Shown in pieces: positions 1 through 64,000 of a DNA stretch of 64,000 bases (the stretch's first letter is position 1; every line of letters starts with the position of its first letter). A program made the position numbers and the translations under genes. Source of the stretch: Sphaerotilus microaerophilus (GTDB taxonomy: Bacteria; Pseudomonadota; Gammaproteobacteria; Burkholderiales; Burkholderiaceae_C); the NCBI RefSeq assembly GCF_023734135.1, contig NZ_AP025730.1, positions 3,100,001 through 3,164,000 of the forward strand, in the 5' to 3' direction. The notes under the pieces were generated by a model. The model worked only from the letters and a program-made list of their open reading frames with translations, made no database searches and was not told where the DNA came from.

Positions 1-705
1 GCGGTGTCGGCGCTGACGGGCCGCATCAAGAACGCCAACTCGCTGGCCCTGAACGGCCAGGACCTTCAGCAGGACCTGGAGCAGCGCCTGCAGCGGCCGG
101 TGCGGCTGCAAAACGATGCCAACTGCCTGGCGGTCAGCGAGGCGGTGGACGGCGCCGGGGCCGGCGTGGCGATGGTGCTGGGCGTGATCCTGGGCACCGG
201 CTCAGGGGCCGGCATCGCGATCGACGGTCGCGCCTGGCGCGGCTGCAACAGCGTCGGCGGCGAATGGGGCCACAACCCGCTGCCCTGGCTGCGGGCCGAG
301 TGGGGCGAGTGGCCCGGCCCGGCCTGCTGGTGCGGGCAATCCGGCTGCATCGAGGCCTGGGTCAGCGGCCCCGGGTGGGCCGCGGCGCACCTGCGCGAGA
401 CGGGCCATGCCTGCTCCACCGAGCAGATCGTGGCGGCGATGCGCGCTGGCGACGCCCAGGCGCGCGAGGGCTTCGAGCGCCAGGCCGACCGGCTGGCGCG
501 TGCGCTGGCGCACGTCATCAACCTGCTGGACCCCGAGGTGATCGTGCTCGGCGGCGGCCTGAGCAACGTCAGCGAGCTCTACGAGGCGGTCCCGGCGCGC
601 TGGGGCGCCTATGTCTTTTCGGACGCGGTCCAGACCGCACTGCGCCCGGCCCGGCATGGCGACTCGTCCGGCGTGCGCGGCGCCGCCTGGCTGTGGCGAC
701 CCTGA
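1..705 (+). CDS. mak: Fructokinase, ROK family (5' truncated by window edge)
   Basis: Sugar kinase of the ROK family, phosphorylating fructose (mannose as a minor substrate) with ATP in the cytoplasm. The reading frame is open from base 1, so the start and the N-terminal phosphate-binding motif lie upstream; about 65 residues are missing compared with a usual 300-residue protein. Visible landmarks are VKNAN-like IKNANS, the ANDANC stretch with the catalytic Asp, GVILGTGSGAG, GGEWGHNPLPW, and the zinc-binding ROK signature CWCGQSGCIE beginning about 106 codons into the visible part. The C-terminus HGDSSGVRGAAWLW matches from memory the enterobacterial Mak enzyme almost word for word, which is why I prefer Mak over GlcNAc or glucose kinase. 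It converges on the SPFH gene with a 41-bp gap. Confidence 0.88.
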   Translation, partial: AVSALTGRIKNANSLALNGQDLQQDLEQRLQRPVRLQNDANCLAVSEAVDGAGAGVAMVLGVILGTGSGAGIAIDGRAWRGCNSVGGEWGHNPLPWLRAEWGEWPGPACWCGQSGCIEAWVSGPGWAAAHLRETGHACSTEQIVAAMRAGDAQAREGFERQADRLARALAHVINLLDPEVIVLGGGLSNVSELYEAVPARWGAYVFSDAVQTALRPARHGDSSGVRGAAWLWRP

Positions 706-746
706 TTCGACCCTGACCTGAAACCGAAGCGGCGGCCGGGTCCGGC

Positions 747-1664
747 TCAGCCGCCGGCCTTGCCCGCCTTCAGCAGCGTCATCGCGGTGCCCACCAGCGC
801 CGAAACCTCGCCCATGTGGCCCGGCACGATCATGGTGTTGTTCTTCTGCGCCAGTTGCGCGTAGGCCTCGACGGCCTTCTCGGCGACCTTTAACTGCACG
901 GCCTGCTCCCCGCCAGGCTGCTGGATGGCCGCGGCGATCTGCCGGATGGCAGCGGCGCTGGCCTCGGCCACGGCCAGGATGGCGGCGGCCTGGCCCTGGG
1001 CCTGGTTGATCTCGGCCTGCTTCTGGCCTTCGGAGCGGGCGATGTAGGCCTCGCGCTCGCCGGTGGCGATGTTGATCTGCTCCTGGCGCCGGCCCTCGGA
1101 GGCGGCGATCAGGGCCCGCTTGCCGCGCTCGGCGGTGATCTGCGCCTGCATCGCGTGCAGGATCTCGGCCGGCGGGGTCAGGTCCTTGATCTCGTAGCGC
1201 AGCACCTTGACGCCCCAGTTGGAGGCGGCCTCGTCGAGCGCGCTGACCACCTGGGCGTTGATCATCTCGCGCTCTTCGAAGGTGCGGTCCAGCTCCATGC
1301 GGCCAATCACGCTGCGCAGCGTGGTCTGCGCCAACTGGGTGATCGCCATCACGTAGTTGCTGCTGCCGTAGCTGGCGCGCATCGGGTCAGTGACCTGGAA
1401 GTAGAGGATGCCGTCCACCTGCAGCTGGGTGTTGTCCTTGGTGATGCAGACCTGGCTGGGCACGTCCAGCGGGATTTCCTTGAGCGAGTGCCGGTAGGCC
1501 ACCTGGTCCACGAAGGGCACCAGGAAGTTCAGGCCGGGCGCCAGCGTGGCGTTGAACTTGCCCAGGCGCTCGACCACCCAGGCGTGCTGCTGGGGCACGA
1601 CCTTGACTGAGCGCACGACGAAGAGCACCGCGATGCCGAGCAGGAGGAAGGCGACGAGTTCCAT
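747..1664 (-). CDS. qmcA: SPFH/Band 7 membrane protein, QmcA-like (stomatin family)
   Basis: Membrane-anchored scaffold protein of the SPFH (prohibitin/stomatin) superfamily, expected to form oligomers at the cytoplasmic membrane. The 305-residue product starts MELVAFLLLG, with one hydrophobic anchor (about residues 3-20), followed by the SPFH core (QQHAWVVERLGKFNATLAPGLN, then VPFVDQVAYRH) and an Ala/Glu/Gln-rich coiled-coil (about 185-255) of the type that drives oligomerisation. A longer in-frame extension upstream exists, but it runs through the nfeD gene and is compositionally unlike a protein, so I use the ATG at 1664. nfeD lies 31 bp upstream on the same strand; NfeD-SPFH pairs are a known co-operating membrane unit. 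The exact cellular role is not established from sequence. Confidence 0.88.
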   Translation of the reverse strand: MELVAFLLLGIAVLFVVRSVKVVPQQHAWVVERLGKFNATLAPGLNFLVPFVDQVAYRHSLKEIPLDVPSQVCITKDNTQLQVDGILYFQVTDPMRASYGSSNYVMAITQLAQTTLRSVIGRMELDRTFEEREMINAQVVSALDEAASNWGVKVLRYEIKDLTPPAEILHAMQAQITAERGKRALIAASEGRRQEQINIATGEREAYIARSEGQKQAEINQAQGQAAAILAVAEASAAAIRQIAAAIQQPGGEQAVQLKVAEKAVEAYAQLAQKNNTMIVPGHMGEVSALVGTAMTLLKAGKAGG

Positions 1665-1695
1665 GGTGGATTCCGTTCGGTGGTGAAGGGGCCGT

Positions 1696-2118
1696 TCAGC
1701 GGCCGAGCAGCAGCACATTGCCGTCGAGCGCGCGGATGACGTGCTCGCCCGGCTCCGGCGGACCGCCCCCGGCCCAGCGGGCCTGCCAATCGGCCCCCCG
1801 GTAGTGCACATGCGTGCGCCCGGCGGCGTCCCAGGCAGTGACCATGACGTGCTCGCCGACATCGAGCTGGATGTCGTGGTTGGCGCCAGGGGCGGGCGGC
1901 GCAGGCTGCCTCGCCCGGTACAGGTGCCAGGCCACCACAGCCGCGCCGCCCACCAGCGCGGCAGTCAGCAGCTGGGCGCTCAGGGCCAGACCGGCATGGG
2001 CGGCCAGGGCGCCGCCGGCCAGGCCCAGTGACACCATCAGCAGGTAGAACGTGCCGGTGGTCAGTTCGGCCAGCACCAGCATGGCGGTGGCGATCCACCA
2101 GAGGACGGCAGGCGACAT
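1696..2118 (-). CDS. NfeD-like membrane protein
   Basis: Partner of the SPFH protein encoded just downstream. The 140-residue product has two or three membrane segments (about 3-25 and 28-65: SPAVLWWIATAMLVLAEL, MVSLGLAGGALAAHAGLAL, LLTAALVGGAAVVAWHLY) and a C-terminal OB-fold-like NfeD domain (HDIQLDVGEHVMVTAW ... GEHVIRALDGNVLLLG). The start at 2118 is chosen because AAGGAG lies about 8 bases before that ATG; an in-frame ATG further upstream adds a Pro/Arg-rich stretch without a ribosome site. First gene of a two-gene operon, divergent from the decarboxylase gene across a 228-bp gap. Function by analogy: assembly or quality control of membrane complexes together with SPFH proteins. Confidence 0.85.
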   Translation of the reverse strand: MSPAVLWWIATAMLVLAELTTGTFYLLMVSLGLAGGALAAHAGLALSAQLLTAALVGGAAVVAWHLYRARQPAPPAPGANHDIQLDVGEHVMVTAWDAAGRTHVHYRGADWQARWAGGGPPEPGEHVIRALDGNVLLLGR

Positions 2119-2346
2119 CGGCGCTCCTTGGCCCGCGGCACCGCGGCTGCGGCACGGCCCGGGCATGCCGGGGCAGTGTACGCCCGGGCTCCTCCGTATT
2201 GACACTCAGGGGCGACGGGCCGTTGGATGCCTGTCGGGGTGTTGGTGGTCGTCATGGAAATGCCGCGGCATGGGCCTACACTGCGCGCCTTGTTTTCCCG
2301 CGGCGGTGGACCCGCCGCGACCTCGTTGTCTTTGCCGAACACCGCC

Positions 2347-4605
2347 ATGCAGCGCTTTCATTTCCCCATCGTCATCATCGACGAGGACTTCCGCTCGGAA
2401 AACACCTCGGGCCTGGGCATCCGGGCCCTGGCGCAGGCGATCGAGAAGGAGGGTTTCGAGGTGCTGGGCGCCACGAGCTATGGCGACCTGAGCCAGTTCG
2501 CTCAGCAGCAGAGCCGTGCCGGCGCCTTCATCCTCTCGATCGACGACGAGGAGTTCACCCCCGGCCCCGAGCTCGACCCCGCGGTGCTGAGTCTGCGCAA
2601 GTTCATCGAGGAGATCCGCTGGCGCAACGCCGACATTCCGATCTACATCTACGGCGAGACGCGCACCAGCCAGCACATCCCGAACGACATCCTGCGCGAG
2701 CTGCACGGCTTCATCCACATGTTCGAGGACACGCCGGAGTTCGTGGCGCGCCACATCATCCGCGAGTCCAAGAGCTACCTCGACGGGCTGGCGCCGCCCT
2801 TCTTCAAGGAGCTGATGGACTACGCCCAGGACGGCTCCTACTCCTGGCACTGCCCGGGGCACTCGGGTGGCGTGGCCTTCCTGAAGAGCCCGGTGGGGCA
2901 GATGTTCCATCAGTTCTTCGGCGAGAACATGCTGCGCGCGGACGTGTGCAACGCCGTCGAGGAACTGGGCCAGCTGCTCGACCACACCGGTCCGGTGGCG
3001 CAGAGCGAGCGCAATGCGGCGCGCATCTTCAACGCCGACCACTGCTTCTTCGTCACCAACGGCACCAGCACCTCGAACAAGATGGTCTGGCACCACACGG
3101 TGGCCCCGGGCGACGTGGTGGTGGTGGACCGCAACTGCCACAAGTCCATCCTGCATTCGATCATCATGACCGGGGCGGTCCCCGTGTTCATGACGCCTAC
3201 GCGCAACCACTACGGCATCATCGGGCCGATCCCGCAGAGTGAATTCACCCGCGAGGCCATCGAGGCCAAGATCGCCGCCAACCCGCTGCTGGCCGGCGTC
3301 GATGCGAAGGCGGTCAAGCCGCGCATCCTGACGCTGACGCAGAGCACCTACGACGGCGTGCTCTACAACACCGAGACCATCAAGCAGATGGTCGACGGCT
3401 GGATCCCCAACCTGCACTTCGACGAGGCCTGGCTGCCGCACGCGGCCTTCCACGGCTTCTACGGCAGCTACCACGCGATGGGCAAGAAGCGCGCGCGGCC
3501 GAAGGAGGCGGTGGTCTATGCCACCCAGTCCACCCACAAGCTGCTGGCCGGCATCAGCCAGGCCTCGCAGGTGCTGGTGCAGGACTCGCAGACGGTGCAG
3601 CTGGACCGCCACCTCTTCAACGAGGCCTACCTGATGCACAGCTCCACCAGCCCGCAGTACGCGATCATCGCTTCGTGCGATGTCGCCGCGGCGATGATGG
3701 AGCCCCCGGGCGGCACCGCGCTGGTCGAGGAGAGCATCAAGGAGGCGCTGGACTTCCGCCGCGCGATGCGCAAGGTCGAGGACGAGTTCGGTCTCGACTG
3801 GTGGTTCAAGGTCTGGGGACCGGAAGCGCTGGCCCCGGAGGGCATCGGCCGGGCGGATGGCTGGATGCTGCATGCCAACGAGAATTGGCATGGCTTTGGC
3901 GATATCGCCCCGGGCTTCAACATGCTGGACCCGATCAAGTCCACCCTGATCACGCCGGGGTTGGACATGTCGGGCGACTTCGCCGAGACCGGCATCCCGG
4001 CAGCGATCGTCACCAAGTACCTGGCCGAGCACGGCGTGGTGGTGGAGAAGACGGGGCTGTACTCCTTCTTCATCATGTTCACCATCGGCATCACCAAGGG
4101 CCGCTGGAACACGCTGCTGACCGCGCTGCAGCAGTTCAAGGACGACTACGACCGCAACCAGCCGATCTGGCGCATCCTGCCGGAGTTCGCCGCCAAGTTC
4201 CCGATGTACGAGCGCATGGGCCTGCGCGACCTCTGCCAGGCGATCCACCAGAGCTACGCCCAGGGCGACATCGCACGGCTGACCACCGAGGTGTACCTGT
4301 CGGACGTCGAGCCGGCGATGAAGCCCAGCGAGGCCTACGCCCACATCGCCCACCGCAAGACCGAGCGGGTGGAAATCGACCAGCTCGAAGGGCGCATCAC
4401 CACCGCGCTGCTCACGCCCTACCCGCCGGGCATCCCGCTGCTGATCCCGGGCGAGCGTTTCAACAAGCGCATCGTCGACTACCTGCGCTTCACCCGCGCC
4501 TTCAACGATCGCTTCCCGGGCTTCCACACCGACGTGCACGGCCTGGTCGAGCAGGACCTGGGGGCCGGGCTGCGGCGCTACTACGTCGATTGCGTGGCGC
4601 AGTGA
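2347..4605 (+). CDS. Orn/Lys/Arg decarboxylase, PLP-dependent (752 aa)
   Basis: Fold-type I PLP enzyme that decarboxylates a basic amino acid to a polyamine precursor or diamine while consuming a proton; used in acid resistance and polyamine supply. Domains: N-terminal receiver-like wing (residues 1-135, IVIIDEDFRSENTSGLGIR), core aminotransferase fold with HCPGHSGG, VTNGTSTSNKM, DRNCHKS, FDEAWL and the PLP-lysine motif STHKLLAGISQAS (Schiff-base Lys at 398), then the C-terminal domain with TPYPPGIPLLIPGE. Length and motif order fit the arginine/lysine type; the substrate cannot be told from sequence. Start at 2347 gives a clean family N-terminus; an 8-bp GC-rich inverted repeat (2299-2319) lies in the presumed 5' UTR. 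A second, shorter paralogue is at 53.2-55.2 kb. Confidence 0.9.
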   Translation: MQRFHFPIVIIDEDFRSENTSGLGIRALAQAIEKEGFEVLGATSYGDLSQFAQQQSRAGAFILSIDDEEFTPGPELDPAVLSLRKFIEEIRWRNADIPIYIYGETRTSQHIPNDILRELHGFIHMFEDTPEFVARHIIRESKSYLDGLAPPFFKELMDYAQDGSYSWHCPGHSGGVAFLKSPVGQMFHQFFGENMLRADVCNAVEELGQLLDHTGPVAQSERNAARIFNADHCFFVTNGTSTSNKMVWHHTVAPGDVVVVDRNCHKSILHSIIMTGAVPVFMTPTRNHYGIIGPIPQSEFTREAIEAKIAANPLLAGVDAKAVKPRILTLTQSTYDGVLYNTETIKQMVDGWIPNLHFDEAWLPHAAFHGFYGSYHAMGKKRARPKEAVVYATQSTHKLLAGISQASQVLVQDSQTVQLDRHLFNEAYLMHSSTSPQYAIIASCDVAAAMMEPPGGTALVEESIKEALDFRRAMRKVEDEFGLDWWFKVWGPEALAPEGIGRADGWMLHANENWHGFGDIAPGFNMLDPIKSTLITPGLDMSGDFAETGIPAAIVTKYLAEHGVVVEKTGLYSFFIMFTIGITKGRWNTLLTALQQFKDDYDRNQPIWRILPEFAAKFPMYERMGLRDLCQAIHQSYAQGDIARLTTEVYLSDVEPAMKPSEAYAHIAHRKTERVEIDQLEGRITTALLTPYPPGIPLLIPGERFNKRIVDYLRFTRAFNDRFPGFHTDVHGLVEQDLGAGLRRYYVDCVAQ

Positions 4606-4734
4606 GGGCCGCTCCCCGGTGGCAGAGGCATTGCTGAAGCGCGGCGGCGCGTCGACTTGCGACAGCTCAGGTCGATGTGCGACCGGCCCCGGGTTACAGC
4701 GGATTACATGGCAAGATCGTTTCCACCCACGCTC

Positions 4735-6974
4735 ATGACACCTTCCATGCCTGCAGCCAGACACGATCCCGCGTTCCTCGACGACGACAACCTGCAGGCC
4801 CTGCTGCAGGCCCGTCATGGCGATCCCTTCTCGGTGCTTGGCATGCACCAGGCCGGGGAGGCCGTTGTCGTGCGTGCCCTGCTGCCGGGCGCCCATGCCG
4901 TGACCGTGCTGGACGCGCGCGGCCGCCGGGTGGCCGACCTGCAGCGCCTGGCGGGCACGCCGCTGTTCGCCGCCGTGATGCCGCGGCGGCGCAACCCCTT
5001 TGCCTACCGCCTGCGCGTGACCTGGGAGGGCCCCAACGGCGAGCCCGCCCACGCGCTGGACATGGAGGATGCCTACCGCTTTCCGCCGCTGATCGGCGAG
5101 ATGGACATCTGGCTGCTCGCCGAAGGCACCCACCAGCGCCCCTATGAGTGGATGGGCGCGCACCTGAACACCGTGGACGGCGTCGAGGGCACGCGCTTCG
5201 CCGTCTGGGCGCCCAGCGCCCGGCGCGTCTCGGTGGTGGGCGACTTCAACCAGTGGGACGGCCGCCGCCACATGATGCGGCTGCGCCACGAGTGCGGTGT
5301 GTGGGAGCTGTTCCTGCCACAGGTGGGCGAGGGCGATCTCTACAAGTTCGAGATCCTTGGCGCCGATGGCGAGTTGCACGTCAAGGCCGACCCCTTCGCC
5401 TTCCATGCCGAGGTGCGCCCGCAGACCGCTTCGTCGGTGCAGCGCCTGCTGCCCGGCCTGGCCGGCAGTGCGGAGCGCCAGCGCGCCAATGCGCTGGACG
5501 CGCCCATCAGCGTCTACGAGGTGCACCTGGGCTCCTGGCGCCGCGGCCCCGAGGGGCGCTGGCTGACCTACCGCGAGCTGGCCGAGCAGCTGGTGCCCTA
5601 CGTCCGCGACCTGGGGTTCACCCACCTGGAACTCATGCCGGTGCACGAGCACCCCTTTGACGGCTCCTGGGGCTACCAACCCACCGGCCTGTATGCGCCG
5701 ACCTCGCGCTTTGGTACGCCGGCCGATTTCCGCGCCTTCGTCGAAGCGGCCCACGCCGCCGGCCTGGGGGTGATCCTGGACTGGGTGCCGGCGCACTTCC
5801 CCAGCGACGCCCACGGCCTGGCGAAGTTCGATGGCACCTGCCTGTACGAGCACGCCGACCCGCGCGAGGGCTTCCACCAGGACTGGAACACGCTGATCTA
5901 CAACTACGGCCGCACCGAGGTGCGCAGCTACCTGGTCGGCAACGCGCTGTACTGGATCGAGCGCTACGGCATTGACGGCCTGCGCGTGGACGCGGTGGCC
6001 TCGATGCTCTACCGCGACTACAGCCGCAAGGAGGGCGAGTGGATCCCGAACCGCTACGGTGGGCGCGAGAACCTGGAGGCCATCGAGTTCCTGCGGCGCA
6101 TGAACCGCACCGTGGGCGTGGTGCGGCCGGAGGCGATCACGCTGGCCGAGGAGTCCACCGCCTTCCCGTCGGTGACCCGCCCGCCCAGTGACGACCTGCA
6201 GGGCGGCGGCCTGGGCTTCCACTTCAAGTGGAACATGGGCTGGATGAACGACACGCTGAGCTACTTCGCCCACGAGCCGGTGCACCGCGTCCATCACCAC
6301 GACCAGATCCGCTTCTCGCTGGTCTATGCGTTCAGCGAGAACTTCATGCTGCCGCTCTCGCACGACGAGGTGGTGCACGGCAAGGGCTCGCTGATCGGCA
6401 AGATGCCGGGCGACGACTGGCAGAAGTTTGCCAACCTGCGCGCCTACTACGGCTTCATGTGGAGCCACCCGGGCAAGAAGCTGCTCTTCATGGGCTGCGA
6501 GCTTGGCCAGTGGCGCGAGTGGGACGCCGAGTCCAGCCTGGACTGGCACCTGCTCGACGAGCCCTCGCCCAACCAGGCCCGCCACGCGGGGCTGCAGCGC
6601 CTGGTGCGCGACCTCAACCTGGTGATGCGCGCCGAGCCGGCCCTGCACCAGCTGGACGTGAGCCCCGAGGGCTTCGACTGGATCAGCCACGATGACGCCC
6701 AGCACTCGGTGCTGGCATTCCAGCGCCGTGCCCGTGACAGCCGGCCGGTCGTGGTGGTGTGCAACTTCACCCCGGTGCCCCGCCTGGGCTGGCGCATCGG
6801 CGTGCCCTACGCCGGCACCTGGCGGGAGCTGATCAACAGCGACGACGAGGTCTACGGTGGCTCCGGCGTGGGCAACGGCGCGATGGCCAGCACGGCGGGC
6901 GACTGGCAGGGCCAGGGGCAGTCGATCGTGCTCGACCTGCCGCCGCTGGCGACGGTGATGCTGGTGTGTGGGCA

Positions 6975-6978
<4 letters not shown>
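4735..6978 (+). CDS. glgB: 1,4-alpha-glucan branching enzyme
   Basis: GH13 enzyme that cuts alpha-1,4-glucan chains and re-attaches them as alpha-1,6 branches during glycogen synthesis. Domains: N1/CBM48 modules ([42 protein letters not shown]), the (beta/alpha)8 barrel with conserved regions [21 protein letters not shown] (nucleophile Asp419), LAEESTAFP (Glu472/473) and [14 protein letters not shown], then a C-terminal beta domain. About 747 residues, close to the usual 730. The start is uncertain: ATGs at 4708, 4735 and 4747 are all in frame and none has a strong Shine-Dalgarno; 4735 or 4747 fit family length best. Leads the glycogen cluster; its stop overlaps the glgX start (GTGA). Confidence 0.95.
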
Positions 6979-10922
<3,944 letters not shown>

Positions 10923-11046
10923 GCCCCCTGCGGGGCACGCCCTGGCGGCCGGTGGATGCCGGCTGGCGGAGGAGGGCGCGCCCGGTGCTGCACCTGCAGC
11001 AAGACACCAGCTTCGACTCACAGAAACGCAAGCAAGAGGAGTACCC

Positions 11047-12330
11047 ATGGACATCACCGGTTCCGCCCACAGCCGCACGCTGGCACGCCGCACCCTCGCG
11101 CTGGTGCTGGCCGGCGGGCGCGGCTCGCGCCTGAAGGCCCTGACCGACCGCCGTGCCAAGCCGGCCGTGCACTTTGGCGGCAAGTTCCGCATCATCGACT
11201 TCGCGCTGTCGAACTGCATCAACTCGGGCATGCGCCGCATCGGCGTGATCACCCAGTACAAGTCGCACTCCCTGCTGCGCCACCTGCAGCGCGGCTGGAG
11301 CTTCATGCGCAACGAGCTCAACGAGTTCGTCGACCTGCTGCCTGCGCAGCAGCGCGTGGACGATGAGAGCTGGTACCGCGGCACCGCGGACGCGATTTAC
11401 CAGAACCTGGACATCATCCGCAACTCCAAGCCGCCCGAGTACATCGTGGTGCTCGCGGGTGACCACATCTACAAGATGGACTACTCCATCATGCTGGCCG
11501 ACCACGTCGAGAGCGGGCGCAGCGTGACGGTGGGCTGCATCGAGGTGCCGCGCGAGGAGGCCAAGGGCTTCGGCGTGATGGCGATCAACGAGCAGCGCCA
11601 GATCGTCGAGTTCGTCGAGAAGCCGGCCAACCCGCCCGCCATGCCCGGCAACCCCGACATGGCGCTGGCCAGCATGGGCATCTACGTCTTCTCGGCCGAC
11701 TACCTGTACCGACTGCTGGAGGAGGACGCGGCCGACCCGGATTCGGAACACGACTTCGGCAAGAACCTGATCCCGAAGGCGGTATCCGAGGGCCAGGCGC
11801 TGGCGCACCCCTTCTCGATGTCGGCGCTGGCCAATCCGCCGTACTCGCGCCCCTACTGGCGCGATGTCGGCACGGTCGACGCCTACTGGGCGGCCAACCT
11901 GGACCTGGCTTCGACCACGCCCGAGCTGAACATGTACGACCAGGACTGGCCGATCTGGACCTACCAGGAGCAGCTCGCCCCGGCCAAGTTCGTGCATGAC
12001 GAGGACGGGCGCCGCGGCGAGGCGATCAACTCGCTGGTCTCCGGCGGCTGCATCGTCTCCGGCGCCACGGTGCGCAACTCGGTGCTGTTCTCCAACGTGC
12101 TGGTGCGCTCGTACGGCCAGATCGACGGCGCGGTGGTGCTGCCCGACGTGCAGATCGGTCGCAACTGCCGGCTGCGCAACGTGGTGATCGACCGGCGCTG
12201 CAAGCTGCCCGAGGGGCTGGTGGTCGGCGAGGACCCAGTGGAAGACGCTCGCCGTTTCCACCGCACCGAGAACGGCGTGGTGCTGGTCACGCGCCGCATG
12301 CTCGCGGCGTTGGACAATCCGGCCGCTTGA
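11047..12330 (+). CDS. glgC: Glucose-1-phosphate adenylyltransferase (ADP-glucose pyrophosphorylase)
   Basis: Makes ADP-glucose from ATP and glucose-1-phosphate, the committed and allosterically regulated step of bacterial glycogen synthesis. 427 residues. Nucleotidyltransferase core: [38 protein letters not shown] is the classic pyrophosphorylase and allosteric region (it carries the Arg/Lys residues that sense fructose-1,6-bisphosphate or pyruvate in the family), followed by [23 protein letters not shown] and IVEFVEKPA; the left-handed beta-helix C-terminal domain begins near residue 315 ([19 protein letters not shown]). ATG at 11047 has a good AGAGGAG site. The 124-bp gap before it could hold an internal promoter, though I see no convincing hexamers. 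Confidence 0.96.
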
Positions 12331-12363
12331 CCCCTGGATACCTGAAACGGGAGCGTTGAAACC

Positions 12364-13812
12364 ATGCGTGTGCTGCAGGTCTGTGCCGAGATCTTTCCGC
12401 TGCTCAAGACGGGCGGCCTGGCCGACGTGGCCGGGGCGCTGCCCCTGGCGCTGCGGCCCCTCGGCGCTGACATGCGCGTGCTGCTGCCGGGCTTCGAGGC
12501 CATCCTGAATGGCCTCGAAGACGCGGCGGTGGTGGCCGAGTTGCACCCGCCTGGCGGCATGCACCTGGCCCGCGGCGCGCGGCTGCTGTACGGCCGGCTG
12601 CCCCGGTGCGACCTGCAGGCCTACGTGATCGATGCGCCGGCCTACTACCGCCGCGGCGGCGGTCCCTACGACGACCACGGCGACAACCACCTGCGCTTCG
12701 GCCTGCTCGGCTGGGTGGCGGCCGCGCTGGCCCAGGGGTTGGACGGCTTCTGGCAGCCCGAGGTGGTGCACGCGCACGACTGGCATGCCGCGCTGGCGCC
12801 GGCCTACCTGCGCGCGGCCGAGCAGGCCCTGCACCGTCGCCTGGCCCGCACGGTCTACACCGTGCACAACCTGGCCTACCAGGGCATGTACGGCGCGCAG
12901 CGGTTCGGTGACCTGGGGCTGCCAGGACACTTCTATGGGGTGCAGGGCGTGGAGTTCCATGGCCACGTCAACTTCATGAAGGCCGGCCTGTACTTTGCCG
13001 ACCGCATCACCACGGTCAGCCCAAGCTACGCGCGCGAGATCCAGAGCCCCGAGCAGGGCTGCGGGCTGGATGGCCTGCTGCGCTCGCGCATGATGTCGCT
13101 GTCGGGCATCCTGAACGGCGTCGATCCGGCGGTCTGGCACCCTGCCACGGATGCGTACATCGCGGCGCCCTACGACGCCGACCACCTCGACGGCAAGGCC
13201 GCCTGCAAGGCCGCGCTGCAGGCCGAACTGGGGCTGGCGCAGGACCCGCTGCGGCCGCTGGCCTGCGTGGTGAGCCGCCTGGCCGAGCAGAAGGGCCTGC
13301 ACCTGGTGCTTCAGGCGCTGCCGCGCTTGGTCGAGGCGGGCGGGCAATTCGCCCTGCTCGGCTCGGGCGATGCCTGGATGGAAGCGGCCTTCCGCGAGCT
13401 GGCGCAGGCACACCCGCAGGCGGTGTCGGTGCGCATCGGCTACGACGAGCCCTTTGCCCACCGGCTGATCGCCGGCAGCGACGTGATCCTGGTGCCCTCG
13501 CGCTACGAACCCTGCGGCCTGACGCAGCTCTACGGGCTGCAGTACGGCACGCTGCCGCTGGTGCGTCGCGTGGGCGGCCTGGCCGACACGGTGGCCGACA
13601 CCCGGCTGGAAACGGTCGACCAGGACGCGACCGGCTTCGTGTTCGACGCCTTCGATGCCGACGCACTGGTCTGGGGCGCCCGACGCGCGTTGGCACTCTA
13701 CCGGCGCCCGGCCGACTGGCGCATCGTGCAGCAGCGCGGCATGCGCCAGTCCTGGGACTGGGGTGGCCCTGCACGCCAGTACCTGCAGCTGTACCGCTCG
13801 CTCAGCCACTGA
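12364..13812 (+). CDS. glgA: Glycogen synthase (GT5)
   Basis: Elongates alpha-1,4-glucan chains with ADP-glucose. 482 residues with a GT-B fold: N-terminal Rossmann domain carrying the ADP-glucose-binding KTGGLADV motif (Lys15), HAHDWHAALAP, TVYTVHNLAYQG, and a C-terminal domain with CVVSRLAEQKGLHLV and the conserved nucleotide-site EPCGLTQLYGLQYGTLPLVRRVGGLADTV. Downstream of glgC by 33 bp, so clearly co-transcribed. Length and motif order match typical proteobacterial GlgA of the GT5 family; no oddities. Confidence 0.96.
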   Translation: MRVLQVCAEIFPLLKTGGLADVAGALPLALRPLGADMRVLLPGFEAILNGLEDAAVVAELHPPGGMHLARGARLLYGRLPRCDLQAYVIDAPAYYRRGGGPYDDHGDNHLRFGLLGWVAAALAQGLDGFWQPEVVHAHDWHAALAPAYLRAAEQALHRRLARTVYTVHNLAYQGMYGAQRFGDLGLPGHFYGVQGVEFHGHVNFMKAGLYFADRITTVSPSYAREIQSPEQGCGLDGLLRSRMMSLSGILNGVDPAVWHPATDAYIAAPYDADHLDGKAACKAALQAELGLAQDPLRPLACVVSRLAEQKGLHLVLQALPRLVEAGGQFALLGSGDAWMEAAFRELAQAHPQAVSVRIGYDEPFAHRLIAGSDVILVPSRYEPCGLTQLYGLQYGTLPLVRRVGGLADTVADTRLETVDQDATGFVFDAFDADALVWGARRALALYRRPADWRIVQQRGMRQSWDWGGPARQYLQLYRSLSH

Positions 13813-13985
13813 GCGTGGCCGGCTGCGGCGGCCTGCCGCCCTTTGTACCCAATTCGTACCCCCCGATGGCGTGGCCGGCATGAGAATCGCATGCCTGCTC
13901 GCCTAGACTGCTGTCCGGTTTGGCCACCTGCCAGGCCGCGTCCAGCGTTCCCGTCCACGAGACCCGTTCCGAATCCGCCATCACC

Positions 13986-16478
<2,493 letters not shown>

Positions 16479-16491
16479 TGCCCGCAGCGCC

Positions 16492-16512
16492 CGGCTCCCC
16501 GCGCGGGAGCCG
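16492..16512. terminator. GC-rich hairpin between convergent glgP and sensor kinase
   Basis: Perfect 8-bp inverted repeat CGGCTCCC/GGGAGCCG with a 5-base loop, 14 bases after the glgP stop. No T-run follows on either strand, so it is a weak or Rho-assisted terminator candidate, or simply an mRNA 3'-end stabiliser. Confidence 0.4.
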
Positions 16513-16577
16513 CGGCGCGATGGGGTGTTCAGCGGCTGGCGCTGTATTGCCCGGGGGCGACTGGCCGCGGTGAACGG

Positions 16578-17987
16578 TCAGGCCGCGCGGCGCAGCTTCA
16601 CATGGGCCACAAAGCCACCGCCCGGCGCGTTGGCCAATTCCAACTGGCCGCCCATGCGGGTGACGGTCTTGTCGACGATCGCCAGGCCGAGGCCGGCGCC
16701 GGTGGAACTGGTGTGGGTGCGCGCCTTGTCGCCGCGGTAGAACGGCGTGGTGAGGTGGGCGAGTTGCTCGGGGCTGACGCCCGGCCCCTCGTCACGCACG
16801 CTGACCACCACCCACTGCCCGGCGCGGGCGAAGGTGACGGTCACGCGCGCCACGCCGTCGGGTGACTGGGCATAGCGCCGCGCGTTCTCGAACAGGTTGC
16901 CAAAGACCCGGTCCACGTCGGTCTCGTCGCCCAGCACGCGCACGTCGGTGGTCACGCGGGCCTGGATCTTCAGGTGCTCGTTGCTGACGCGGCGGATCAC
17001 GGTGTCCAGCAGCACGGCCAGCACCAGCGGCTCCAGCTTGACCTGGGTGGGCCGTGCGTAGTCCATGAACTTGTCAATGATGGCGTCGAGCTGGTCGATG
17101 TCCTGCGCCATGTTGCGCCGCGCCTCCTCGTCGACCACGCTCATCTCGGTTTCGAGCCGGATGCGCGCCAGCGGCGTGCGCAAGTCGTGCGAGATGCCGG
17201 CCAGCATCACCGCGCGGTCGTCCTCGATCTTGGCCAGTTCGCGCGCCATGCGGTTGAAGCCGCGGTTGACCTCGCGGATCTCGCGCGTGGTGGTCTCCTC
17301 GTCCAGCCGGGAGGTGTACTCGCCCTCGCGGATGCGGCTGGCGGCAAAGGAGAGCTGACGCAGCGGCCGGTTGATCAGCCCGGCGATGGCCGCCGAGCCC
17401 AGCAGCGTCAGCACCAGCGTCAGCCCCAGCACCACCGAGTAGGTGGTCAGCGTCACCGCCGGCTGGACCCGCCCCGGGTCGGCCTGCAGCCAGTACTGGT
17501 CGGTCTCGATCAGGAAGCCCACCCACAGCCCGCCGGTGCCGTTGACGGTGCTGGCCACGATGGTCTGAGGCCCCAGCCGCGAGCGCAGCTCGCTGCCGAT
17601 GGCGCGGGTGAAGCGGTCGACCTCGTAGGGCTCCCATTTGTCGCTGACCTCGCGCGGCTGCAGCTTGACCGCTTCCTGGTCGGCAATGTTCTTGACCAGC
17701 GCCACGCGGTTGACCTGGTCGGTGTAGCGCAGCGCTGCGCGCGAAAGGTTGACCAGGCTGGCGATTTGCTGCGCGGCCTGCACGCCCCGCGGCTCCAGTT
17801 CCAGGTAGCGCAGTGTGTAGACCCAGCCGACGATGCCGGCGCCCAGCATCAGCGACAGCAGCAGGAAGGTGCGCCAGAACAGGCTGAGCGGCAGGCTCTT
17901 GCGGATCAGGCTGGCGGCCGCCCGGGCCAGCGGCGACGTGCTGGGTCCTTGGGGCGGGTGGAGGGTGCTGGTCGTGGTCTGTGCCAT
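16578..17987 (-). CDS. envZ: EnvZ-like sensor histidine kinase
   Basis: Membrane sensor kinase that autophosphorylates on His and passes phosphate to the OmpR-type regulator encoded just upstream. 469 residues: TM1 (about 36-62, LFWRTFLLLSLMLGAGIVGWVY), periplasmic sensor of about 110 residues, TM2 (about 180-202, SVVLGLTLVLTLLGSAAIAG), HAMP (203-255, NRPLRQLSFAASRIREGEYTSRL), H-box GISHDLRTPLARIRLETEM with the phospho-acceptor His267, N-box FGNLFENARRYA, G1 DEGPGVSPEQ, F-box TPFYRGD and G2 GAGLGLAIVD. The HDLRTP H-box is the EnvZ type. It lies 142 bp downstream of the regulator gene; that gap holds a strong hairpin. The stimulus cannot be read from sequence. Confidence 0.88.
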   Translation of the reverse strand: MAQTTTSTLHPPQGPSTSPLARAAASLIRKSLPLSLFWRTFLLLSLMLGAGIVGWVYTLRYLELEPRGVQAAQQIASLVNLSRAALRYTDQVNRVALVKNIADQEAVKLQPREVSDKWEPYEVDRFTRAIGSELRSRLGPQTIVASTVNGTGGLWVGFLIETDQYWLQADPGRVQPAVTLTTYSVVLGLTLVLTLLGSAAIAGLINRPLRQLSFAASRIREGEYTSRLDEETTTREIREVNRGFNRMARELAKIEDDRAVMLAGISHDLRTPLARIRLETEMSVVDEEARRNMAQDIDQLDAIIDKFMDYARPTQVKLEPLVLAVLLDTVIRRVSNEHLKIQARVTTDVRVLGDETDVDRVFGNLFENARRYAQSPDGVARVTVTFARAGQWVVVSVRDEGPGVSPEQLAHLTTPFYRGDKARTHTSSTGAGLGLAIVDKTVTRMGGQLELANAPGGGFVAHVKLRRAA

Positions 17988-18087
17988 GGCAGGGCCGCGC
18001 GGTTGTCTCGTCGTTCTGTCGGGTCCGGGGGCGGCCTCGAAGCGTCTGCACGGTCAGGCGGGGGCGCCGCCGCGCGAGGGGCACGGT

Positions 18088-18110
18088 GGCAGGCGCTCCA
18101 GGCGCCTGCC
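18088..18110. other. Hairpin in the ompR-envZ intergenic gap
   Basis: Perfect 9-bp inverted repeat GGCAGGCGC/GCGCCTGCC with a 5-base loop, just past the regulator stop codon and before the kinase start. It has no U-tail on the transcribed strand. It may set the regulator-to-kinase ratio by partial termination or mRNA stabilisation; this is inference from position. Confidence 0.4.
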
Positions 18111-18129
18111 AGCTGCCGCCTGAGGCGGA

Positions 18130-18864
18130 TCAGGCCGCACCGTCCGGCACGAACACGTAGCCCACGCCCCAGACCGTCTGGATGTAGCGCGGCTGCGAGG
18201 GATCGGGCTCGATCATCTTGCGCAGGCGCGAGACCTGCACGTCCAGGCTGCGGTCGAAGGGCTCGAACTCCCGTCCGCGCGCCAGCTGGGCCAGCTTGTC
18301 GCGGCTGAGCGGCTGGCGCGGGTGGCGCACCAGGGCCTTGAGCATCGAGAACTCGCCCGTGGTCAGCGAGATCACCTCACCGTCGCGGGTCAGGCGGCGC
18401 AGCGCCAGGTCGAATTCGAAGGGGCCGAAGCTCACGCTCTGCGCCTCGCGCGAGGGCGCACCGGGCGCCTCGATCATCGGGCGGCGGCGCAGCACCGCGT
18501 GGATGCGGGCCAGCAGTTCGCGTGGGTTGAAGGGCTTGGGCAGGTAGTCGTCGGCGCCAACCTCCAGGCCGACGATGCGGTCGACGTCCTCGACCTTGGC
18601 GGTCAGCATGATGATGGGCGTGACGTCGTTGGCCGCGCGCAGGCGGCGGCAGATCGACAGACCGTCCTCGCCGGGCAGCATCAGGTCGAGCACGATCAGG
18701 TCCACCGTCTCGCGGGTGAGGATGCGGTTGAGGGCCTTGGCGTCCTCGGCCAGCAGGACCTCGAAACCTTCCTGGGTCAGATAGCGGCGCAGCAGGTCAC
18801 GGATGCGGGCATCATCATCGACGACGGCGATGCGATCGGTGCGCTGGGCGTTTGCGGTGGTCAT
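18130..18864 (-). CDS. ompR: OmpR-family response regulator
   Basis: DNA-binding response regulator, partner of the kinase gene downstream. 244 residues: receiver domain (about 10-125) with acidic pocket VVDDD, phospho-acceptor Asp60 in IVLDLMLPGEDG, the Thr of MLTAK and the Lys of LPKPFNPREL; winged-helix output domain (about 145-240) with LTTGEFSMLKALVRHPRQPLSRDKL, RSLDVQVSRLRKMIE and the terminal wing RYIQTVWGVGYVFVPDG. The overall pattern, with LEVGADDYLPKPFNPRELLARI and ending GYVFVPDG, is that of OmpR proper. Transcribed divergently from the SIMPL gene across a 310-bp gap with inverted TGTAACA elements. Confidence 0.92.
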   Translation of the reverse strand: MTTANAQRTDRIAVVDDDARIRDLLRRYLTQEGFEVLLAEDAKALNRILTRETVDLIVLDLMLPGEDGLSICRRLRAANDVTPIIMLTAKVEDVDRIVGLEVGADDYLPKPFNPRELLARIHAVLRRRPMIEAPGAPSREAQSVSFGPFEFDLALRRLTRDGEVISLTTGEFSMLKALVRHPRQPLSRDKLAQLARGREFEPFDRSLDVQVSRLRKMIEPDPSQPRYIQTVWGVGYVFVPDGAA

Positions 18865-18883
18865 GGGCGACGGCCTCCGAATT

Positions 18884-18947
18884 TGTAACAGGCGCGATTG
18901 TGCGCAGGTCCGGACCCGATTTTCCGCTGTTCTGACTCGCTGTTACA
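18884..18947. promoter_or_regulatory. Inverted TGTAACA/TGTTACA pair upstream of ompR
   Basis: TGTAACA at 18884-18890 and its exact reverse complement TGTTACA at 18941-18947 lie in the ompR upstream region; the second continues as TGTTACATATCTTG, which resembles OmpR-type half-sites (GTTACA followed by an A/T-rich half). Autoregulation by the response regulator is a reasonable inference; not demonstrated. Confidence 0.3.
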
Positions 18948-19094
18948 TATCTTGCGAAGGCGACGCGGGCATTCACGGAACCCGCCGCCGGGGCCTGGAT
19001 CTGTCCGGCGCGCACTGCCTGCAGCAGCGCCACCCGGCGACGCTGTCATGATGGCTGCCATGCCGCGCGATGCCGCCCCCTCGGCGGGCCGGCG

Positions 19095-19138
19095 CTGTTC
19101 GCCCCCTGTTCGCCCCCTGTTCGCCCTATGTTCGACTC
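19095..19138 (+). repeat. 11-bp tandem repeat, four units, upstream of the SIMPL gene
   Basis: Two exact units CTGTTCGCCCC (19095-19105, 19106-19116) are followed by CTGTTCGCCCT and a decayed ATGTTCGACTC. The array ends 36 bases before the SIMPL start. Eleven bases is about one helical turn, so each TGTTCG presents on the same DNA face, suggesting a protein-binding array. Apart from this repeat and the TGTAACA elements, I see nothing else in the 310-bp intergenic region 18865-19174. Confidence 0.6.
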
Positions 19139-19174
19139 CCGATCCATCGCTGATCTCCACCCACGAGTGCTGCC

Positions 19175-19960
19175 ATGACCTCTGCCACCGCTGCCCGATC
19201 TGCTTCCCTGCGTCCCACGCGTGCCCTGCGCACACCGGCGCTGCTGCACCAATGGGTGGCCAGTGCCTGCGTGGTCGCGGCCGGCCTCGCGGCGGCGCCC
19301 TTGGCCATGGCGGCCGGCGCCACCGACTCGCCGCGGGACAACCAGGTCAGCTTTGCCGCCAGCGCCAACATCGAGGTGGCCAAGGACGTGCTCACGGTGA
19401 CCCTGCAGGCCAGCCGCGACGGCGTGGAGGCCGCCGCGGTGCAGGGCGCGCTCAAGCAGGTGCTCGACGCCGCGCTGACCGAAGCCCGCCGCGCCGCCCA
19501 GGCCGGCGCGCTGGAGGTGCGCACCGGCAGCTTCAACCTCTCGCCGCGCTACGGGCGCGATGGCAAGCCCAACGGCTGGACCGGCAATGCGGATCTGACG
19601 ATCGAGGGCAAGGACGTCGGCCGTGTCGCGGCCACTGCCGGCAAGCTGACCGGCCTGAACATCGTCTCGACCGGCTACAGCGTCTCGCGCGAGCTGCGCG
19701 AGCAGCACGAAAGCGCGCTGATCGCCCAGGCGATCCAGAAGTACCAGGCGCGTGCCAGCGAGATCGCTCGCCAGTTCGGCTTCAGCGGCTACACGCTGCG
19801 CGAGCTGAACGTTCAGACGAGCGACGGCGAGATGCCGCGCCAGCCGGTGCTGATGCGCACGATGGCCATGGCCAGCGCAGACGCTGCGCCGCTGCCCACC
19901 GAGCCGGGCAAGGGGCTGCTGACCGCGACCGTGCAGGGCACGGTGCAGCTGACGCGCTGA
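19175..19960 (+). CDS. SIMPL domain-containing (DUF541) periplasmic protein
   Basis: Predicted secreted protein of unknown biochemical role; the SIMPL/DUF541 family includes E. coli YggE, linked to oxidative-stress tolerance. 261 residues with an extended N-terminus and Sec signal (hydrophobic stretch about 28-47, VASACVVAAGLAAAPLAMA, likely cut after AMA), then the SIMPL fold: SFAASANIEVAKDVLTVTLQASRDG near the start, GSFNLSPRYGRDGKPNGWTGNADLTIEGKD in the middle, and the C-terminal half ALIAQAIQKYQARASEIARQFGFSGYTLRELNV. It stands alone, divergent from ompR and convergent with bdhA. The ATG at 19175 is followed by a typical basic n-region. Confidence 0.85.
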   Translation: MTSATAARSASLRPTRALRTPALLHQWVASACVVAAGLAAAPLAMAAGATDSPRDNQVSFAASANIEVAKDVLTVTLQASRDGVEAAAVQGALKQVLDAALTEARRAAQAGALEVRTGSFNLSPRYGRDGKPNGWTGNADLTIEGKDVGRVAATAGKLTGLNIVSTGYSVSRELREQHESALIAQAIQKYQARASEIARQFGFSGYTLRELNVQTSDGEMPRQPVLMRTMAMASADAAPLPTEPGKGLLTATVQGTVQLTR

Positions 19961-19979
19961 GCCGCTGCCGGGCGGGGTG

Positions 19980-20002
19980 CAGCCCACCCGCCGGGTGGGC
20001 TG
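19980..20002. terminator. Hairpin between convergent SIMPL gene and bdhA
   Basis: Perfect 10-bp inverted repeat CAGCCCACCC/GGGTGGGCTG with a 3-base loop, centred between the two stop codons. No U-run, so it is a candidate bidirectional terminator or 3'-end stabiliser only. Confidence 0.45.
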
Positions 20003-20028
20003 GAGAGAGCCGGGGGAGCGCTGTGGGC

Positions 20029-20799
20029 TTACTGGGCCGTCCAGCCACCGTCCACCGCCCACGACTGGCCGCGCACGTTGTCGGCCGCCGCAGAGCAGAG
20101 GAACACCGCCAGGCCGCCGAGCTGCTCGGGCGTGGTGAACTGCAGCGAGGGCTGCTTCTCGCCGAGCAGGCGACGGGTGGCCTCGGCGTTGTCCACGCCG
20201 TCCTTGGCGGCGCGGGCATCGACCTGCTTCTGCACCAGCGGGGTCAGCACCCAGCCCGGGCAGATCGCGTTGCAGGTCACGCCGGAGGTGGCGGTTTCCA
20301 GCGCGGTGACCTTGGTCAGGCCGACCACGCCGTGCTTGGCGGCCACGTAGGCGGCCTTCTGCACCGAGGCGACGAGGCCGTGCGCCGAGGCGATGTTGAT
20401 GATGCGGCCCCAGTTGCGCGCCTTCATGCCCGGCAGCGCCAGGCGAGTGGTGTGGAAGGTGGAGCTGAGGTTGATCGCGATGATGGCGTCCCAGCGCTCG
20501 GCCGGGAAGTCCTCGACGTTGGCCACGTACTGGATGCCGGCGTTGTTGACCAGCACGTCCACGCCGCCGAACTCGGCCTCGGCGTAGGCCATCATGGCCT
20601 CGATCTCGGCGGGCTTGCTCATGTCGGCGCCGTGGTAGCCGACCTTGACGCCCAGCGCCTCGATCTGCGCCTTGGGGCCTTCGACGTCGCCGAAGCCGTT
20701 GAGCACGATGTGGGCACCCTCGCGCGCCAGGCTGAGCGCAACGCCCAGTCCGATGCCGCTGGTGGAGCCGGTGACCAGTGCGGTCTTGCCTTTGAGCAT
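20029..20799 (-). CDS. bdhA: 3-hydroxybutyrate dehydrogenase (SDR)
   Basis: NAD-dependent oxidation of D-3-hydroxybutyrate to acetoacetate, the step that feeds depolymerised PHB into central metabolism. 256 residues. Classical SDR signatures: TGSTSGIGLG (cofactor glycine motif), NNAGIQYVANVEDFP, catalytic Ser/Tyr/Lys in INIASAHGLVASVQKAAYVAAKHGVVG, and CNAICPGWVLTPLVQKQ, which is diagnostic for 3-hydroxybutyrate dehydrogenases. The ATG at 20799 (MLKGKTALVTG) has GGAGAG seven bases upstream; an in-frame ATG 33 bases earlier is less family-like. Divergent from the hydrolase gene. Together with phaR at 28 kb it points to a PHB-storing organism. Confidence 0.92.
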   Translation of the reverse strand: MLKGKTALVTGSTSGIGLGVALSLAREGAHIVLNGFGDVEGPKAQIEALGVKVGYHGADMSKPAEIEAMMAYAEAEFGGVDVLVNNAGIQYVANVEDFPAERWDAIIAINLSSTFHTTRLALPGMKARNWGRIINIASAHGLVASVQKAAYVAAKHGVVGLTKVTALETATSGVTCNAICPGWVLTPLVQKQVDARAAKDGVDNAEATRRLLGEKQPSLQFTTPEQLGGLAVFLCSAAADNVRGQSWAVDGGWTAQ

Positions 20800-20902
20800 G
20801 GAATCACTCTCCGTCGGTTGGTTAGGATCCATTATCTACAACGCCTTTTGACTGCAGCTGACGCCTGCGCCCGCGCGCCGGGGTCAGCCATCGCCACGTT
20901 TC

Positions 20903-21775
20903 ATGAACCAACCTCGCCTGCACCACGTCGCCTGCCTCGATCCCAAGGGCCTGCACCGCATGGCCTACTGGGAGTGGGGCGACCCCGCCAACCCGCGCGT
21001 GGTGGTCTGCGCCCACGGGCTGTCGCGGCAGGGGCGTGACTTCGACACCCTCGCTGCCGCCCTGGCGCCGCGCTGGCGGGTGATCTGCCCGGACGTGGTC
21101 GGGCGCGGCCACTCGGACCGCCTGGCCGACCCGATGGGCTACGTGATCCCGACCTACGTGGCCGACATGGTCACGCTGGTCGCGCGGCTGAACGTCGAGC
21201 GCGTGGCCTGGGTGGGCACCTCGATGGGCGGGCTGATCGGCCTGGGGCTGGCGGCGCTCAAGGGCAGCCCGATCGAGCGGCTGGTGCTCAACGACGTTGG
21301 CCCGGCCATCGAGTACGCCGCGCTGGAGCGCATCGGCCAGTACCTGGGCGCACCGCTGCGCTGGCCCGACGAGCAGGCCGCGGCCGACTACCTGTGGAGC
21401 ATCTCGCAGAGCTTCGGCCCGCACACGCGCGAACAGTGGCTGGCACTGACCCGCCCGCAGCTGCGCCCGGCGCCCGAGGGCGGCTTCATGTCGCACTACG
21501 ACCCGGCGATCGCTGTGCCGTACAGCGCCTTCACCCCCGAGATGGCCAAGGCCGGCGAGGCGATGCTCTGGGCGGCCTATGACGCGCTGCGCTGCCCGAC
21601 GCTGCTGCTGCGCGGCGCGCAGTCTGACCTGCTGTCTGCCGCCACCGCCCAGGCCATGACGCAGCGTGGCCCGCGCGCCCGGCTGGTGGAGTTCGATGAG
21701 GTGGGCCACGCGCCGACGTTGATCGCCGACGACCAGGTGCGCAGCGTGCTCGACTTCCTGGAGCGCGGGGATTGA
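20903..21775 (+). CDS. Alpha/beta-fold hydrolase
   Basis: Cytoplasmic alpha/beta hydrolase of unknown substrate, 290 residues. It shows the oxyanion HG motif (VVCAHGLSRQGRDFDTL), the nucleophile elbow GTSMGG with Ser107, an acid (Asp in LLLRGAQSDLLS) and the catalytic His in EVGHAPTL. There is no signal peptide or membrane segment. It stands divergent from bdhA with a 103-bp gap, so a link to hydroxybutyrate or PHB oligomers is possible but only guilt by position; no lipase-box variant typical of PHB depolymerases is present. No strong ribosome site precedes the ATG at 20903. Confidence 0.8.
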   Translation: MNQPRLHHVACLDPKGLHRMAYWEWGDPANPRVVVCAHGLSRQGRDFDTLAAALAPRWRVICPDVVGRGHSDRLADPMGYVIPTYVADMVTLVARLNVERVAWVGTSMGGLIGLGLAALKGSPIERLVLNDVGPAIEYAALERIGQYLGAPLRWPDEQAAADYLWSISQSFGPHTREQWLALTRPQLRPAPEGGFMSHYDPAIAVPYSAFTPEMAKAGEAMLWAAYDALRCPTLLLRGAQSDLLSAATAQAMTQRGPRARLVEFDEVGHAPTLIADDQVRSVLDFLERGD

Positions 21776-21835
21776 ACGGGGCCTGAGTCGGATGGTGCAC
21801 ACAAGCGTCGAATCGAACCCGCTGGAGGCCCCGCG

Positions 21836-24163
21836 ATGAGGACCTCCACCTACGAACCCAGCGCCCTCTCGGCCACCCTCGCTGCCGCCCCGGCGGCCAT
21901 CGTCGCGCTGGCCAGCCAGTTGCCGCCCGGTGAGGACGGGCCCGATGCCGCCATCGGCGATCCCTCGGGCGAGCCGGCCGGCGGCAGTGCCCTGGCGCGT
22001 GAACTCCAGCGCCTGCAGCGTGCGCGCGACTTCGCCCTGCCGCTGCTGCAGGGGCGGCGTTTTGACACCGGTGAGGAGGCGCTGGCCCATGCCGACGGCG
22101 TGGCCCAGATCCTCGCCGCGGTGGGGGCCGCCCCGGCGATGCAGGCGGCCGTCTACCTGGTCTACGCGGGCGACTTCCTGACCGACCCCGAGACGCTGGT
22201 CACGCAGCAGTTCGGCGCCTCCTACGCCAGCCTGGTCACGCACACGCGCCAGCTCGTCAAGATCCAGCGCAACGCCCGCGACGCGCTGGCCGACGAGACC
22301 GACCCCGAGGTGCTGCGCCTGCAGCTGGAGCGGGTGCGCAAGATGCTGCTGGCCTTCTCGCGCGACCTGCGCGTGGTGCTGCTGCGCCTGGCCTCGCGGC
22401 TGCAGACCCTGCGCTTCTACGCGGCCACCAAGACCCCGTGCCCGCGGGCGCTGGCGCGCGAGACGCAGCAGGTCTTCGCCCCGCTGGCCAGCCGGCTGGG
22501 CATCTGGCAGATCAAGTGGGAGCTGGAGGATCTGTCCTTCCGCTTCCTGCAGCCCGACGAGTACCGCCGCATTGCCCGCCTGCTCGACGAGAAGCGCGTC
22601 GAGCGCGAGCAGGGCATCGCCGCAGCGCAGGCCCGCCTGGCCGAACAGCTGATGCTGGCCGGCGTGCGCGCCGAGGTGCAGGGCCGGCCCAAGCACATCT
22701 ACAGCATCTGGAAGAAGATGCAGGGCAAGAACCTGGACTTCTCCCGCGTCTTCGACGTGCGCGCGTTGCGCGTGATCGTCGAGGACGTACCGGCCTGCTA
22801 CGCCGCGCTCAGCCGTGTGCACGAGCTGTGGACGCCGCTGCCCGAGGAGTTCGACGACTACATCGCCCGGCCCAAGCCCAACGGCTACCAGTCGCTGCAC
22901 ACCATCGTCCATGATGCCCAGGGCAAGCCGCTGGAGATCCAGATCCGCACCCGGGCGATGCACGAGCATGCCGAGAGCGGTGTGGCCGCGCACTGGGCCT
23001 ACAAGGAGGCCGGCAGCAAGGGCTATGCGGGCGTCAGCGCCGCAGGCGACTTCGAGGAGCGCGTCGCGCAGGCCCGCCGTGCGGTGCTGCAGCAGCTGCT
23101 GGCCTGGGAGCGTGACTTTGCCGGCGCCAGCGCTGCCGAGGGCGAGGCCCAGGGCGTGCCGCAGGGCCTGTTCGAAGACCGCATCTATGTCTTCACGCCG
23201 CAGGCCACCGTGATCGAGCTGCCCGCGGGCGCCACCGCGATCGACTTTGCCTACACCCTGCACACCGATCTGGGCCACCGCTGCCGCGGCGCCCGCATCG
23301 ACGGCGCGTTGCAGCCGCTGAGCACGCCGCTGCGCAGCGGCCAGACGGTGGAGATCAACGCCGCCAAGGAGGGCGGCCCGTCGCTCGACTGGCTCAACCC
23401 TCACCTGGGCTTCGTGCGCAGCCACCGCGCCCGCGCCAAGGTGCGCGCCTGGTTCAACGCCCGTGCGCTCAACGACACCATCGCCCGCGGCCGCGAGGCG
23501 GTCGAGAAGCTGCTGCAGCGCGAGGGCCGCACCGCCCTCAAGCTCGACGAGCTGGCCGCGCAATTGGGCTTTCGCAACGCCGAGGCGCTGTTCGAGGTGG
23601 TCGGCAAGGACGAGTACTCGCTGCGCCGCATCGAAGAGCTGCTGCGCCCGCCCGAGCCACCCGCGGAGGAGGCGCTGCCCGCCATCAAGCGCTCGCGGGC
23701 CGGGGAGGGCGGCAGCGGCGTGCTGGTGGTGGGCGTCGAGTCGCTGCTGACGCAGCTGGCGCGCTGCTGCCGCCCGGCGCCGCCGGACGCCATCGGCGGC
23801 TATGTCACCCGTGGCAAGGGCGTGGCGGTGCACCGGGCCGATTGCGCCAACTTCCGCCAACTGGTGGCGCGCTCGCCCGAGCGCGTCATCCCGGTGACCT
23901 GGGGCACGCAGGCCAACGATGGCAGGCAGCCGCTGTATCCGATCGACGTGTCGGTGCTGGCACAGGATCGCCAGGGGCTGCTGCGTGACGTGTCCGAGGT
24001 GTTTGCCAAGGACAAGGTCAACGTCACCGGCGTCAACACCCGCAGCGTCAAGGGCACCGCCTTCATGACCTTCACCGTCGAGGTGGCCGATGCCGGCCGA
24101 TTGAGCCAGGTGCTCGCCCAGGTGGCGCGGGTGCCGGGCGTGCAATCGGTGCGGCGCCGATGA
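21836..24163 (+). CDS. relA: RelA-type (p)ppGpp synthetase
   Basis: Ribosome-associated alarmone synthetase of the stringent response. 775 residues: degenerate HD hydrolase domain (about 60-200), synthetase domain (about 250-370, RPKHIYSIWKKMQGKNLDFSRVFDVRALR then EFDDYIARPKPNGYQSLHT), TGS (about 395-460, IYVFTPQATVIELPAGATAIDFAYTLH), helical/zinc-finger region with CCRPAPPDAIGGYVTRGKG, and C-terminal ACT (about 700-775). In the hydrolase domain the His-Asp pair is absent (LVYAGDFL where active enzymes have LLHDVVEDT), and the synthetase carries EFDD, the acidic motif of monofunctional RelA. So it should make but not degrade (p)ppGpp; a separate SpoT must exist elsewhere. GGAGG precedes the ATG at 21836. 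Confidence 0.92.
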   Translation: MRTSTYEPSALSATLAAAPAAIVALASQLPPGEDGPDAAIGDPSGEPAGGSALARELQRLQRARDFALPLLQGRRFDTGEEALAHADGVAQILAAVGAAPAMQAAVYLVYAGDFLTDPETLVTQQFGASYASLVTHTRQLVKIQRNARDALADETDPEVLRLQLERVRKMLLAFSRDLRVVLLRLASRLQTLRFYAATKTPCPRALARETQQVFAPLASRLGIWQIKWELEDLSFRFLQPDEYRRIARLLDEKRVEREQGIAAAQARLAEQLMLAGVRAEVQGRPKHIYSIWKKMQGKNLDFSRVFDVRALRVIVEDVPACYAALSRVHELWTPLPEEFDDYIARPKPNGYQSLHTIVHDAQGKPLEIQIRTRAMHEHAESGVAAHWAYKEAGSKGYAGVSAAGDFEERVAQARRAVLQQLLAWERDFAGASAAEGEAQGVPQGLFEDRIYVFTPQATVIELPAGATAIDFAYTLHTDLGHRCRGARIDGALQPLSTPLRSGQTVEINAAKEGGPSLDWLNPHLGFVRSHRARAKVRAWFNARALNDTIARGREAVEKLLQREGRTALKLDELAAQLGFRNAEALFEVVGKDEYSLRRIEELLRPPEPPAEEALPAIKRSRAGEGGSGVLVVGVESLLTQLARCCRPAPPDAIGGYVTRGKGVAVHRADCANFRQLVARSPERVIPVTWGTQANDGRQPLYPIDVSVLAQDRQGLLRDVSEVFAKDKVNVTGVNTRSVKGTAFMTFTVEVADAGRLSQVLAQVARVPGVQSVRRR

Positions 24164-24250
24164 GGAGCCGTGAACGCACCTGCCCGGCCCGGCCACCTGC
24201 CGCGCCGACGCCACAGTGACCACCCGGACCGCGGAAAACGGCGCATTGCA

Positions 24251-24278
24251 TTGACGAACGCTGGATCCGTGCTATAGT
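24251..24278 (+). promoter_or_regulatory. Sigma-70 promoter of the tRNA-Val genes
   Basis: TTGACG (24251-24256), 16-base spacer, TATAGT (24273-24278). Transcription would start about 24285, six bases before the first tRNA-Val. Near-consensus hexamers in otherwise GC-rich DNA make this a convincing stable-RNA promoter. Confidence 0.75.
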
Positions 24279-24290
24279 TCAAGGCTCTTC

Positions 24291-24367
24291 AGGCGCGTAG
24301 CTCAGCTGGTTAGAGCACCACCTTGACATGGTGGGGGTCGTTGGTTCGAGTCCAATCGCGCCTACCA
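24291..24367 (+). tRNA. tRNA-Val(GAC), copy 1
   Basis: 77 bases with encoded CCA. Acceptor stem AGGCGCG/CGCGCCT, D-arm with GCTCAGCTGGTTAGAGC, anticodon stem CCACC/GGTGG around loop TTGACAT (anticodon GAC, reading GUC/GUU), and T-arm GTTGGTTCGAGTCCAAT. Identical to the second copy 205 bases downstream. Confidence 0.97.
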
Positions 24368-24381
24368 GATCACAAGCGGCA

Positions 24382-24413
24382 ACGTCGCTGATCCCCAGGT
24401 CAGCGGCGTTTTT
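24382..24413 (+). terminator. Rho-independent terminator after tRNA-Val copy 1
   Basis: ACGTCGCTGA / TCAGCGGCGT stem (one G-T pair) with loop TCCCCAGG followed by TTTT. It lies 14 bases after the CCA of the first tRNA, so the two copies may be partly separate transcripts. Confidence 0.75.
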
Positions 24414-24495
24414 CGTTGAACGGTCTGGCAACAGCCAAAAAGCAGAAGAGTCATCGCGGGGCGCCCGTCCGTGGTGAGCAAAGTCAGGGCACTTC

Positions 24496-24572
24496 AGGCG
24501 CGTAGCTCAGCTGGTTAGAGCACCACCTTGACATGGTGGGGGTCGTTGGTTCGAGTCCAATCGCGCCTACCA
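24496..24572 (+). tRNA. tRNA-Val(GAC), copy 2
   Basis: 77 bases, identical to copy 1 including encoded CCA; anticodon GAC. The identity extends only four bases upstream (CTTC), and the flanks otherwise differ, consistent with a gene duplication or gene conversion. No clear promoter of its own is visible in the 82 bases between it and the first terminator. Confidence 0.97.
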
Positions 24573-24586
24573 GGATCTGAAGTCGC

Positions 24587-24619
24587 AAACGCCGTCGCTC
24601 GCAAGAGGGACGGCGTTTT
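24587..24619 (+). terminator. Rho-independent terminator after tRNA-Val copy 2
   Basis: AAACGCCGTC / GACGGCGTTT perfect stem with a 12-base loop and TTTT at its 3' side; ends the tRNA unit and lies just before the convergent DUF2239 gene. Confidence 0.75.
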
Positions 24620-24646
24620 GCTTTGTGCCCACGCCATCCAGTCCCC

Positions 24647-25285
24647 TCAGGTGCCGGCGTCAGCCGGCGCCAGTCCGCGCTGCGCCATGCGGACCAGGTG
24701 GCTGCGCAGGTCCTCTGGCCAGGCCGCGATGCAGGCGGTGAACTGCGCCAGGTCATGGGCAAAGAGGGCCCGCGATGCCTCCTCGAAACCCGCCAGGTGG
24801 CTCGCCAGGGTGCTCATGGCCTGGTACGCCGCCTCGACGGCCTGCCTCGCGCGGTCGGCCTCGGCGCTGGCGCGGCGGGCGTCCTCCACGAGCCGGCGCA
24901 GCACCACCGAGGCGCCGCCGGGCTGGCTGCCGAGCCAATCCCAGTGCCGTGGCAGCAGCGTGACCTCGCGGGGCACCACGCCCAGTCTTGGCCGGCCGCG
25001 CCCGCGGGCGGCGTTGCTCCCGGCGGTGTCAGCGTCGCCGGCCGACTCGGTGGGCGCTGCCTCCGCGACGGCGGACGGTGCCAGGCGGGCCAGCACGTCG
25101 TCCGCGCTGCCGCGCAGATCCAGGTCGATGACCCGGCCGCTGCCGTCGTCGAGCACGAGCAGGTCAGGGTGGGCCTCGCCGAGCGCATGCAGGGCCAGCG
25201 CCACCTCGGCCAACGGGCCGCTGCGCCACAGGCTGCGCGCCGGGGTGAATGCGACCACGTGGGTCGTCAGGGTGGGGGTGTTCAT
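24647..25285 (-). CDS. DUF2239 family protein
   Basis: Protein of unknown function, 212 residues, soluble. The signature of the family is clear: RGRPRLGVVPREVTLLPRHWDWLGSQPGGASVVLRRLVEDARR (about residues 95-138), preceded by an N-terminal domain with VIDLDLRGSADDVLARL and followed by a helical C-terminal half. The RGRPRLGV and LPRHWDWL pattern, with Arg/Lys-rich helices, has been suggested to be nucleic-acid-binding-like, but no activity is known to me. The promoter is so close that the mRNA may be leaderless (see the promoter entry). It converges on the tRNA-Val genes and diverges from tex. Confidence 0.85.
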   Translation of the reverse strand: MNTPTLTTHVVAFTPARSLWRSGPLAEVALALHALGEAHPDLLVLDDGSGRVIDLDLRGSADDVLARLAPSAVAEAAPTESAGDADTAGSNAARGRGRPRLGVVPREVTLLPRHWDWLGSQPGGASVVLRRLVEDARRASAEADRARQAVEAAYQAMSTLASHLAGFEEASRALFAHDLAQFTACIAAWPEDLRSHLVRMAQRGLAPADAGT

Positions 25286-25292
25286 GGCGCAT

Positions 25293-25322
25293 ATTATTGC
25301 CCGGGTGAAATGACTTCGTCAA
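25293..25322 (-). promoter_or_regulatory. Promoter of the DUF2239 gene, probably leaderless
   Basis: On the minus strand TTGACG (25317-25322), an 18-base spacer and AATAAT (25293-25298). Only seven bases (ATGCGCC) separate the -10 hexamer from the ATG at 25285, so transcription should begin at or next to the start codon. No Shine-Dalgarno fits in that space. Confidence 0.55.
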
Positions 25323-25447
25323 TAACATCCGGATATAAATAGATGCACCACCGATGGGCGCTCCATCGGCAGCCCGAGCCCTGATACACCCCTGTGGCAC
25401 ACTCGCCCGCTTTCCCGGCAGCCGGCCCCTGGGAGGGCCCCACAGAC

Positions 25448-27823
25448 TTGGACAAAATCCTTCTACAGATTGCGGCGGAGCTGAAGGTCCGCCCGGCGCA
25501 GGTGAATGCAGCCGTCGAGCTGCTGGACGGTGGGGCCACGGTGCCCTTCATCGCCCGTTACCGCAAGGAAGCCACCGACGGCCTGGACGACACCCAGCTG
25601 CGCGAGCTGGAAGTGCGGCTGGTCTACCTGCGCGAGTTGGAGCAGCGCCGCGGCGCCATCCTCAAGAGCATCGAGGAACAGGGCAAGCTCACGCCCGAGT
25701 TGCGCGCCGCCATCGAAGCTGCGCCTACCAAGCAGGAGCTGGAAGATCTCTACCTCCCCTACAAGGTCAAGCGCCGCACCAAGGGGATGATCGCCCGCGA
25801 GGCCGGCATCGAGCCGCTGGCCGACCGCCTCTTCGCCGACCCGACGCTGGACCCGCGTGCCGAGGCCGCGGCCTTCATCACCGCCTACGAGGGGGGCGCC
25901 GAGGCGCTGGCCACGGCCGGCTTCGCGGATGCGCTGGCGGTGCTGGACGGGGTGCGCGACATCCTCTCCGAGCGCTGGACCGAGGATGCCGCTCTGGTGC
26001 GCACGCTGCGCGAGTGGCTGTGGGACGAAGGCCTGTTCAAGTCCAAGCTGATGGACGGCAAGAACGAGCAGGACGCCGACGTCGCCAAGTTCCGCGACTA
26101 CTTCGACTACGACGAGCCGATCCGCCGCGTGCCCTCGCACCGTGCGCTGGCGGTGTTCCGTGGCCGCACGCTGGACATCCTGGACGCCAAGCTGATGCTC
26201 GACGAGGAGTTGGTACCGGGGCAACCGTCCTTGGCCGAAGGCCGCATCGCCGTCCACCTCGGCTGGAGCCACGCCAAGCGCCCGGGCGACGACCTGATCC
26301 GCCGGACCATCGCCTGGACCTGGAAGGTCAAGCTCAGCCTCAGCCTGGAGCGCGACCTCTTCACCCGCCTGCGTGAGGAGGCCGAGCACGTGGCCATCAA
26401 GGTCTTCGGCGCCAACCTGCGCGACCTGCTGCTGGCCGCGCCGGCGGGCAAGCGCGTGGTGATGGGGCTGGACCCCGGCATCCGCACCGGCGTCAAGGTG
26501 GCCGTGGTCAGCGACACCGGCAAGGTGCTGGACACCGCCACCGTCTACCCGCACGAGCCACGCCGCGACTGGGAAGGGTCCATCCACGTGCTGGGCCGGC
26601 TCTGCGCCACCCACGGCGTGAACCTGATCGCCATCGGCAACGGCACCGCCAGCCGCGAGACCGACAAGCTCGCCGCCGACCTCATCAAGCGCATCCAGCA
26701 GATGGCCCCGGATACGGCCATCGAGAAGGTCGTTGTCAGCGAGGCGGGCGCCTCGGTCTACTCCGCCAGCGAATACGCCAGCAAGGAACTTCCGGATCTG
26801 GACGTTTCATTGCGTGGTGCGGTGTCCATTGCCAGACGTTTGCAGGATCCGCTTGCGGAACTGGTCAAGATCGACCCGAAGAGCATCGGCGTCGGTCAGT
26901 ACCAGCACGACGTCAACCAGGGCGAGCTGGCGCGCACGCTGGTGGCCGTGGTCGAGGACTGCGTCAACTCGGTGGGCGTGGACCTGAACACCGCCTCCGC
27001 GCCGCTGCTGTCGCGCGTCTCGGGCCTGAGCGCCGCGGTGGCCGCCAGCATCGTGCGCTGGCGCGACGCCAACGGCGCCTTCCGCAACCGCCGCCAGCTG
27101 CTGGACGTCGCAGGGCTGGGCCCCAAGACCTTCGAGCAGGCGGCGGGCTTCCTGCGCATCCGCGGCGGCGACAACCCGCTGGACCTGTCGGGCGTGCACC
27201 CCGAAACCTACCCGGTGATCGAGAAGATCATCGCCGCGGTGGGCCGCCCGGTGCAGGACCTGGTGGGCAACGCGGACGTCATCCGCAAGCTCAAGCCCGA
27301 GGCCTTTGCCGACGAGAAGTTCGGCGCGATCACGGTCAAGGACATCCTGGTCGAGCTGGAAAAGCCCGGCCGCGATCCGCGCCCGGACTTCAAGGTGGCG
27401 CGCTTCAACGATGGCGTCGAGGACATCAAGGACCTGCAGGAGGGCATGGTGCTGGAAGGCACGGTGTCCAACGTGGCCCAGTTCGGCGCCTTCGTCGACC
27501 TGGGCGTGCACCAGGACGGCCTGGTGCACGTCAGCCAGCTCTCCAACAAGTTCGTCAACGACGCGCGCGAGGTGGTCAAGACCGGCGACATCGTCAAGGT
27601 GCGCGTGATCGAAGTGGACCTGGCGCGCAAGCGCATCGCGCTGACAATGAAGCTGGACGCACCTGCCCAGCCCAAGGGCGCGGCCAAGGCCGCCGACAAC
27701 AGCTACCGCCCGGCCGGGCGTGGTGAGCGCCATGCGCCGCCGGCCCGCGGTGGCCGCAGCGATGCGTCGGCAGGTGGCGCGATGGCCGCGGCGTTTGCCA
27801 AGCTGCAGCAGGGCCGGCGCTGA
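25448..27823 (+). CDS. tex: Tex family RNA-binding transcription accessory protein
   Basis: Conserved nucleic-acid-binding protein of the Tex/YhgF family (eukaryotic Spt6 homologue), associated with transcription elongation and stress tolerance. About 791 residues: N-terminal helical region ([42 protein letters not shown]), YqgF RNase H-like domain ([17 protein letters not shown]), helix-hairpin-helix ([21 protein letters not shown]) and C-terminal S1 domain (about 640-715, [34 protein letters not shown]) followed by a basic Gly/Arg/Ala-rich tail. I place the start at TTG 25448 because [19 protein letters not shown] is the family N-terminus and GGGAGGG lies upstream; a GTG at 25394 would add 18 residues. 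Confidence 0.93.
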
Positions 27824-27888
27824 GCCCGCACCATGTCGGGCGCCATTGACTGCACCGGGCCGGCGATTTGCGCGATTGATCGATCATG

Positions 27889-27921
27889 CATTGAGCGGGA
27901 ACAAGTTTCACCCGCTCAATG
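27889..27921. promoter_or_regulatory. Perfect 11-bp inverted repeat upstream of phaR
   Basis: CATTGAGCGGG / CCCGCTCAATG with an 11-base AT-richer loop (AACAAGTTTCA), in the 183-bp gap between tex and phaR. No U-tail, so it reads better as an operator or mRNA structure than as a terminator. TAGAAT at 27972-27977 could be the phaR -10. Confidence 0.45.
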
Positions 27922-28006
27922 ACGGGGCTGCTGCGGGTCAACCCCAGCGGGGCGTGGCTGGAGGGCCTGCCTAGAATCCCTTCAACCGTATCCAGGAGAA
28001 ACAAAG

Positions 28007-28597
28007 ATGGCCACGAACCGCCGCACTGCCGAGGACGCCTCGGGCTCGTCGGACGGTCCACGCGTGCTCAAGAAGTACCCGAACCGCCGCCTCTATGACA
28101 CCCAGACCAGCGCCTACATCACGCTGGCCGACGTCAAGCAGATGGTGCTGAACGCCGAGAACTTCGAGGTGCGCGACGCCAAGTCCGGCGAGGACCTCAC
28201 GCGCAGCATCCTGCTGCAGATCATCCTGGAGGAAGAAACCGCCGGCATGCCGATGTTCTCCACCCAGACCCTGGCGCAGATCATCCGCTTCTACGGCCAC
28301 ACCATGCAGGGCCTGATGGGCACCTACCTGGAGAAGAACCTGCAGGCCTTCTTCGACCTGCAGAAGCGCTTTTCCGAGCAGACCGGCGGCCTGTACGAGG
28401 GCAAGGCCTTCAATCCCGAGGCCTGGAGCCAGTTCATGGCCATGCAGACGCCGATGCTGCAGGGCATGATGGGCAACTACATGGACCAGTCCAAGAACCT
28501 CTTCGTGCAGATGCAGGAGCAGATGCAGAAGCAGGCCAGCAGCTTCTTCCCACCCGTGCCGGGCTTCCCGCCGCCGCCTGCGGGCGGGTCGCGCTGA
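28007..28597 (+). CDS. phaR: Polyhydroxyalkanoate synthesis repressor PhaR
   Basis: DNA-binding regulator that senses PHB granules and represses phasin and PHB genes until polymer is present. 196 residues: N-terminal PHB/PHA accumulation regulator DNA-binding domain (about 18-80, VLKKYPNRRLYDTQTSAYITLADVKQMVLNAENFEVRDAKSGEDLTRSILLQII in sequence), two PHB_acc repeats (about 85-165, FSTQTLAQIIRFYGHTMQGLMGTYLEKNL and its relative MQTPMLQGMMGNYMDQSKNLFVQMQEQM) and a Pro-rich tail. AGGAG precedes the ATG at 28007 by about nine bases. The last core gene before the accessory segment; the TIR-WD40 gene starts only 21 bases downstream. Confidence 0.93.
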   Translation: MATNRRTAEDASGSSDGPRVLKKYPNRRLYDTQTSAYITLADVKQMVLNAENFEVRDAKSGEDLTRSILLQIILEEETAGMPMFSTQTLAQIIRFYGHTMQGLMGTYLEKNLQAFFDLQKRFSEQTGGLYEGKAFNPEAWSQFMAMQTPMLQGMMGNYMDQSKNLFVQMQEQMQKQASSFFPPVPGFPPPPAGGSR

Positions 28598-28618
28598 CAC
28601 CCAAGCGGGGCCCCTTCA

Positions 28619-31600
28619 GTGGCCGCCCCCGGCTACGCCGCGCGGCTGTTCGGGTTCGACATGTTCGTCTCCTTCGCGCTGGGCCCTCCGCCGCGCGGGA
28701 CGCAAAGTTACGCCTCGGACCTGGCGCGGCGCATGCGCGAGCGCGACTTCTCGGTGTTCTTCAGCGAAGACGAGGCACCGCCCGGCGAGCAGCTCGACCA
28801 CACCTTGCGGCGCGCCCTGCTGCGCTCGAAGATGCTGGTGGTCGTCGCCAACCGCGCGACCCTCCTGGAGCCCCGCTGGGTGCGCAAGGAGGTGGAGGAG
28901 TTCCGCAACCGTCACCCCGACCGTCCGGTCATCTCCATCAGTGTCGGCGGCGCGCTGCAGGACCCGCAGGTCGGCGCGGTGGTGCAGGACTGGCTGGGCT
29001 TTCGCGACCGGATCTGGCTGGACGAATCCGAACAGGCGGTCGAGTACGGCATCGCCAGCGAAGCGGTGCTGGAGCGCCTCGCCACCGCGCCGGCGCAGCG
29101 CCGATCCAACGTGACCTGGCGCTGGGTGGTGCGCGGCGTGGCGGCGAGCCTGATGGGGCTGACGATCGGGGCCGGGTACGCGGCCTGGCGGGCCAAGCTC
29201 AACGCGGACGAAGCCAACCGCCAGAAGGAGAGTGCCCTCGCCAATCTGGACCGGGCGGTCAAGGGCGAGGCCCTGGCGAAGGCCAATGAAGACCGGGCCC
29301 TGACCGAGGCGGACCGCGCCCTGAAGGCCGAGGGCGCGGCGCTGGCGCAGCAGGCGCGCGCGCAGGAGGAGGCCGCCCGTGCACGCCAGGCGCAGACGCA
29401 GGCGGACATCGAGCGCGAGGCCGCCGTGACGCAGAGCCGCATCGCACTGGCGCGGCAGTTGGCCGCGCAATCGGGTCTCGTGCTGAACCAGAACCCGGAC
29501 CGCCTGGCGTTGGCGGTCCTGCTGGCGCTCGAGTCCCAACGGCTGCGTTCGACCTTCGAGGGCAACCAGGCGCTGCGCGAGGCGCTGGCGCTGCTGCCGC
29601 ACATCGAATGGTCCTCGACGCACCGTGGTGCACCGGGCCGCGGCCGGGTGCGCGCCCTGGCGTTCAGCCCCGATGGCCGGCTCCTTGCGGCCGGACGCGA
29701 AGACGGCAGCGCCGAACTCCTGGACACGCAGGCCCGACGGCAGCGTGCTCTCCTTGCACACGACGCCACGCCGGGTGTGGTGACCCATACCTCCGGCGGC
29801 GGGATCCAGTGGAAGGCGCCCGGTGTGGACGCCGAAGTGACCGCCGTGGCCTTCAGTGCCGACGGAAAGTGGGTGGCGACCGCCAGCCAGGATGGCACGG
29901 CACGCCTCTGGGACAGCGACAGCGGCCACGAGCGCGGCCGCTTCACCCATGGGGCGCCGGTCGGCGGCGTCGCGCTGCACCGGCAACGCCCCTGGCTGGC
30001 CACCGGCGGCAACGATGGCATCGTTCGCCTGTGGAACCTCGCGGACGGCAGCGAGCTGCGGCGATTCAAGGGCCCTGGCGAAGTGCGTGCGGTCGCCTTC
30101 AGCCCCGATGGCCGCTACCTCGGCGCCGCGCACGCGGACGGGTGCACCCGCCTGGTCGAGCTCGACTCGGCCGAGCCGCCGCGGTCCCTGTGTGTGGGCA
30201 GCGCCGGGATGGGGCTGGTCTTCAGCGCCGACAGCCGCCGCGTGGCCACCGCCGGCGGGTCGCATGCGGGGGTCTTCGACGTGGCCACCGGCCAGCGGCT
30301 GTTCCAGGTCACGCACCTGCCGTGGAAGGTGGACGGTTTCCCGGAACACTGGAAGTGGATCGTCCAGGTGGCGCTCAGCCCGGACGGCCGGCTGCTCGCC
30401 ACCGCGGGCCGGGACGGCACGGCGCGTGTATGGGAGATCGGGGAGGTCGGGGAGGTCGGTGAGATGGCGGCGGCAGCGGCGGAGACGGGGGAGGTCGCCG
30501 GCCAGCAGCGCGAGGTCCTGCGCCTGGCGCATGCGGCCGGGGTGGACGAGGTGGCCTTCAGCCCCGACGGCCGGCAACTGGTCACCGCCTCGGTCGATGG
30601 CACGGCCCGCCTCTGGGAACTGGCGTCGGGCCGGGAACAGCTGCGGGCCGTTCACGCCGGCGATTCGGGCGTGGTGGCCTTTCACCCCGACGGCGCACGG
30701 GTGGCCTCCGTCGACGAGAACGGCTCGGTCGGCCTCTGGAACCTGAAGCTGGGCGACCAGCGGCTGCGGCTGCGGCACGACCTCGCGGTCAGGACCATCC
30801 GCTCCGACGCCACCGGCCAACGGCTTGCCACGGTGGACGACCAGGGTACCGTCCGCCTCTGGTCGGCTGACGGCAAGCTGCTGGGCCTGCGCGACCGGTT
30901 GTTCGGCGCCGATCGGTTGGGTTTCAGCCCGGGGGGCCGCTTCCTGGCCCTGCGCGGGCGCAGCCCGCGTGTGGCGCTGCTGGACCTGGGCCGCGATCTC
31001 GCACCGGTGGATCTCGCTGCTGCTGCCGATGCGGAAGACGCCGCGCTGGGTGCACGCCACCTGGCGGCACGGGACCGCCGGCATCGGCGGCTGATGGTCT
31101 GGGACGCCGAGGGCGGGCGCCCCCTGCCAATGCAGGTGGCCGCCGAGAACCTCTCGGAACTGGCTTTCGATGCCACCGGGAGGCACCTCGCCACCGTGCA
31201 CCCCGATACGGCGCGCAAGCAGAACGTGATCCGCGTGTGGGCGCTGCCGGATCGCACGGGGCGCGCAGACCTCACGGATCTCACGGGTCCCACGGAGCGC
31301 GGGCGCATCGCGGCCCCGGCCCGGTCGGGCGTCGATTTTGCGCTCGCCCCCGGCGGCGCGCACCTGGCCCTGGTCGACTGGGAACGGGCCGCGGGCCGCA
31401 CGCGCTGGTTCGTGGACATCTTCGACGTTGCCACGGGGCGCCGTGCGCTGCGCATTGAGGAGGACCGCGCGCCCGCGCTGCTGGGCTTCACGGCCGGCGG
31501 ACGAACCCTGTTCACGCTCGGCGAAGCAGCCGCGGACCAGGCGAGAGAACTCCGGGTGTGGGATGCGGCGAGCGGCCAATTGCTGAGCCGCCTGCGGCAC

Positions 31601-31978
31601 GAGAAGGACATCGACCGGCTGCGCCTCCCGCAGAACGGCGACGAGATCGCCACCCAGTCCGGAGGCAGCCTCCGTGTATGGCACTCGACCACTGGCGAGC
31701 TGCTGGGCCAGGTCACGGGCCGCGCCGGATTCCAGGATTTCGAGTTCAGCCCGGATGGCCAGCACCTGCTGACGGCCGGGCGTGACGGCGAGGCCGCGCT
31801 GTGGCTGTGGCGCAGCACCGACCTGGCCCAGGAGGCCTGCCGGCGCCTGACACGCAACCTGACCCAGGACGAATGGCGGCGCTACCTGGGACCCTCGCCG
31901 CACCGCGCCACCTGCCCGAACCTGCCGCTGGTGGATGCCCCGGGCAGCGGTACAGGGCCTGCAGGTCATCACCGGTAG
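28619..31978 (+). CDS. TIR - transmembrane - coiled coil - WD40 repeat protein
   Basis: Large predicted immune-type receptor, 1119 residues, unrecognised beyond its domains. N-terminal TIR domain (about 10-135: DMFVSFALGP, LARRMRERDFSVFFSEDEAPPGEQL, RSKMLVVVANRATLLEPRWVRKEVEEF with Glu91 at the NADase catalytic position), one transmembrane segment (about 168-188), an Ala/Glu/Gln-rich coiled coil (about 190-290), then WD40 repeats from about residue 343 (FSPDGRLLAAGREDGSAELLD, FSADGKWVATASQDGTARLWD, WLATGGNDGIVRLWN and more) to about 1065, closing with EACRRLTRNLTQDEWRRYL. GTG at 28619 is needed to include the first TIR strand; no strong Shine-Dalgarno, 21 bases after phaR. It converges on the nSTAND gene. 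Known TIR proteins of this type cleave NAD+ on activation; activity here is inferred. Confidence 0.82.
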   Translation: MAAPGYAARLFGFDMFVSFALGPPPRGTQSYASDLARRMRERDFSVFFSEDEAPPGEQLDHTLRRALLRSKMLVVVANRATLLEPRWVRKEVEEFRNRHPDRPVISISVGGALQDPQVGAVVQDWLGFRDRIWLDESEQAVEYGIASEAVLERLATAPAQRRSNVTWRWVVRGVAASLMGLTIGAGYAAWRAKLNADEANRQKESALANLDRAVKGEALAKANEDRALTEADRALKAEGAALAQQARAQEEAARARQAQTQADIEREAAVTQSRIALARQLAAQSGLVLNQNPDRLALAVLLALESQRLRSTFEGNQALREALALLPHIEWSSTHRGAPGRGRVRALAFSPDGRLLAAGREDGSAELLDTQARRQRALLAHDATPGVVTHTSGGGIQWKAPGVDAEVTAVAFSADGKWVATASQDGTARLWDSDSGHERGRFTHGAPVGGVALHRQRPWLATGGNDGIVRLWNLADGSELRRFKGPGEVRAVAFSPDGRYLGAAHADGCTRLVELDSAEPPRSLCVGSAGMGLVFSADSRRVATAGGSHAGVFDVATGQRLFQVTHLPWKVDGFPEHWKWIVQVALSPDGRLLATAGRDGTARVWEIGEVGEVGEMAAAAAETGEVAGQQREVLRLAHAAGVDEVAFSPDGRQLVTASVDGTARLWELASGREQLRAVHAGDSGVVAFHPDGARVASVDENGSVGLWNLKLGDQRLRLRHDLAVRTIRSDATGQRLATVDDQGTVRLWSADGKLLGLRDRLFGADRLGFSPGGRFLALRGRSPRVALLDLGRDLAPVDLAAAADAEDAALGARHLAARDRRHRRLMVWDAEGGRPLPMQVAAENLSELAFDATGRHLATVHPDTARKQNVIRVWALPDRTGRADLTDLTGPTERGRIAAPARSGVDFALAPGGAHLALVDWERAAGRTRWFVDIFDVATGRRALRIEEDRAPALLGFTAGGRTLFTLGEAAADQARELRVWDAASGQLLSRLRHEKDIDRLRLPQNGDEIATQSGGSLRVWHSTTGELLGQVTGRAGFQDFEFSPDGQHLLTAGRDGEAALWLWRSTDLAQEACRRLTRNLTQDEWRRYLGPSPHRATCPNLPLVDAPGSGTGPAGHHR
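30434..30469 (+). repeat. In-frame 9-base repeat inside the TIR-WD40 gene
   Basis: Units GAGATCGGG, GAGGTCGGG, GAGGTCGGT and a decayed GAGATGGCG encode EIGEVGEVGEMA, a loop between WD40 blades. A second set at 31271-31297 (CTCACGGAT, CTCACGGGT, CCCACGGAG) encodes LTDLTGPTE in another inter-blade loop. Both preserve frame. Confidence 0.7.
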
Positions 31979-32071
31979 CGCAGGGGCCGCCCCGTAGCGC
32001 AACCACCCCGACCCGCCGGCCCGCAAGGCCACCCCGCGAGCCAGAGCCGCTACCGGACGCAGGCCCGAGCC
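31957..32071. repeat. Diverged direct repeat, left copy (convergent gene junction)
   Basis: Spans the TIR-WD40 stop, the 71-bp intergenic gap and the nSTAND stop. Four collinear blocks recur in the same orientation at 36773-36882: GCCTGCAGGTCATCA, AGCGCAAC, AAGGCCACCCCGCGAGCCAG and GCAGGCCCGAGCC (14/15, 8/8, 18/20 and 12/13 identical by eye), with different spacing between blocks. Confidence 0.5.
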
Positions 32072-35052
32072 ACCTCGGGCGTGTAGCAGGCCAGCTTGGG
32101 CAGGTAGGTATCCCACTCCGCTGCGCTGAACGGCCGGTCGGCACGCTGGCACAGCGCCTGCACCAGCAGCGCGCTGCGCGTGGTGCCCAGCTTGGCGCCG
32201 CTGGCCGCGCTGTCGGGTGACAGCAGCGCCATCGCCGCCGCCGCGTCGAGCCGGCGCAGCGCCCGCCACAGGGCGTTGTAGACGGCCGGCTGCGCCGCAT
32301 CGTCGGCATCGTGCGGCGTCCAGCGCCAGGCCTTGACGGCCAGCATCGCGGCCAGGTCAGGCGGCTGGCCGGGCCGGGCGGCACCGGCCAGCAGCGGGGC
32401 CACGGCGGCGTCCATCTGGCCAGTGGAACGCAGGTTGTCGGTGCGCAGCTTGCGGATATCGCTGTCCAGTCCGGCGAGCTTCCAGGTCGCGGACGACACC
32501 TCCTGCTGGAGCTTGGACACTTGCTTGCGCAGATCCTCGATCCGAGCCAGCTGGCGTTGGTTGGCTTGCTCCTGATGTGCAATCTCGGCCAGCAGCTCGG
32601 TGCGGCGGCGCTCGGCCTGGGCCACTGCGGCGCGCAGGGCCACCTGGCGCTGCTGCAGGGCGCGCTGCACCGACGCCAGCCGGGCCAGTTCCTGTCGCAG
32701 CAACTCGCGCTGCGTCTCCAGCAGGCGGTTGGCCTGCTGCAGCCAAGCCGCCTCGTCCAGCAGCCGGGCCCGGGCTTCGACCAGCGCCGCCAGCTCGCGG
32801 GCCAGCGCGTCGATGCGGCGGCGCAGCGCGTCGGTGCTCTCGGCGTCGGGCGGGACCACCACGTCCGGGTCAAGGGCCATGACTCGCTTGGCCGGCTCCG
32901 CCCCTAACGCTGCCGCCAAGGGCGGCTCCTCTGGCACTGCCATCACCGGCGCGCAGGTCAGCGTTTCGGCGACCAGTGCCCGCAGCCGCCGCTGCACGAT
33001 CGTCAGCGCCTCGACCTGGCTGATCAGCACCTTGGCCTGCACCGCCAGCGTCGCCGGCACGCTGTCCAGTTGCATCTGGCCCCACCGCAGGTGATCGGCC
33101 TCGGCGTCTAGGTGCCGGCCGGTGGCCACCAGCGCGTCGCGCCGGGTCTCCAGCAGGCCGTACTCCAGCTTGAAGCGCGACAGCTCGACATCGAGCCCGC
33201 GGTTGGTCTCGCGCAGCCGGGCCACGTCGGCCTCCAGCGGGGCACGGCGGGCGTCCAGCGTCGCCACCTCGGCCTTCAGGCGTTCGTGCATGGCACGCAG
33301 GTCCTGCACCGCAGCCAGCTGAACCGCCTGGGCCGCCTCCGCGCTGGCACGTGCCTCGCCCAGCCGCGCCACCTCGGCCTGCAGGATGCGGTTCTGCTCG
33401 CCACGGGCCTCGGCCAATTCGGCCTGCTGGCGGGCCAGTGCCTGCTGCTGGCGCGCGTCGATCACCAGCCAGGCGATGGCCGCACCCACCAGCGCCAGGC
33501 CGCCCAACGCCGCCGCCGTGCGCCGCAGCAGGTGGGCCCGGCGGCTGCGCTGCAGGAAGGCCATGGCGCGGTCGAACTCCTCCGGTGGGTCGCCCGACCA
33601 GGCAGCGGTGGGCGCTGTGTCCTGGCGCCAGCGCCAGCCCAGCGTCAGCTCGGGTGGCCGCCACAGCCCGGCCTCGCCGGCGGCATGCTGGCGCGCGCTG
33701 CGCTGCAGCCGGCGATAGACCTCGGTGGCGCGGGCCTCCTGCTGCACCCAGCCGACCAGGCGCTGCCACAGCCGCATCAGGCTCTCGTGCGCGATGTCCA
33801 CCACGTCGTCGTCGCGCAGCGCCACGCCAGCAGCCGGCTGCAGAAAGGCCCGGCCCGGGGCGCGGAAGACGTCAATCACGCGGGCCAGCTCCTCCGGCTG
33901 CGCCGCGCAGGCCTGCCGCAGCACGCCGAAGGCGGTGGGCCGGCGCAGGCCCAGGCCGTCGTCGTTGGTGACGGTGAGCGCCTTGAACAGCCGCTCGGCA
34001 ATGCCCTGCTCGCGCGGCCCGGCCAGCTCCTTCCAGGCCAGGTCGGCATGATCGGAGAGCGCGTCGCGCAGCGTGCCGATCTTCTGGTAGTGGCGCAGGT
34101 CCAGCGGCTCGCCGGCGGCATGGTCGGCCGCCCAGGCGTCCCAGGTGCGCATCAGCGCGTGCTGCAGCACCGGCAGCTGGTCGCTGCCCGCATTGGCCTC
34201 GGCGAGCTCGCCCACCTCGTTGAGCAGGCGCACCAGCAACCGCGGTGCCACGCCCACGCCGCGCACCGCTGCCGGGCCGGTGATGGCCGCGCGCAGTGCG
34301 TCGCGCGACAGCGCCGGCACCAGGTACTGGCCGGCGTTGATCGCCTCGGGCAGGCCCTGGAAGGCCATGCACTCGCCGATGAACTCCGAGCGCATCGTCA
34401 GCACCACGTAGATCGGCGTGACCCCGGCGCCCGCTGCGCGGGGCCCGTCGGGCGTGCGCGCGGCCTCGAGCAGCAGCTTGACGAAGGCGGTGGCCTCGTC
34501 GTCGGTCTGCGGCCCATGAACGTGGCGGTGTCGGTGGCTGTCGCGGTGGCGATGGCGATGGCGGAAGCGGAACAGCTCCTCGAACTGGTCCACCACCAGC
34601 ACCAGGTTGTCACCCGGCGGCAGCGCCGCCTGGTGCACCGCGGCGGCCAGGCCCAGGCTGCTGTCGCGCAACGCCACCTCCAGCGGCAGGCGCGGCGCGG
34701 TTGCGTCAGGGGCGGCAGGCGTGTCAGGACTGGCATCGCCCAGCACGCCGGGCCTGGCCAGCGCGGCGGCCAGGTGGCCGATCGGGTCCTGGCCGGGGCC
34801 GAAGATCGCCACCCGCCAGCGGCTGCCCGCGCCCGACATGAAGCCGGCGTGCAGCGATGGCACCAGCCCACAGCGCACCAGCGAGCTCTTGCCGCTGCCC
34901 GAGGCGCCCACCACCGCCAGCAGCCGCGTCTGGCGCAGGCGCCGGCGCAGCTCGTCGGTCTCGCGCTCGCGGCCGAAGAAGCAGCTGCTGTCGTCGGGCT
35001 CGAAGGCGCGCAGCCCCGGGTAGGGGTTGGCCGGGGCGGGGTCGGCGGTCAC
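32050..35052 (-). CDS. nSTAND1-type NTPase with transmembrane segment and coiled coils
   Basis: STAND NTPase, likely the sensor and switch of a conflict system, 1000 residues. N-terminus NPYPGLRAFEPDDSSCFFGRERETDELRRRL is the nSTAND1 entry motif; Walker A GASGSGKSS (Lys55), Walker B LVLVVDQFEELF (Asp155), and the downstream helical/winged-helix region ending with DIAHESLMRLWQRL. One transmembrane segment (about 505-528) is followed by two long coiled-coil blocks (about 530-620 and 735-900) and a short C-terminal domain ending CQRADRPFSAAEWDTYLPKLACYTPEVARAC. There is no WD40 or TPR sensor. A His/Arg tract (FRHRHRHRDSHRHRHVH) is inserted just after Walker B. The GTG start overlaps the stop of the TIR gene by four bases (GTGA), so the two are translationally coupled. 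Confidence 0.82.
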   Translation of the reverse strand: MTADPAPANPYPGLRAFEPDDSSCFFGRERETDELRRRLRQTRLLAVVGASGSGKSSLVRCGLVPSLHAGFMSGAGSRWRVAIFGPGQDPIGHLAAALARPGVLGDASPDTPAAPDATAPRLPLEVALRDSSLGLAAAVHQAALPPGDNLVLVVDQFEELFRFRHRHRHRDSHRHRHVHGPQTDDEATAFVKLLLEAARTPDGPRAAGAGVTPIYVVLTMRSEFIGECMAFQGLPEAINAGQYLVPALSRDALRAAITGPAAVRGVGVAPRLLVRLLNEVGELAEANAGSDQLPVLQHALMRTWDAWAADHAAGEPLDLRHYQKIGTLRDALSDHADLAWKELAGPREQGIAERLFKALTVTNDDGLGLRRPTAFGVLRQACAAQPEELARVIDVFRAPGRAFLQPAAGVALRDDDVVDIAHESLMRLWQRLVGWVQQEARATEVYRRLQRSARQHAAGEAGLWRPPELTLGWRWRQDTAPTAAWSGDPPEEFDRAMAFLQRSRRAHLLRRTAAALGGLALVGAAIAWLVIDARQQQALARQQAELAEARGEQNRILQAEVARLGEARASAEAAQAVQLAAVQDLRAMHERLKAEVATLDARRAPLEADVARLRETNRGLDVELSRFKLEYGLLETRRDALVATGRHLDAEADHLRWGQMQLDSVPATLAVQAKVLISQVEALTIVQRRLRALVAETLTCAPVMAVPEEPPLAAALGAEPAKRVMALDPDVVVPPDAESTDALRRRIDALARELAALVEARARLLDEAAWLQQANRLLETQRELLRQELARLASVQRALQQRQVALRAAVAQAERRRTELLAEIAHQEQANQRQLARIEDLRKQVSKLQQEVSSATWKLAGLDSDIRKLRTDNLRSTGQMDAAVAPLLAGAARPGQPPDLAAMLAVKAWRWTPHDADDAAQPAVYNALWRALRRLDAAAAMALLSPDSAASGAKLGTTRSALLVQALCQRADRPFSAAEWDTYLPKLACYTPEVARACVR

Positions 35053-36566
35053 TGCGGCCCCTGCAGCGCGGTGACGAAGGCCTGCAGCGCGGCGGGCGCG
35101 AAGCCGTCGGGCATCGCGATCAGCGGCGCCTCGCGGGTCAGCAGCCGCTGCTTGGCCGGCGTGGCGGGTGGTGCGATGCAGATGCCCGAGGCCCGCAGCG
35201 GCGCGTGCCGCCCGAGGGCGGGCAGCCGCCGCAGCTCGGCCAGCTTCTGCCGCAGCCAGAGCTCGCCGCCGGCACCGTAGTACAGCAGCAGGCCGTCGCA
35301 GTCGCGCAGCTCGGTGTCGTTGAGTTCGCGCAGCTGCGACTCGTCGCCCTCGAACAGCGGCAGCACCACCTCGAAGCCCAGGCCGAACAGGTGCTCCTGC
35401 AGTGGCTGCACCGCAGCCTCGTCGTCGGCGCTGCAGACCAGGTAGATGCGCGTGGGCTGGCCGCCTGCGGCCTGTGCCGTCAGGGCGGTGGCCTGGGCGG
35501 CCCTGGCGGCCAGGGCATCCTGCGCTGCCTGCATCCGGCGCACGACCTCGGTCTTCAGGGCTTCGAAGGAGGTCTTCAGCAGGTCGGAGCCTGGGGCCGG
35601 GATCGGGTCGTCGCGCAGCGCATCGAGCAGCGCGCGCTGGCGCGCCTCGGCCGAGTCAGCATCCGGAGCCAGCCACAGCAGCCGGGCCAGGCCCTGGCCG
35701 TGGTTATGGTCATTTGCCCTGGCGCTGCTGCGGGCCTGCTCGGCGGCGATACGGGCCTGCAGCGCCTGCATCGATTCGTCGCTGCCCTCGGGCACCAGGC
35801 CCGCGGTGGCGCCCAGCAGGTGCACCGAGAGCAGCACCTGGGCCATCTGCGCGCGCACCAGCGCCTCGGCCTCGGCGGCCACCAGCGGCAGCTCCACCGT
35901 AGGCAGCACCCGCCAGCCCTGGCGCAGCAGCTCACGCCGCAGCGCGTCGTGCGGCTCGCGCAGGTCGGACGTGACGGTGGCCAGGTAGGCCGCGGGTGGT
36001 GGGGTGCCGGCGTCGGGTTGTTCCAGCTGCTTCAGCAGGTCGGCGATGTCGTAGGCCAGGTCGTTCAGCCGCACCCAGAAGTCGCGTTCGGCCTCGGCAC
36101 CGTAGACCTTGTTGAACTCCAGCGGACGCCCATTGCCCGGCTGCAGCCGGTAGAACTCGTAGCCCAGCAGCGGCTGCACCAGCGCCGGCACGCGCTGGGA
36201 ATCGACCGGCGTCTTGACGACCTTGAACACCCGCGCCTTGTGGCCCTGCACCGCGCCGCCGGACTGTGCCGCGGCCTGCCAGAAGCCGGTGAGCTCGCGC
36301 TGGCACCAGTCCGACGCGAGGTAGCGCGGCGTGAACACCGACACCAGTGCCGCCGCATGCTGGTAACGCGCGGCCAGTTCATCGCCGAACACATCGTTGC
36401 CCTGCAGCTTGGGGTCGCGCCAGATGCGCGGCGGCTTGCCCATCACCTCGCCCAGGCGCTTGCCCAGCGCGTCGGCGAAGCTGGAGATCCAACCCTCGCT
36501 GCCAGCCGTCAGCGCCTGGTTGTCCAGGTGGGCGTAGCTGATGAAAACGTCATCGCTGAATGCCAT
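35049..36566 (-). CDS. TIR domain protein with DUF4062-like and C-terminal TIR-like domains
   Basis: Predicted effector encoded upstream of and overlapping the nSTAND NTPase, 505 residues, soluble. N-terminal TIR (about 1-140: DDVFISYAHLDNQ, FADALGKRLGEVMG, AAALVSVFTPRYLASDWCQREL with Glu91 at the catalytic position). A middle segment (about 195-300) opens with AAYLATVTSDLREPHDALRREL and resembles the DUF4062 start seen in STAND-associated proteins. The C-terminal part (about 355-480: RIYLVCSADDEAAVQPLQEHLFGLGFEVVLPL in sequence, CDGLLLYYGAGGELWLRQKL) looks like a second TIR-like fold without an obvious catalytic Glu. I infer that the NTPase activates the first TIR to consume NAD+; no such activity is shown. 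First gene of a two-gene operon. Confidence 0.82.
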   Translation of the reverse strand: MAFSDDVFISYAHLDNQALTAGSEGWISSFADALGKRLGEVMGKPPRIWRDPKLQGNDVFGDELAARYQHAAALVSVFTPRYLASDWCQRELTGFWQAAAQSGGAVQGHKARVFKVVKTPVDSQRVPALVQPLLGYEFYRLQPGNGRPLEFNKVYGAEAERDFWVRLNDLAYDIADLLKQLEQPDAGTPPPAAYLATVTSDLREPHDALRRELLRQGWRVLPTVELPLVAAEAEALVRAQMAQVLLSVHLLGATAGLVPEGSDESMQALQARIAAEQARSSARANDHNHGQGLARLLWLAPDADSAEARQRALLDALRDDPIPAPGSDLLKTSFEALKTEVVRRMQAAQDALAARAAQATALTAQAAGGQPTRIYLVCSADDEAAVQPLQEHLFGLGFEVVLPLFEGDESQLRELNDTELRDCDGLLLYYGAGGELWLRQKLAELRRLPALGRHAPLRASGICIAPPATPAKQRLLTREAPLIAMPDGFAPAALQAFVTALQGPQ

Positions 36567-36772
36567 GGCCCGGCGCGCTCCAAGGGTGCGATGGGGACAG
36601 TATCACGCAACACGCGCGCTTGGTGGCCGGGCGCAGGCGTTCAGCGAAAGCTCCCGCCACCAGCAGGAAGCAGGTCGCGTTGAGTGCAGCCGTGCTCCCC
36701 CCTGACGGCGCGGCGTACCCGCCCCACCAACGGCTTCGGCAGCGCAGCGGCCACCGCCCGCCAGAGGCCCGT

Positions 36773-36882
36773 GCCTGCAGCTCATCAGGCCGGCCCGACG
36801 CCGCATCAAGCCCGGTCCACAGCGCAACAAAGCCACCCCGCAAGCCAGCTGGCAGCACCCCGCCTGATTGCAGGCCCGCGCC
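36773..36882. repeat. Diverged direct repeat, right copy
   Basis: Copy of the element at 31957-32071 in the same orientation, lying upstream of the TIR gene. On the minus strand it still encodes ...WARACNQAG..., which lines up with the last residues VARACVR of the nSTAND protein, so it may be a scar of a former gene end. The pair brackets the TIR-nSTAND operon. Confidence 0.45.
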
Positions 36883-36963
36883 CACACGCTGCAGGCAGCG
36901 GTGCTCGGCTGTCTGTTGTTGAGGAGCGGGCTTCGACACACATTCCCTGCGACGAGCACCTGC

Positions 36964-37029
36964 TCGCAGGCGCATGTCTTCGCTCTTGCGTTGACGCAGC
37001 GGCGAGACCGCCGGGGTGGTCGTGTCCAT
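36964..37029 (-). pseudogene. N-terminal remnant of a tyrosine recombinase/integrase
   Basis: An ATG at 37029 opens TPAVSPLRQRKSEDMRLR, which matches the N-terminus of a family of tyrosine-type (integron/IS91-associated) recombinases that begin TPAVSPLRQRMIEDMxxR; after about 22 residues the similarity ends in unrelated sequence. Nothing of the catalytic domain remains. It lies 185 bp from the tRNA-Pro 3' end. In the whole 647-bp stretch 36567-37213 I see only this remnant, the diverged repeat and the tRNA terminator; no intact gene. Confidence 0.5.
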
Positions 37030-37171
37030 GGTTGCAGCTCCGTTGATCAACGAGGCGGATTGCCTCGCTCGTCAACTTCGCAGAACCAGGGCGCCATGGG
37101 TCGCCGCAACCTCCCCGGAGCGCCTACCGCGCGAGCGGTTTAGTCCTCAGCCCCATCGTCGGCCACAAAGC

Positions 37172-37202
37172 AAAAAGCCCGGTGTCTTGTGAACACCGGG
37201 CA
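37172..37202 (-). terminator. Rho-independent terminator of tRNA-Pro
   Basis: Stem GCCCGGTGT/ACACCGGGC with a 7-base loop, followed on the minus strand by TTTTTG. Located 12 bases after the tRNA-Pro CCA. Confidence 0.85.
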
Positions 37203-37213
37203 TTGCCGTTCTT

Positions 37214-37291
<78 letters not shown>

Positions 37292-37302
37292 CTGAGCCTT
37301 GC

Positions 37303-37332
37303 ATTATAGGGGCGGGAAAATAGTCGTGTCCA
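37303..37332 (-). promoter_or_regulatory. Sigma-70 promoter of tRNA-Pro
   Basis: Minus strand TGGACA (37327-37332), 18-base spacer, TATAAT (37303-37308, perfect). The predicted start is about 6 bases before the tRNA. It lies between the merR stop and the tRNA. Confidence 0.75.
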
Positions 37333-37356
37333 GCAAATTGATGTGTTCCTGCAACA

Positions 37357-37893
37357 TCAGAACCCGGCGTCCAGCAGGGCGCGGATGGAAAGCAGTTCGT
37401 CTCGCAGACTGCGCGCGGGCGCAACGCTCAGAACCGCATCCACGGGGCGTTGTTGCAGCGCGGCGGTGGATGTGGCAACAGCCGCGCTGCCGCGCATTTC
37501 GGGCACCTGATCGATGGCGAGGATCGACACGGTCGGTACCGGGAGGTCCATGCTCCGATCCGGCTCGAGGTCGAACTCGGCGTTGCCCAGTCCCGGTGCC
37601 TGGTCGGTCCAGTCGTCCCCGTCGAGTGCGCTGGCGGGCCCCAGTTCCGTCAGACGATTGCGCGCGCCGCTGATCGTGAAGCCCTGCTCGTAGAGCAGGT
37701 CGCGGATGCGGCGGATCAGCAACACCTCGTGGTGCTGATAGTACCGGCGGTTGCCGCGCCGCTTCATGGGGCGCAGTTGTGTGAACTCCTGCTCCCAGTA
37801 CCTGAGCACGTAGGGCTTGACGCCGCACAGTTCGCTGACTTCACCGATCGTGAAGTAGCGCTTGGGCGGGATGGCCGGGAGGGAGTTTTCCAT
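37357..37893 (-). CDS. MerR family transcriptional regulator
   Basis: DNA-binding protein of 178 residues. N-terminal MerR helix-turn-helix and wing: RYFTIGEVSELCGVKPYVLRYWEQEF, then LRPMKRRGNRRYYQHHEVLLIRRIRDLLYEQGFTISGARNRL (about 12-82). The C-terminal half is acidic and low in conserved features, with no Cys cluster for metals. It follows ihfA by 35 bp as the last gene of the thrS-to-ihfA cluster, a conserved neighbourhood in Burkholderiales. The ligand and targets are unknown. Confidence 0.88.
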   Translation of the reverse strand: MENSLPAIPPKRYFTIGEVSELCGVKPYVLRYWEQEFTQLRPMKRRGNRRYYQHHEVLLIRRIRDLLYEQGFTISGARNRLTELGPASALDGDDWTDQAPGLGNAEFDLEPDRSMDLPVPTVSILAIDQVPEMRGSAAVATSTAALQQRPVDAVLSVAPARSLRDELLSIRALLDAGF

Positions 37894-37928
37894 TGGAAAT
37901 CAATGGGTTCGAGCAGTCAGCTTTGACT

Positions 37929-38291
37929 TTACTCGAACTCTCCAGGCGGTGGCGCCTCGCCCTGTACGACGGCCTTGAGTTTGTGGCTCGCGTGAAACGT
38001 GACCACGTTGCGTGCGTCGATGGGGATCGCCTCGCCCGTACGAGGGTTGCGCCCGGGGCGTGGTGCCTTGCGCCGTACCTGGAAGTTGCCGAAGCCGGAG
38101 AGCTTGACATCCTCTCCGCGCACGAGGGCTTCATGCACATACTGGAAGAAGGCCTCGACCATGTCCTTGGACTCACGCTTGTTCAGGCCGAGCCGCTCGA
38201 AGAGCAGCTCGGCCAGCTCGGCCTTGGTCAGCGTCGGGGTCTCGAGGCTCGGCAGGATCACGGATTCCATGCGGGTCGACCGATCGTCCAT
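37929..38291 (-). CDS. ihfA: Integration host factor subunit alpha
   Basis: DNA-bending HU/IHF-family subunit that pairs with IHF-beta in recombination, replication and transcription. 120 residues: [36 protein letters not shown], then [44 protein letters not shown], where the [14 protein letters not shown] arm with its Pro intercalates into DNA. Slightly longer than the E. coli 99 residues owing to an N-terminal extension and an acidic tail. The start may be 38291 or the in-frame ATG at 38270 (MESVILP). Downstream of pheT by 32 bp, as in E. coli. Confidence 0.95.
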
Positions 38292-38323
38292 GGTGGTGAC
38301 TCTTCTCTCGCGCTCGCGGCGGC

Positions 38324-40825
38324 TCAGCCGCCGCGCAGACGCGCCCCGACAGCCTGTTGGGCGGCATCGAGGACGGCGCGAACCACCTCGTCGCTGCGCT
38401 CGTCGGTCAGCGCAGCCCGCTCGTCGAGCAGCTCGAGACGGATCGCCAAGCTGCGCTCATCGGCACCCAGGCTGTTACTTGCGGCAGCGGCCGCATTCGT
38501 GGCGTTGGGGCGATAGACATCGAAAAGCCGCGCACCGCGCAGCACACCGCCCGTTGGCGCCGCCAGGATGGCGGACATCAAGGCATCGTGACGCACGTCT
38601 TCGCGCACGATCAGCGCGATGTCGCGGGTCACGACCTGCTGCTTGGGGACCGGGACATAGGCTGGCACGTCACGTGCGAGCAAGGCGGGCACGTCCAGCT
38701 CGAAGACCACCGGTGCGCCATGGCCCACCGGCAGCTCGTAGGCCTGGCACCAGCGCGGGTGCAGTTCGCCGACGTGGCCAATGACCTGGCCGTCCAGTTC
38801 GACACGTGCGCAGCGGCCCGGGTGCATCGCCGGGTGGCTGTCGGCCACGAAGCGGGCGGCGCGCGGCGCCAGCAGGGTCTCGATGTCGCCCTTGACGTCG
38901 AAGAAGTCCACTGGACGCTCGCTCACACCCCACTGCTGGCCATCGGCCGGTCCCCATGCCAGGCCGCCCAGGCGCAGCGGCTGGTGCACGCCGACCACGC
39001 TGTGCTCGGAGGTCGGCACCGACGCGTCGCGCATGAAGACCCGGCCCAGTTCGAATACCCGCACGCGGTTGGCGCGGCGGGCCTGGTTGTGGCGCAGCAC
39101 CTGGATCAGGCTGCCGATCAGGCTGGATCGCATCACCGCCAGCGGGGCGGCGATGGGGTTGAGCAGGCGGATGGGTTGCTCGTTGCCGGCCAGCTCGCGC
39201 TCCCAGCGCTCCTCGACGAAGCTGAAGTTGATCGTTTCCTGGTAGCCCAGCGCGGCCACCTGCCGGCGCACGGCGTGGCTGCTGCGCTGCGACTCGGGGC
39301 GCACGCGCGAGGTCACCGGGGCCTGTGGCGGCACGAGCGGCAGCTGATCGAATCCGATGATGCGGATCACGTCCTCGATCAGGTCTTCCTCGATCTGCAG
39401 GTCGAAGCGCCAGCTTGGCGGGGTGACGGTCAGCACGCCGGGAGCCTCTTCGACCTGGAGACCCAGGCGTTGCAGCACCTCGACGCACTGCGCCTGGCTG
39501 ACCGGCATGCCGATCACCTTGCTGGCGCGCTCGACGCGCAGGCGCACCGGGGCGCGCTGGGGCAGGCGGGTGACCTGGTCATCGACGGGGCCGACCACGG
39601 TGGTGGCATTGCCGCAGATCTGCAGGATCAGCGCGGTGATGTGCTCGATGTGCTCGACCGTGAGGGCAGCATCGACGCCGCGCTCGAAGCGGTGGCCGGC
39701 GTCGGTCGAGAAGTTGAAGCGGCGCGAGCGCCCGGCCACGGCCTCGGGCCACCAGAAGGCGGCCTCGACGTAGACGTTGCGCGTGTCGTCGCCCACGGCG
39801 GTGGCGTCGCCACCCATGATGCCGGCCAGCGACTCGACCGTCTGGCTGCCGGCGTGGGCGTCGGCAATCACGCCGACCTGCTCGTCCAGCGTGATCGTGT
39901 TGCCATTGAGCAGCTTGAGGGTTTCACCGGCACGGCCCCAGCGCACCACCAAGCCACCGTGGATCTTGTCCAGGTCGAAGATGTGGGTGGGCCGGCCGAA
40001 CTCGAACATCACGTAGTTGGAGATGTCCACCAGCGCGCTGACCGAGCGCTGCCCGCAGCGGGCCAGCCGATCGACCATCCACTGCGGCGTCGGCGCCTTG
40101 GGGTCGATGCCCTTGACCACGCGGCCGGAGAAGCGCCCGCACAGGTCCGGGGCCTCGATGCGCACCGGCAGCTTGGTGTCGAGCTGAGGCTGCACCGGGG
40201 GGATGGCGGGCGACTTGAGTGGCGCGCCGGTCAGGGCGGCCACCTCGCGGGCGACGCCGTACACGCTCAGGCAGTGGCCCAGGTTGGGCGTGAGCTTGAG
40301 GGTGAAGAGGGTGTCGTCGAGCTTCAGGAACTCGCGGATGTCCTGACCGACCGGTGCGTCGGCCGGCAGCTCCAGCAGGCCGCCGTGGTCCTCGGACAGC
40401 TTGAGCTCGCGCGCGGAGCAGAGCATGCCGAAGCTCTCGACGCCGCGCAGCTTGCCCTTGCCGATCACGAACGGCTTGCCGTCTCCATTGGCCGGGTCCG
40501 CAGGAGGCAGCTCGGCGCCCACCGTGGCCAGCGGCACCTTGATGCCGGCGCGCGCATTGGGGGCGCCGCAGACGATCTGCAGCGGACCGTCCTTGCCGTC
40601 CATCTTGAAATGAGGGCCGGCATCGACCGTGCACACGCGCAGCCGATCGGCGTTGGGGTGCTGGTCGGCAGTGAGGATCTCGGCCACCACGATGCCGCTG
40701 AACGGCGGCGCCACCGGGCGCAGCTCCTCGACTTCCATGCCGGACATCGTCAGCAGGTCGGCCAGCGCCTGGGTGCTCAGGTCAGGGTTGCAGAACTCGC
40801 GCAACCACGATTCGGGGAATTGCAT
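38324..40825 (-). CDS. pheT: Phenylalanyl-tRNA synthetase beta subunit
   Basis: Beta chain of the (alpha-beta)2 PheRS: editing of mischarged Tyr-tRNA and binding of tRNA. 833 residues: N-terminal [35 protein letters not shown], tRNA-binding EMAP-like domain (about 40-160, [41 protein letters not shown] in sequence), B3/B4 editing domain, B5 domain, core domain and C-terminal ferredoxin-like anticodon domain (about 735-833). AGGAA precedes the ATG at 40825. It follows pheS by 33 bp and overlaps nothing. Confidence 0.96.
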
Positions 40826-40858
40826 CTCTTCGTTCCTGGAACAGGGGTCGGCGGGCGT

Positions 40859-41902
40859 TTACTGGAACTGGCTGAGGAAGCGCAGGTCGCCGTCGAAGAA
40901 CAGGCGCAGGTCGTTGACGCCGTAGCGCAGCATCGTCAGCCGGTCCGGGCCCATGCCGAAGGCAAAGCCGATGTAGCGTTCCGGGTCGAGGCCGAAGTTG
41001 CGCACCACGTTGGGGTGCACCTGACCGGAGCCGGCCACCTCCAGCCAGCGGCCCTTCAGCGGGCCGTGAGCGAAGGCGATGTCCACCTCGGCCGAGGGTT
41101 CCGTGAACGGGAAGAACGACGGGCGGAAACGCAGCTGCAGGTCGTCGGTCTCGAAGAAGGTGCGGAAGAAGTCGGTGAAGACCGCCTTCAGGTCCTTGAA
41201 CGACACGTTCTCGCCGATCCACAGGCCTTCGCACTGGTGGAACATGGGCGAGTGGGTGGCGTCGGAGTCGACGCGATAGGTCCGGCCCGGCGCGATCACG
41301 CGGATCTCGGGCATCGGGTCCATCCCCGCGTGCCGGGCGGCGTGCACACGGGAGTAGCGCACCTGCATCGGTGAGGTGTGCGGGCGCAGGCACAGCGGGC
41401 GGCCCGCTTCGTCGTTCATGTCGACGTAGAAAGTGTCCTGCATCGAACGTGCCGGGTGATTCTCCGGGTTGTTCAGGGCGGTGAAGCTGTACCAGTCTGT
41501 CTCGATCTCGGGGCCGTCGGCCACGTCGAAGCCCATTGAGGCGAAGATCTGCTCGATGCGCTCCAGCGTGCGCGATACCGGATGCAGGCCGCCCATGCCG
41601 CGCTGGCGGCCGGGCAGCGTCACGTCGAGCGCCTCGGCCCTGAGCTGGGCTTCGAGCTGGGCGGCGGCCAGGGCCTCGCGGCGCTCGGTCAATGCGGCTT
41701 CGATGCGGCGCTTGGTCTCGTTGATGGCCGCGCCGCGGGTCTTCTTCTCTTCGGGCGACAGCGCAGCCATGCCCTTGAGCAGTTCGGTCACACGCCCGGA
41801 CTTGCCGGTGTAACGCGCCTTGGCATCTTCCAGCTGGGCCGGCGTGACGGCGGCGGCAAAGTCGGCCGACGCAGCCTGGACCAGTTCTTCGAGATCGTTC
41901 AT
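40859..41902 (-). CDS. pheS: Phenylalanyl-tRNA synthetase alpha subunit
   Basis: Catalytic class II subunit of PheRS. 347 residues: N-terminal coiled-coil (about 1-85, [36 protein letters not shown] in sequence), motif 1 ([19 protein letters not shown]), motif 2 ([21 protein letters not shown]), FEP-type motif ([17 protein letters not shown]) and motif 3 ([24 protein letters not shown]). The ATG at 41902 is the family start; the frame extends further upstream through the terminator hairpin, but that extension is not family-like. A strong terminator or attenuator lies in the 129-bp gap from rplT. Confidence 0.96.
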
Positions 41903-41956
41903 GACAGGACGTTCAGTATCCGGTGCCCAGGCGGCCGGGTGGCCGTGCGGCGGGCA

Positions 41957-41986
41957 GAAAAAAAGGCCGAACGGGTGTCGGCCTTT
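41957..41986 (-). terminator. Rho-independent terminator/attenuator between rplT and pheS
   Basis: Perfect 9-bp stem AAAGGCCGA/TCGGCCTTT with loop and a run of U on the minus strand (complement of the A-run at 41958-41965). It lies 55-84 bases before the pheS ATG, inside what is otherwise one operon, so it must be conditional or partial. Confidence 0.75.
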
Positions 41987-41996
41987 CCAGGTCGCC

Positions 41997-42018
41997 AAGG
42001 GCTGGCATGCCAGCCCTT
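41997..42018. repeat. 22-bp perfect palindrome just after rplT
   Basis: Half-site AAGGGCTGGCA followed directly by its reverse complement. It begins 14 bases after the rplT stop and precedes the terminator hairpin by 11 bases. It could be an mRNA 3'-end hairpin or an operator. Confidence 0.6.
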
Positions 42019-42031
42019 CACGACAAGTCGC

Positions 42032-42388
42032 TCAAGCGAATTGGGCCTTCACCTTGTCCACGATGCTGCCGAAGGCAGCGGGATCGTTGACGGCCAGGTC
42101 GGCCAGCACCTTGCGGTCCACTTCGATCTTGGCCTTCTTCAGGCCGGCCATGAAGCGGCTGTAGGTGACTCCGAGCGCACGGCTGGCGGCGTTGATACGT
42201 GCGATCCACAGGCGGCGGAACTCACGCTTCTTGGCACGACGGTCACGGTACGCATACTGACCCGCCTTCATCACCGCCTGCTTGGCGATGCGATAGACGT
42301 TCTTGCGACGACCCCGGTAGCCCTTGGCGAGCTTCAGGATCTTCTTGTGACGGGCATGGGCGGTAACACCACGTTTGACGCGAGGCAT
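42032..42388 (-). CDS. rplT: 50S ribosomal protein L20
   Basis: Assembly protein of the large ribosomal subunit, 118 residues, basic. [30 protein letters not shown] and the C-terminal globular [24 protein letters not shown] are typical. In E. coli L20 represses translation of rpmI-rplT by binding its mRNA; the same gene order here makes this likely, though I did not identify the pseudoknot. Gap of 27 bp from rpmI. Confidence 0.98.
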
Positions 42389-42415
42389 GTATTGACTCCT
42401 TCAGGTCGTGGTGAA

Positions 42416-42619
42416 TCAGAGACCGGCGAACGGCAGCATTTGCGCAATGTGACCCATGTTGGTCTCATGCACATTCACTGCACCACGCAGGTGACGCTTG
42501 TTCTTGGTGGTCTTCTTCGTCAGGATGTGACGCTTGAAGGCCTGACCGCGCTTGACGGTGCCACCAGGACGCACGCGAAAGCGCTTCTTGGCGCTGCTCT
42601 TGGTCTTCATCTTGGGCAT
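42416..42619 (-). CDS. rpmI: 50S ribosomal protein L35
   Basis: Small basic ribosomal protein, 67 residues: [40 protein letters not shown]. Start at 42619 is fixed by AAAGGAG about seven bases upstream; an in-frame extension upstream is not real. A 144-bp gap lies between it and infC, and it is the usual place for L20-dependent control of the rpmI-rplT mRNA. Confidence 0.97.
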
Positions 42620-42763
42620 GACTGCTCCTTTTGCTTGTTCCCGTGCGGCGCCGCGAAACTGATCGCGATCTTGGGAGCCGACGGGCACCGGGCGACAGCA
42701 GCGACCAAACCGCTGCCACCTCGTCCTTGCTTCAAGCCCGGTTCAAACCGGACTCGACGACAT

Positions 42764-43312
42764 TCACTTCTTCCTCTTCGGACCCAGCACCATGATCATC
42801 TGGCGCCCTTCGAGCTTGGGCATGTGCTCGACCAGCGACACATCCGCCAGCTCGTCGCGGATGCGCTCCAGCAGGCGCATGCCGATGTCCTGGTGCGTGA
42901 TCTCGCGGCCGCGGAAGCGCAGAGTGACCTTGCCCTTGTCGCCTTCTTCCAGGAAACGACGCAGGTTGCGCATCTTGATGTTGTAGTCGCCTTCGTCCGT
43001 ACCGGGACGGAACTTGACTTCCTTCACATCAATGACGTGCTGCTTGGCCTTGGCCTCAGCCGCCTTCTTCTGCTCCTGGTACTTGAACTTGCCGTAGTCC
43101 ATCAGGCGGCAGACCGGCGGCTGTGCGGTCGGCGCAATCTCCACGAGGTCCACGTCATGCTCTGCCGACAGGCGCAGGGCCTCCTGGATGCTGACGATGC
43201 CGAGCGGCTCGTTCTCTGGCCCGTTGAGTCGCACCTCGGGCGCAAGGATCTCGCGGTTCAGGCGGTGCTTGCGCTCGGCGTTGGGCGTACGGCGATCAAG
43301 AAAGGTAGCGAT
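42764..43312 (-). CDS. infC: Translation initiation factor IF-3, ATC start
   Basis: Prevents 30S-50S joining and proofreads start-codon selection. 182 residues from an ATC start at 43312: (M)[18 protein letters not shown] then [26 protein letters not shown], the IF3-N domain, and the C-terminal domain [44 protein letters not shown]. The first ATG in frame is only at 43234 and would delete the conserved N-terminus, while GGAGGA sits eight bases before the ATC. Rare AUU/AUC starts are known for infC and let IF-3 repress its own translation. It lies 80 bp after thrS. Confidence 0.95.
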
Positions 43313-43392
43313 GGTCTGAGTCCTCCAGGGCCTGGGGCCCCACGATCAATGCAGCGCGCCAGAACAAAGAGCAACAGACCACCGACCAACCC

Positions 43393-45306
43393 TCAACGGG
43401 TCAACTCGGCAGCAAGCTTCTGGGAGAAGGCCTCCAGGGCCATCACTCCGAGGTCCTGATTGCCCCGGGCGCGCACGGCGACGGTTCCAGCCGCCTTTTC
43501 CTTGTCACCGACAACGAGCAGGTACGGAACCTTCTGCAACGAATGCTCTCGTATTTTATACGTGATCTTTTCGTTGCGCAAATCGACGGCCACCCTAAGT
43601 CCTTGTTTTTGCAGCGCTTTGGCCACATCCTGGACGTAGTCGGCTTGGCCGTCGGTGATATTGAGGAGCACCACCTGCGTCGGAGCCAGCCACAGGGGCA
43701 GGGCGCCAGCGTGTTCCTCGATCAGGATGCCGATGAAACGCTCCAGGCTGCCCAGGATGGCCCGGTGCAGCATCACCGGGTGCTGGCGCTCGCCGGACTC
43801 GGCGACAAACTCGGCCCCAAGCCGCTCAGGCAGCGAGAAGTCGACCTGGATCGTGCCGCACTGCCAGTGGCGGCCGAGCGCATCCTTCAGCGTGTACTCG
43901 ATCTTGGGGCCGTAGAAGGCCCCCTCGCCCGGGGAGATCTCGAACTCGCAGCCGGAGTTGCGCAGGCTGGCGATCAGCGCCGCCTCTGCTTTGTCCCAGA
44001 GGTCATCGGAACCGATGCGCTTTTCGGGCCGCGTGGCGACCTTGTAGAGGATCTCGGTGAAGCCGAAGTCGGCGTAGACGTTCTTCAACAGGGTGGTGAA
44101 GGCATCGCACTCCGGCAGGATCTGGTCTTCGGTGCAGAAGATGTGGCCATCGTCCTGCGTGAAGCCGCGCACCCGCATGATGCCGTGCAGGCCGCCGGTG
44201 GGCTCGTTGCGGTGGCAGGCGCCGAACTCGCCGTAGCGCAGCGGCAGGTCGCGGTAGCTCTTGATGCCCTGCTTGTAGATCAGGATGTGGCCGGGGCAGT
44301 TCATCGGCTTGAGCGCGTAGTCGCGCTTTTCCGATTCCGTGGTGAACATGTTCTCCCGGTACTTGTCCCAGTGGCCGGTCTTTTCCCACAGGCCCTTGTC
44401 GAGGATCTGGGGCCCCTTGACCTCCTGGTAGCCGTTGTCGCGGTACACGCGGCGCATGTACTGCTCGACCTCCTGCCAGATCGCCCAGCCCTTGGGGTGC
44501 CAGAACACCGTGCCGGGCGAGTGCTCGTCCAGGTGGAACAGGTCGAGTTCGCGCCCGAGCTTGCGGTGGTCGCGCTTCTCGGCCTCCTCGAGCATCGTCA
44601 GGTACTTCTGCAGGTCGTCCTTGGTCGCCCAGGCGGTGCCGTAGACGCGCTGCAGCATCTCGTTGCGGTGGTCGCCGCGCCAGTAGGCGCCGGCCACCTT
44701 CATCAGCTTGAAGAACTTCAGCTTGCCCGTGGACGGCACGTGCGGGCCGCGGCAGAGGTCGGTGAACTTGCCTTCGGCGTAGAGCGAGACGTCCTGGTCG
44801 GCCGGGATGCCCTCAATGATCTCGGCCTTGTAGGCCTCGCCGATGGACTTGAAGTAGGCCACCGCCTCGTCGCGCGGCAGCACGCTACGCACCACCGGCT
44901 CATCCTTGGCTGCGAGTTCGCCCATCTTTTTCTCGATGGCCACCAGGTCCTCGGGCGTGAAGGGGCGCTTGTACGAGAAGTCGTAGTAGAAGCCGTGCTC
45001 GATGGTCGGGCCGATCGTCACCTGCGCGTCCGGGAACAACTCCTTCACCGCATAGGCCAGCAGGTGGGCGGTGGAGTGGCGGATGACGTCCAGGCCATCG
45101 GCGTCCTTGGCCGTGACGATGGCCAGCGCCGTGTCGGCCTCGATGCGGTGGCTCAGGTCGACCAGCCGGGCCGATTCACCGGTGCCGATGCGTCCCGCCA
45201 GGGCGGCCTTGGCAAGGCCGGCACCGATGGAAGCCGCAACGTCTCCCACCGTCAGCGGAGCGTCGAACTCCCGACGCGAACCGTCGGGCAACTGGATGGA
45301 AATCAT
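43393..45306 (-). CDS. thrS: Threonyl-tRNA synthetase
   Basis: Class II synthetase charging tRNA-Thr, with a separate editing domain for mischarged Ser. 637 residues: N-terminal TGS ([28 protein letters not shown]), editing domain (about 65-225, with [34 protein letters not shown] split across the N2 site HxxxH), catalytic core with zinc ligands (Cys in [10 protein letters not shown], His in later motifs) and C-terminal anticodon-binding domain ([17 protein letters not shown]). A leader region upstream carries a Thr-rich leader peptide and a terminator (separate entries), suggesting attenuation control of the operon it heads. Confidence 0.97.
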
Positions 45307-45356
45307 GGAGTGCCCTCTCTCGGCGGCCCTGCGCGAACCGCTCTTGGCGACATGAA

Positions 45357-45383
45357 AAAAGCGCGGTGGGTCGCCGCGCTTTT
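45357..45383 (-). promoter_or_regulatory. Terminator of the putative thrS attenuator
   Basis: Minus strand stem AAAAGCGCGG / CCGCGCTTTT (10 bp, perfect) with a 7-base loop and six U, 51 bases before the thrS ATG. Its 5' arm and loop contain GCGGCGAC (45370-45377), which can instead pair with GTCGGCCGC (45413-45421, one bulged base) immediately after the leader stop codon. That alternative pairing would disrupt the terminator. Confidence 0.7.
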
Positions 45384-45424
45384 CTCAGGGGGAGGATGAA
45401 CGTGCGAGAACGGCGGCCGACCGA

Positions 45425-45475
45425 CTAGACCTCGGTGGAGGCAGTGAAGGAGGCGGTGCTCGTTCGCGGTGTCAT
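45425..45475 (-). CDS. Threonine-rich leader peptide upstream of thrS
   Basis: A 16-codon ORF encoding MTPRTSTASFTASTEV: five Thr codons (ACA, ACG, ACC, ACT, ACC) and three Ser among 16 residues. AAAGG precedes the ATG by about 10 bases, and TAAAAT (minus strand, 45520-45525) could be the promoter -10. The stop codon TAG lies directly before the antiterminator arm (45413-45421), and the terminator hairpin follows 41 bases later, the geometry of a classical leader-peptide attenuator: a ribosome reaching the stop masks the arm and the terminator forms; stalling at Thr codons leaves the arm free. No homologue recognised. This is an inference from layout. Confidence 0.6.
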   Translation of the reverse strand: MTPRTSTASFTASTEV

Positions 45476-45540
45476 AACCGACTTGCCTTTCTCGCTCTTG
45501 CTCGTTGATCGAATCCCACATTTTAGTGGCTCCGAGAACG

Positions 45541-45563
45541 GAAAACCCGGCCGAGGCCGGGCT
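45541..45563 (-). terminator. Terminator downstream of aceA
   Basis: Minus strand GCCC GGC-type stem (CCCGGC/GCCGGG, loop CGAG) followed by TTTTCC. It is 76 bases past the aceA stop and just upstream of the presumed thrS promoter, separating the two units. Confidence 0.65.
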
Positions 45564-45638
45564 TTCGACTCAGGTCGCAGCCAAAACGCCGCTACTGGAG
45601 TGGATCGGCCGCCCGATCGGGCGGCGATCGCAGGTCGA

Positions 45639-46955
45639 TCAGTGGAACTGCTCTTCTTCGGTCGAGCCGGTCAGGGCCTTCACCGAAGACGAACCGCCCT
45701 GGATCACGGTGGTCACGTCGTCGAAGTAGCCGGCGCCGACTTCCTGCTGGTGCGACACGAAGGTGTAGCCCTGTTCGCGGGCCTGGAACTCGGGCTCCTG
45801 CACCATGTTGACGTAGTGCTTCATGCCTTCGCCGCGGGCGTAGGCGTGGGCGAACTGGAACGTGTTGTACCAGTTGATGTGGATGCCGGCCAGGGTGATG
45901 AACTGGTACTTGTAGCCCAGCGCGCTCAGCTCTTCCTGGAACGCAGCGATCTGGCTGTCGTTCAGGTTCTTGCGCCAGTTGAACGACGGCGAGCAGTTGT
46001 AGCTCAGCAGCTTGCCCGGGCACGAAGCGTGGACCGCCTGGGCGAACTCACGGGCGAAGCCGATGTCGGGCACGCCGGTTTCGCACCACACCAGGTCGGC
46101 GTAGGGCGCGTAGGCCACGCCGCGGCTGATGGCCTGCTCCAGGCCGTTCTTGACGCGGTAGAAGCCTTCCTGGGTGCGCTCGCCGGTGACGAACGGGCGA
46201 TCGTTCTCGTCGCAGTCGCTGGTCAGCAGGTTGGCGGCTTCGGCGTCGGTGCGAGCCAGCACGATGGTCGGCACGCCCATGACGTCGGCAGCGAAACGAG
46301 CAGCGATCAGCTTCTCGACGGCCTCGCGGGTCGGCACCAGCACCTTGCCACCCATGTGGCCGCACTTCTTCACCGCGGCCAGCTGGTCTTCGAAGTGAAC
46401 GCCGGCGGCACCCGCGGCGATCATGTTCTTCATCAGTTCGAAGGCGTTCAGCACGCCGCCGAAACCGGCTTCCGCGTCAGCGACGATCGGCAGGAAGTAG
46501 TCGATGAAGCCTTCGTCGCCGGGGTTGACGCCACGGCTCCACTGAATCTCGTCAGCGCGCTTGAAGGTATTGTTGATGCGGCGCACCATCGTCGGCACCG
46601 AGTCGTAGGCGTACAGCGACTGGTCCGGATACATCGTCTCGGAGGTGTTGCCGTCTGCGGCGACCTGCCAGCCCGACAGGTACACGGCTTCCAGACCGGC
46701 CTTGGCCTGCTGCATCGCCTGACCGGCGGTGATCGCGCCGAAGGCGTTGACGTAGCCCTTCTTGGCGCCGCCGTTGACCTTGTCCCACAGCTTGCGGGCG
46801 CCTTCCTGGGCCAGCGTGTACTCGGGCTGCATGCTGCCGCGCAGGCGCACGACGTCGGCCGCGCTATAGCCACGCTTCACCAGCTTCCAGCGGGGGTTCT
46901 CGGCCCAGTCCTTTTCGAGGGCGGCGATCTGTTGTTCGCGGGTCAGTTTCGTCAT
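45639..46955 (-). CDS. aceA: Isocitrate lyase
   Basis: First enzyme of the glyoxylate shunt, splitting isocitrate into glyoxylate and succinate for growth on acetate, fatty acids or PHB-derived acetyl-CoA. 438 residues, the short bacterial form. The catalytic loop [11 protein letters not shown] has Cys198; other family marks are [40 protein letters not shown] and [20 protein letters not shown] precedes the ATG at 46955. Malate synthase is not in the window. The promoter region contains a 24-bp palindrome and TTGCAA-type elements. Confidence 0.97.
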
Positions 46956-47034
46956 GAAGCTCTCCGGTCTGCTGAAGTGATTGAAGGGATGTCGATGGGG
47001 TCAACTGTAGCGGTCCGAAGCAGCGACGAGAAGA

Positions 47035-47058
47035 CTTATGTCTTATATAAGACATAAG
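47035..47058. promoter_or_regulatory. 24-bp perfect palindrome upstream of aceA
   Basis: Half-site CTTATGTCTTAT followed by its exact reverse complement, centred 91 bases before the aceA ATG. The TATATAA centre is AT-rich against a GC-rich genome. Symmetry and size suit a dimeric regulator such as a GntR-family protein; which one is not known from this window. Confidence 0.65.
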
Positions 47059-47093
47059 ATTGAAATCAATGAAATCAACGACTTGCAACGCAT

Positions 47094-47110
47094 TTTTTGC
47101 GATGCAAAAA
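47094..47110. promoter_or_regulatory. TTTTTGC-GAT-GCAAAAA inverted repeat and TTGCAA in the aceA-fabI gap
   Basis: Seven-base perfect arms around GAT, with a separate TTGCAA at 47083-47088 and a small palindrome GAAATG-T-CATTTC at 47169-47181. TTGCAA-type sites are known near glyoxylate-shunt genes (RamB-like regulators), so this may be a second operator. The rest of the 490-bp region 46956-47445 holds no gene I can support; its 47034-47200 part is markedly AT-rich. Confidence 0.4.
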
Positions 47111-47445
47111 GCGCTTTCCCACGATGAAAAATTTTGCGGCATTGCAGCAACAGCAAATCTCACCATGTGAAATGTCATTTCGTCTAAGTGGAAACCCTGT
47201 CATGACCGGGCATCATGGCGCGGGCTTTGCTTGGAGTTGGCGGCGGGCGTACTGCTTGATCCTGCGCAAGGCCACCGCCGTTGGGCGGTGAGCGGCCACG
47301 CTGCAGCGCTCAACAGAGGCCCGCTGGAGGCCGATGAACTCCGTCATACGAGTGCCCGATCCGCTCCGTAAGCTGCGGCCGCTGGTGCATCCATAGGCAA
47401 AACCTGGAGGGGCGCGGGGCCCCTTTCAACCCAACAAGGAATCAC

Positions 47446-48228
47446 ATGTCTGCTCTGAATGGAACTGGAACGCTGAAAGGGATGAAGGCCCTGGTGGTGG
47501 GGGTGGCCAACGACCAATCGATCGCCTGGGGCTGCGCCAAGGCGTTTCGAGATGCGGGCGCCGAGGTGGCACTGACTTACCTGAACGACAGGGCGCGGCC
47601 CCACGTGGCGCCGCTGGCCGAGGCGCTGCAGGCGCCGATCTTCCTGCCGCTGGACGTGGTGGACGACAGCCAGGTCGAGGCGCTGTTCCAGGCCGTCGAG
47701 CGGCAGTGGGGGCGCCTGGACATCCTGCTGCACTCGATTGCCTTTTGTCCGAAAGCCGACCTGCATGGCCGCGTGGTGGACTGCTCGCGTGAGGGCTTTG
47801 CCCAGGCGATGGACATCTCCGTGCATTCCTACATGCGCCTGGTGCGCCGTGCCGAGCCGCTGATGGCCAGCGGCGGTACCTGCATGACAGTGACCTTCTA
47901 CGGCTCGACCCGCGTGATCGACCGCTACAACGTGATGGGGCCGGTCAAGGCGGCGCTGGAAGCGGCCACCCGGGAGATGGCCTGCGAGCTCGGGCCGCAG
48001 GGCATCCGGGTGCACGCGCTGTCACCGGGGCCACTGAAGACCCGCGCGGCGTCGGGCATCGCCGACTTCGACGAGCTGCTGCGCAGCGCCGCCGAGCGGG
48101 CACCGACGCACCAGCTGGCGACCATCGAGGACGTCGGCGCCTACGCCGCCTTCCTGGCCTCGCCTGCAGCACGCAATGTCACCGGCACGATCCCGATGAT
48201 CGACGGCGGCTATCACATCACCGGTTGA
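47446..48228 (+). CDS. fabI: Enoyl-[acyl-carrier-protein] reductase (FabI family)
   Basis: NADH-dependent reduction of trans-2-enoyl-ACP, last step of each fatty-acid elongation cycle. 260 residues, SDR fold with the FabI-type cofactor motif GVANDQSIAWGCAKAF instead of the classical TGxxxGIG; LDVVDDSQVEALFQ, LHSIAFCP and the active site FYGSTRVIDRYNVMGPVKAALEA with Tyr152, Tyr161 and Lys168. The spacing between the two Tyr is one residue shorter than in E. coli FabI. AAGGA precedes the ATG at 47446. It is monocistronic as far as seen, so it may be a second FabI paralogue rather than the main one. Confidence 0.85.
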   Translation: MSALNGTGTLKGMKALVVGVANDQSIAWGCAKAFRDAGAEVALTYLNDRARPHVAPLAEALQAPIFLPLDVVDDSQVEALFQAVERQWGRLDILLHSIAFCPKADLHGRVVDCSREGFAQAMDISVHSYMRLVRRAEPLMASGGTCMTVTFYGSTRVIDRYNVMGPVKAALEAATREMACELGPQGIRVHALSPGPLKTRAASGIADFDELLRSAAERAPTHQLATIEDVGAYAAFLASPAARNVTGTIPMIDGGYHITG

Positions 48229-48247
48229 AGGTGGCCGCCTCGGCCGA

Positions 48248-48550
48248 TCAGTTTGCCGCTGGCGCCTGGGCCAGTGCCTGGGTCATCGCCTCGGCCAGCG
48301 GGGTGGTCGGCCGGCCGATCAGGGTGCTGAGTTGGCGGCTGTCATCGAACAGCCCGCCCCGGGCCGCGCCAGCGCCGGAATCGGCCAACAACGCCGCCAG
48401 CCCGGCGGCTTTCAAGGCGGCCTCGAACTCGGCCAGAGTGTAGGCGTCGTCGCCGGCCAGCTCGTAGACCTGCTGGCTGGGAGCGGGCTGGGTCAGCACG
48501 GCTGCCGTGGCGGCGGCGTAGTCGGCCCGGCCGGCTGAGGTTGGTGCGGC
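48248..48550 (-). pseudogene. Decayed C-terminal fragment of an NAD(P)H:quinone oxidoreductase (QorB/NmrA-like)
   Basis: The minus-strand frame reads SAGRADYAAATAAVLTQ, QVYELAGDDAYTLAEFEAALKAAGLA, DSGAGAARGGLFDDSRQLSTLIGRPTTPLAEAM, which is the C-terminal third of QorB-type atypical SDRs. About 190 N-terminal residues are missing, and between YTLAEFE and AALKAAGL an internal stretch of about 30-35 residues present in intact relatives is absent. The fragment ends against the DUF2322 stop codon with no start or ribosome site of its own. I read it as a gene remnant. Confidence 0.65.
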
Positions 48551-48554
48551 TGAG

Positions 48555-48875
48555 TCATGCAGCGGGCTGCAGTTCCACGGTGTGCGCCGCCTGGCCTTCC
48601 GCCCAAGCGATCAGACGATCGATGTTCGGGTGCTTGCCCGGGTGGGCCAGCGCGTCGGCGGTGTGCTCGGCGTAGAGCGCCAGGCCCTCGCGGGCGGCCG
48701 CGGGCGTGATGACCCCGCCGTGGCGCTGCGCGAGCGCGTGGTAGACCTTGAGCGAGCCGGCCTGGCCGGGCTTGTTCTCGATCGTGGCGATCAGCTCCCC
48801 GGCCGCATCGCGCAGTCGCAGCGAGGCCAGGTGGGTGACGGCGGGCAGGGTCTGGAGGGTGTCGGCGAAGTTCAT
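48555..48875 (-). CDS. DUF2322 family protein
   Basis: Small soluble protein of unknown function, 106 residues, start ATG at 48875 (MNFADTLQTLPAVTHLASLRL). The family pattern GSLKVYHALAQRHGGVITPAAAREGLALYAEHTADALAHPGKHPNIDRL is well kept. It stands divergent from the DUF427 gene. A longer in-frame start at 48917 exists but lacks family support. Confidence 0.85.
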   Translation of the reverse strand: MNFADTLQTLPAVTHLASLRLRDAAGELIATIENKPGQAGSLKVYHALAQRHGGVITPAAAREGLALYAEHTADALAHPGKHPNIDRLIAWAEGQAAHTVELQPAA

Positions 48876-48996
48876 GGGGCAGCGCAGCGAAAAACTCGGG
48901 ATTCTCGCCGCGGCCAACGCCTGCCGGCGGGCGAGCGCCGGGGCGCTACGATCCCGGCGTCTGCACCGGCCCCATCCACCTCACTGGAAACCCCGC

Positions 48997-49278
48997 ATGA
49001 AAGCCATCTGGAACGGCGTCACCGTCGCCGAGAGCGACGACACCCTGCTCGTCGAGGGCGAGCACTACTTCCCGGCCGCCTCGGTGCGCGCCGACTGCCT
49101 GCTCACCAGCAACCGGCGTTCGATGGACTCGGCCCGCGGCGAGTGCCGCTATCACAATCTCTTCGTCAACGGCGACGTGCTCAACGACGCCGTCTGGTAC
49201 TACCCGGAACCCTATGAGGGCGCGGCCGACCTGAAGGGCCGCATGGCGTTCATCCGCGGCGTGCGCATCGAGGAGTGA
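48997..49278 (+). CDS. DUF427 domain-containing protein
   Basis: Small (93 residues) soluble protein of unknown role. The DUF427 fold is plain: MKAIWNGVTVAESDDTLLVEGEHYFPAASV, CRYHNLFVNGDVLNDAVWYYPEPYEGAADLKGRMAFIRGV. Its ATG at 48997 follows a weak upstream region with no good Shine-Dalgarno. No operon partner; 222 bp before the YgiQ-type gene. Confidence 0.88.
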   Translation: MKAIWNGVTVAESDDTLLVEGEHYFPAASVRADCLLTSNRRSMDSARGECRYHNLFVNGDVLNDAVWYYPEPYEGAADLKGRMAFIRGVRIEE

Positions 49279-49500
49279 ACCTCACGCAGTGAGCCGGGTC
49301 GACCCAGGGGCATCGACCCGCCCGGTATCATGCGCAGCCCGGCCCGCCAGGGCACCGCGTCGCCGCTGCCAGGAGGCCGCGGTTCTGGCGCTCACCACGT
49401 CCCTGGGTGGGTTTCCCCCACGGAACCGCCCGTTTCGTTTCTGGGGCATCGTTCGCCCTTCGTCTCCTGCCCGACGCCTCCCTTCGGAGGCGGCATCGCC

Positions 49501-51915
<2,415 letters not shown>

Positions 51916-51923
51916 GGCCCGAG

Positions 51924-53126
51924 TCAGGCCCCCCAGCGCCGCCCGCGCGCCATCAGCAGGACCAGCAGCGCCATGCCGGCCACCGACACCCCGGCGGTGA
52001 GCAACAGCGCGCCGCGGTAGCTGCCGCTGGCCTGGGCCATCTGGCCGGCCAGGGCGGGGGCCAGCACCTGGGCGACGCCGTAGCTCAGCGTCAGCCGGGC
52101 CATCGCCTTGGCCGGATTGGCAGGAAAGGCGCGCCCCACCAGCGCCAGCGTCAGGCTGACGATGCCGATGAAGCTGGCGCCGTACAGCAGCGCGGCGAGC
52201 AGGAACCAGGCCGGCGTGTCGCTGAAGGCCGGCAGCAGCACCGACAGCGTCTGCGCACCGAAGGCCCAGAGCAGCGCTGGCAGGTCGCCGATGCGCCGGG
52301 CGATGCGGTCCCAGGCCAGCACGGCAGGCACCGCGGCCAGGCCCACCATCACCCAGGCCAGGCCGCCGGTGTGCGCCAGCGCGCTCTGCCTGGCGGCAAT
52401 GGCCACCGTGAAGGTGGCACTGATCACGAAGCCGAAGCCGGCGCAGAAGTACATCGCCAGCATCAGCCGCATCCAGGTGACCGGTGGTGGAGCCGGTGTG
52501 GCAGCTCCGGCACTTGCCGCTGGCGCCGCGCCCGAGGTCGGCGCCGCCGGAGGGGGCACCCAGGCCCAGGCCGGCCAAGCCAGCAGCAGGCCCAGCGCGG
52601 CAAAAACCTGCCACTGCGCCGCCCAGCCCAGGCTCAGCCGGTTCAGTGCCATCACCACCAGGCCGGAGACGACGATGCCGAAGCCGATGCCGCTGAAGTG
52701 GATGCCCAGCTCGGCGCGGTGGCCGTGGCGCATCAGCCAGTTCAGCACCAGCCCGGAGGCCAGCAGCATGCCGGCGGCCGAGCTCAGCCCGGCGACGTAG
52801 CGCAGCGCGGCCCAGGTCGCCAGGTCCTGCGTCTGGGCCATCCACAGGGTGCTCACCAGCGCCAGCAGCACCCCGGCCCGGTAGAGCTTGAACTTCAGCT
52901 GCAGCGATGACAGCGAGGCGGCCAGCAGCGCGCCGCTCATGTAGCCCAGGTAGTTGGCGGTGGCCAGCCAGCCGCCGGCGGCGTCGCTCAGGCCGGCCTG
53001 GGCCTGCATCAGCGGCAGCAGGGGGGTGTAGGCGAAGCGGGCGATGCCGATGGTCAGCACCAGCGTGCAGATGCCGCCGAGCATGACCTGCCAGGGGCGC
53101 AGGGCAGGAGGGGAAGTGGGATGCAT
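51924..53126 (-). CDS. YbfB/YjiJ family MFS transporter
   Basis: Inner-membrane permease of the major facilitator superfamily, 400 residues with about 12 hydrophobic helices. GIARFAYTPLLPLMQAQAGLSDAAGGWLATANYLGYMSGAL is the YbfB/YjiJ signature. A Pro/Ala-rich cytoplasmic linker (about 195-225) divides the two halves. Substrate unknown. Its 5' end overlaps the intergenic side of the divergent decarboxylase gene with 51 bp between the start codons. Confidence 0.88.
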   Translation of the reverse strand: MHPTSPPALRPWQVMLGGICTLVLTIGIARFAYTPLLPLMQAQAGLSDAAGGWLATANYLGYMSGALLAASLSSLQLKFKLYRAGVLLALVSTLWMAQTQDLATWAALRYVAGLSSAAGMLLASGLVLNWLMRHGHRAELGIHFSGIGFGIVVSGLVVMALNRLSLGWAAQWQVFAALGLLLAWPAWAWVPPPAAPTSGAAPAASAGAATPAPPPVTWMRLMLAMYFCAGFGFVISATFTVAIAARQSALAHTGGLAWVMVGLAAVPAVLAWDRIARRIGDLPALLWAFGAQTLSVLLPAFSDTPAWFLLAALLYGASFIGIVSLTLALVGRAFPANPAKAMARLTLSYGVAQVLAPALAGQMAQASGSYRGALLLTAGVSVAGMALLVLLMARGRRWGA

Positions 53127-53177
53127 CGCGCCAAGTTAGCATCGTTTGCCTTCCCCGACCGTCCTGCTGGAGACGCC

Positions 53178-55187
53178 ATGTCTGTGATCGCTCCCCAAGC
53201 GGCCGTTCCCCGGCCGGTCAGCCGCGTGCTCGTGGTCAGCGGCGATGCGGCGCTGACCGAGCAGATTGTTCGGGGCCTGAACGCGACGGCGCAGAGGCTG
53301 GACAACCCGCACGGCCTGGTGGCGCTGGCCGTGGCGCAGGTCGACCAGGCGCTGGCCCGGGTGGGCAGCGATGGCGAGCTGCAGGTGGTGCTGATCGACG
53401 ACGGCGCCGCCGACCTGGCCGGGTCCGGGCCGGCGGCCGACCTGGCTGTGCAGCTGGCGGCGCTGCGTCCGGAGCTGTCGCTGTACCGGCTCCTGCCGGC
53501 CGATGCCGGCGGCTCGTCGGGTCGCCGGGCGTTTGACGGCGTGGCGGGTGAGGCCATCGCCGGCTGGTTCGACCGCGGCGAGGTCGACCCGGTGGGCTGG
53601 TTCCGCATTCTGGCCGCCGAGGTGGCGGAGAAGGCCGCCACGCCGTTCTACGACCGCCTCAAGGCCTACGTTGCGCTGGCCAAGGACAGCTGGCACACGC
53701 CTGGCCACGCTGGCGGCGACGCCTACCTGGGCAGCCCCTGGGTGGCGGACTTTCACGACTTCGTCGGCGAGGAGCTACTGCGCGCCGACCTCTCGGTGTC
53801 GGTGCCGATGCTGGATTCGCTGCTGCACCCCGGCGGCGTGATCGCGCAGGCCCAGCAGCTCGCCGCACGGGCCTTCGGCGCGCGGCGCACCTACTTCGTC
53901 ACCAACGGCAGCAGCACCTCCAACAAGGTGATCTGCCAGACGCTGCTCGCGCCGGGCGACACCCTGCTGCTGGACCGCAACTGCCACAAGTCGGTGCACC
54001 ACGCGGTGATCCTCTCGGGTGCACGGCCGGTCTACCTGGACTCGTCGGTGCAGCCGCACCTGGGCCTGTTCGGCCCGGTGCCCCAGGTGCGGCTGCTGCA
54101 GGCCATCGAAGCGCATCCACAGGCGCGCGCGCTCATCCTCACCAGCTGCACCTACGACGGCCTGCGCTATGACCTGGCGCCCATCGTTGCCGCCGCGCAT
54201 GCGCGGGGCATCAAGGTGGTGGTGGACGAGGCCTGGTACGCCCACGCGCGCTTCCACCCCGAGCTGCGCCCGACCGCGCTGGAGTGTGGCGCCGACTACG
54301 TCACCCAGAGCACGCACAAGGTGCTGTCGGCCTTCTCGCAGGCCGCCATGATCCATGTGAACGACCCGGACTTCGACGCGCACCTGTTCCGCGAGAACTT
54401 CAACATGCACGCGTCCACCAGCCCGCAGTACGCGCTGATCGCCAGCCTGGACGTGGCGCGCCGCCAGGCCGTGATGGAGGGCTGGCGGCTGCTGGACCGC
54501 TCGCTGCGCTTTGCCGCCGAGCTGCGCGAGCAGATCGACGCCACCGGCGCCTTCCGCGTCCTGACGCTCGACGAGCTGCTGGCCGACGAGGTGCGCGGCG
54601 ACGGCATCCGGCTCGACCCGACCAAGCTCACCATCGACATCGGAGCCAGCGGCTGGAACGCCGACGAACTCGCCCGGGTGCTGTTGGAGCGCCACAACAT
54701 CCAGATCGAGAAGGCCACCCACCGTACGCTCACGCTGCTGGTGACGATGGGGACCACGCGCAGCAAGGTATCGCGCCTGATGGATGCGATGCAGCGGCTG
54801 GCGCGGGAGGCCCGCTCGCGCGCCCCGGCGTCCCGTCCGGTGCCAAGGCGGCTGCCCGAGCTGCCCCACTTCAACCGCCTGGCCTGTCTGCCGCGCGATG
54901 CCTTCTACGAAGCCGGCGAGCGCCTGCCGCTGCTGGACGACAGCGGTCAGCCGAACGCCGCGCTGATCGACCGGGTCTGCTGCGACCAGATCGTGCCGTA
55001 CCCGCCGGGCATCCCGGTGCTGGTGCCGGGCCAGGTGATCGACGTGGCGGCGCTGACCTACCTGGTGCGGCTGCTGCGGACCCAGCAGGCCACCGACCTG
55101 CACGGCCTGGCCGACGTCGACGGTGAACGCCAGCTGCGCGTGCTGCGGCGCGAGGAGGCCGCACCCGGGTTGGCTCCCGCCGTATGA
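53178..55187 (+). CDS. Orn/Lys/Arg decarboxylase-family PLP enzyme (669 aa)
   Basis: Second basic-amino-acid decarboxylase of the window, shorter than the first. It has the N-terminal receiver-like wing (VLVVSGDAALTEQIVRGLN...), core motifs HTPGHAGGDAYLGSP, YFVTNGSSTSNKV, LDRNCHKSVHHAVILSG, VDEAWYAHARFHPELRPTALE, and the PLP lysine in TQSTHKVLSAFSQAAMIHV (Lys381), then the C-terminal domain (VPYPPGIPVLVPGQVIDVAAL). Substrate cannot be assigned. GGAG lies about nine bases before the ATG at 53178. Its stop overlaps the methyltransferase ATG (ATGA), so the two are translationally coupled; that pairing is not usual for the family and may hint at a modified product. Confidence 0.88.
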   Translation: MSVIAPQAAVPRPVSRVLVVSGDAALTEQIVRGLNATAQRLDNPHGLVALAVAQVDQALARVGSDGELQVVLIDDGAADLAGSGPAADLAVQLAALRPELSLYRLLPADAGGSSGRRAFDGVAGEAIAGWFDRGEVDPVGWFRILAAEVAEKAATPFYDRLKAYVALAKDSWHTPGHAGGDAYLGSPWVADFHDFVGEELLRADLSVSVPMLDSLLHPGGVIAQAQQLAARAFGARRTYFVTNGSSTSNKVICQTLLAPGDTLLLDRNCHKSVHHAVILSGARPVYLDSSVQPHLGLFGPVPQVRLLQAIEAHPQARALILTSCTYDGLRYDLAPIVAAAHARGIKVVVDEAWYAHARFHPELRPTALECGADYVTQSTHKVLSAFSQAAMIHVNDPDFDAHLFRENFNMHASTSPQYALIASLDVARRQAVMEGWRLLDRSLRFAAELREQIDATGAFRVLTLDELLADEVRGDGIRLDPTKLTIDIGASGWNADELARVLLERHNIQIEKATHRTLTLLVTMGTTRSKVSRLMDAMQRLAREARSRAPASRPVPRRLPELPHFNRLACLPRDAFYEAGERLPLLDDSGQPNAALIDRVCCDQIVPYPPGIPVLVPGQVIDVAALTYLVRLLRTQQATDLHGLADVDGERQLRVLRREEAAPGLAPAV

Positions 55188-55930
55188 TCATGCCCATGCA
55201 TACCCCGCCCCCTACCGATCACCTGATCCGCGACGAACTGGCCTTGCTGGCCTCGCTGGTGCCGCTCGACGGCGCGGCGCTCATCGAGCTGGGCTGCGGC
55301 GCGGCCGACCTGGCGCGGCGGCTGGTGGCCGCGCATCCGGGGGCCAGCGTGCTGGGCCTGGAGGTGGACGAGCGCCAGATGGCCAAGAACCTCGCCCAGC
55401 CCGAGGGCACCTGGGCCGGCATCCGCTTTGCCCAGGCGGGCGCACAGGCCATTCCTGCGCCCGACGCCAGCTTCGACGGCGCGCTGATGCTCAAGTCACT
55501 GCACCATGTGCCGCTGGAGTGGCTCGACCAGGCGCTGGCCGAGGTCCACCGGGTGCTGAAGCCGGGCGGCTGGCTCTACGTCTCCGAACCGGTGTTCGAC
55601 GGCCTGGCCAACGAGGTCATCAAGCTCTTCAACGACGAGGGCGTGGTGCGCCGCGAGGCCTACCAGGCGCTGATGCGGGCGCTGGCCCGGGGGCCGGAGC
55701 AGGGCTGGGAGATGGTGACCGAGCGCTTCTTCGAGATGCCCACGCGTTACCGCGACTTTGCCGACTTCGCCGCGCGGATGATCGACGTGACCTATGCCGA
55801 GCGGCGCCTGGACGGGGCGATCCGCGAGGAGGTGCGCGCGCGTTTCGAGCGGCTCGGGCGCCGCGGTGAAGACGGCTACCAGCACTTCACCCGGGCGATG
55901 CGGATCAACCTGCTGCGCCGCCTGCCGTGA
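55184..55930 (+). CDS. SAM-dependent methyltransferase (class I)
   Basis: Class I methyltransferase of unknown substrate, 248 residues. Motif I LIELGCGAADLARRL, motif II LGLEVDERQM, motif III GALMLKSLHHVPLEWLDQALAEVHRVLKPGGWLYVSEP. The Gly-rich loop and acidic residue that bind SAM are intact. Starts at the ATGA overlap with the decarboxylase stop (an alternative ATG is at 55193). It converges on thpR and their 3' ends overlap by 26 bases. Co-translation with a decarboxylase suggests it might methylate an amine product, which is only inference. Confidence 0.85.
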   Translation: MIMPMHTPPPTDHLIRDELALLASLVPLDGAALIELGCGAADLARRLVAAHPGASVLGLEVDERQMAKNLAQPEGTWAGIRFAQAGAQAIPAPDASFDGALMLKSLHHVPLEWLDQALAEVHRVLKPGGWLYVSEPVFDGLANEVIKLFNDEGVVRREAYQALMRALARGPEQGWEMVTERFFEMPTRYRDFADFAARMIDVTYAERRLDGAIREEVRARFERLGRRGEDGYQHFTRAMRINLLRRLP

Positions 55931-56492
55931 TCGGGTAGCGCGCCAGGATCCGGTAACCACCGCCGAGTCCAGGGACGGATTCGACCAGCACGTAGCCGCA
56001 GCCGTCTTCAGGCCCACCGGGCTCGACCGGCCAGACCAGCGGCTCGCAGCGGACCGGTGGCTGGGCACCCTCGGCCCGCCGGGCCAGGGTGACGTGGGGG
56101 CGCCAGGGGCGCCGCTCCACCGGCAGACCTGTGCCGGCAATGGCCTGGCCGAGCGCATGGTGGAAGTCCTGCAGCGCGGCCGGGATCTCCCGGGCCAGCA
56201 GCACCGCAAGGCCGCCGTGCCAGAGCGCGGGGGTGTCCAGCCGCAGCTCGGCTGTGGGGCAGGGCAGCGCGAGTGCCTGGGCCAGCCCGGGTAGTTGGGC
56301 ACGGGGAACGGCGCCGAGGAAGTGCAGGGTGATGTGGCGCTTGGCCGGGTCCACGCGCGCGGCCCCGCGCGGCCAGCGCCACAGGCGCGCGTGTGCAGCC
56401 AGTGCGTGGCGCAGCGCCGGTGTCGGCCACAGGGCCAGGAAGAGGCGCGCAGTGGCTGGAGCAGGGTCCGGATGCAATGGGCGCGGAGCCAT
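55905..56492 (-). CDS. thpR: RNA 2',3'-cyclic phosphodiesterase (2'-5' RNA ligase family)
   Basis: 2H phosphoesterase acting on 2',3'-cyclic phosphate ends of RNA. 195 residues from ATG 56492: RLFLALWPTPALRHALAAHA, first H-x-T motif KRHITLHFLG and second RPHVTLARR, the two catalytic His pairs of the superfamily. Starts upstream at 56564 and beyond are in frame, but they extend into the promoter of the divergent TctC gene. Ends within the methyltransferase gene by 26 bases. Confidence 0.87.
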   Translation of the reverse strand: MAPRPLHPDPAPATARLFLALWPTPALRHALAAHARLWRWPRGAARVDPAKRHITLHFLGAVPRAQLPGLAQALALPCPTAELRLDTPALWHGGLAVLLAREIPAALQDFHHALGQAIAGTGLPVERRPWRPHVTLARRAEGAQPPVRCEPLVWPVEPGGPEDGCGYVLVESVPGLGGGYRILARYPITAGGAAG

Positions 56493-56562
56493 GCTGGCAT
56501 CATCGCAGGCTTTGTCGTCACCGTCGGCCGCGTCGCCGCATGCCGCCCACAGGAGATCCATC

Positions 56563-57558
56563 GTGTCGATTCGCCGCCGTTCCTTCCTCCCTCTGGGCCT
56601 TGGCGCTGCGCTGCTGGGCGCCGCCATGGCGGGCCCGGCTCTTGCCCAGGCCCCCGCCGGCTGGCCCGACCGACCGGTGCGCGTGGTCGTGCCGGCGCCC
56701 GCGGGTAGTTCGCTGGACGTGATCGTGCGCCTGCTGGGTGAGCGCCTGAAGGACCGCTGGCACCAGCCGCTGGTGGTGGAGAACAAACCGGGCGCCGGCG
56801 GCATGCTGGGCATGGACCTGGTCGCCAAGGCCGCGCCGGACGGCTACACGCTGGGCATCGGCTTCAACGGGCCGATCGCCTTTGCACCCTTCATGTACAA
56901 GAAGATGCCCTACCACCCGGGCCGGGACCTGCTGCCGGTGGTGCTGACCACCTCGCAGCCCAACGTGCTGGCGGTGTCGGCCTCGGTGCCGGCGCAGACC
57001 GTGCCGGAGTTCGTCGCCTGGGCGAAGAAGCAGGCCGGCAAGGTGAGCTACGGCTCGGTGGGCAATGGCAGCTCCTCGCACCTGTCGATGGAGCTGTTTG
57101 CCGGCGCGGCGGGTTTTGAAGCCGTTCATGTGCCCTACAACGGCTCGCCGCCCGCGGCGGCCTCGCTGGCTGCGGGGGACACCCAGGCGCTGATGGCCGT
57201 GGCGCCGGCCCTGCTGCCGTTGGTGCAGGCGGGCAAGGTGAAGTTCCTGGCGGTGACCAGCGCGCAGCGCATCGACAGCCTGAAGCAACTGCCCACGGTG
57301 GCTGAAAGCGGCCAGGCCGGCTTCGAGGCGCTGGCCTGGAACGGCCTGTTCGCCCCGGCCGGCACGCCCGAGGCCGTGGTGCAGCGCATCAACGCCGACG
57401 TCAACGCGCTGCTCAAGGACCCGGCGGTGGTCGAGTCCTTCCAGAAGCAGGGCCTGATCCCCGGTGGCGGCAGCGCGGCCCAGTTCAAGGGCTACATCGA
57501 GTCGGAGAGCGCCAAGTGGGGCGCCATCATCCGCCGCGCCAACATTTCGATCGACTGA
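56563..57558 (+). CDS. Bug/TctC family tripartite tricarboxylate transporter substrate-binding protein
   Basis: Periplasmic solute receptor of the Bug family, expanded in Burkholderiales. 331 residues from GTG 56563: signal peptide with an Arg-rich n-region (SIRRRSFLPLGLGAALLGAAMAGPALA), then WPDRPVRVVVPAPAGSSLDVIVRLLGERLKD, GAGGMLGMDLVAKAAPDGYTLG, VPYNGSPPAAASLAAGDTQALMA, APAGTPEAVVQRINADVNALLKDPAV. AGGAG precedes the GTG by about eight bases. The ligand is unknown, and no TctA/TctB membrane genes are adjacent; orphan receptors are usual for this family. Confidence 0.9.
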   Translation: MSIRRRSFLPLGLGAALLGAAMAGPALAQAPAGWPDRPVRVVVPAPAGSSLDVIVRLLGERLKDRWHQPLVVENKPGAGGMLGMDLVAKAAPDGYTLGIGFNGPIAFAPFMYKKMPYHPGRDLLPVVLTTSQPNVLAVSASVPAQTVPEFVAWAKKQAGKVSYGSVGNGSSSHLSMELFAGAAGFEAVHVPYNGSPPAAASLAAGDTQALMAVAPALLPLVQAGKVKFLAVTSAQRIDSLKQLPTVAESGQAGFEALAWNGLFAPAGTPEAVVQRINADVNALLKDPAVVESFQKQGLIPGGGSAAQFKGYIESESAKWGAIIRRANISID

Positions 57559-57571
57559 CCACGGATCCGCC

Positions 57572-58539
<968 letters not shown>

Positions 58540-58540
<1 letters not shown>

Positions 58541-59607
58541 TGTCCGGACCGACTGCTGCACAGGCCGCCGGGCCGACCGTGGCTCGCCCGACCGGCCTGC
58601 TGCTGGCCCCGATGGAGGGGCTGATGGACGCCACGCTGCGCGACCTGCTCACCCGCGTGGGCGGGATCGAGCGTTGCGTGTCCGAGTTCATCCGCGTCAC
58701 CAACACCGTGCTGCCGACGCGCGTGTTCATGCGCATGGTGCCCGAACTGCTGAACGGCAGCCACACCCCGGCCGGCGTGCCGGTGCGGGTGCAGCTGATG
58801 GGCAGCGACCCGGTCTGCCTCGCCGACAACGCCGCCCAGCTCGCCACGCTGGGGCCCGAGGGCATCGACCTGAACTTCGGCTGCCCGGCGCGCACCGTCA
58901 ACCGCCACCGCGGCGGCGCGGCGCTGCTGGAGGAGCCCGAGCTGGTCGGCCGCATCGTCGAGGCGGTGCGGCGCGCCGTGCCGCCCGCGCTGCCGGTGTC
59001 GGCCAAGATGCGCCTGGGCCTGCGCGACGAGAGCCGCGCGCGCGACTGCGCCCAGGCCATCGAGTCCGCGGGCGCCTGCGAGCTGGTGGTGCACGCCCGC
59101 CTGCAGGTGCACGGCTACCGCCCGCCCGCCTACTGGGACCGCATCGCCCACCTGCGCGGCGCCGTGCGCCTGCCCGTGGTGGCCAACGGCGAGATCTGGA
59201 CGGCGGCCGACGCCCGGCGCTGCCGTGCCGAGTCCGGTTGCGATCGGCTGATGCTCGGGCGCGGCAGCGTGGCCGACCCCGGGCTGGCGCGGTCGATTGC
59301 TGCGGACGCTGACGGGATGGCCGGTGATGCCAACGCAGCCGCCGTCCCCGGCCTGCCCTGGGCCGAGGTGCTGCACCTGCTGGAGGACTTCTGGCACCGC
59401 ACCACCCACTCGTTCGAACCGCGCCACCGGGCCGGGCGGCTCAAGCAGTGGTTGCAGCTGCTGCGCCTGCGCCACCCCGAGGCGGCGCAGGCCTATGCGC
59501 GGCTGCGCACGGTCAACGACAGCCGGCTGATTGCGCTGGATCTGTTCGGGCGCGACGGAACTGGCGACGGAACTGGCGCCGCGCCGCCCGCTTTTCCGGC
59601 GCTGTAG
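58540..59607 (+). CDS. dusC: tRNA-dihydrouridine(16) synthase DusC
   Basis: FMN enzyme reducing uridine in tRNA D-loops; the sequence fits the U16-specific DusC group. 355 residues: LLLAPMEGLMDATLRDLLT (FMN site), LNFGCPARTVNRHRGGAALLEEPELVGRIV with the catalytic Cys115, VSAKMRLGLRD, LVVHARLQVHGYRPPAYWDRI, VVANGEIWTAADA and RLMLGRGSVADPGLARSI. The C-terminal helical tRNA-binding domain follows (about 260-340). ATG at 58540 overlaps the DUF808 stop by one base (TGATG). Confidence 0.92.
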
Positions 59608-59644
59608 CGGCTTCAGACGGGCGGCGCTGGGCCGAAATCCAGCC

Positions 59645-59776
59645 ATGTCCCATTGCCACTGCCGTCACGGTCGCTGCCCCTGCTGCAGTGGCCTGAACGC
59701 GCCGGCCTGGGCCGCCAACGAACCGAACCGGGCGCACCTGGCCTGGGTCGACCGCCCGCCGAGGTGCTCCAGATGA
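59645..59776 (+). CDS. Cys/His-rich micro-ORF coupled to the next gene
   Basis: A 43-residue ORF starting MSHCHCRHGRCPCCSG: five Cys and three His within the first 16 residues, then NAPAWAANEPNRAHLAWVDRP. Its stop overlaps the next ATG by four bases (ATGA), the usual sign of translational coupling. The Cys/His pattern could bind a metal. I do not recognise the family, there is no strong Shine-Dalgarno, and the evidence rests on the overlap and composition. Confidence 0.45.
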   Translation: MSHCHCRHGRCPCCSGLNAPAWAANEPNRAHLAWVDRPPRCSR

Positions 59777-60105
59777 AGTCGAATGCGACGCCCTTTGTCC
59801 TCCTGCCGCCGCGCCTGACGGTGGTTTTTACCCTCGCGCGGCTGCTGCAACGCATGGAACTGAGCGCTGCGCCGATCGATGCGCGCCAGTACCGCAGCGT
59901 GGCCACCCGCCTGGCCGAGGAACTCGGCGCCGTGCCGGCCGACGAGCCGCTCGCCGCCATCCTGCAGGCTCACCCGGCCGCCGCAGAGTTGTACGAAAAC
60001 CTGTACTACGCCCACGCCGGCCTGTGCCGCACGCCGCTGGAACTGGCCGCCGAGGCCGAGGCGGACACGCTCGCGCTGCTGGCGCGGGCCAGCCGCGCGG
60101 CCTGA
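59773..60105 (+). CDS. Conserved-looking hypothetical protein
   Basis: 110-residue soluble protein, function unknown. Helical, with NATPFVLLPPRLTVVFTLARLLQRMELSAAPIDARQYRSVATRLAEELGAV in its first half, and ELYENLYYAHAGLCRTPLELAAEAEADTLALLARA at the end. The ATG at 59773 overlaps the stop of the Cys/His-rich ORF. It converges on the Acg-type gene with 18 bp between the stops. Confidence 0.65.
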   Translation: MKSNATPFVLLPPRLTVVFTLARLLQRMELSAAPIDARQYRSVATRLAEELGAVPADEPLAAILQAHPAAAELYENLYYAHAGLCRTPLELAAEAEADTLALLARASRAA

Positions 60106-60123
60106 TCCCCGGGCGGGGCGGGT

Positions 60124-61299
60124 TCAGCCCGCCTGGATAAAGTCCGCCAACGCCCGCCGCGGCGCTGGCCCCACCTCCGGCGCCTGGCCGATGCGGGCCC
60201 ACATCTGCACCGTGCGGCGCCCCTCGCTGGCGCCGAGCAGGGCGCGGACCGCCGCATGCGGGCCGGCCTGCTCCGGGTACTCCTGCAGCGCCTGCTGCAG
60301 CGGGTGCACTGCCAGCCCCAGCGCGGTGGCGGCGAGCTGCACGCGGGCATAGGCCCGGCCGGCGTTCACCTGCGTGGCGCGGTCATTGCCCTCGCTGACC
60401 ATCCAGAAGAAACCGGGCGTGGAGGCCAGCTTGGCGCGGAAGTCGTCGATCTGGCTCGTGGTGGCGTAGCTGTCCGGTGCGGGCGGCTGTGCCCGGTCGA
60501 ACAGGCCCAGGCGGGCCAGCCACTCCACCTTGGCATCGAGGACGGTCAGCCCGTCGCGGTGCTGCGCCACCTCGGCAGCGCCCACGCGCAGCACCCGGTA
60601 GGACTCCATGATCGTGCGCGGCGTCGTCAGCTCGATGCGCCAGGCCTCGTCGGCAATCGCGCGGTGGCGGGCCAGCAGCGCGGGCCCGTCGGCGGTGTCG
60701 GGCCCGACCCAGCCGAAGTGCAGCGGGTTTGGCCGCACCGCGTCGGCCAGCGCCGCCCAGGCCGCAGCCGGCACCGGCCGCGCCAGGTCGTAGGCGCTGC
60801 GGTTGGTGTGGCGCCGCGGGATCTGAGCGAACAGCGCATCGCGTGCCACCGTCGCGTCCGGCACTAGGCGGATGCGCGCCACCGGCCGCGGGTCGGGCTG
60901 CTCGGGGCCGAAGGCGCCCTCCGGGAAAAGCTCGATCTCGCAGCGCTGCCCGCGCTCGCGCGCCGCGAGGTCCAGCAGCTCCAGGAAGGTGCCCTGGCTC
61001 ATCATGATCTGGCGCGAAAAAGGGTCGGTCTGCGGCAGCAGCCGCGTCAGGTCGCAGTGCAGCGCGATCTCGCCGGGGCGCGACAGGTCGACCCGCCAGG
61101 ACTGCAGGTTGTGCGAGTGCGGCGCCAGGATCGCCCAGCTCAGCGCCCAGCGACGCGGGTCGGTCTCCGCGGCGGGCGGGCCCTGCCAGGCGGCAACCGC
61201 CTCGGGCGGCATGGCCGAGCTGCAGCCACTCAGGGTGGCGGGGAGGGCGGCGGCGATCACGCCGCCACCGGCGACGCGCAGGATGTTGCGACGGAGCAT
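60124..61299 (-). CDS. Acg-family FMN-binding oxidoreductase (lipoprotein)
   Basis: Nitroreductase-like protein of the Acg family, 391 residues. It begins [28 protein letters not shown]: an Arg-Arg n-region, hydrophobic core and lipobox LSGC, so it is probably a (Tat- or Sec-exported) lipoprotein. The rest fits the double-halved nitroreductase fold with [14 protein letters not shown] (FMN-site region), [15 protein letters not shown], and the C-terminal [33 protein letters not shown]. The family's physiological role is unclear; in mycobacteria Acg proteins are tied to hypoxia. A longer in-frame start at 61377 is disfavoured as it would bury the signal peptide. Confidence 0.85.
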
Positions 61300-61604
61300 G
61301 GGATTCAGGGCTGGCGGATGACCGGCCGGTTGATGAGGAGCGCCGCCAGTGTGCGACGGGACCGGGGGTGTTGCCATTCATCCAAGTGGGAATCCAGCCA
61401 TGCATTCATGCATGGCCCGCACCCGCACCCGCGTCGTGCAGCTGGAGCCGCAGGACGCGAACCGGCGATGGAGTGGCCGGGCCAGGCTCGCTCGGCCGTC
61501 CTAGAATCCCAAGTCCTGACCCGTTCGGCGCTGCGGCCCACGCAGCGCTGTCCGGCGCGCTTCATGCGCCTGTCCCTGCCGCCCTAGAAGACCCGAGCTT
61601 CCCG
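61300..61604. promoter_or_regulatory. Acg-alaS divergent intergenic region
   Basis: 305 bases. It contains an inverted repeat CCATGCAT-TC-ATGCATGG (61398-61415) and TAGAAT (61502-61507), a plausible alaS -10. No gene in it can be supported. Confidence 0.45.

Positions 61605-64000
<2,396 letters not shown>

Follow-up and report, generated by a model that had tools for sequence, protein, structure and literature searches.

The window considered here – a stretch of 64,000 nucleotides of Sphaerotilus microaerophilus DNA, on a contig of 6,027,181 bases (NZ_AP025730.1) – carries three adjacent genes, two for proteins with a TIR domain and one for an nSTAND1 NTPase. Do these genes constitute a single defence system, and on which side of the membrane would such a system sense its trigger? 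The original prediction, made from the sequence of the window, was a single defence locus encoding two TIR effectors: one cytosolic and controlled by the NTPase, the other anchored in the membrane with a WD40 sensor of its own. All three ORFs were located at the positions it gave (Table 1), and direct checks on the sequence bore out its details: a glutamate at residue 91 of both TIR proteins (WVRKE and WCQRE), the Walker A lysine (K55) and Walker B aspartate (D155) of the NTPase, and an overlap of 4 bp between the stop codon of the TIR gene and the GTG start of the nSTAND1 gene. The gene for the TIR-WD40 protein converges on this pair, ending 71 bp from the nSTAND1 gene.

Table 1. Features of the three genes, in coordinates of the window.
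Feature	Position	Strand	Basis
Effector gene, 505-aa triple-TIR-fold protein	35049..36566	-	ORF, Pfam, fold comparison
Domain 1, residues 2-181, catalytic-type TIR	36024..36563	-	fold comparison, alignment
E91 codon, aligned with RUN1 E100	36294..36296	-	alignment
Domain 2, residues 188-346, DUF4062-like, Gln at 270	35529..36005	-	fold and profile comparison
Domain 3, residues 369-504, TIR/NDT fold with WxxxK	35055..35462	-	fold and profile comparison
Receptor gene, 1000-aa nSTAND1 NTPase, TM, coiled coil, tail; 4-bp overlap with effector stop	32050..35052	-	
nSTAND1 NTPase domain, residues 10-457, K55 and D155	33682..35025	-	Pfam, alignment
Predicted TM helix, residues 513-531	33460..33516	-	hydropathy
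Predicted coiled-coil region, residues 553-891; low-confidence stretch about 701-729	32380..33396	-	
C-terminal tail, residues 898-1000, invariant C968 and C998	32053..32361	-	
Independent neighbour gene, 1119-aa TIR-TM-coiled coil-WD40 protein	28619..31978	+	
TIR-WD40 E91 codon	28889..28891	+	
TIR-WD40 probable TM, about residues 169-190	29123..29188	+	below cut-off here; placed by homologues

The TIR and nSTAND1 genes form a conserved pair

A profile of the 505-aa family was compared to the genome collection and returned 208 relatives, the best 80 loci of which were kept. In 78 of these 80 the next gene downstream, on the same strand, encodes an nSTAND1 protein; in the other two loci, L062 and L070, a gene for a TrkA_N-domain membrane protein lies just upstream instead. 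The 80 loci span nine phyla, assigned by hand from organism names: Acidobacteriota, Bacteroidota, Verrucomicrobiota, Pseudomonadota, Cyanobacteriota, Fibrobacterota, Chloroflexota, Desulfobacterota and Nitrospirota. The distance from the TIR stop to the start of the NTPase match has a median of 21 bases over 79 loci, a set that includes one locus from a separate search (L004) and four large gaps where the match is a second HMM segment and the genes start normally. Identity matrices of the two proteins are strongly correlated (r 0.88 for 74 loci including that of the window; maximum 0.139 in 1000 permutations), a correlation that shared species history alone may explain. As judged from these comparisons of sequence, the conserved unit is two genes – TIR plus nSTAND1 – inherited together as an operon.

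The nSTAND1 protein: one predicted membrane helix and exchangeable C-termini

The 1000-aa protein belongs to Pfam nSTAND1 (PF20703; residues 10-457, 8.8e-91), scoring 305.8 bits against a gathering score of 27.1, and K55 and D155 are invariant in 42 sequences. The transmembrane helix of the original prediction was recovered at residues 513-531, and a single such helix is predicted for 52 of 57 pair members (the remaining five have none above the hydropathy cut-off) and for 118 of 120 nSTAND1 homologues. Lys plus Arg is higher on the NTPase side of the helix in 48 of the 52 and 108 of the 118. Behind the helix the C-termini vary, being WD40, TPR or coiled coil, and rarely CHASE2, CAP or laminin-G (one case each); these sensors differ even between close relatives, that is, they have been exchanged. 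WD40 and TPR domains are elsewhere more often cytosolic, which counts against a sensor on the outer side. In the coiled-coil type to which the window's protein belongs, all 42 sequences compared have both C968 and C998. The tail motif is missing from 84 of 120 nSTAND1 homologues, 50 of 57 pair members and 90 of 120 TIR-WD40 homologues; where present, it has both flanking cysteines in 36/36, 7/7 and 29/30 cases, respectively.

Because the helix is conserved and the C-termini are exchanged, the NTPase is probably not a cytosolic controller and probably serves as a membrane receptor, so that the TIR activities of both the operon and the TIR-WD40 protein are probably membrane-associated. The pair looks, on this evidence, like an immune receptor that senses outside the cytoplasm. 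It could be argued that the hydrophobic segment is an anchor or lies in the plane of the membrane, leaving the C-terminus inside, where it would detect phage proteins as Avs does. We consider this unlikely: the consistent positive-inside bias about a single helix, the Cys-pair tail of the coiled-coil type and the single cases of CHASE2, CAP and laminin-G all argue against it, and favor a sensor on the outer side.

The TIR protein: one catalytic-type domain and two divergent ones

The 505-aa protein is matched by Pfam TIR_2 (1.9e-8), and fold comparison of its model resolves three TIR/NDT-fold domains; a DUF4062-like middle and a TIR-like third domain, as originally proposed, are backed by fold and profile comparison alike. 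Structure comparison matches domain 1 to the TIR fold and aligns E91 with E100 of RUN1 (the E100A mutant chain of RUN1 has Ala at that place). This glutamate is kept in 201 of 202 TIR sequences – a set in which the window's protein is present twice – with a gap in the remaining one, and its counterpart is kept in 120 of 120 relatives of the TIR-WD40 protein: such conservation makes chance an inadequate explanation. With a glutamate so placed within a TIR fold, domain 1 is of catalytic (NADase) type, as the original prediction had it, the activity itself being predicted.

Domains 2 and 3 depart from this pattern. At the motif that matches the catalytic glutamate, domain 2 has Gln (position 270) in 197 of 202 sequences, and domain 3 reads WxxxK in 181 of 202. 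The profile of domain 2 matches KpSwz (E 0.005), which supports homology to DUF4062, and Pfam DUF4062 is assigned to many relatives of the 505-aa protein; in the window's own protein the Pfam model falls below threshold. Canonical DUF4062 proteins at L144 and L146 read S-x-T-E-x-E opposite Gln 270, a match made by eye from a shared Ser, with the place of KpSwz E97 unaligned; a canonical DUF4062 query had no match in the PDB. Domain 3 alone gave no significant match in a sequence search of solved structures, and its model matches TIR/NDT folds. KpSwz is not among the fold matches listed, an absence to which we give no weight. No Thoeris family is among those listed for the 505-aa protein; for FxsC TIR-like proteins (NF040588) the score is 41.7 bits compared to a curated cut-off of 130.

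Two relatives have unusual architectures. One (P0102) is fused to a Ser/Thr kinase. Another (P0041) was considered as a TIR/nSTAND1 fusion and rejected: its TIR match runs only to 403 and its NTPase match is broken into fragments, which suggests a frameshift.

The TIR protein might make a nucleotide messenger for an unlinked effector, without itself draining NAD+. Domain 1 resembles plant TIRs, and both bacterial and plant TIRs can make messengers, according to PMC13174449; the kinase fusion and the TrkA_N membrane protein at two loci are likewise signalling contexts. A third conserved gene beside the pair was not seen in the 80 loci (many with short flanks), and we regard a messenger as improbable compared to direct NAD+ cleavage by domain 1.

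Genomic context and distribution

The genes that flank the three ORFs within the window are housekeeping genes: by Pfam, tex and phaR to the left and a MerR regulator to the right, together with two tRNA-Val genes (left), one tRNA-Pro gene (right) and what we take, from their translations, to be a relA/spoT-type gene (left) and ihfA, pheT and pheS (right). In 11 congeneric loci (from 12 congeners with phaR) the same two conserved ORFs come after phaR in every case, and all three genes are missing; in the window's genome this pair of ORFs maps to the opposite strand, at 3282-3284 kb. On the right side, similarity to three congeners ends at or just past tRNA-Pro. Because the congeners' phaR loci are free of the genes and similarity ends near tRNA-Pro, the segment from phaR to tRNA-Pro (about 28600-37167, about 8.6 kb) is, among the genomes compared, lineage-specific. 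About 157 kb away there are two partial, decayed operon copies; in one of them, codons 1-53 of the TIR gene run straight into the final 78 codons of the NTPase gene. The broken phaR synteny might have come from a single inversion between inverted copies of the operon; this was rejected, since the gene order of genome G200 does not fit.

The operon is patchily present among related genomes. In a sample of 200 genomes of the order, a full-length relative of the TIR protein occurs, besides the window's own genome, only in G144 (L004; 39% identical, with nSTAND1 downstream), and three of 398 genomes of the phylum have any match, the full-length one being the window's own. No match to the TIR protein was found among 72,556 plasmid records, and in viral contigs neither the TIR family nor the TIR domain of the TIR-WD40 protein had a relative. 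Given this lack of plasmid and viral-contig copies of the TIR protein, nothing links the loci to phages, which weighs against the immune reading.

That same lack, the housekeeping flanks and the extracytoplasmic type of the sensors would also suit a pair engaged in housekeeping or envelope-stress signalling, with no immune role. Patchy presence (one of the 200 order genomes, besides the window's own, with a full-length relative), exchange of sensors and decayed copies within the same genome weigh against such a role, to which we attach little probability; an immune receptor remains the preferred reading of the pair.

The TIR-WD40 protein: a probable separate receptor

The 1119-aa protein matches Pfam WD40 (4e-63) and, in its first 330 residues, TIR_2 (2e-9). 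It is one of a family of TIR-TM-WD40 proteins, some of which have TPR in place of WD40. The transmembrane segment claimed for it is upheld only by its relatives: the window's own sequence falls below the hydropathy cut-off, and 114 of 120 homologues have one helix there. In 108 of these 114 the TIR side has the higher net charge; Lys plus Arg alone gives a weak signal (72 higher, 27 equal, 15 lower). The score to Thoeris ThcB4 is 19.1 bits, against a cut-off of 220, and no caspase family is among the Pfam matches listed (for this protein the best 25 of 45). Any match to the N-terminus occurs in five of 369 genomes from the class and in 10 of 398 from the phylum; apart from the match in the window's own genome, which is also the only full-length one in the 398, every one of them is weak. 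Four cyanobacterial plasmids match the N-terminal query, over residues 267-326 only, in caspase-family proteins.

As far as its architecture can tell, this is a separate one-protein receptor, similar in layout to the receptor of the operon and carrying the TIR domain in the same chain. It shares the segment with the operon, and is not the usual companion of the operon in the loci examined. Of the single locus originally predicted, the TIR/nSTAND1 part stands as a co-inherited unit, and membership of the WD40 gene is not supported by the loci examined: its N-terminus was found in 0 of 80 pair loci, where flanks are often short (36 of 80 have both 5 kb or more upstream and 7 kb or more downstream). 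A three-gene system is highly improbable: it has in its favor the common lineage-specific segment and, 1.4 kb from a decayed operon copy, 52 bp that resemble the 3′ portion of the TIR-WD40 gene at 84.6%, against which stand that absence, the convergent orientation, which is not one for co-transcription, and the possibility that 52 bp of repetitive WD40 DNA reflects chance or another WD40 gene.

Relation to known systems

Four papers (PMC8195603, PMC10907252, PMC13174449 and PMC7159879) allow the two-gene unit to be compared to known systems. The nSTAND1 clade received its name in PMC8195603, and a periplasmic location has been predicted for one STAND sensor (PMC10907252). The nSTAND1 conflict systems of these two sources share with the pair an nSTAND1 NTPase, a variable C-terminal sensor and a linked TIR effector. 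Their one-chain layout is seen in a TIR-nSTAND1-FGE protein at about 2.249 Mb in the window's genome; the pair differs in that its triple-TIR effector is encoded apart from the NTPase, and in that a predicted membrane helix follows the NTPase. In Avs/AVAST the STAND NTPase carries its effector at the N-terminus, in the same chain, and phage products are detected inside the cell (PMC10907252). The window's receptor has the STAND-type NTPase fold and C-terminal sensor of these proteins; unlike them, it has no fused N-terminal effector – the nSTAND1 match begins at residue 10 – and carries a helix behind the NTPase.

Swarozyc also detects phage products inside the cell, its C-terminal auxiliary domain binding the phage portal, and KpSwz works by itself, having both a catalytic glutamate (E97) and an auxiliary domain (PMC13174449). 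Likeness lies in domain 2 and in the context of a TIR-like NADase; the difference is that domain 2 has Gln in the window's family, the catalytic-type glutamate being in a separate TIR domain. The membrane-associated system of PMC7159879 likewise consists of two genes and has variable C-terminal domains; its genes are for EACC1 and a caspase, those of the pair for TIR and nSTAND1. Plant TIR-NLRs and human TEP1 and APAF-1 resemble the pair in combining a TIR or TIR-like enzyme, a STAND switch and a repeat sensor, and differ in that the window's effector is encoded in trans and its receptor is predicted to cross the membrane. No description of the TIR/nSTAND1 pair was found in passages of PMC8195603 and PMC10907252, nor among open-access papers on nSTAND1, TIR, DUF4062, STAND and WD40, most of which were compared as listings.

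A proposed mechanism and its meaning

The computed features – gene pair, co-inheritance, folds, catalytic-type glutamate, one predicted helix with positive-inside bias, and exchange of sensors – would be drawn together if the operon were a two-gene receptor-effector system made of an outside sensor, a membrane-anchored STAND switch and a TIR NADase encoded in trans. We hold this reading at slightly under even confidence; from it we infer a topology, binding between the two proteins, oligomerisation, NADase activity and an immune role, as follows. The nSTAND1 protein would span the inner membrane once, with the NTPase switch in the cytoplasm and the C-terminal sensor – a coiled coil with a Cys-pair tail in the window; WD40, TPR or others in relatives – outside. 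A ligand there would relieve autoinhibition, upon which the NTPase would exchange nucleotide, oligomerise, and so cluster the triple-TIR protein. Domain 1 of the clustered protein would then cleave NAD+, domains 2 and 3 being presumably degenerate as catalysts and serving in docking or assembly; depletion of NAD+, or an ADP-ribose-type signal, would lead to arrest or death of the cell. The neighbouring TIR-WD40 protein would act in the same way within one chain.

The pair is real and conserved and, in our reading, a receptor-effector variant of STAND/TIR conflict systems for which sensing outside is plausible. More tentatively, and with some doubt, both kinds of receptor might exemplify a widespread set of transmembrane immune receptors of Toll-like layout, in which exchangeable sensors outside are connected by one helix to a STAND switch inside that directs a triple-TIR NADase encoded in trans, or to a fused TIR domain; these would sense attack on the envelope and not phage proteins within the cell. 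If sensing does take place outside, then the pair, present in nine phyla, would indicate an outside-sensing branch of bacterial STAND/TIR systems and offer a parallel in bacteria to the Toll-like receptor layout. Its effector would also allow one active-type and two degenerate TIR domains to be studied separately.

Genomic context of the operon

Comparison with congeners places the segment that carries the operon at a break in synteny: the ORFs that in these relatives normally adjoin phaR are found here at 3282-3284 kb, on the opposite strand. Across 27800-37400 a single promoter-like site was detected, situated before tRNA-Pro, which is followed on its 3' side by a terminator-like hairpin; no consensus promoter was found in this interval directly before the operon.

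The repeat upstream of the operon is dispersed: the same chromosome carries 152 bp of it again, 89-95% alike, at 3062.8 kb and at 3291.9 kb, with further, weaker copies at other places. The TIR/nSTAND1 operon itself is also present as two partial, decayed copies elsewhere on this chromosome (locus L008), in one of which the start of the TIR gene runs straight into the end of the gene for the NTPase.

Features of the segment and of related loci
Feature	Location	Strand	Remark
Segment at synteny break	window 28597-37167		
Promoter-like site, tRNA-Pro, terminator-like hairpin	window 37177-37332		
Dispersed repeat	window 36750-36973		upstream of operon
Decayed partial operon copy	L008:8562-9069		own chromosome, about 3293.6-3294.1 kb
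Decayed partial operon copy	L008:14960-15113		own chromosome, about 3300.0-3300.1 kb
TIR-nSTAND1-FGE protein, single chain	L165:3616-6366	-	same genome as window
TIR protein without nSTAND1, TrkA_N membrane protein instead	L062:8037-10001		
TIR protein without nSTAND1, TrkA_N membrane protein instead	L070:8031-9989		
nSTAND1 protein with additional TIR and CHASE2 domain	L093:11539-15111		cyanobacterial pair member

Variant partners and fusions

At the two Chitinophagales-type loci (L062 and L070) the TrkA_N-domain membrane protein comes first, followed by the TIR protein. In one relative (P0102) a Ser/Thr protein kinase domain and the triple-TIR protein form one fusion, in that order; a second (P0096), known as a partial sequence, likewise has the kinase domain ahead. 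The single-chain protein of locus L165 holds effector, switch and sensor all in cis.
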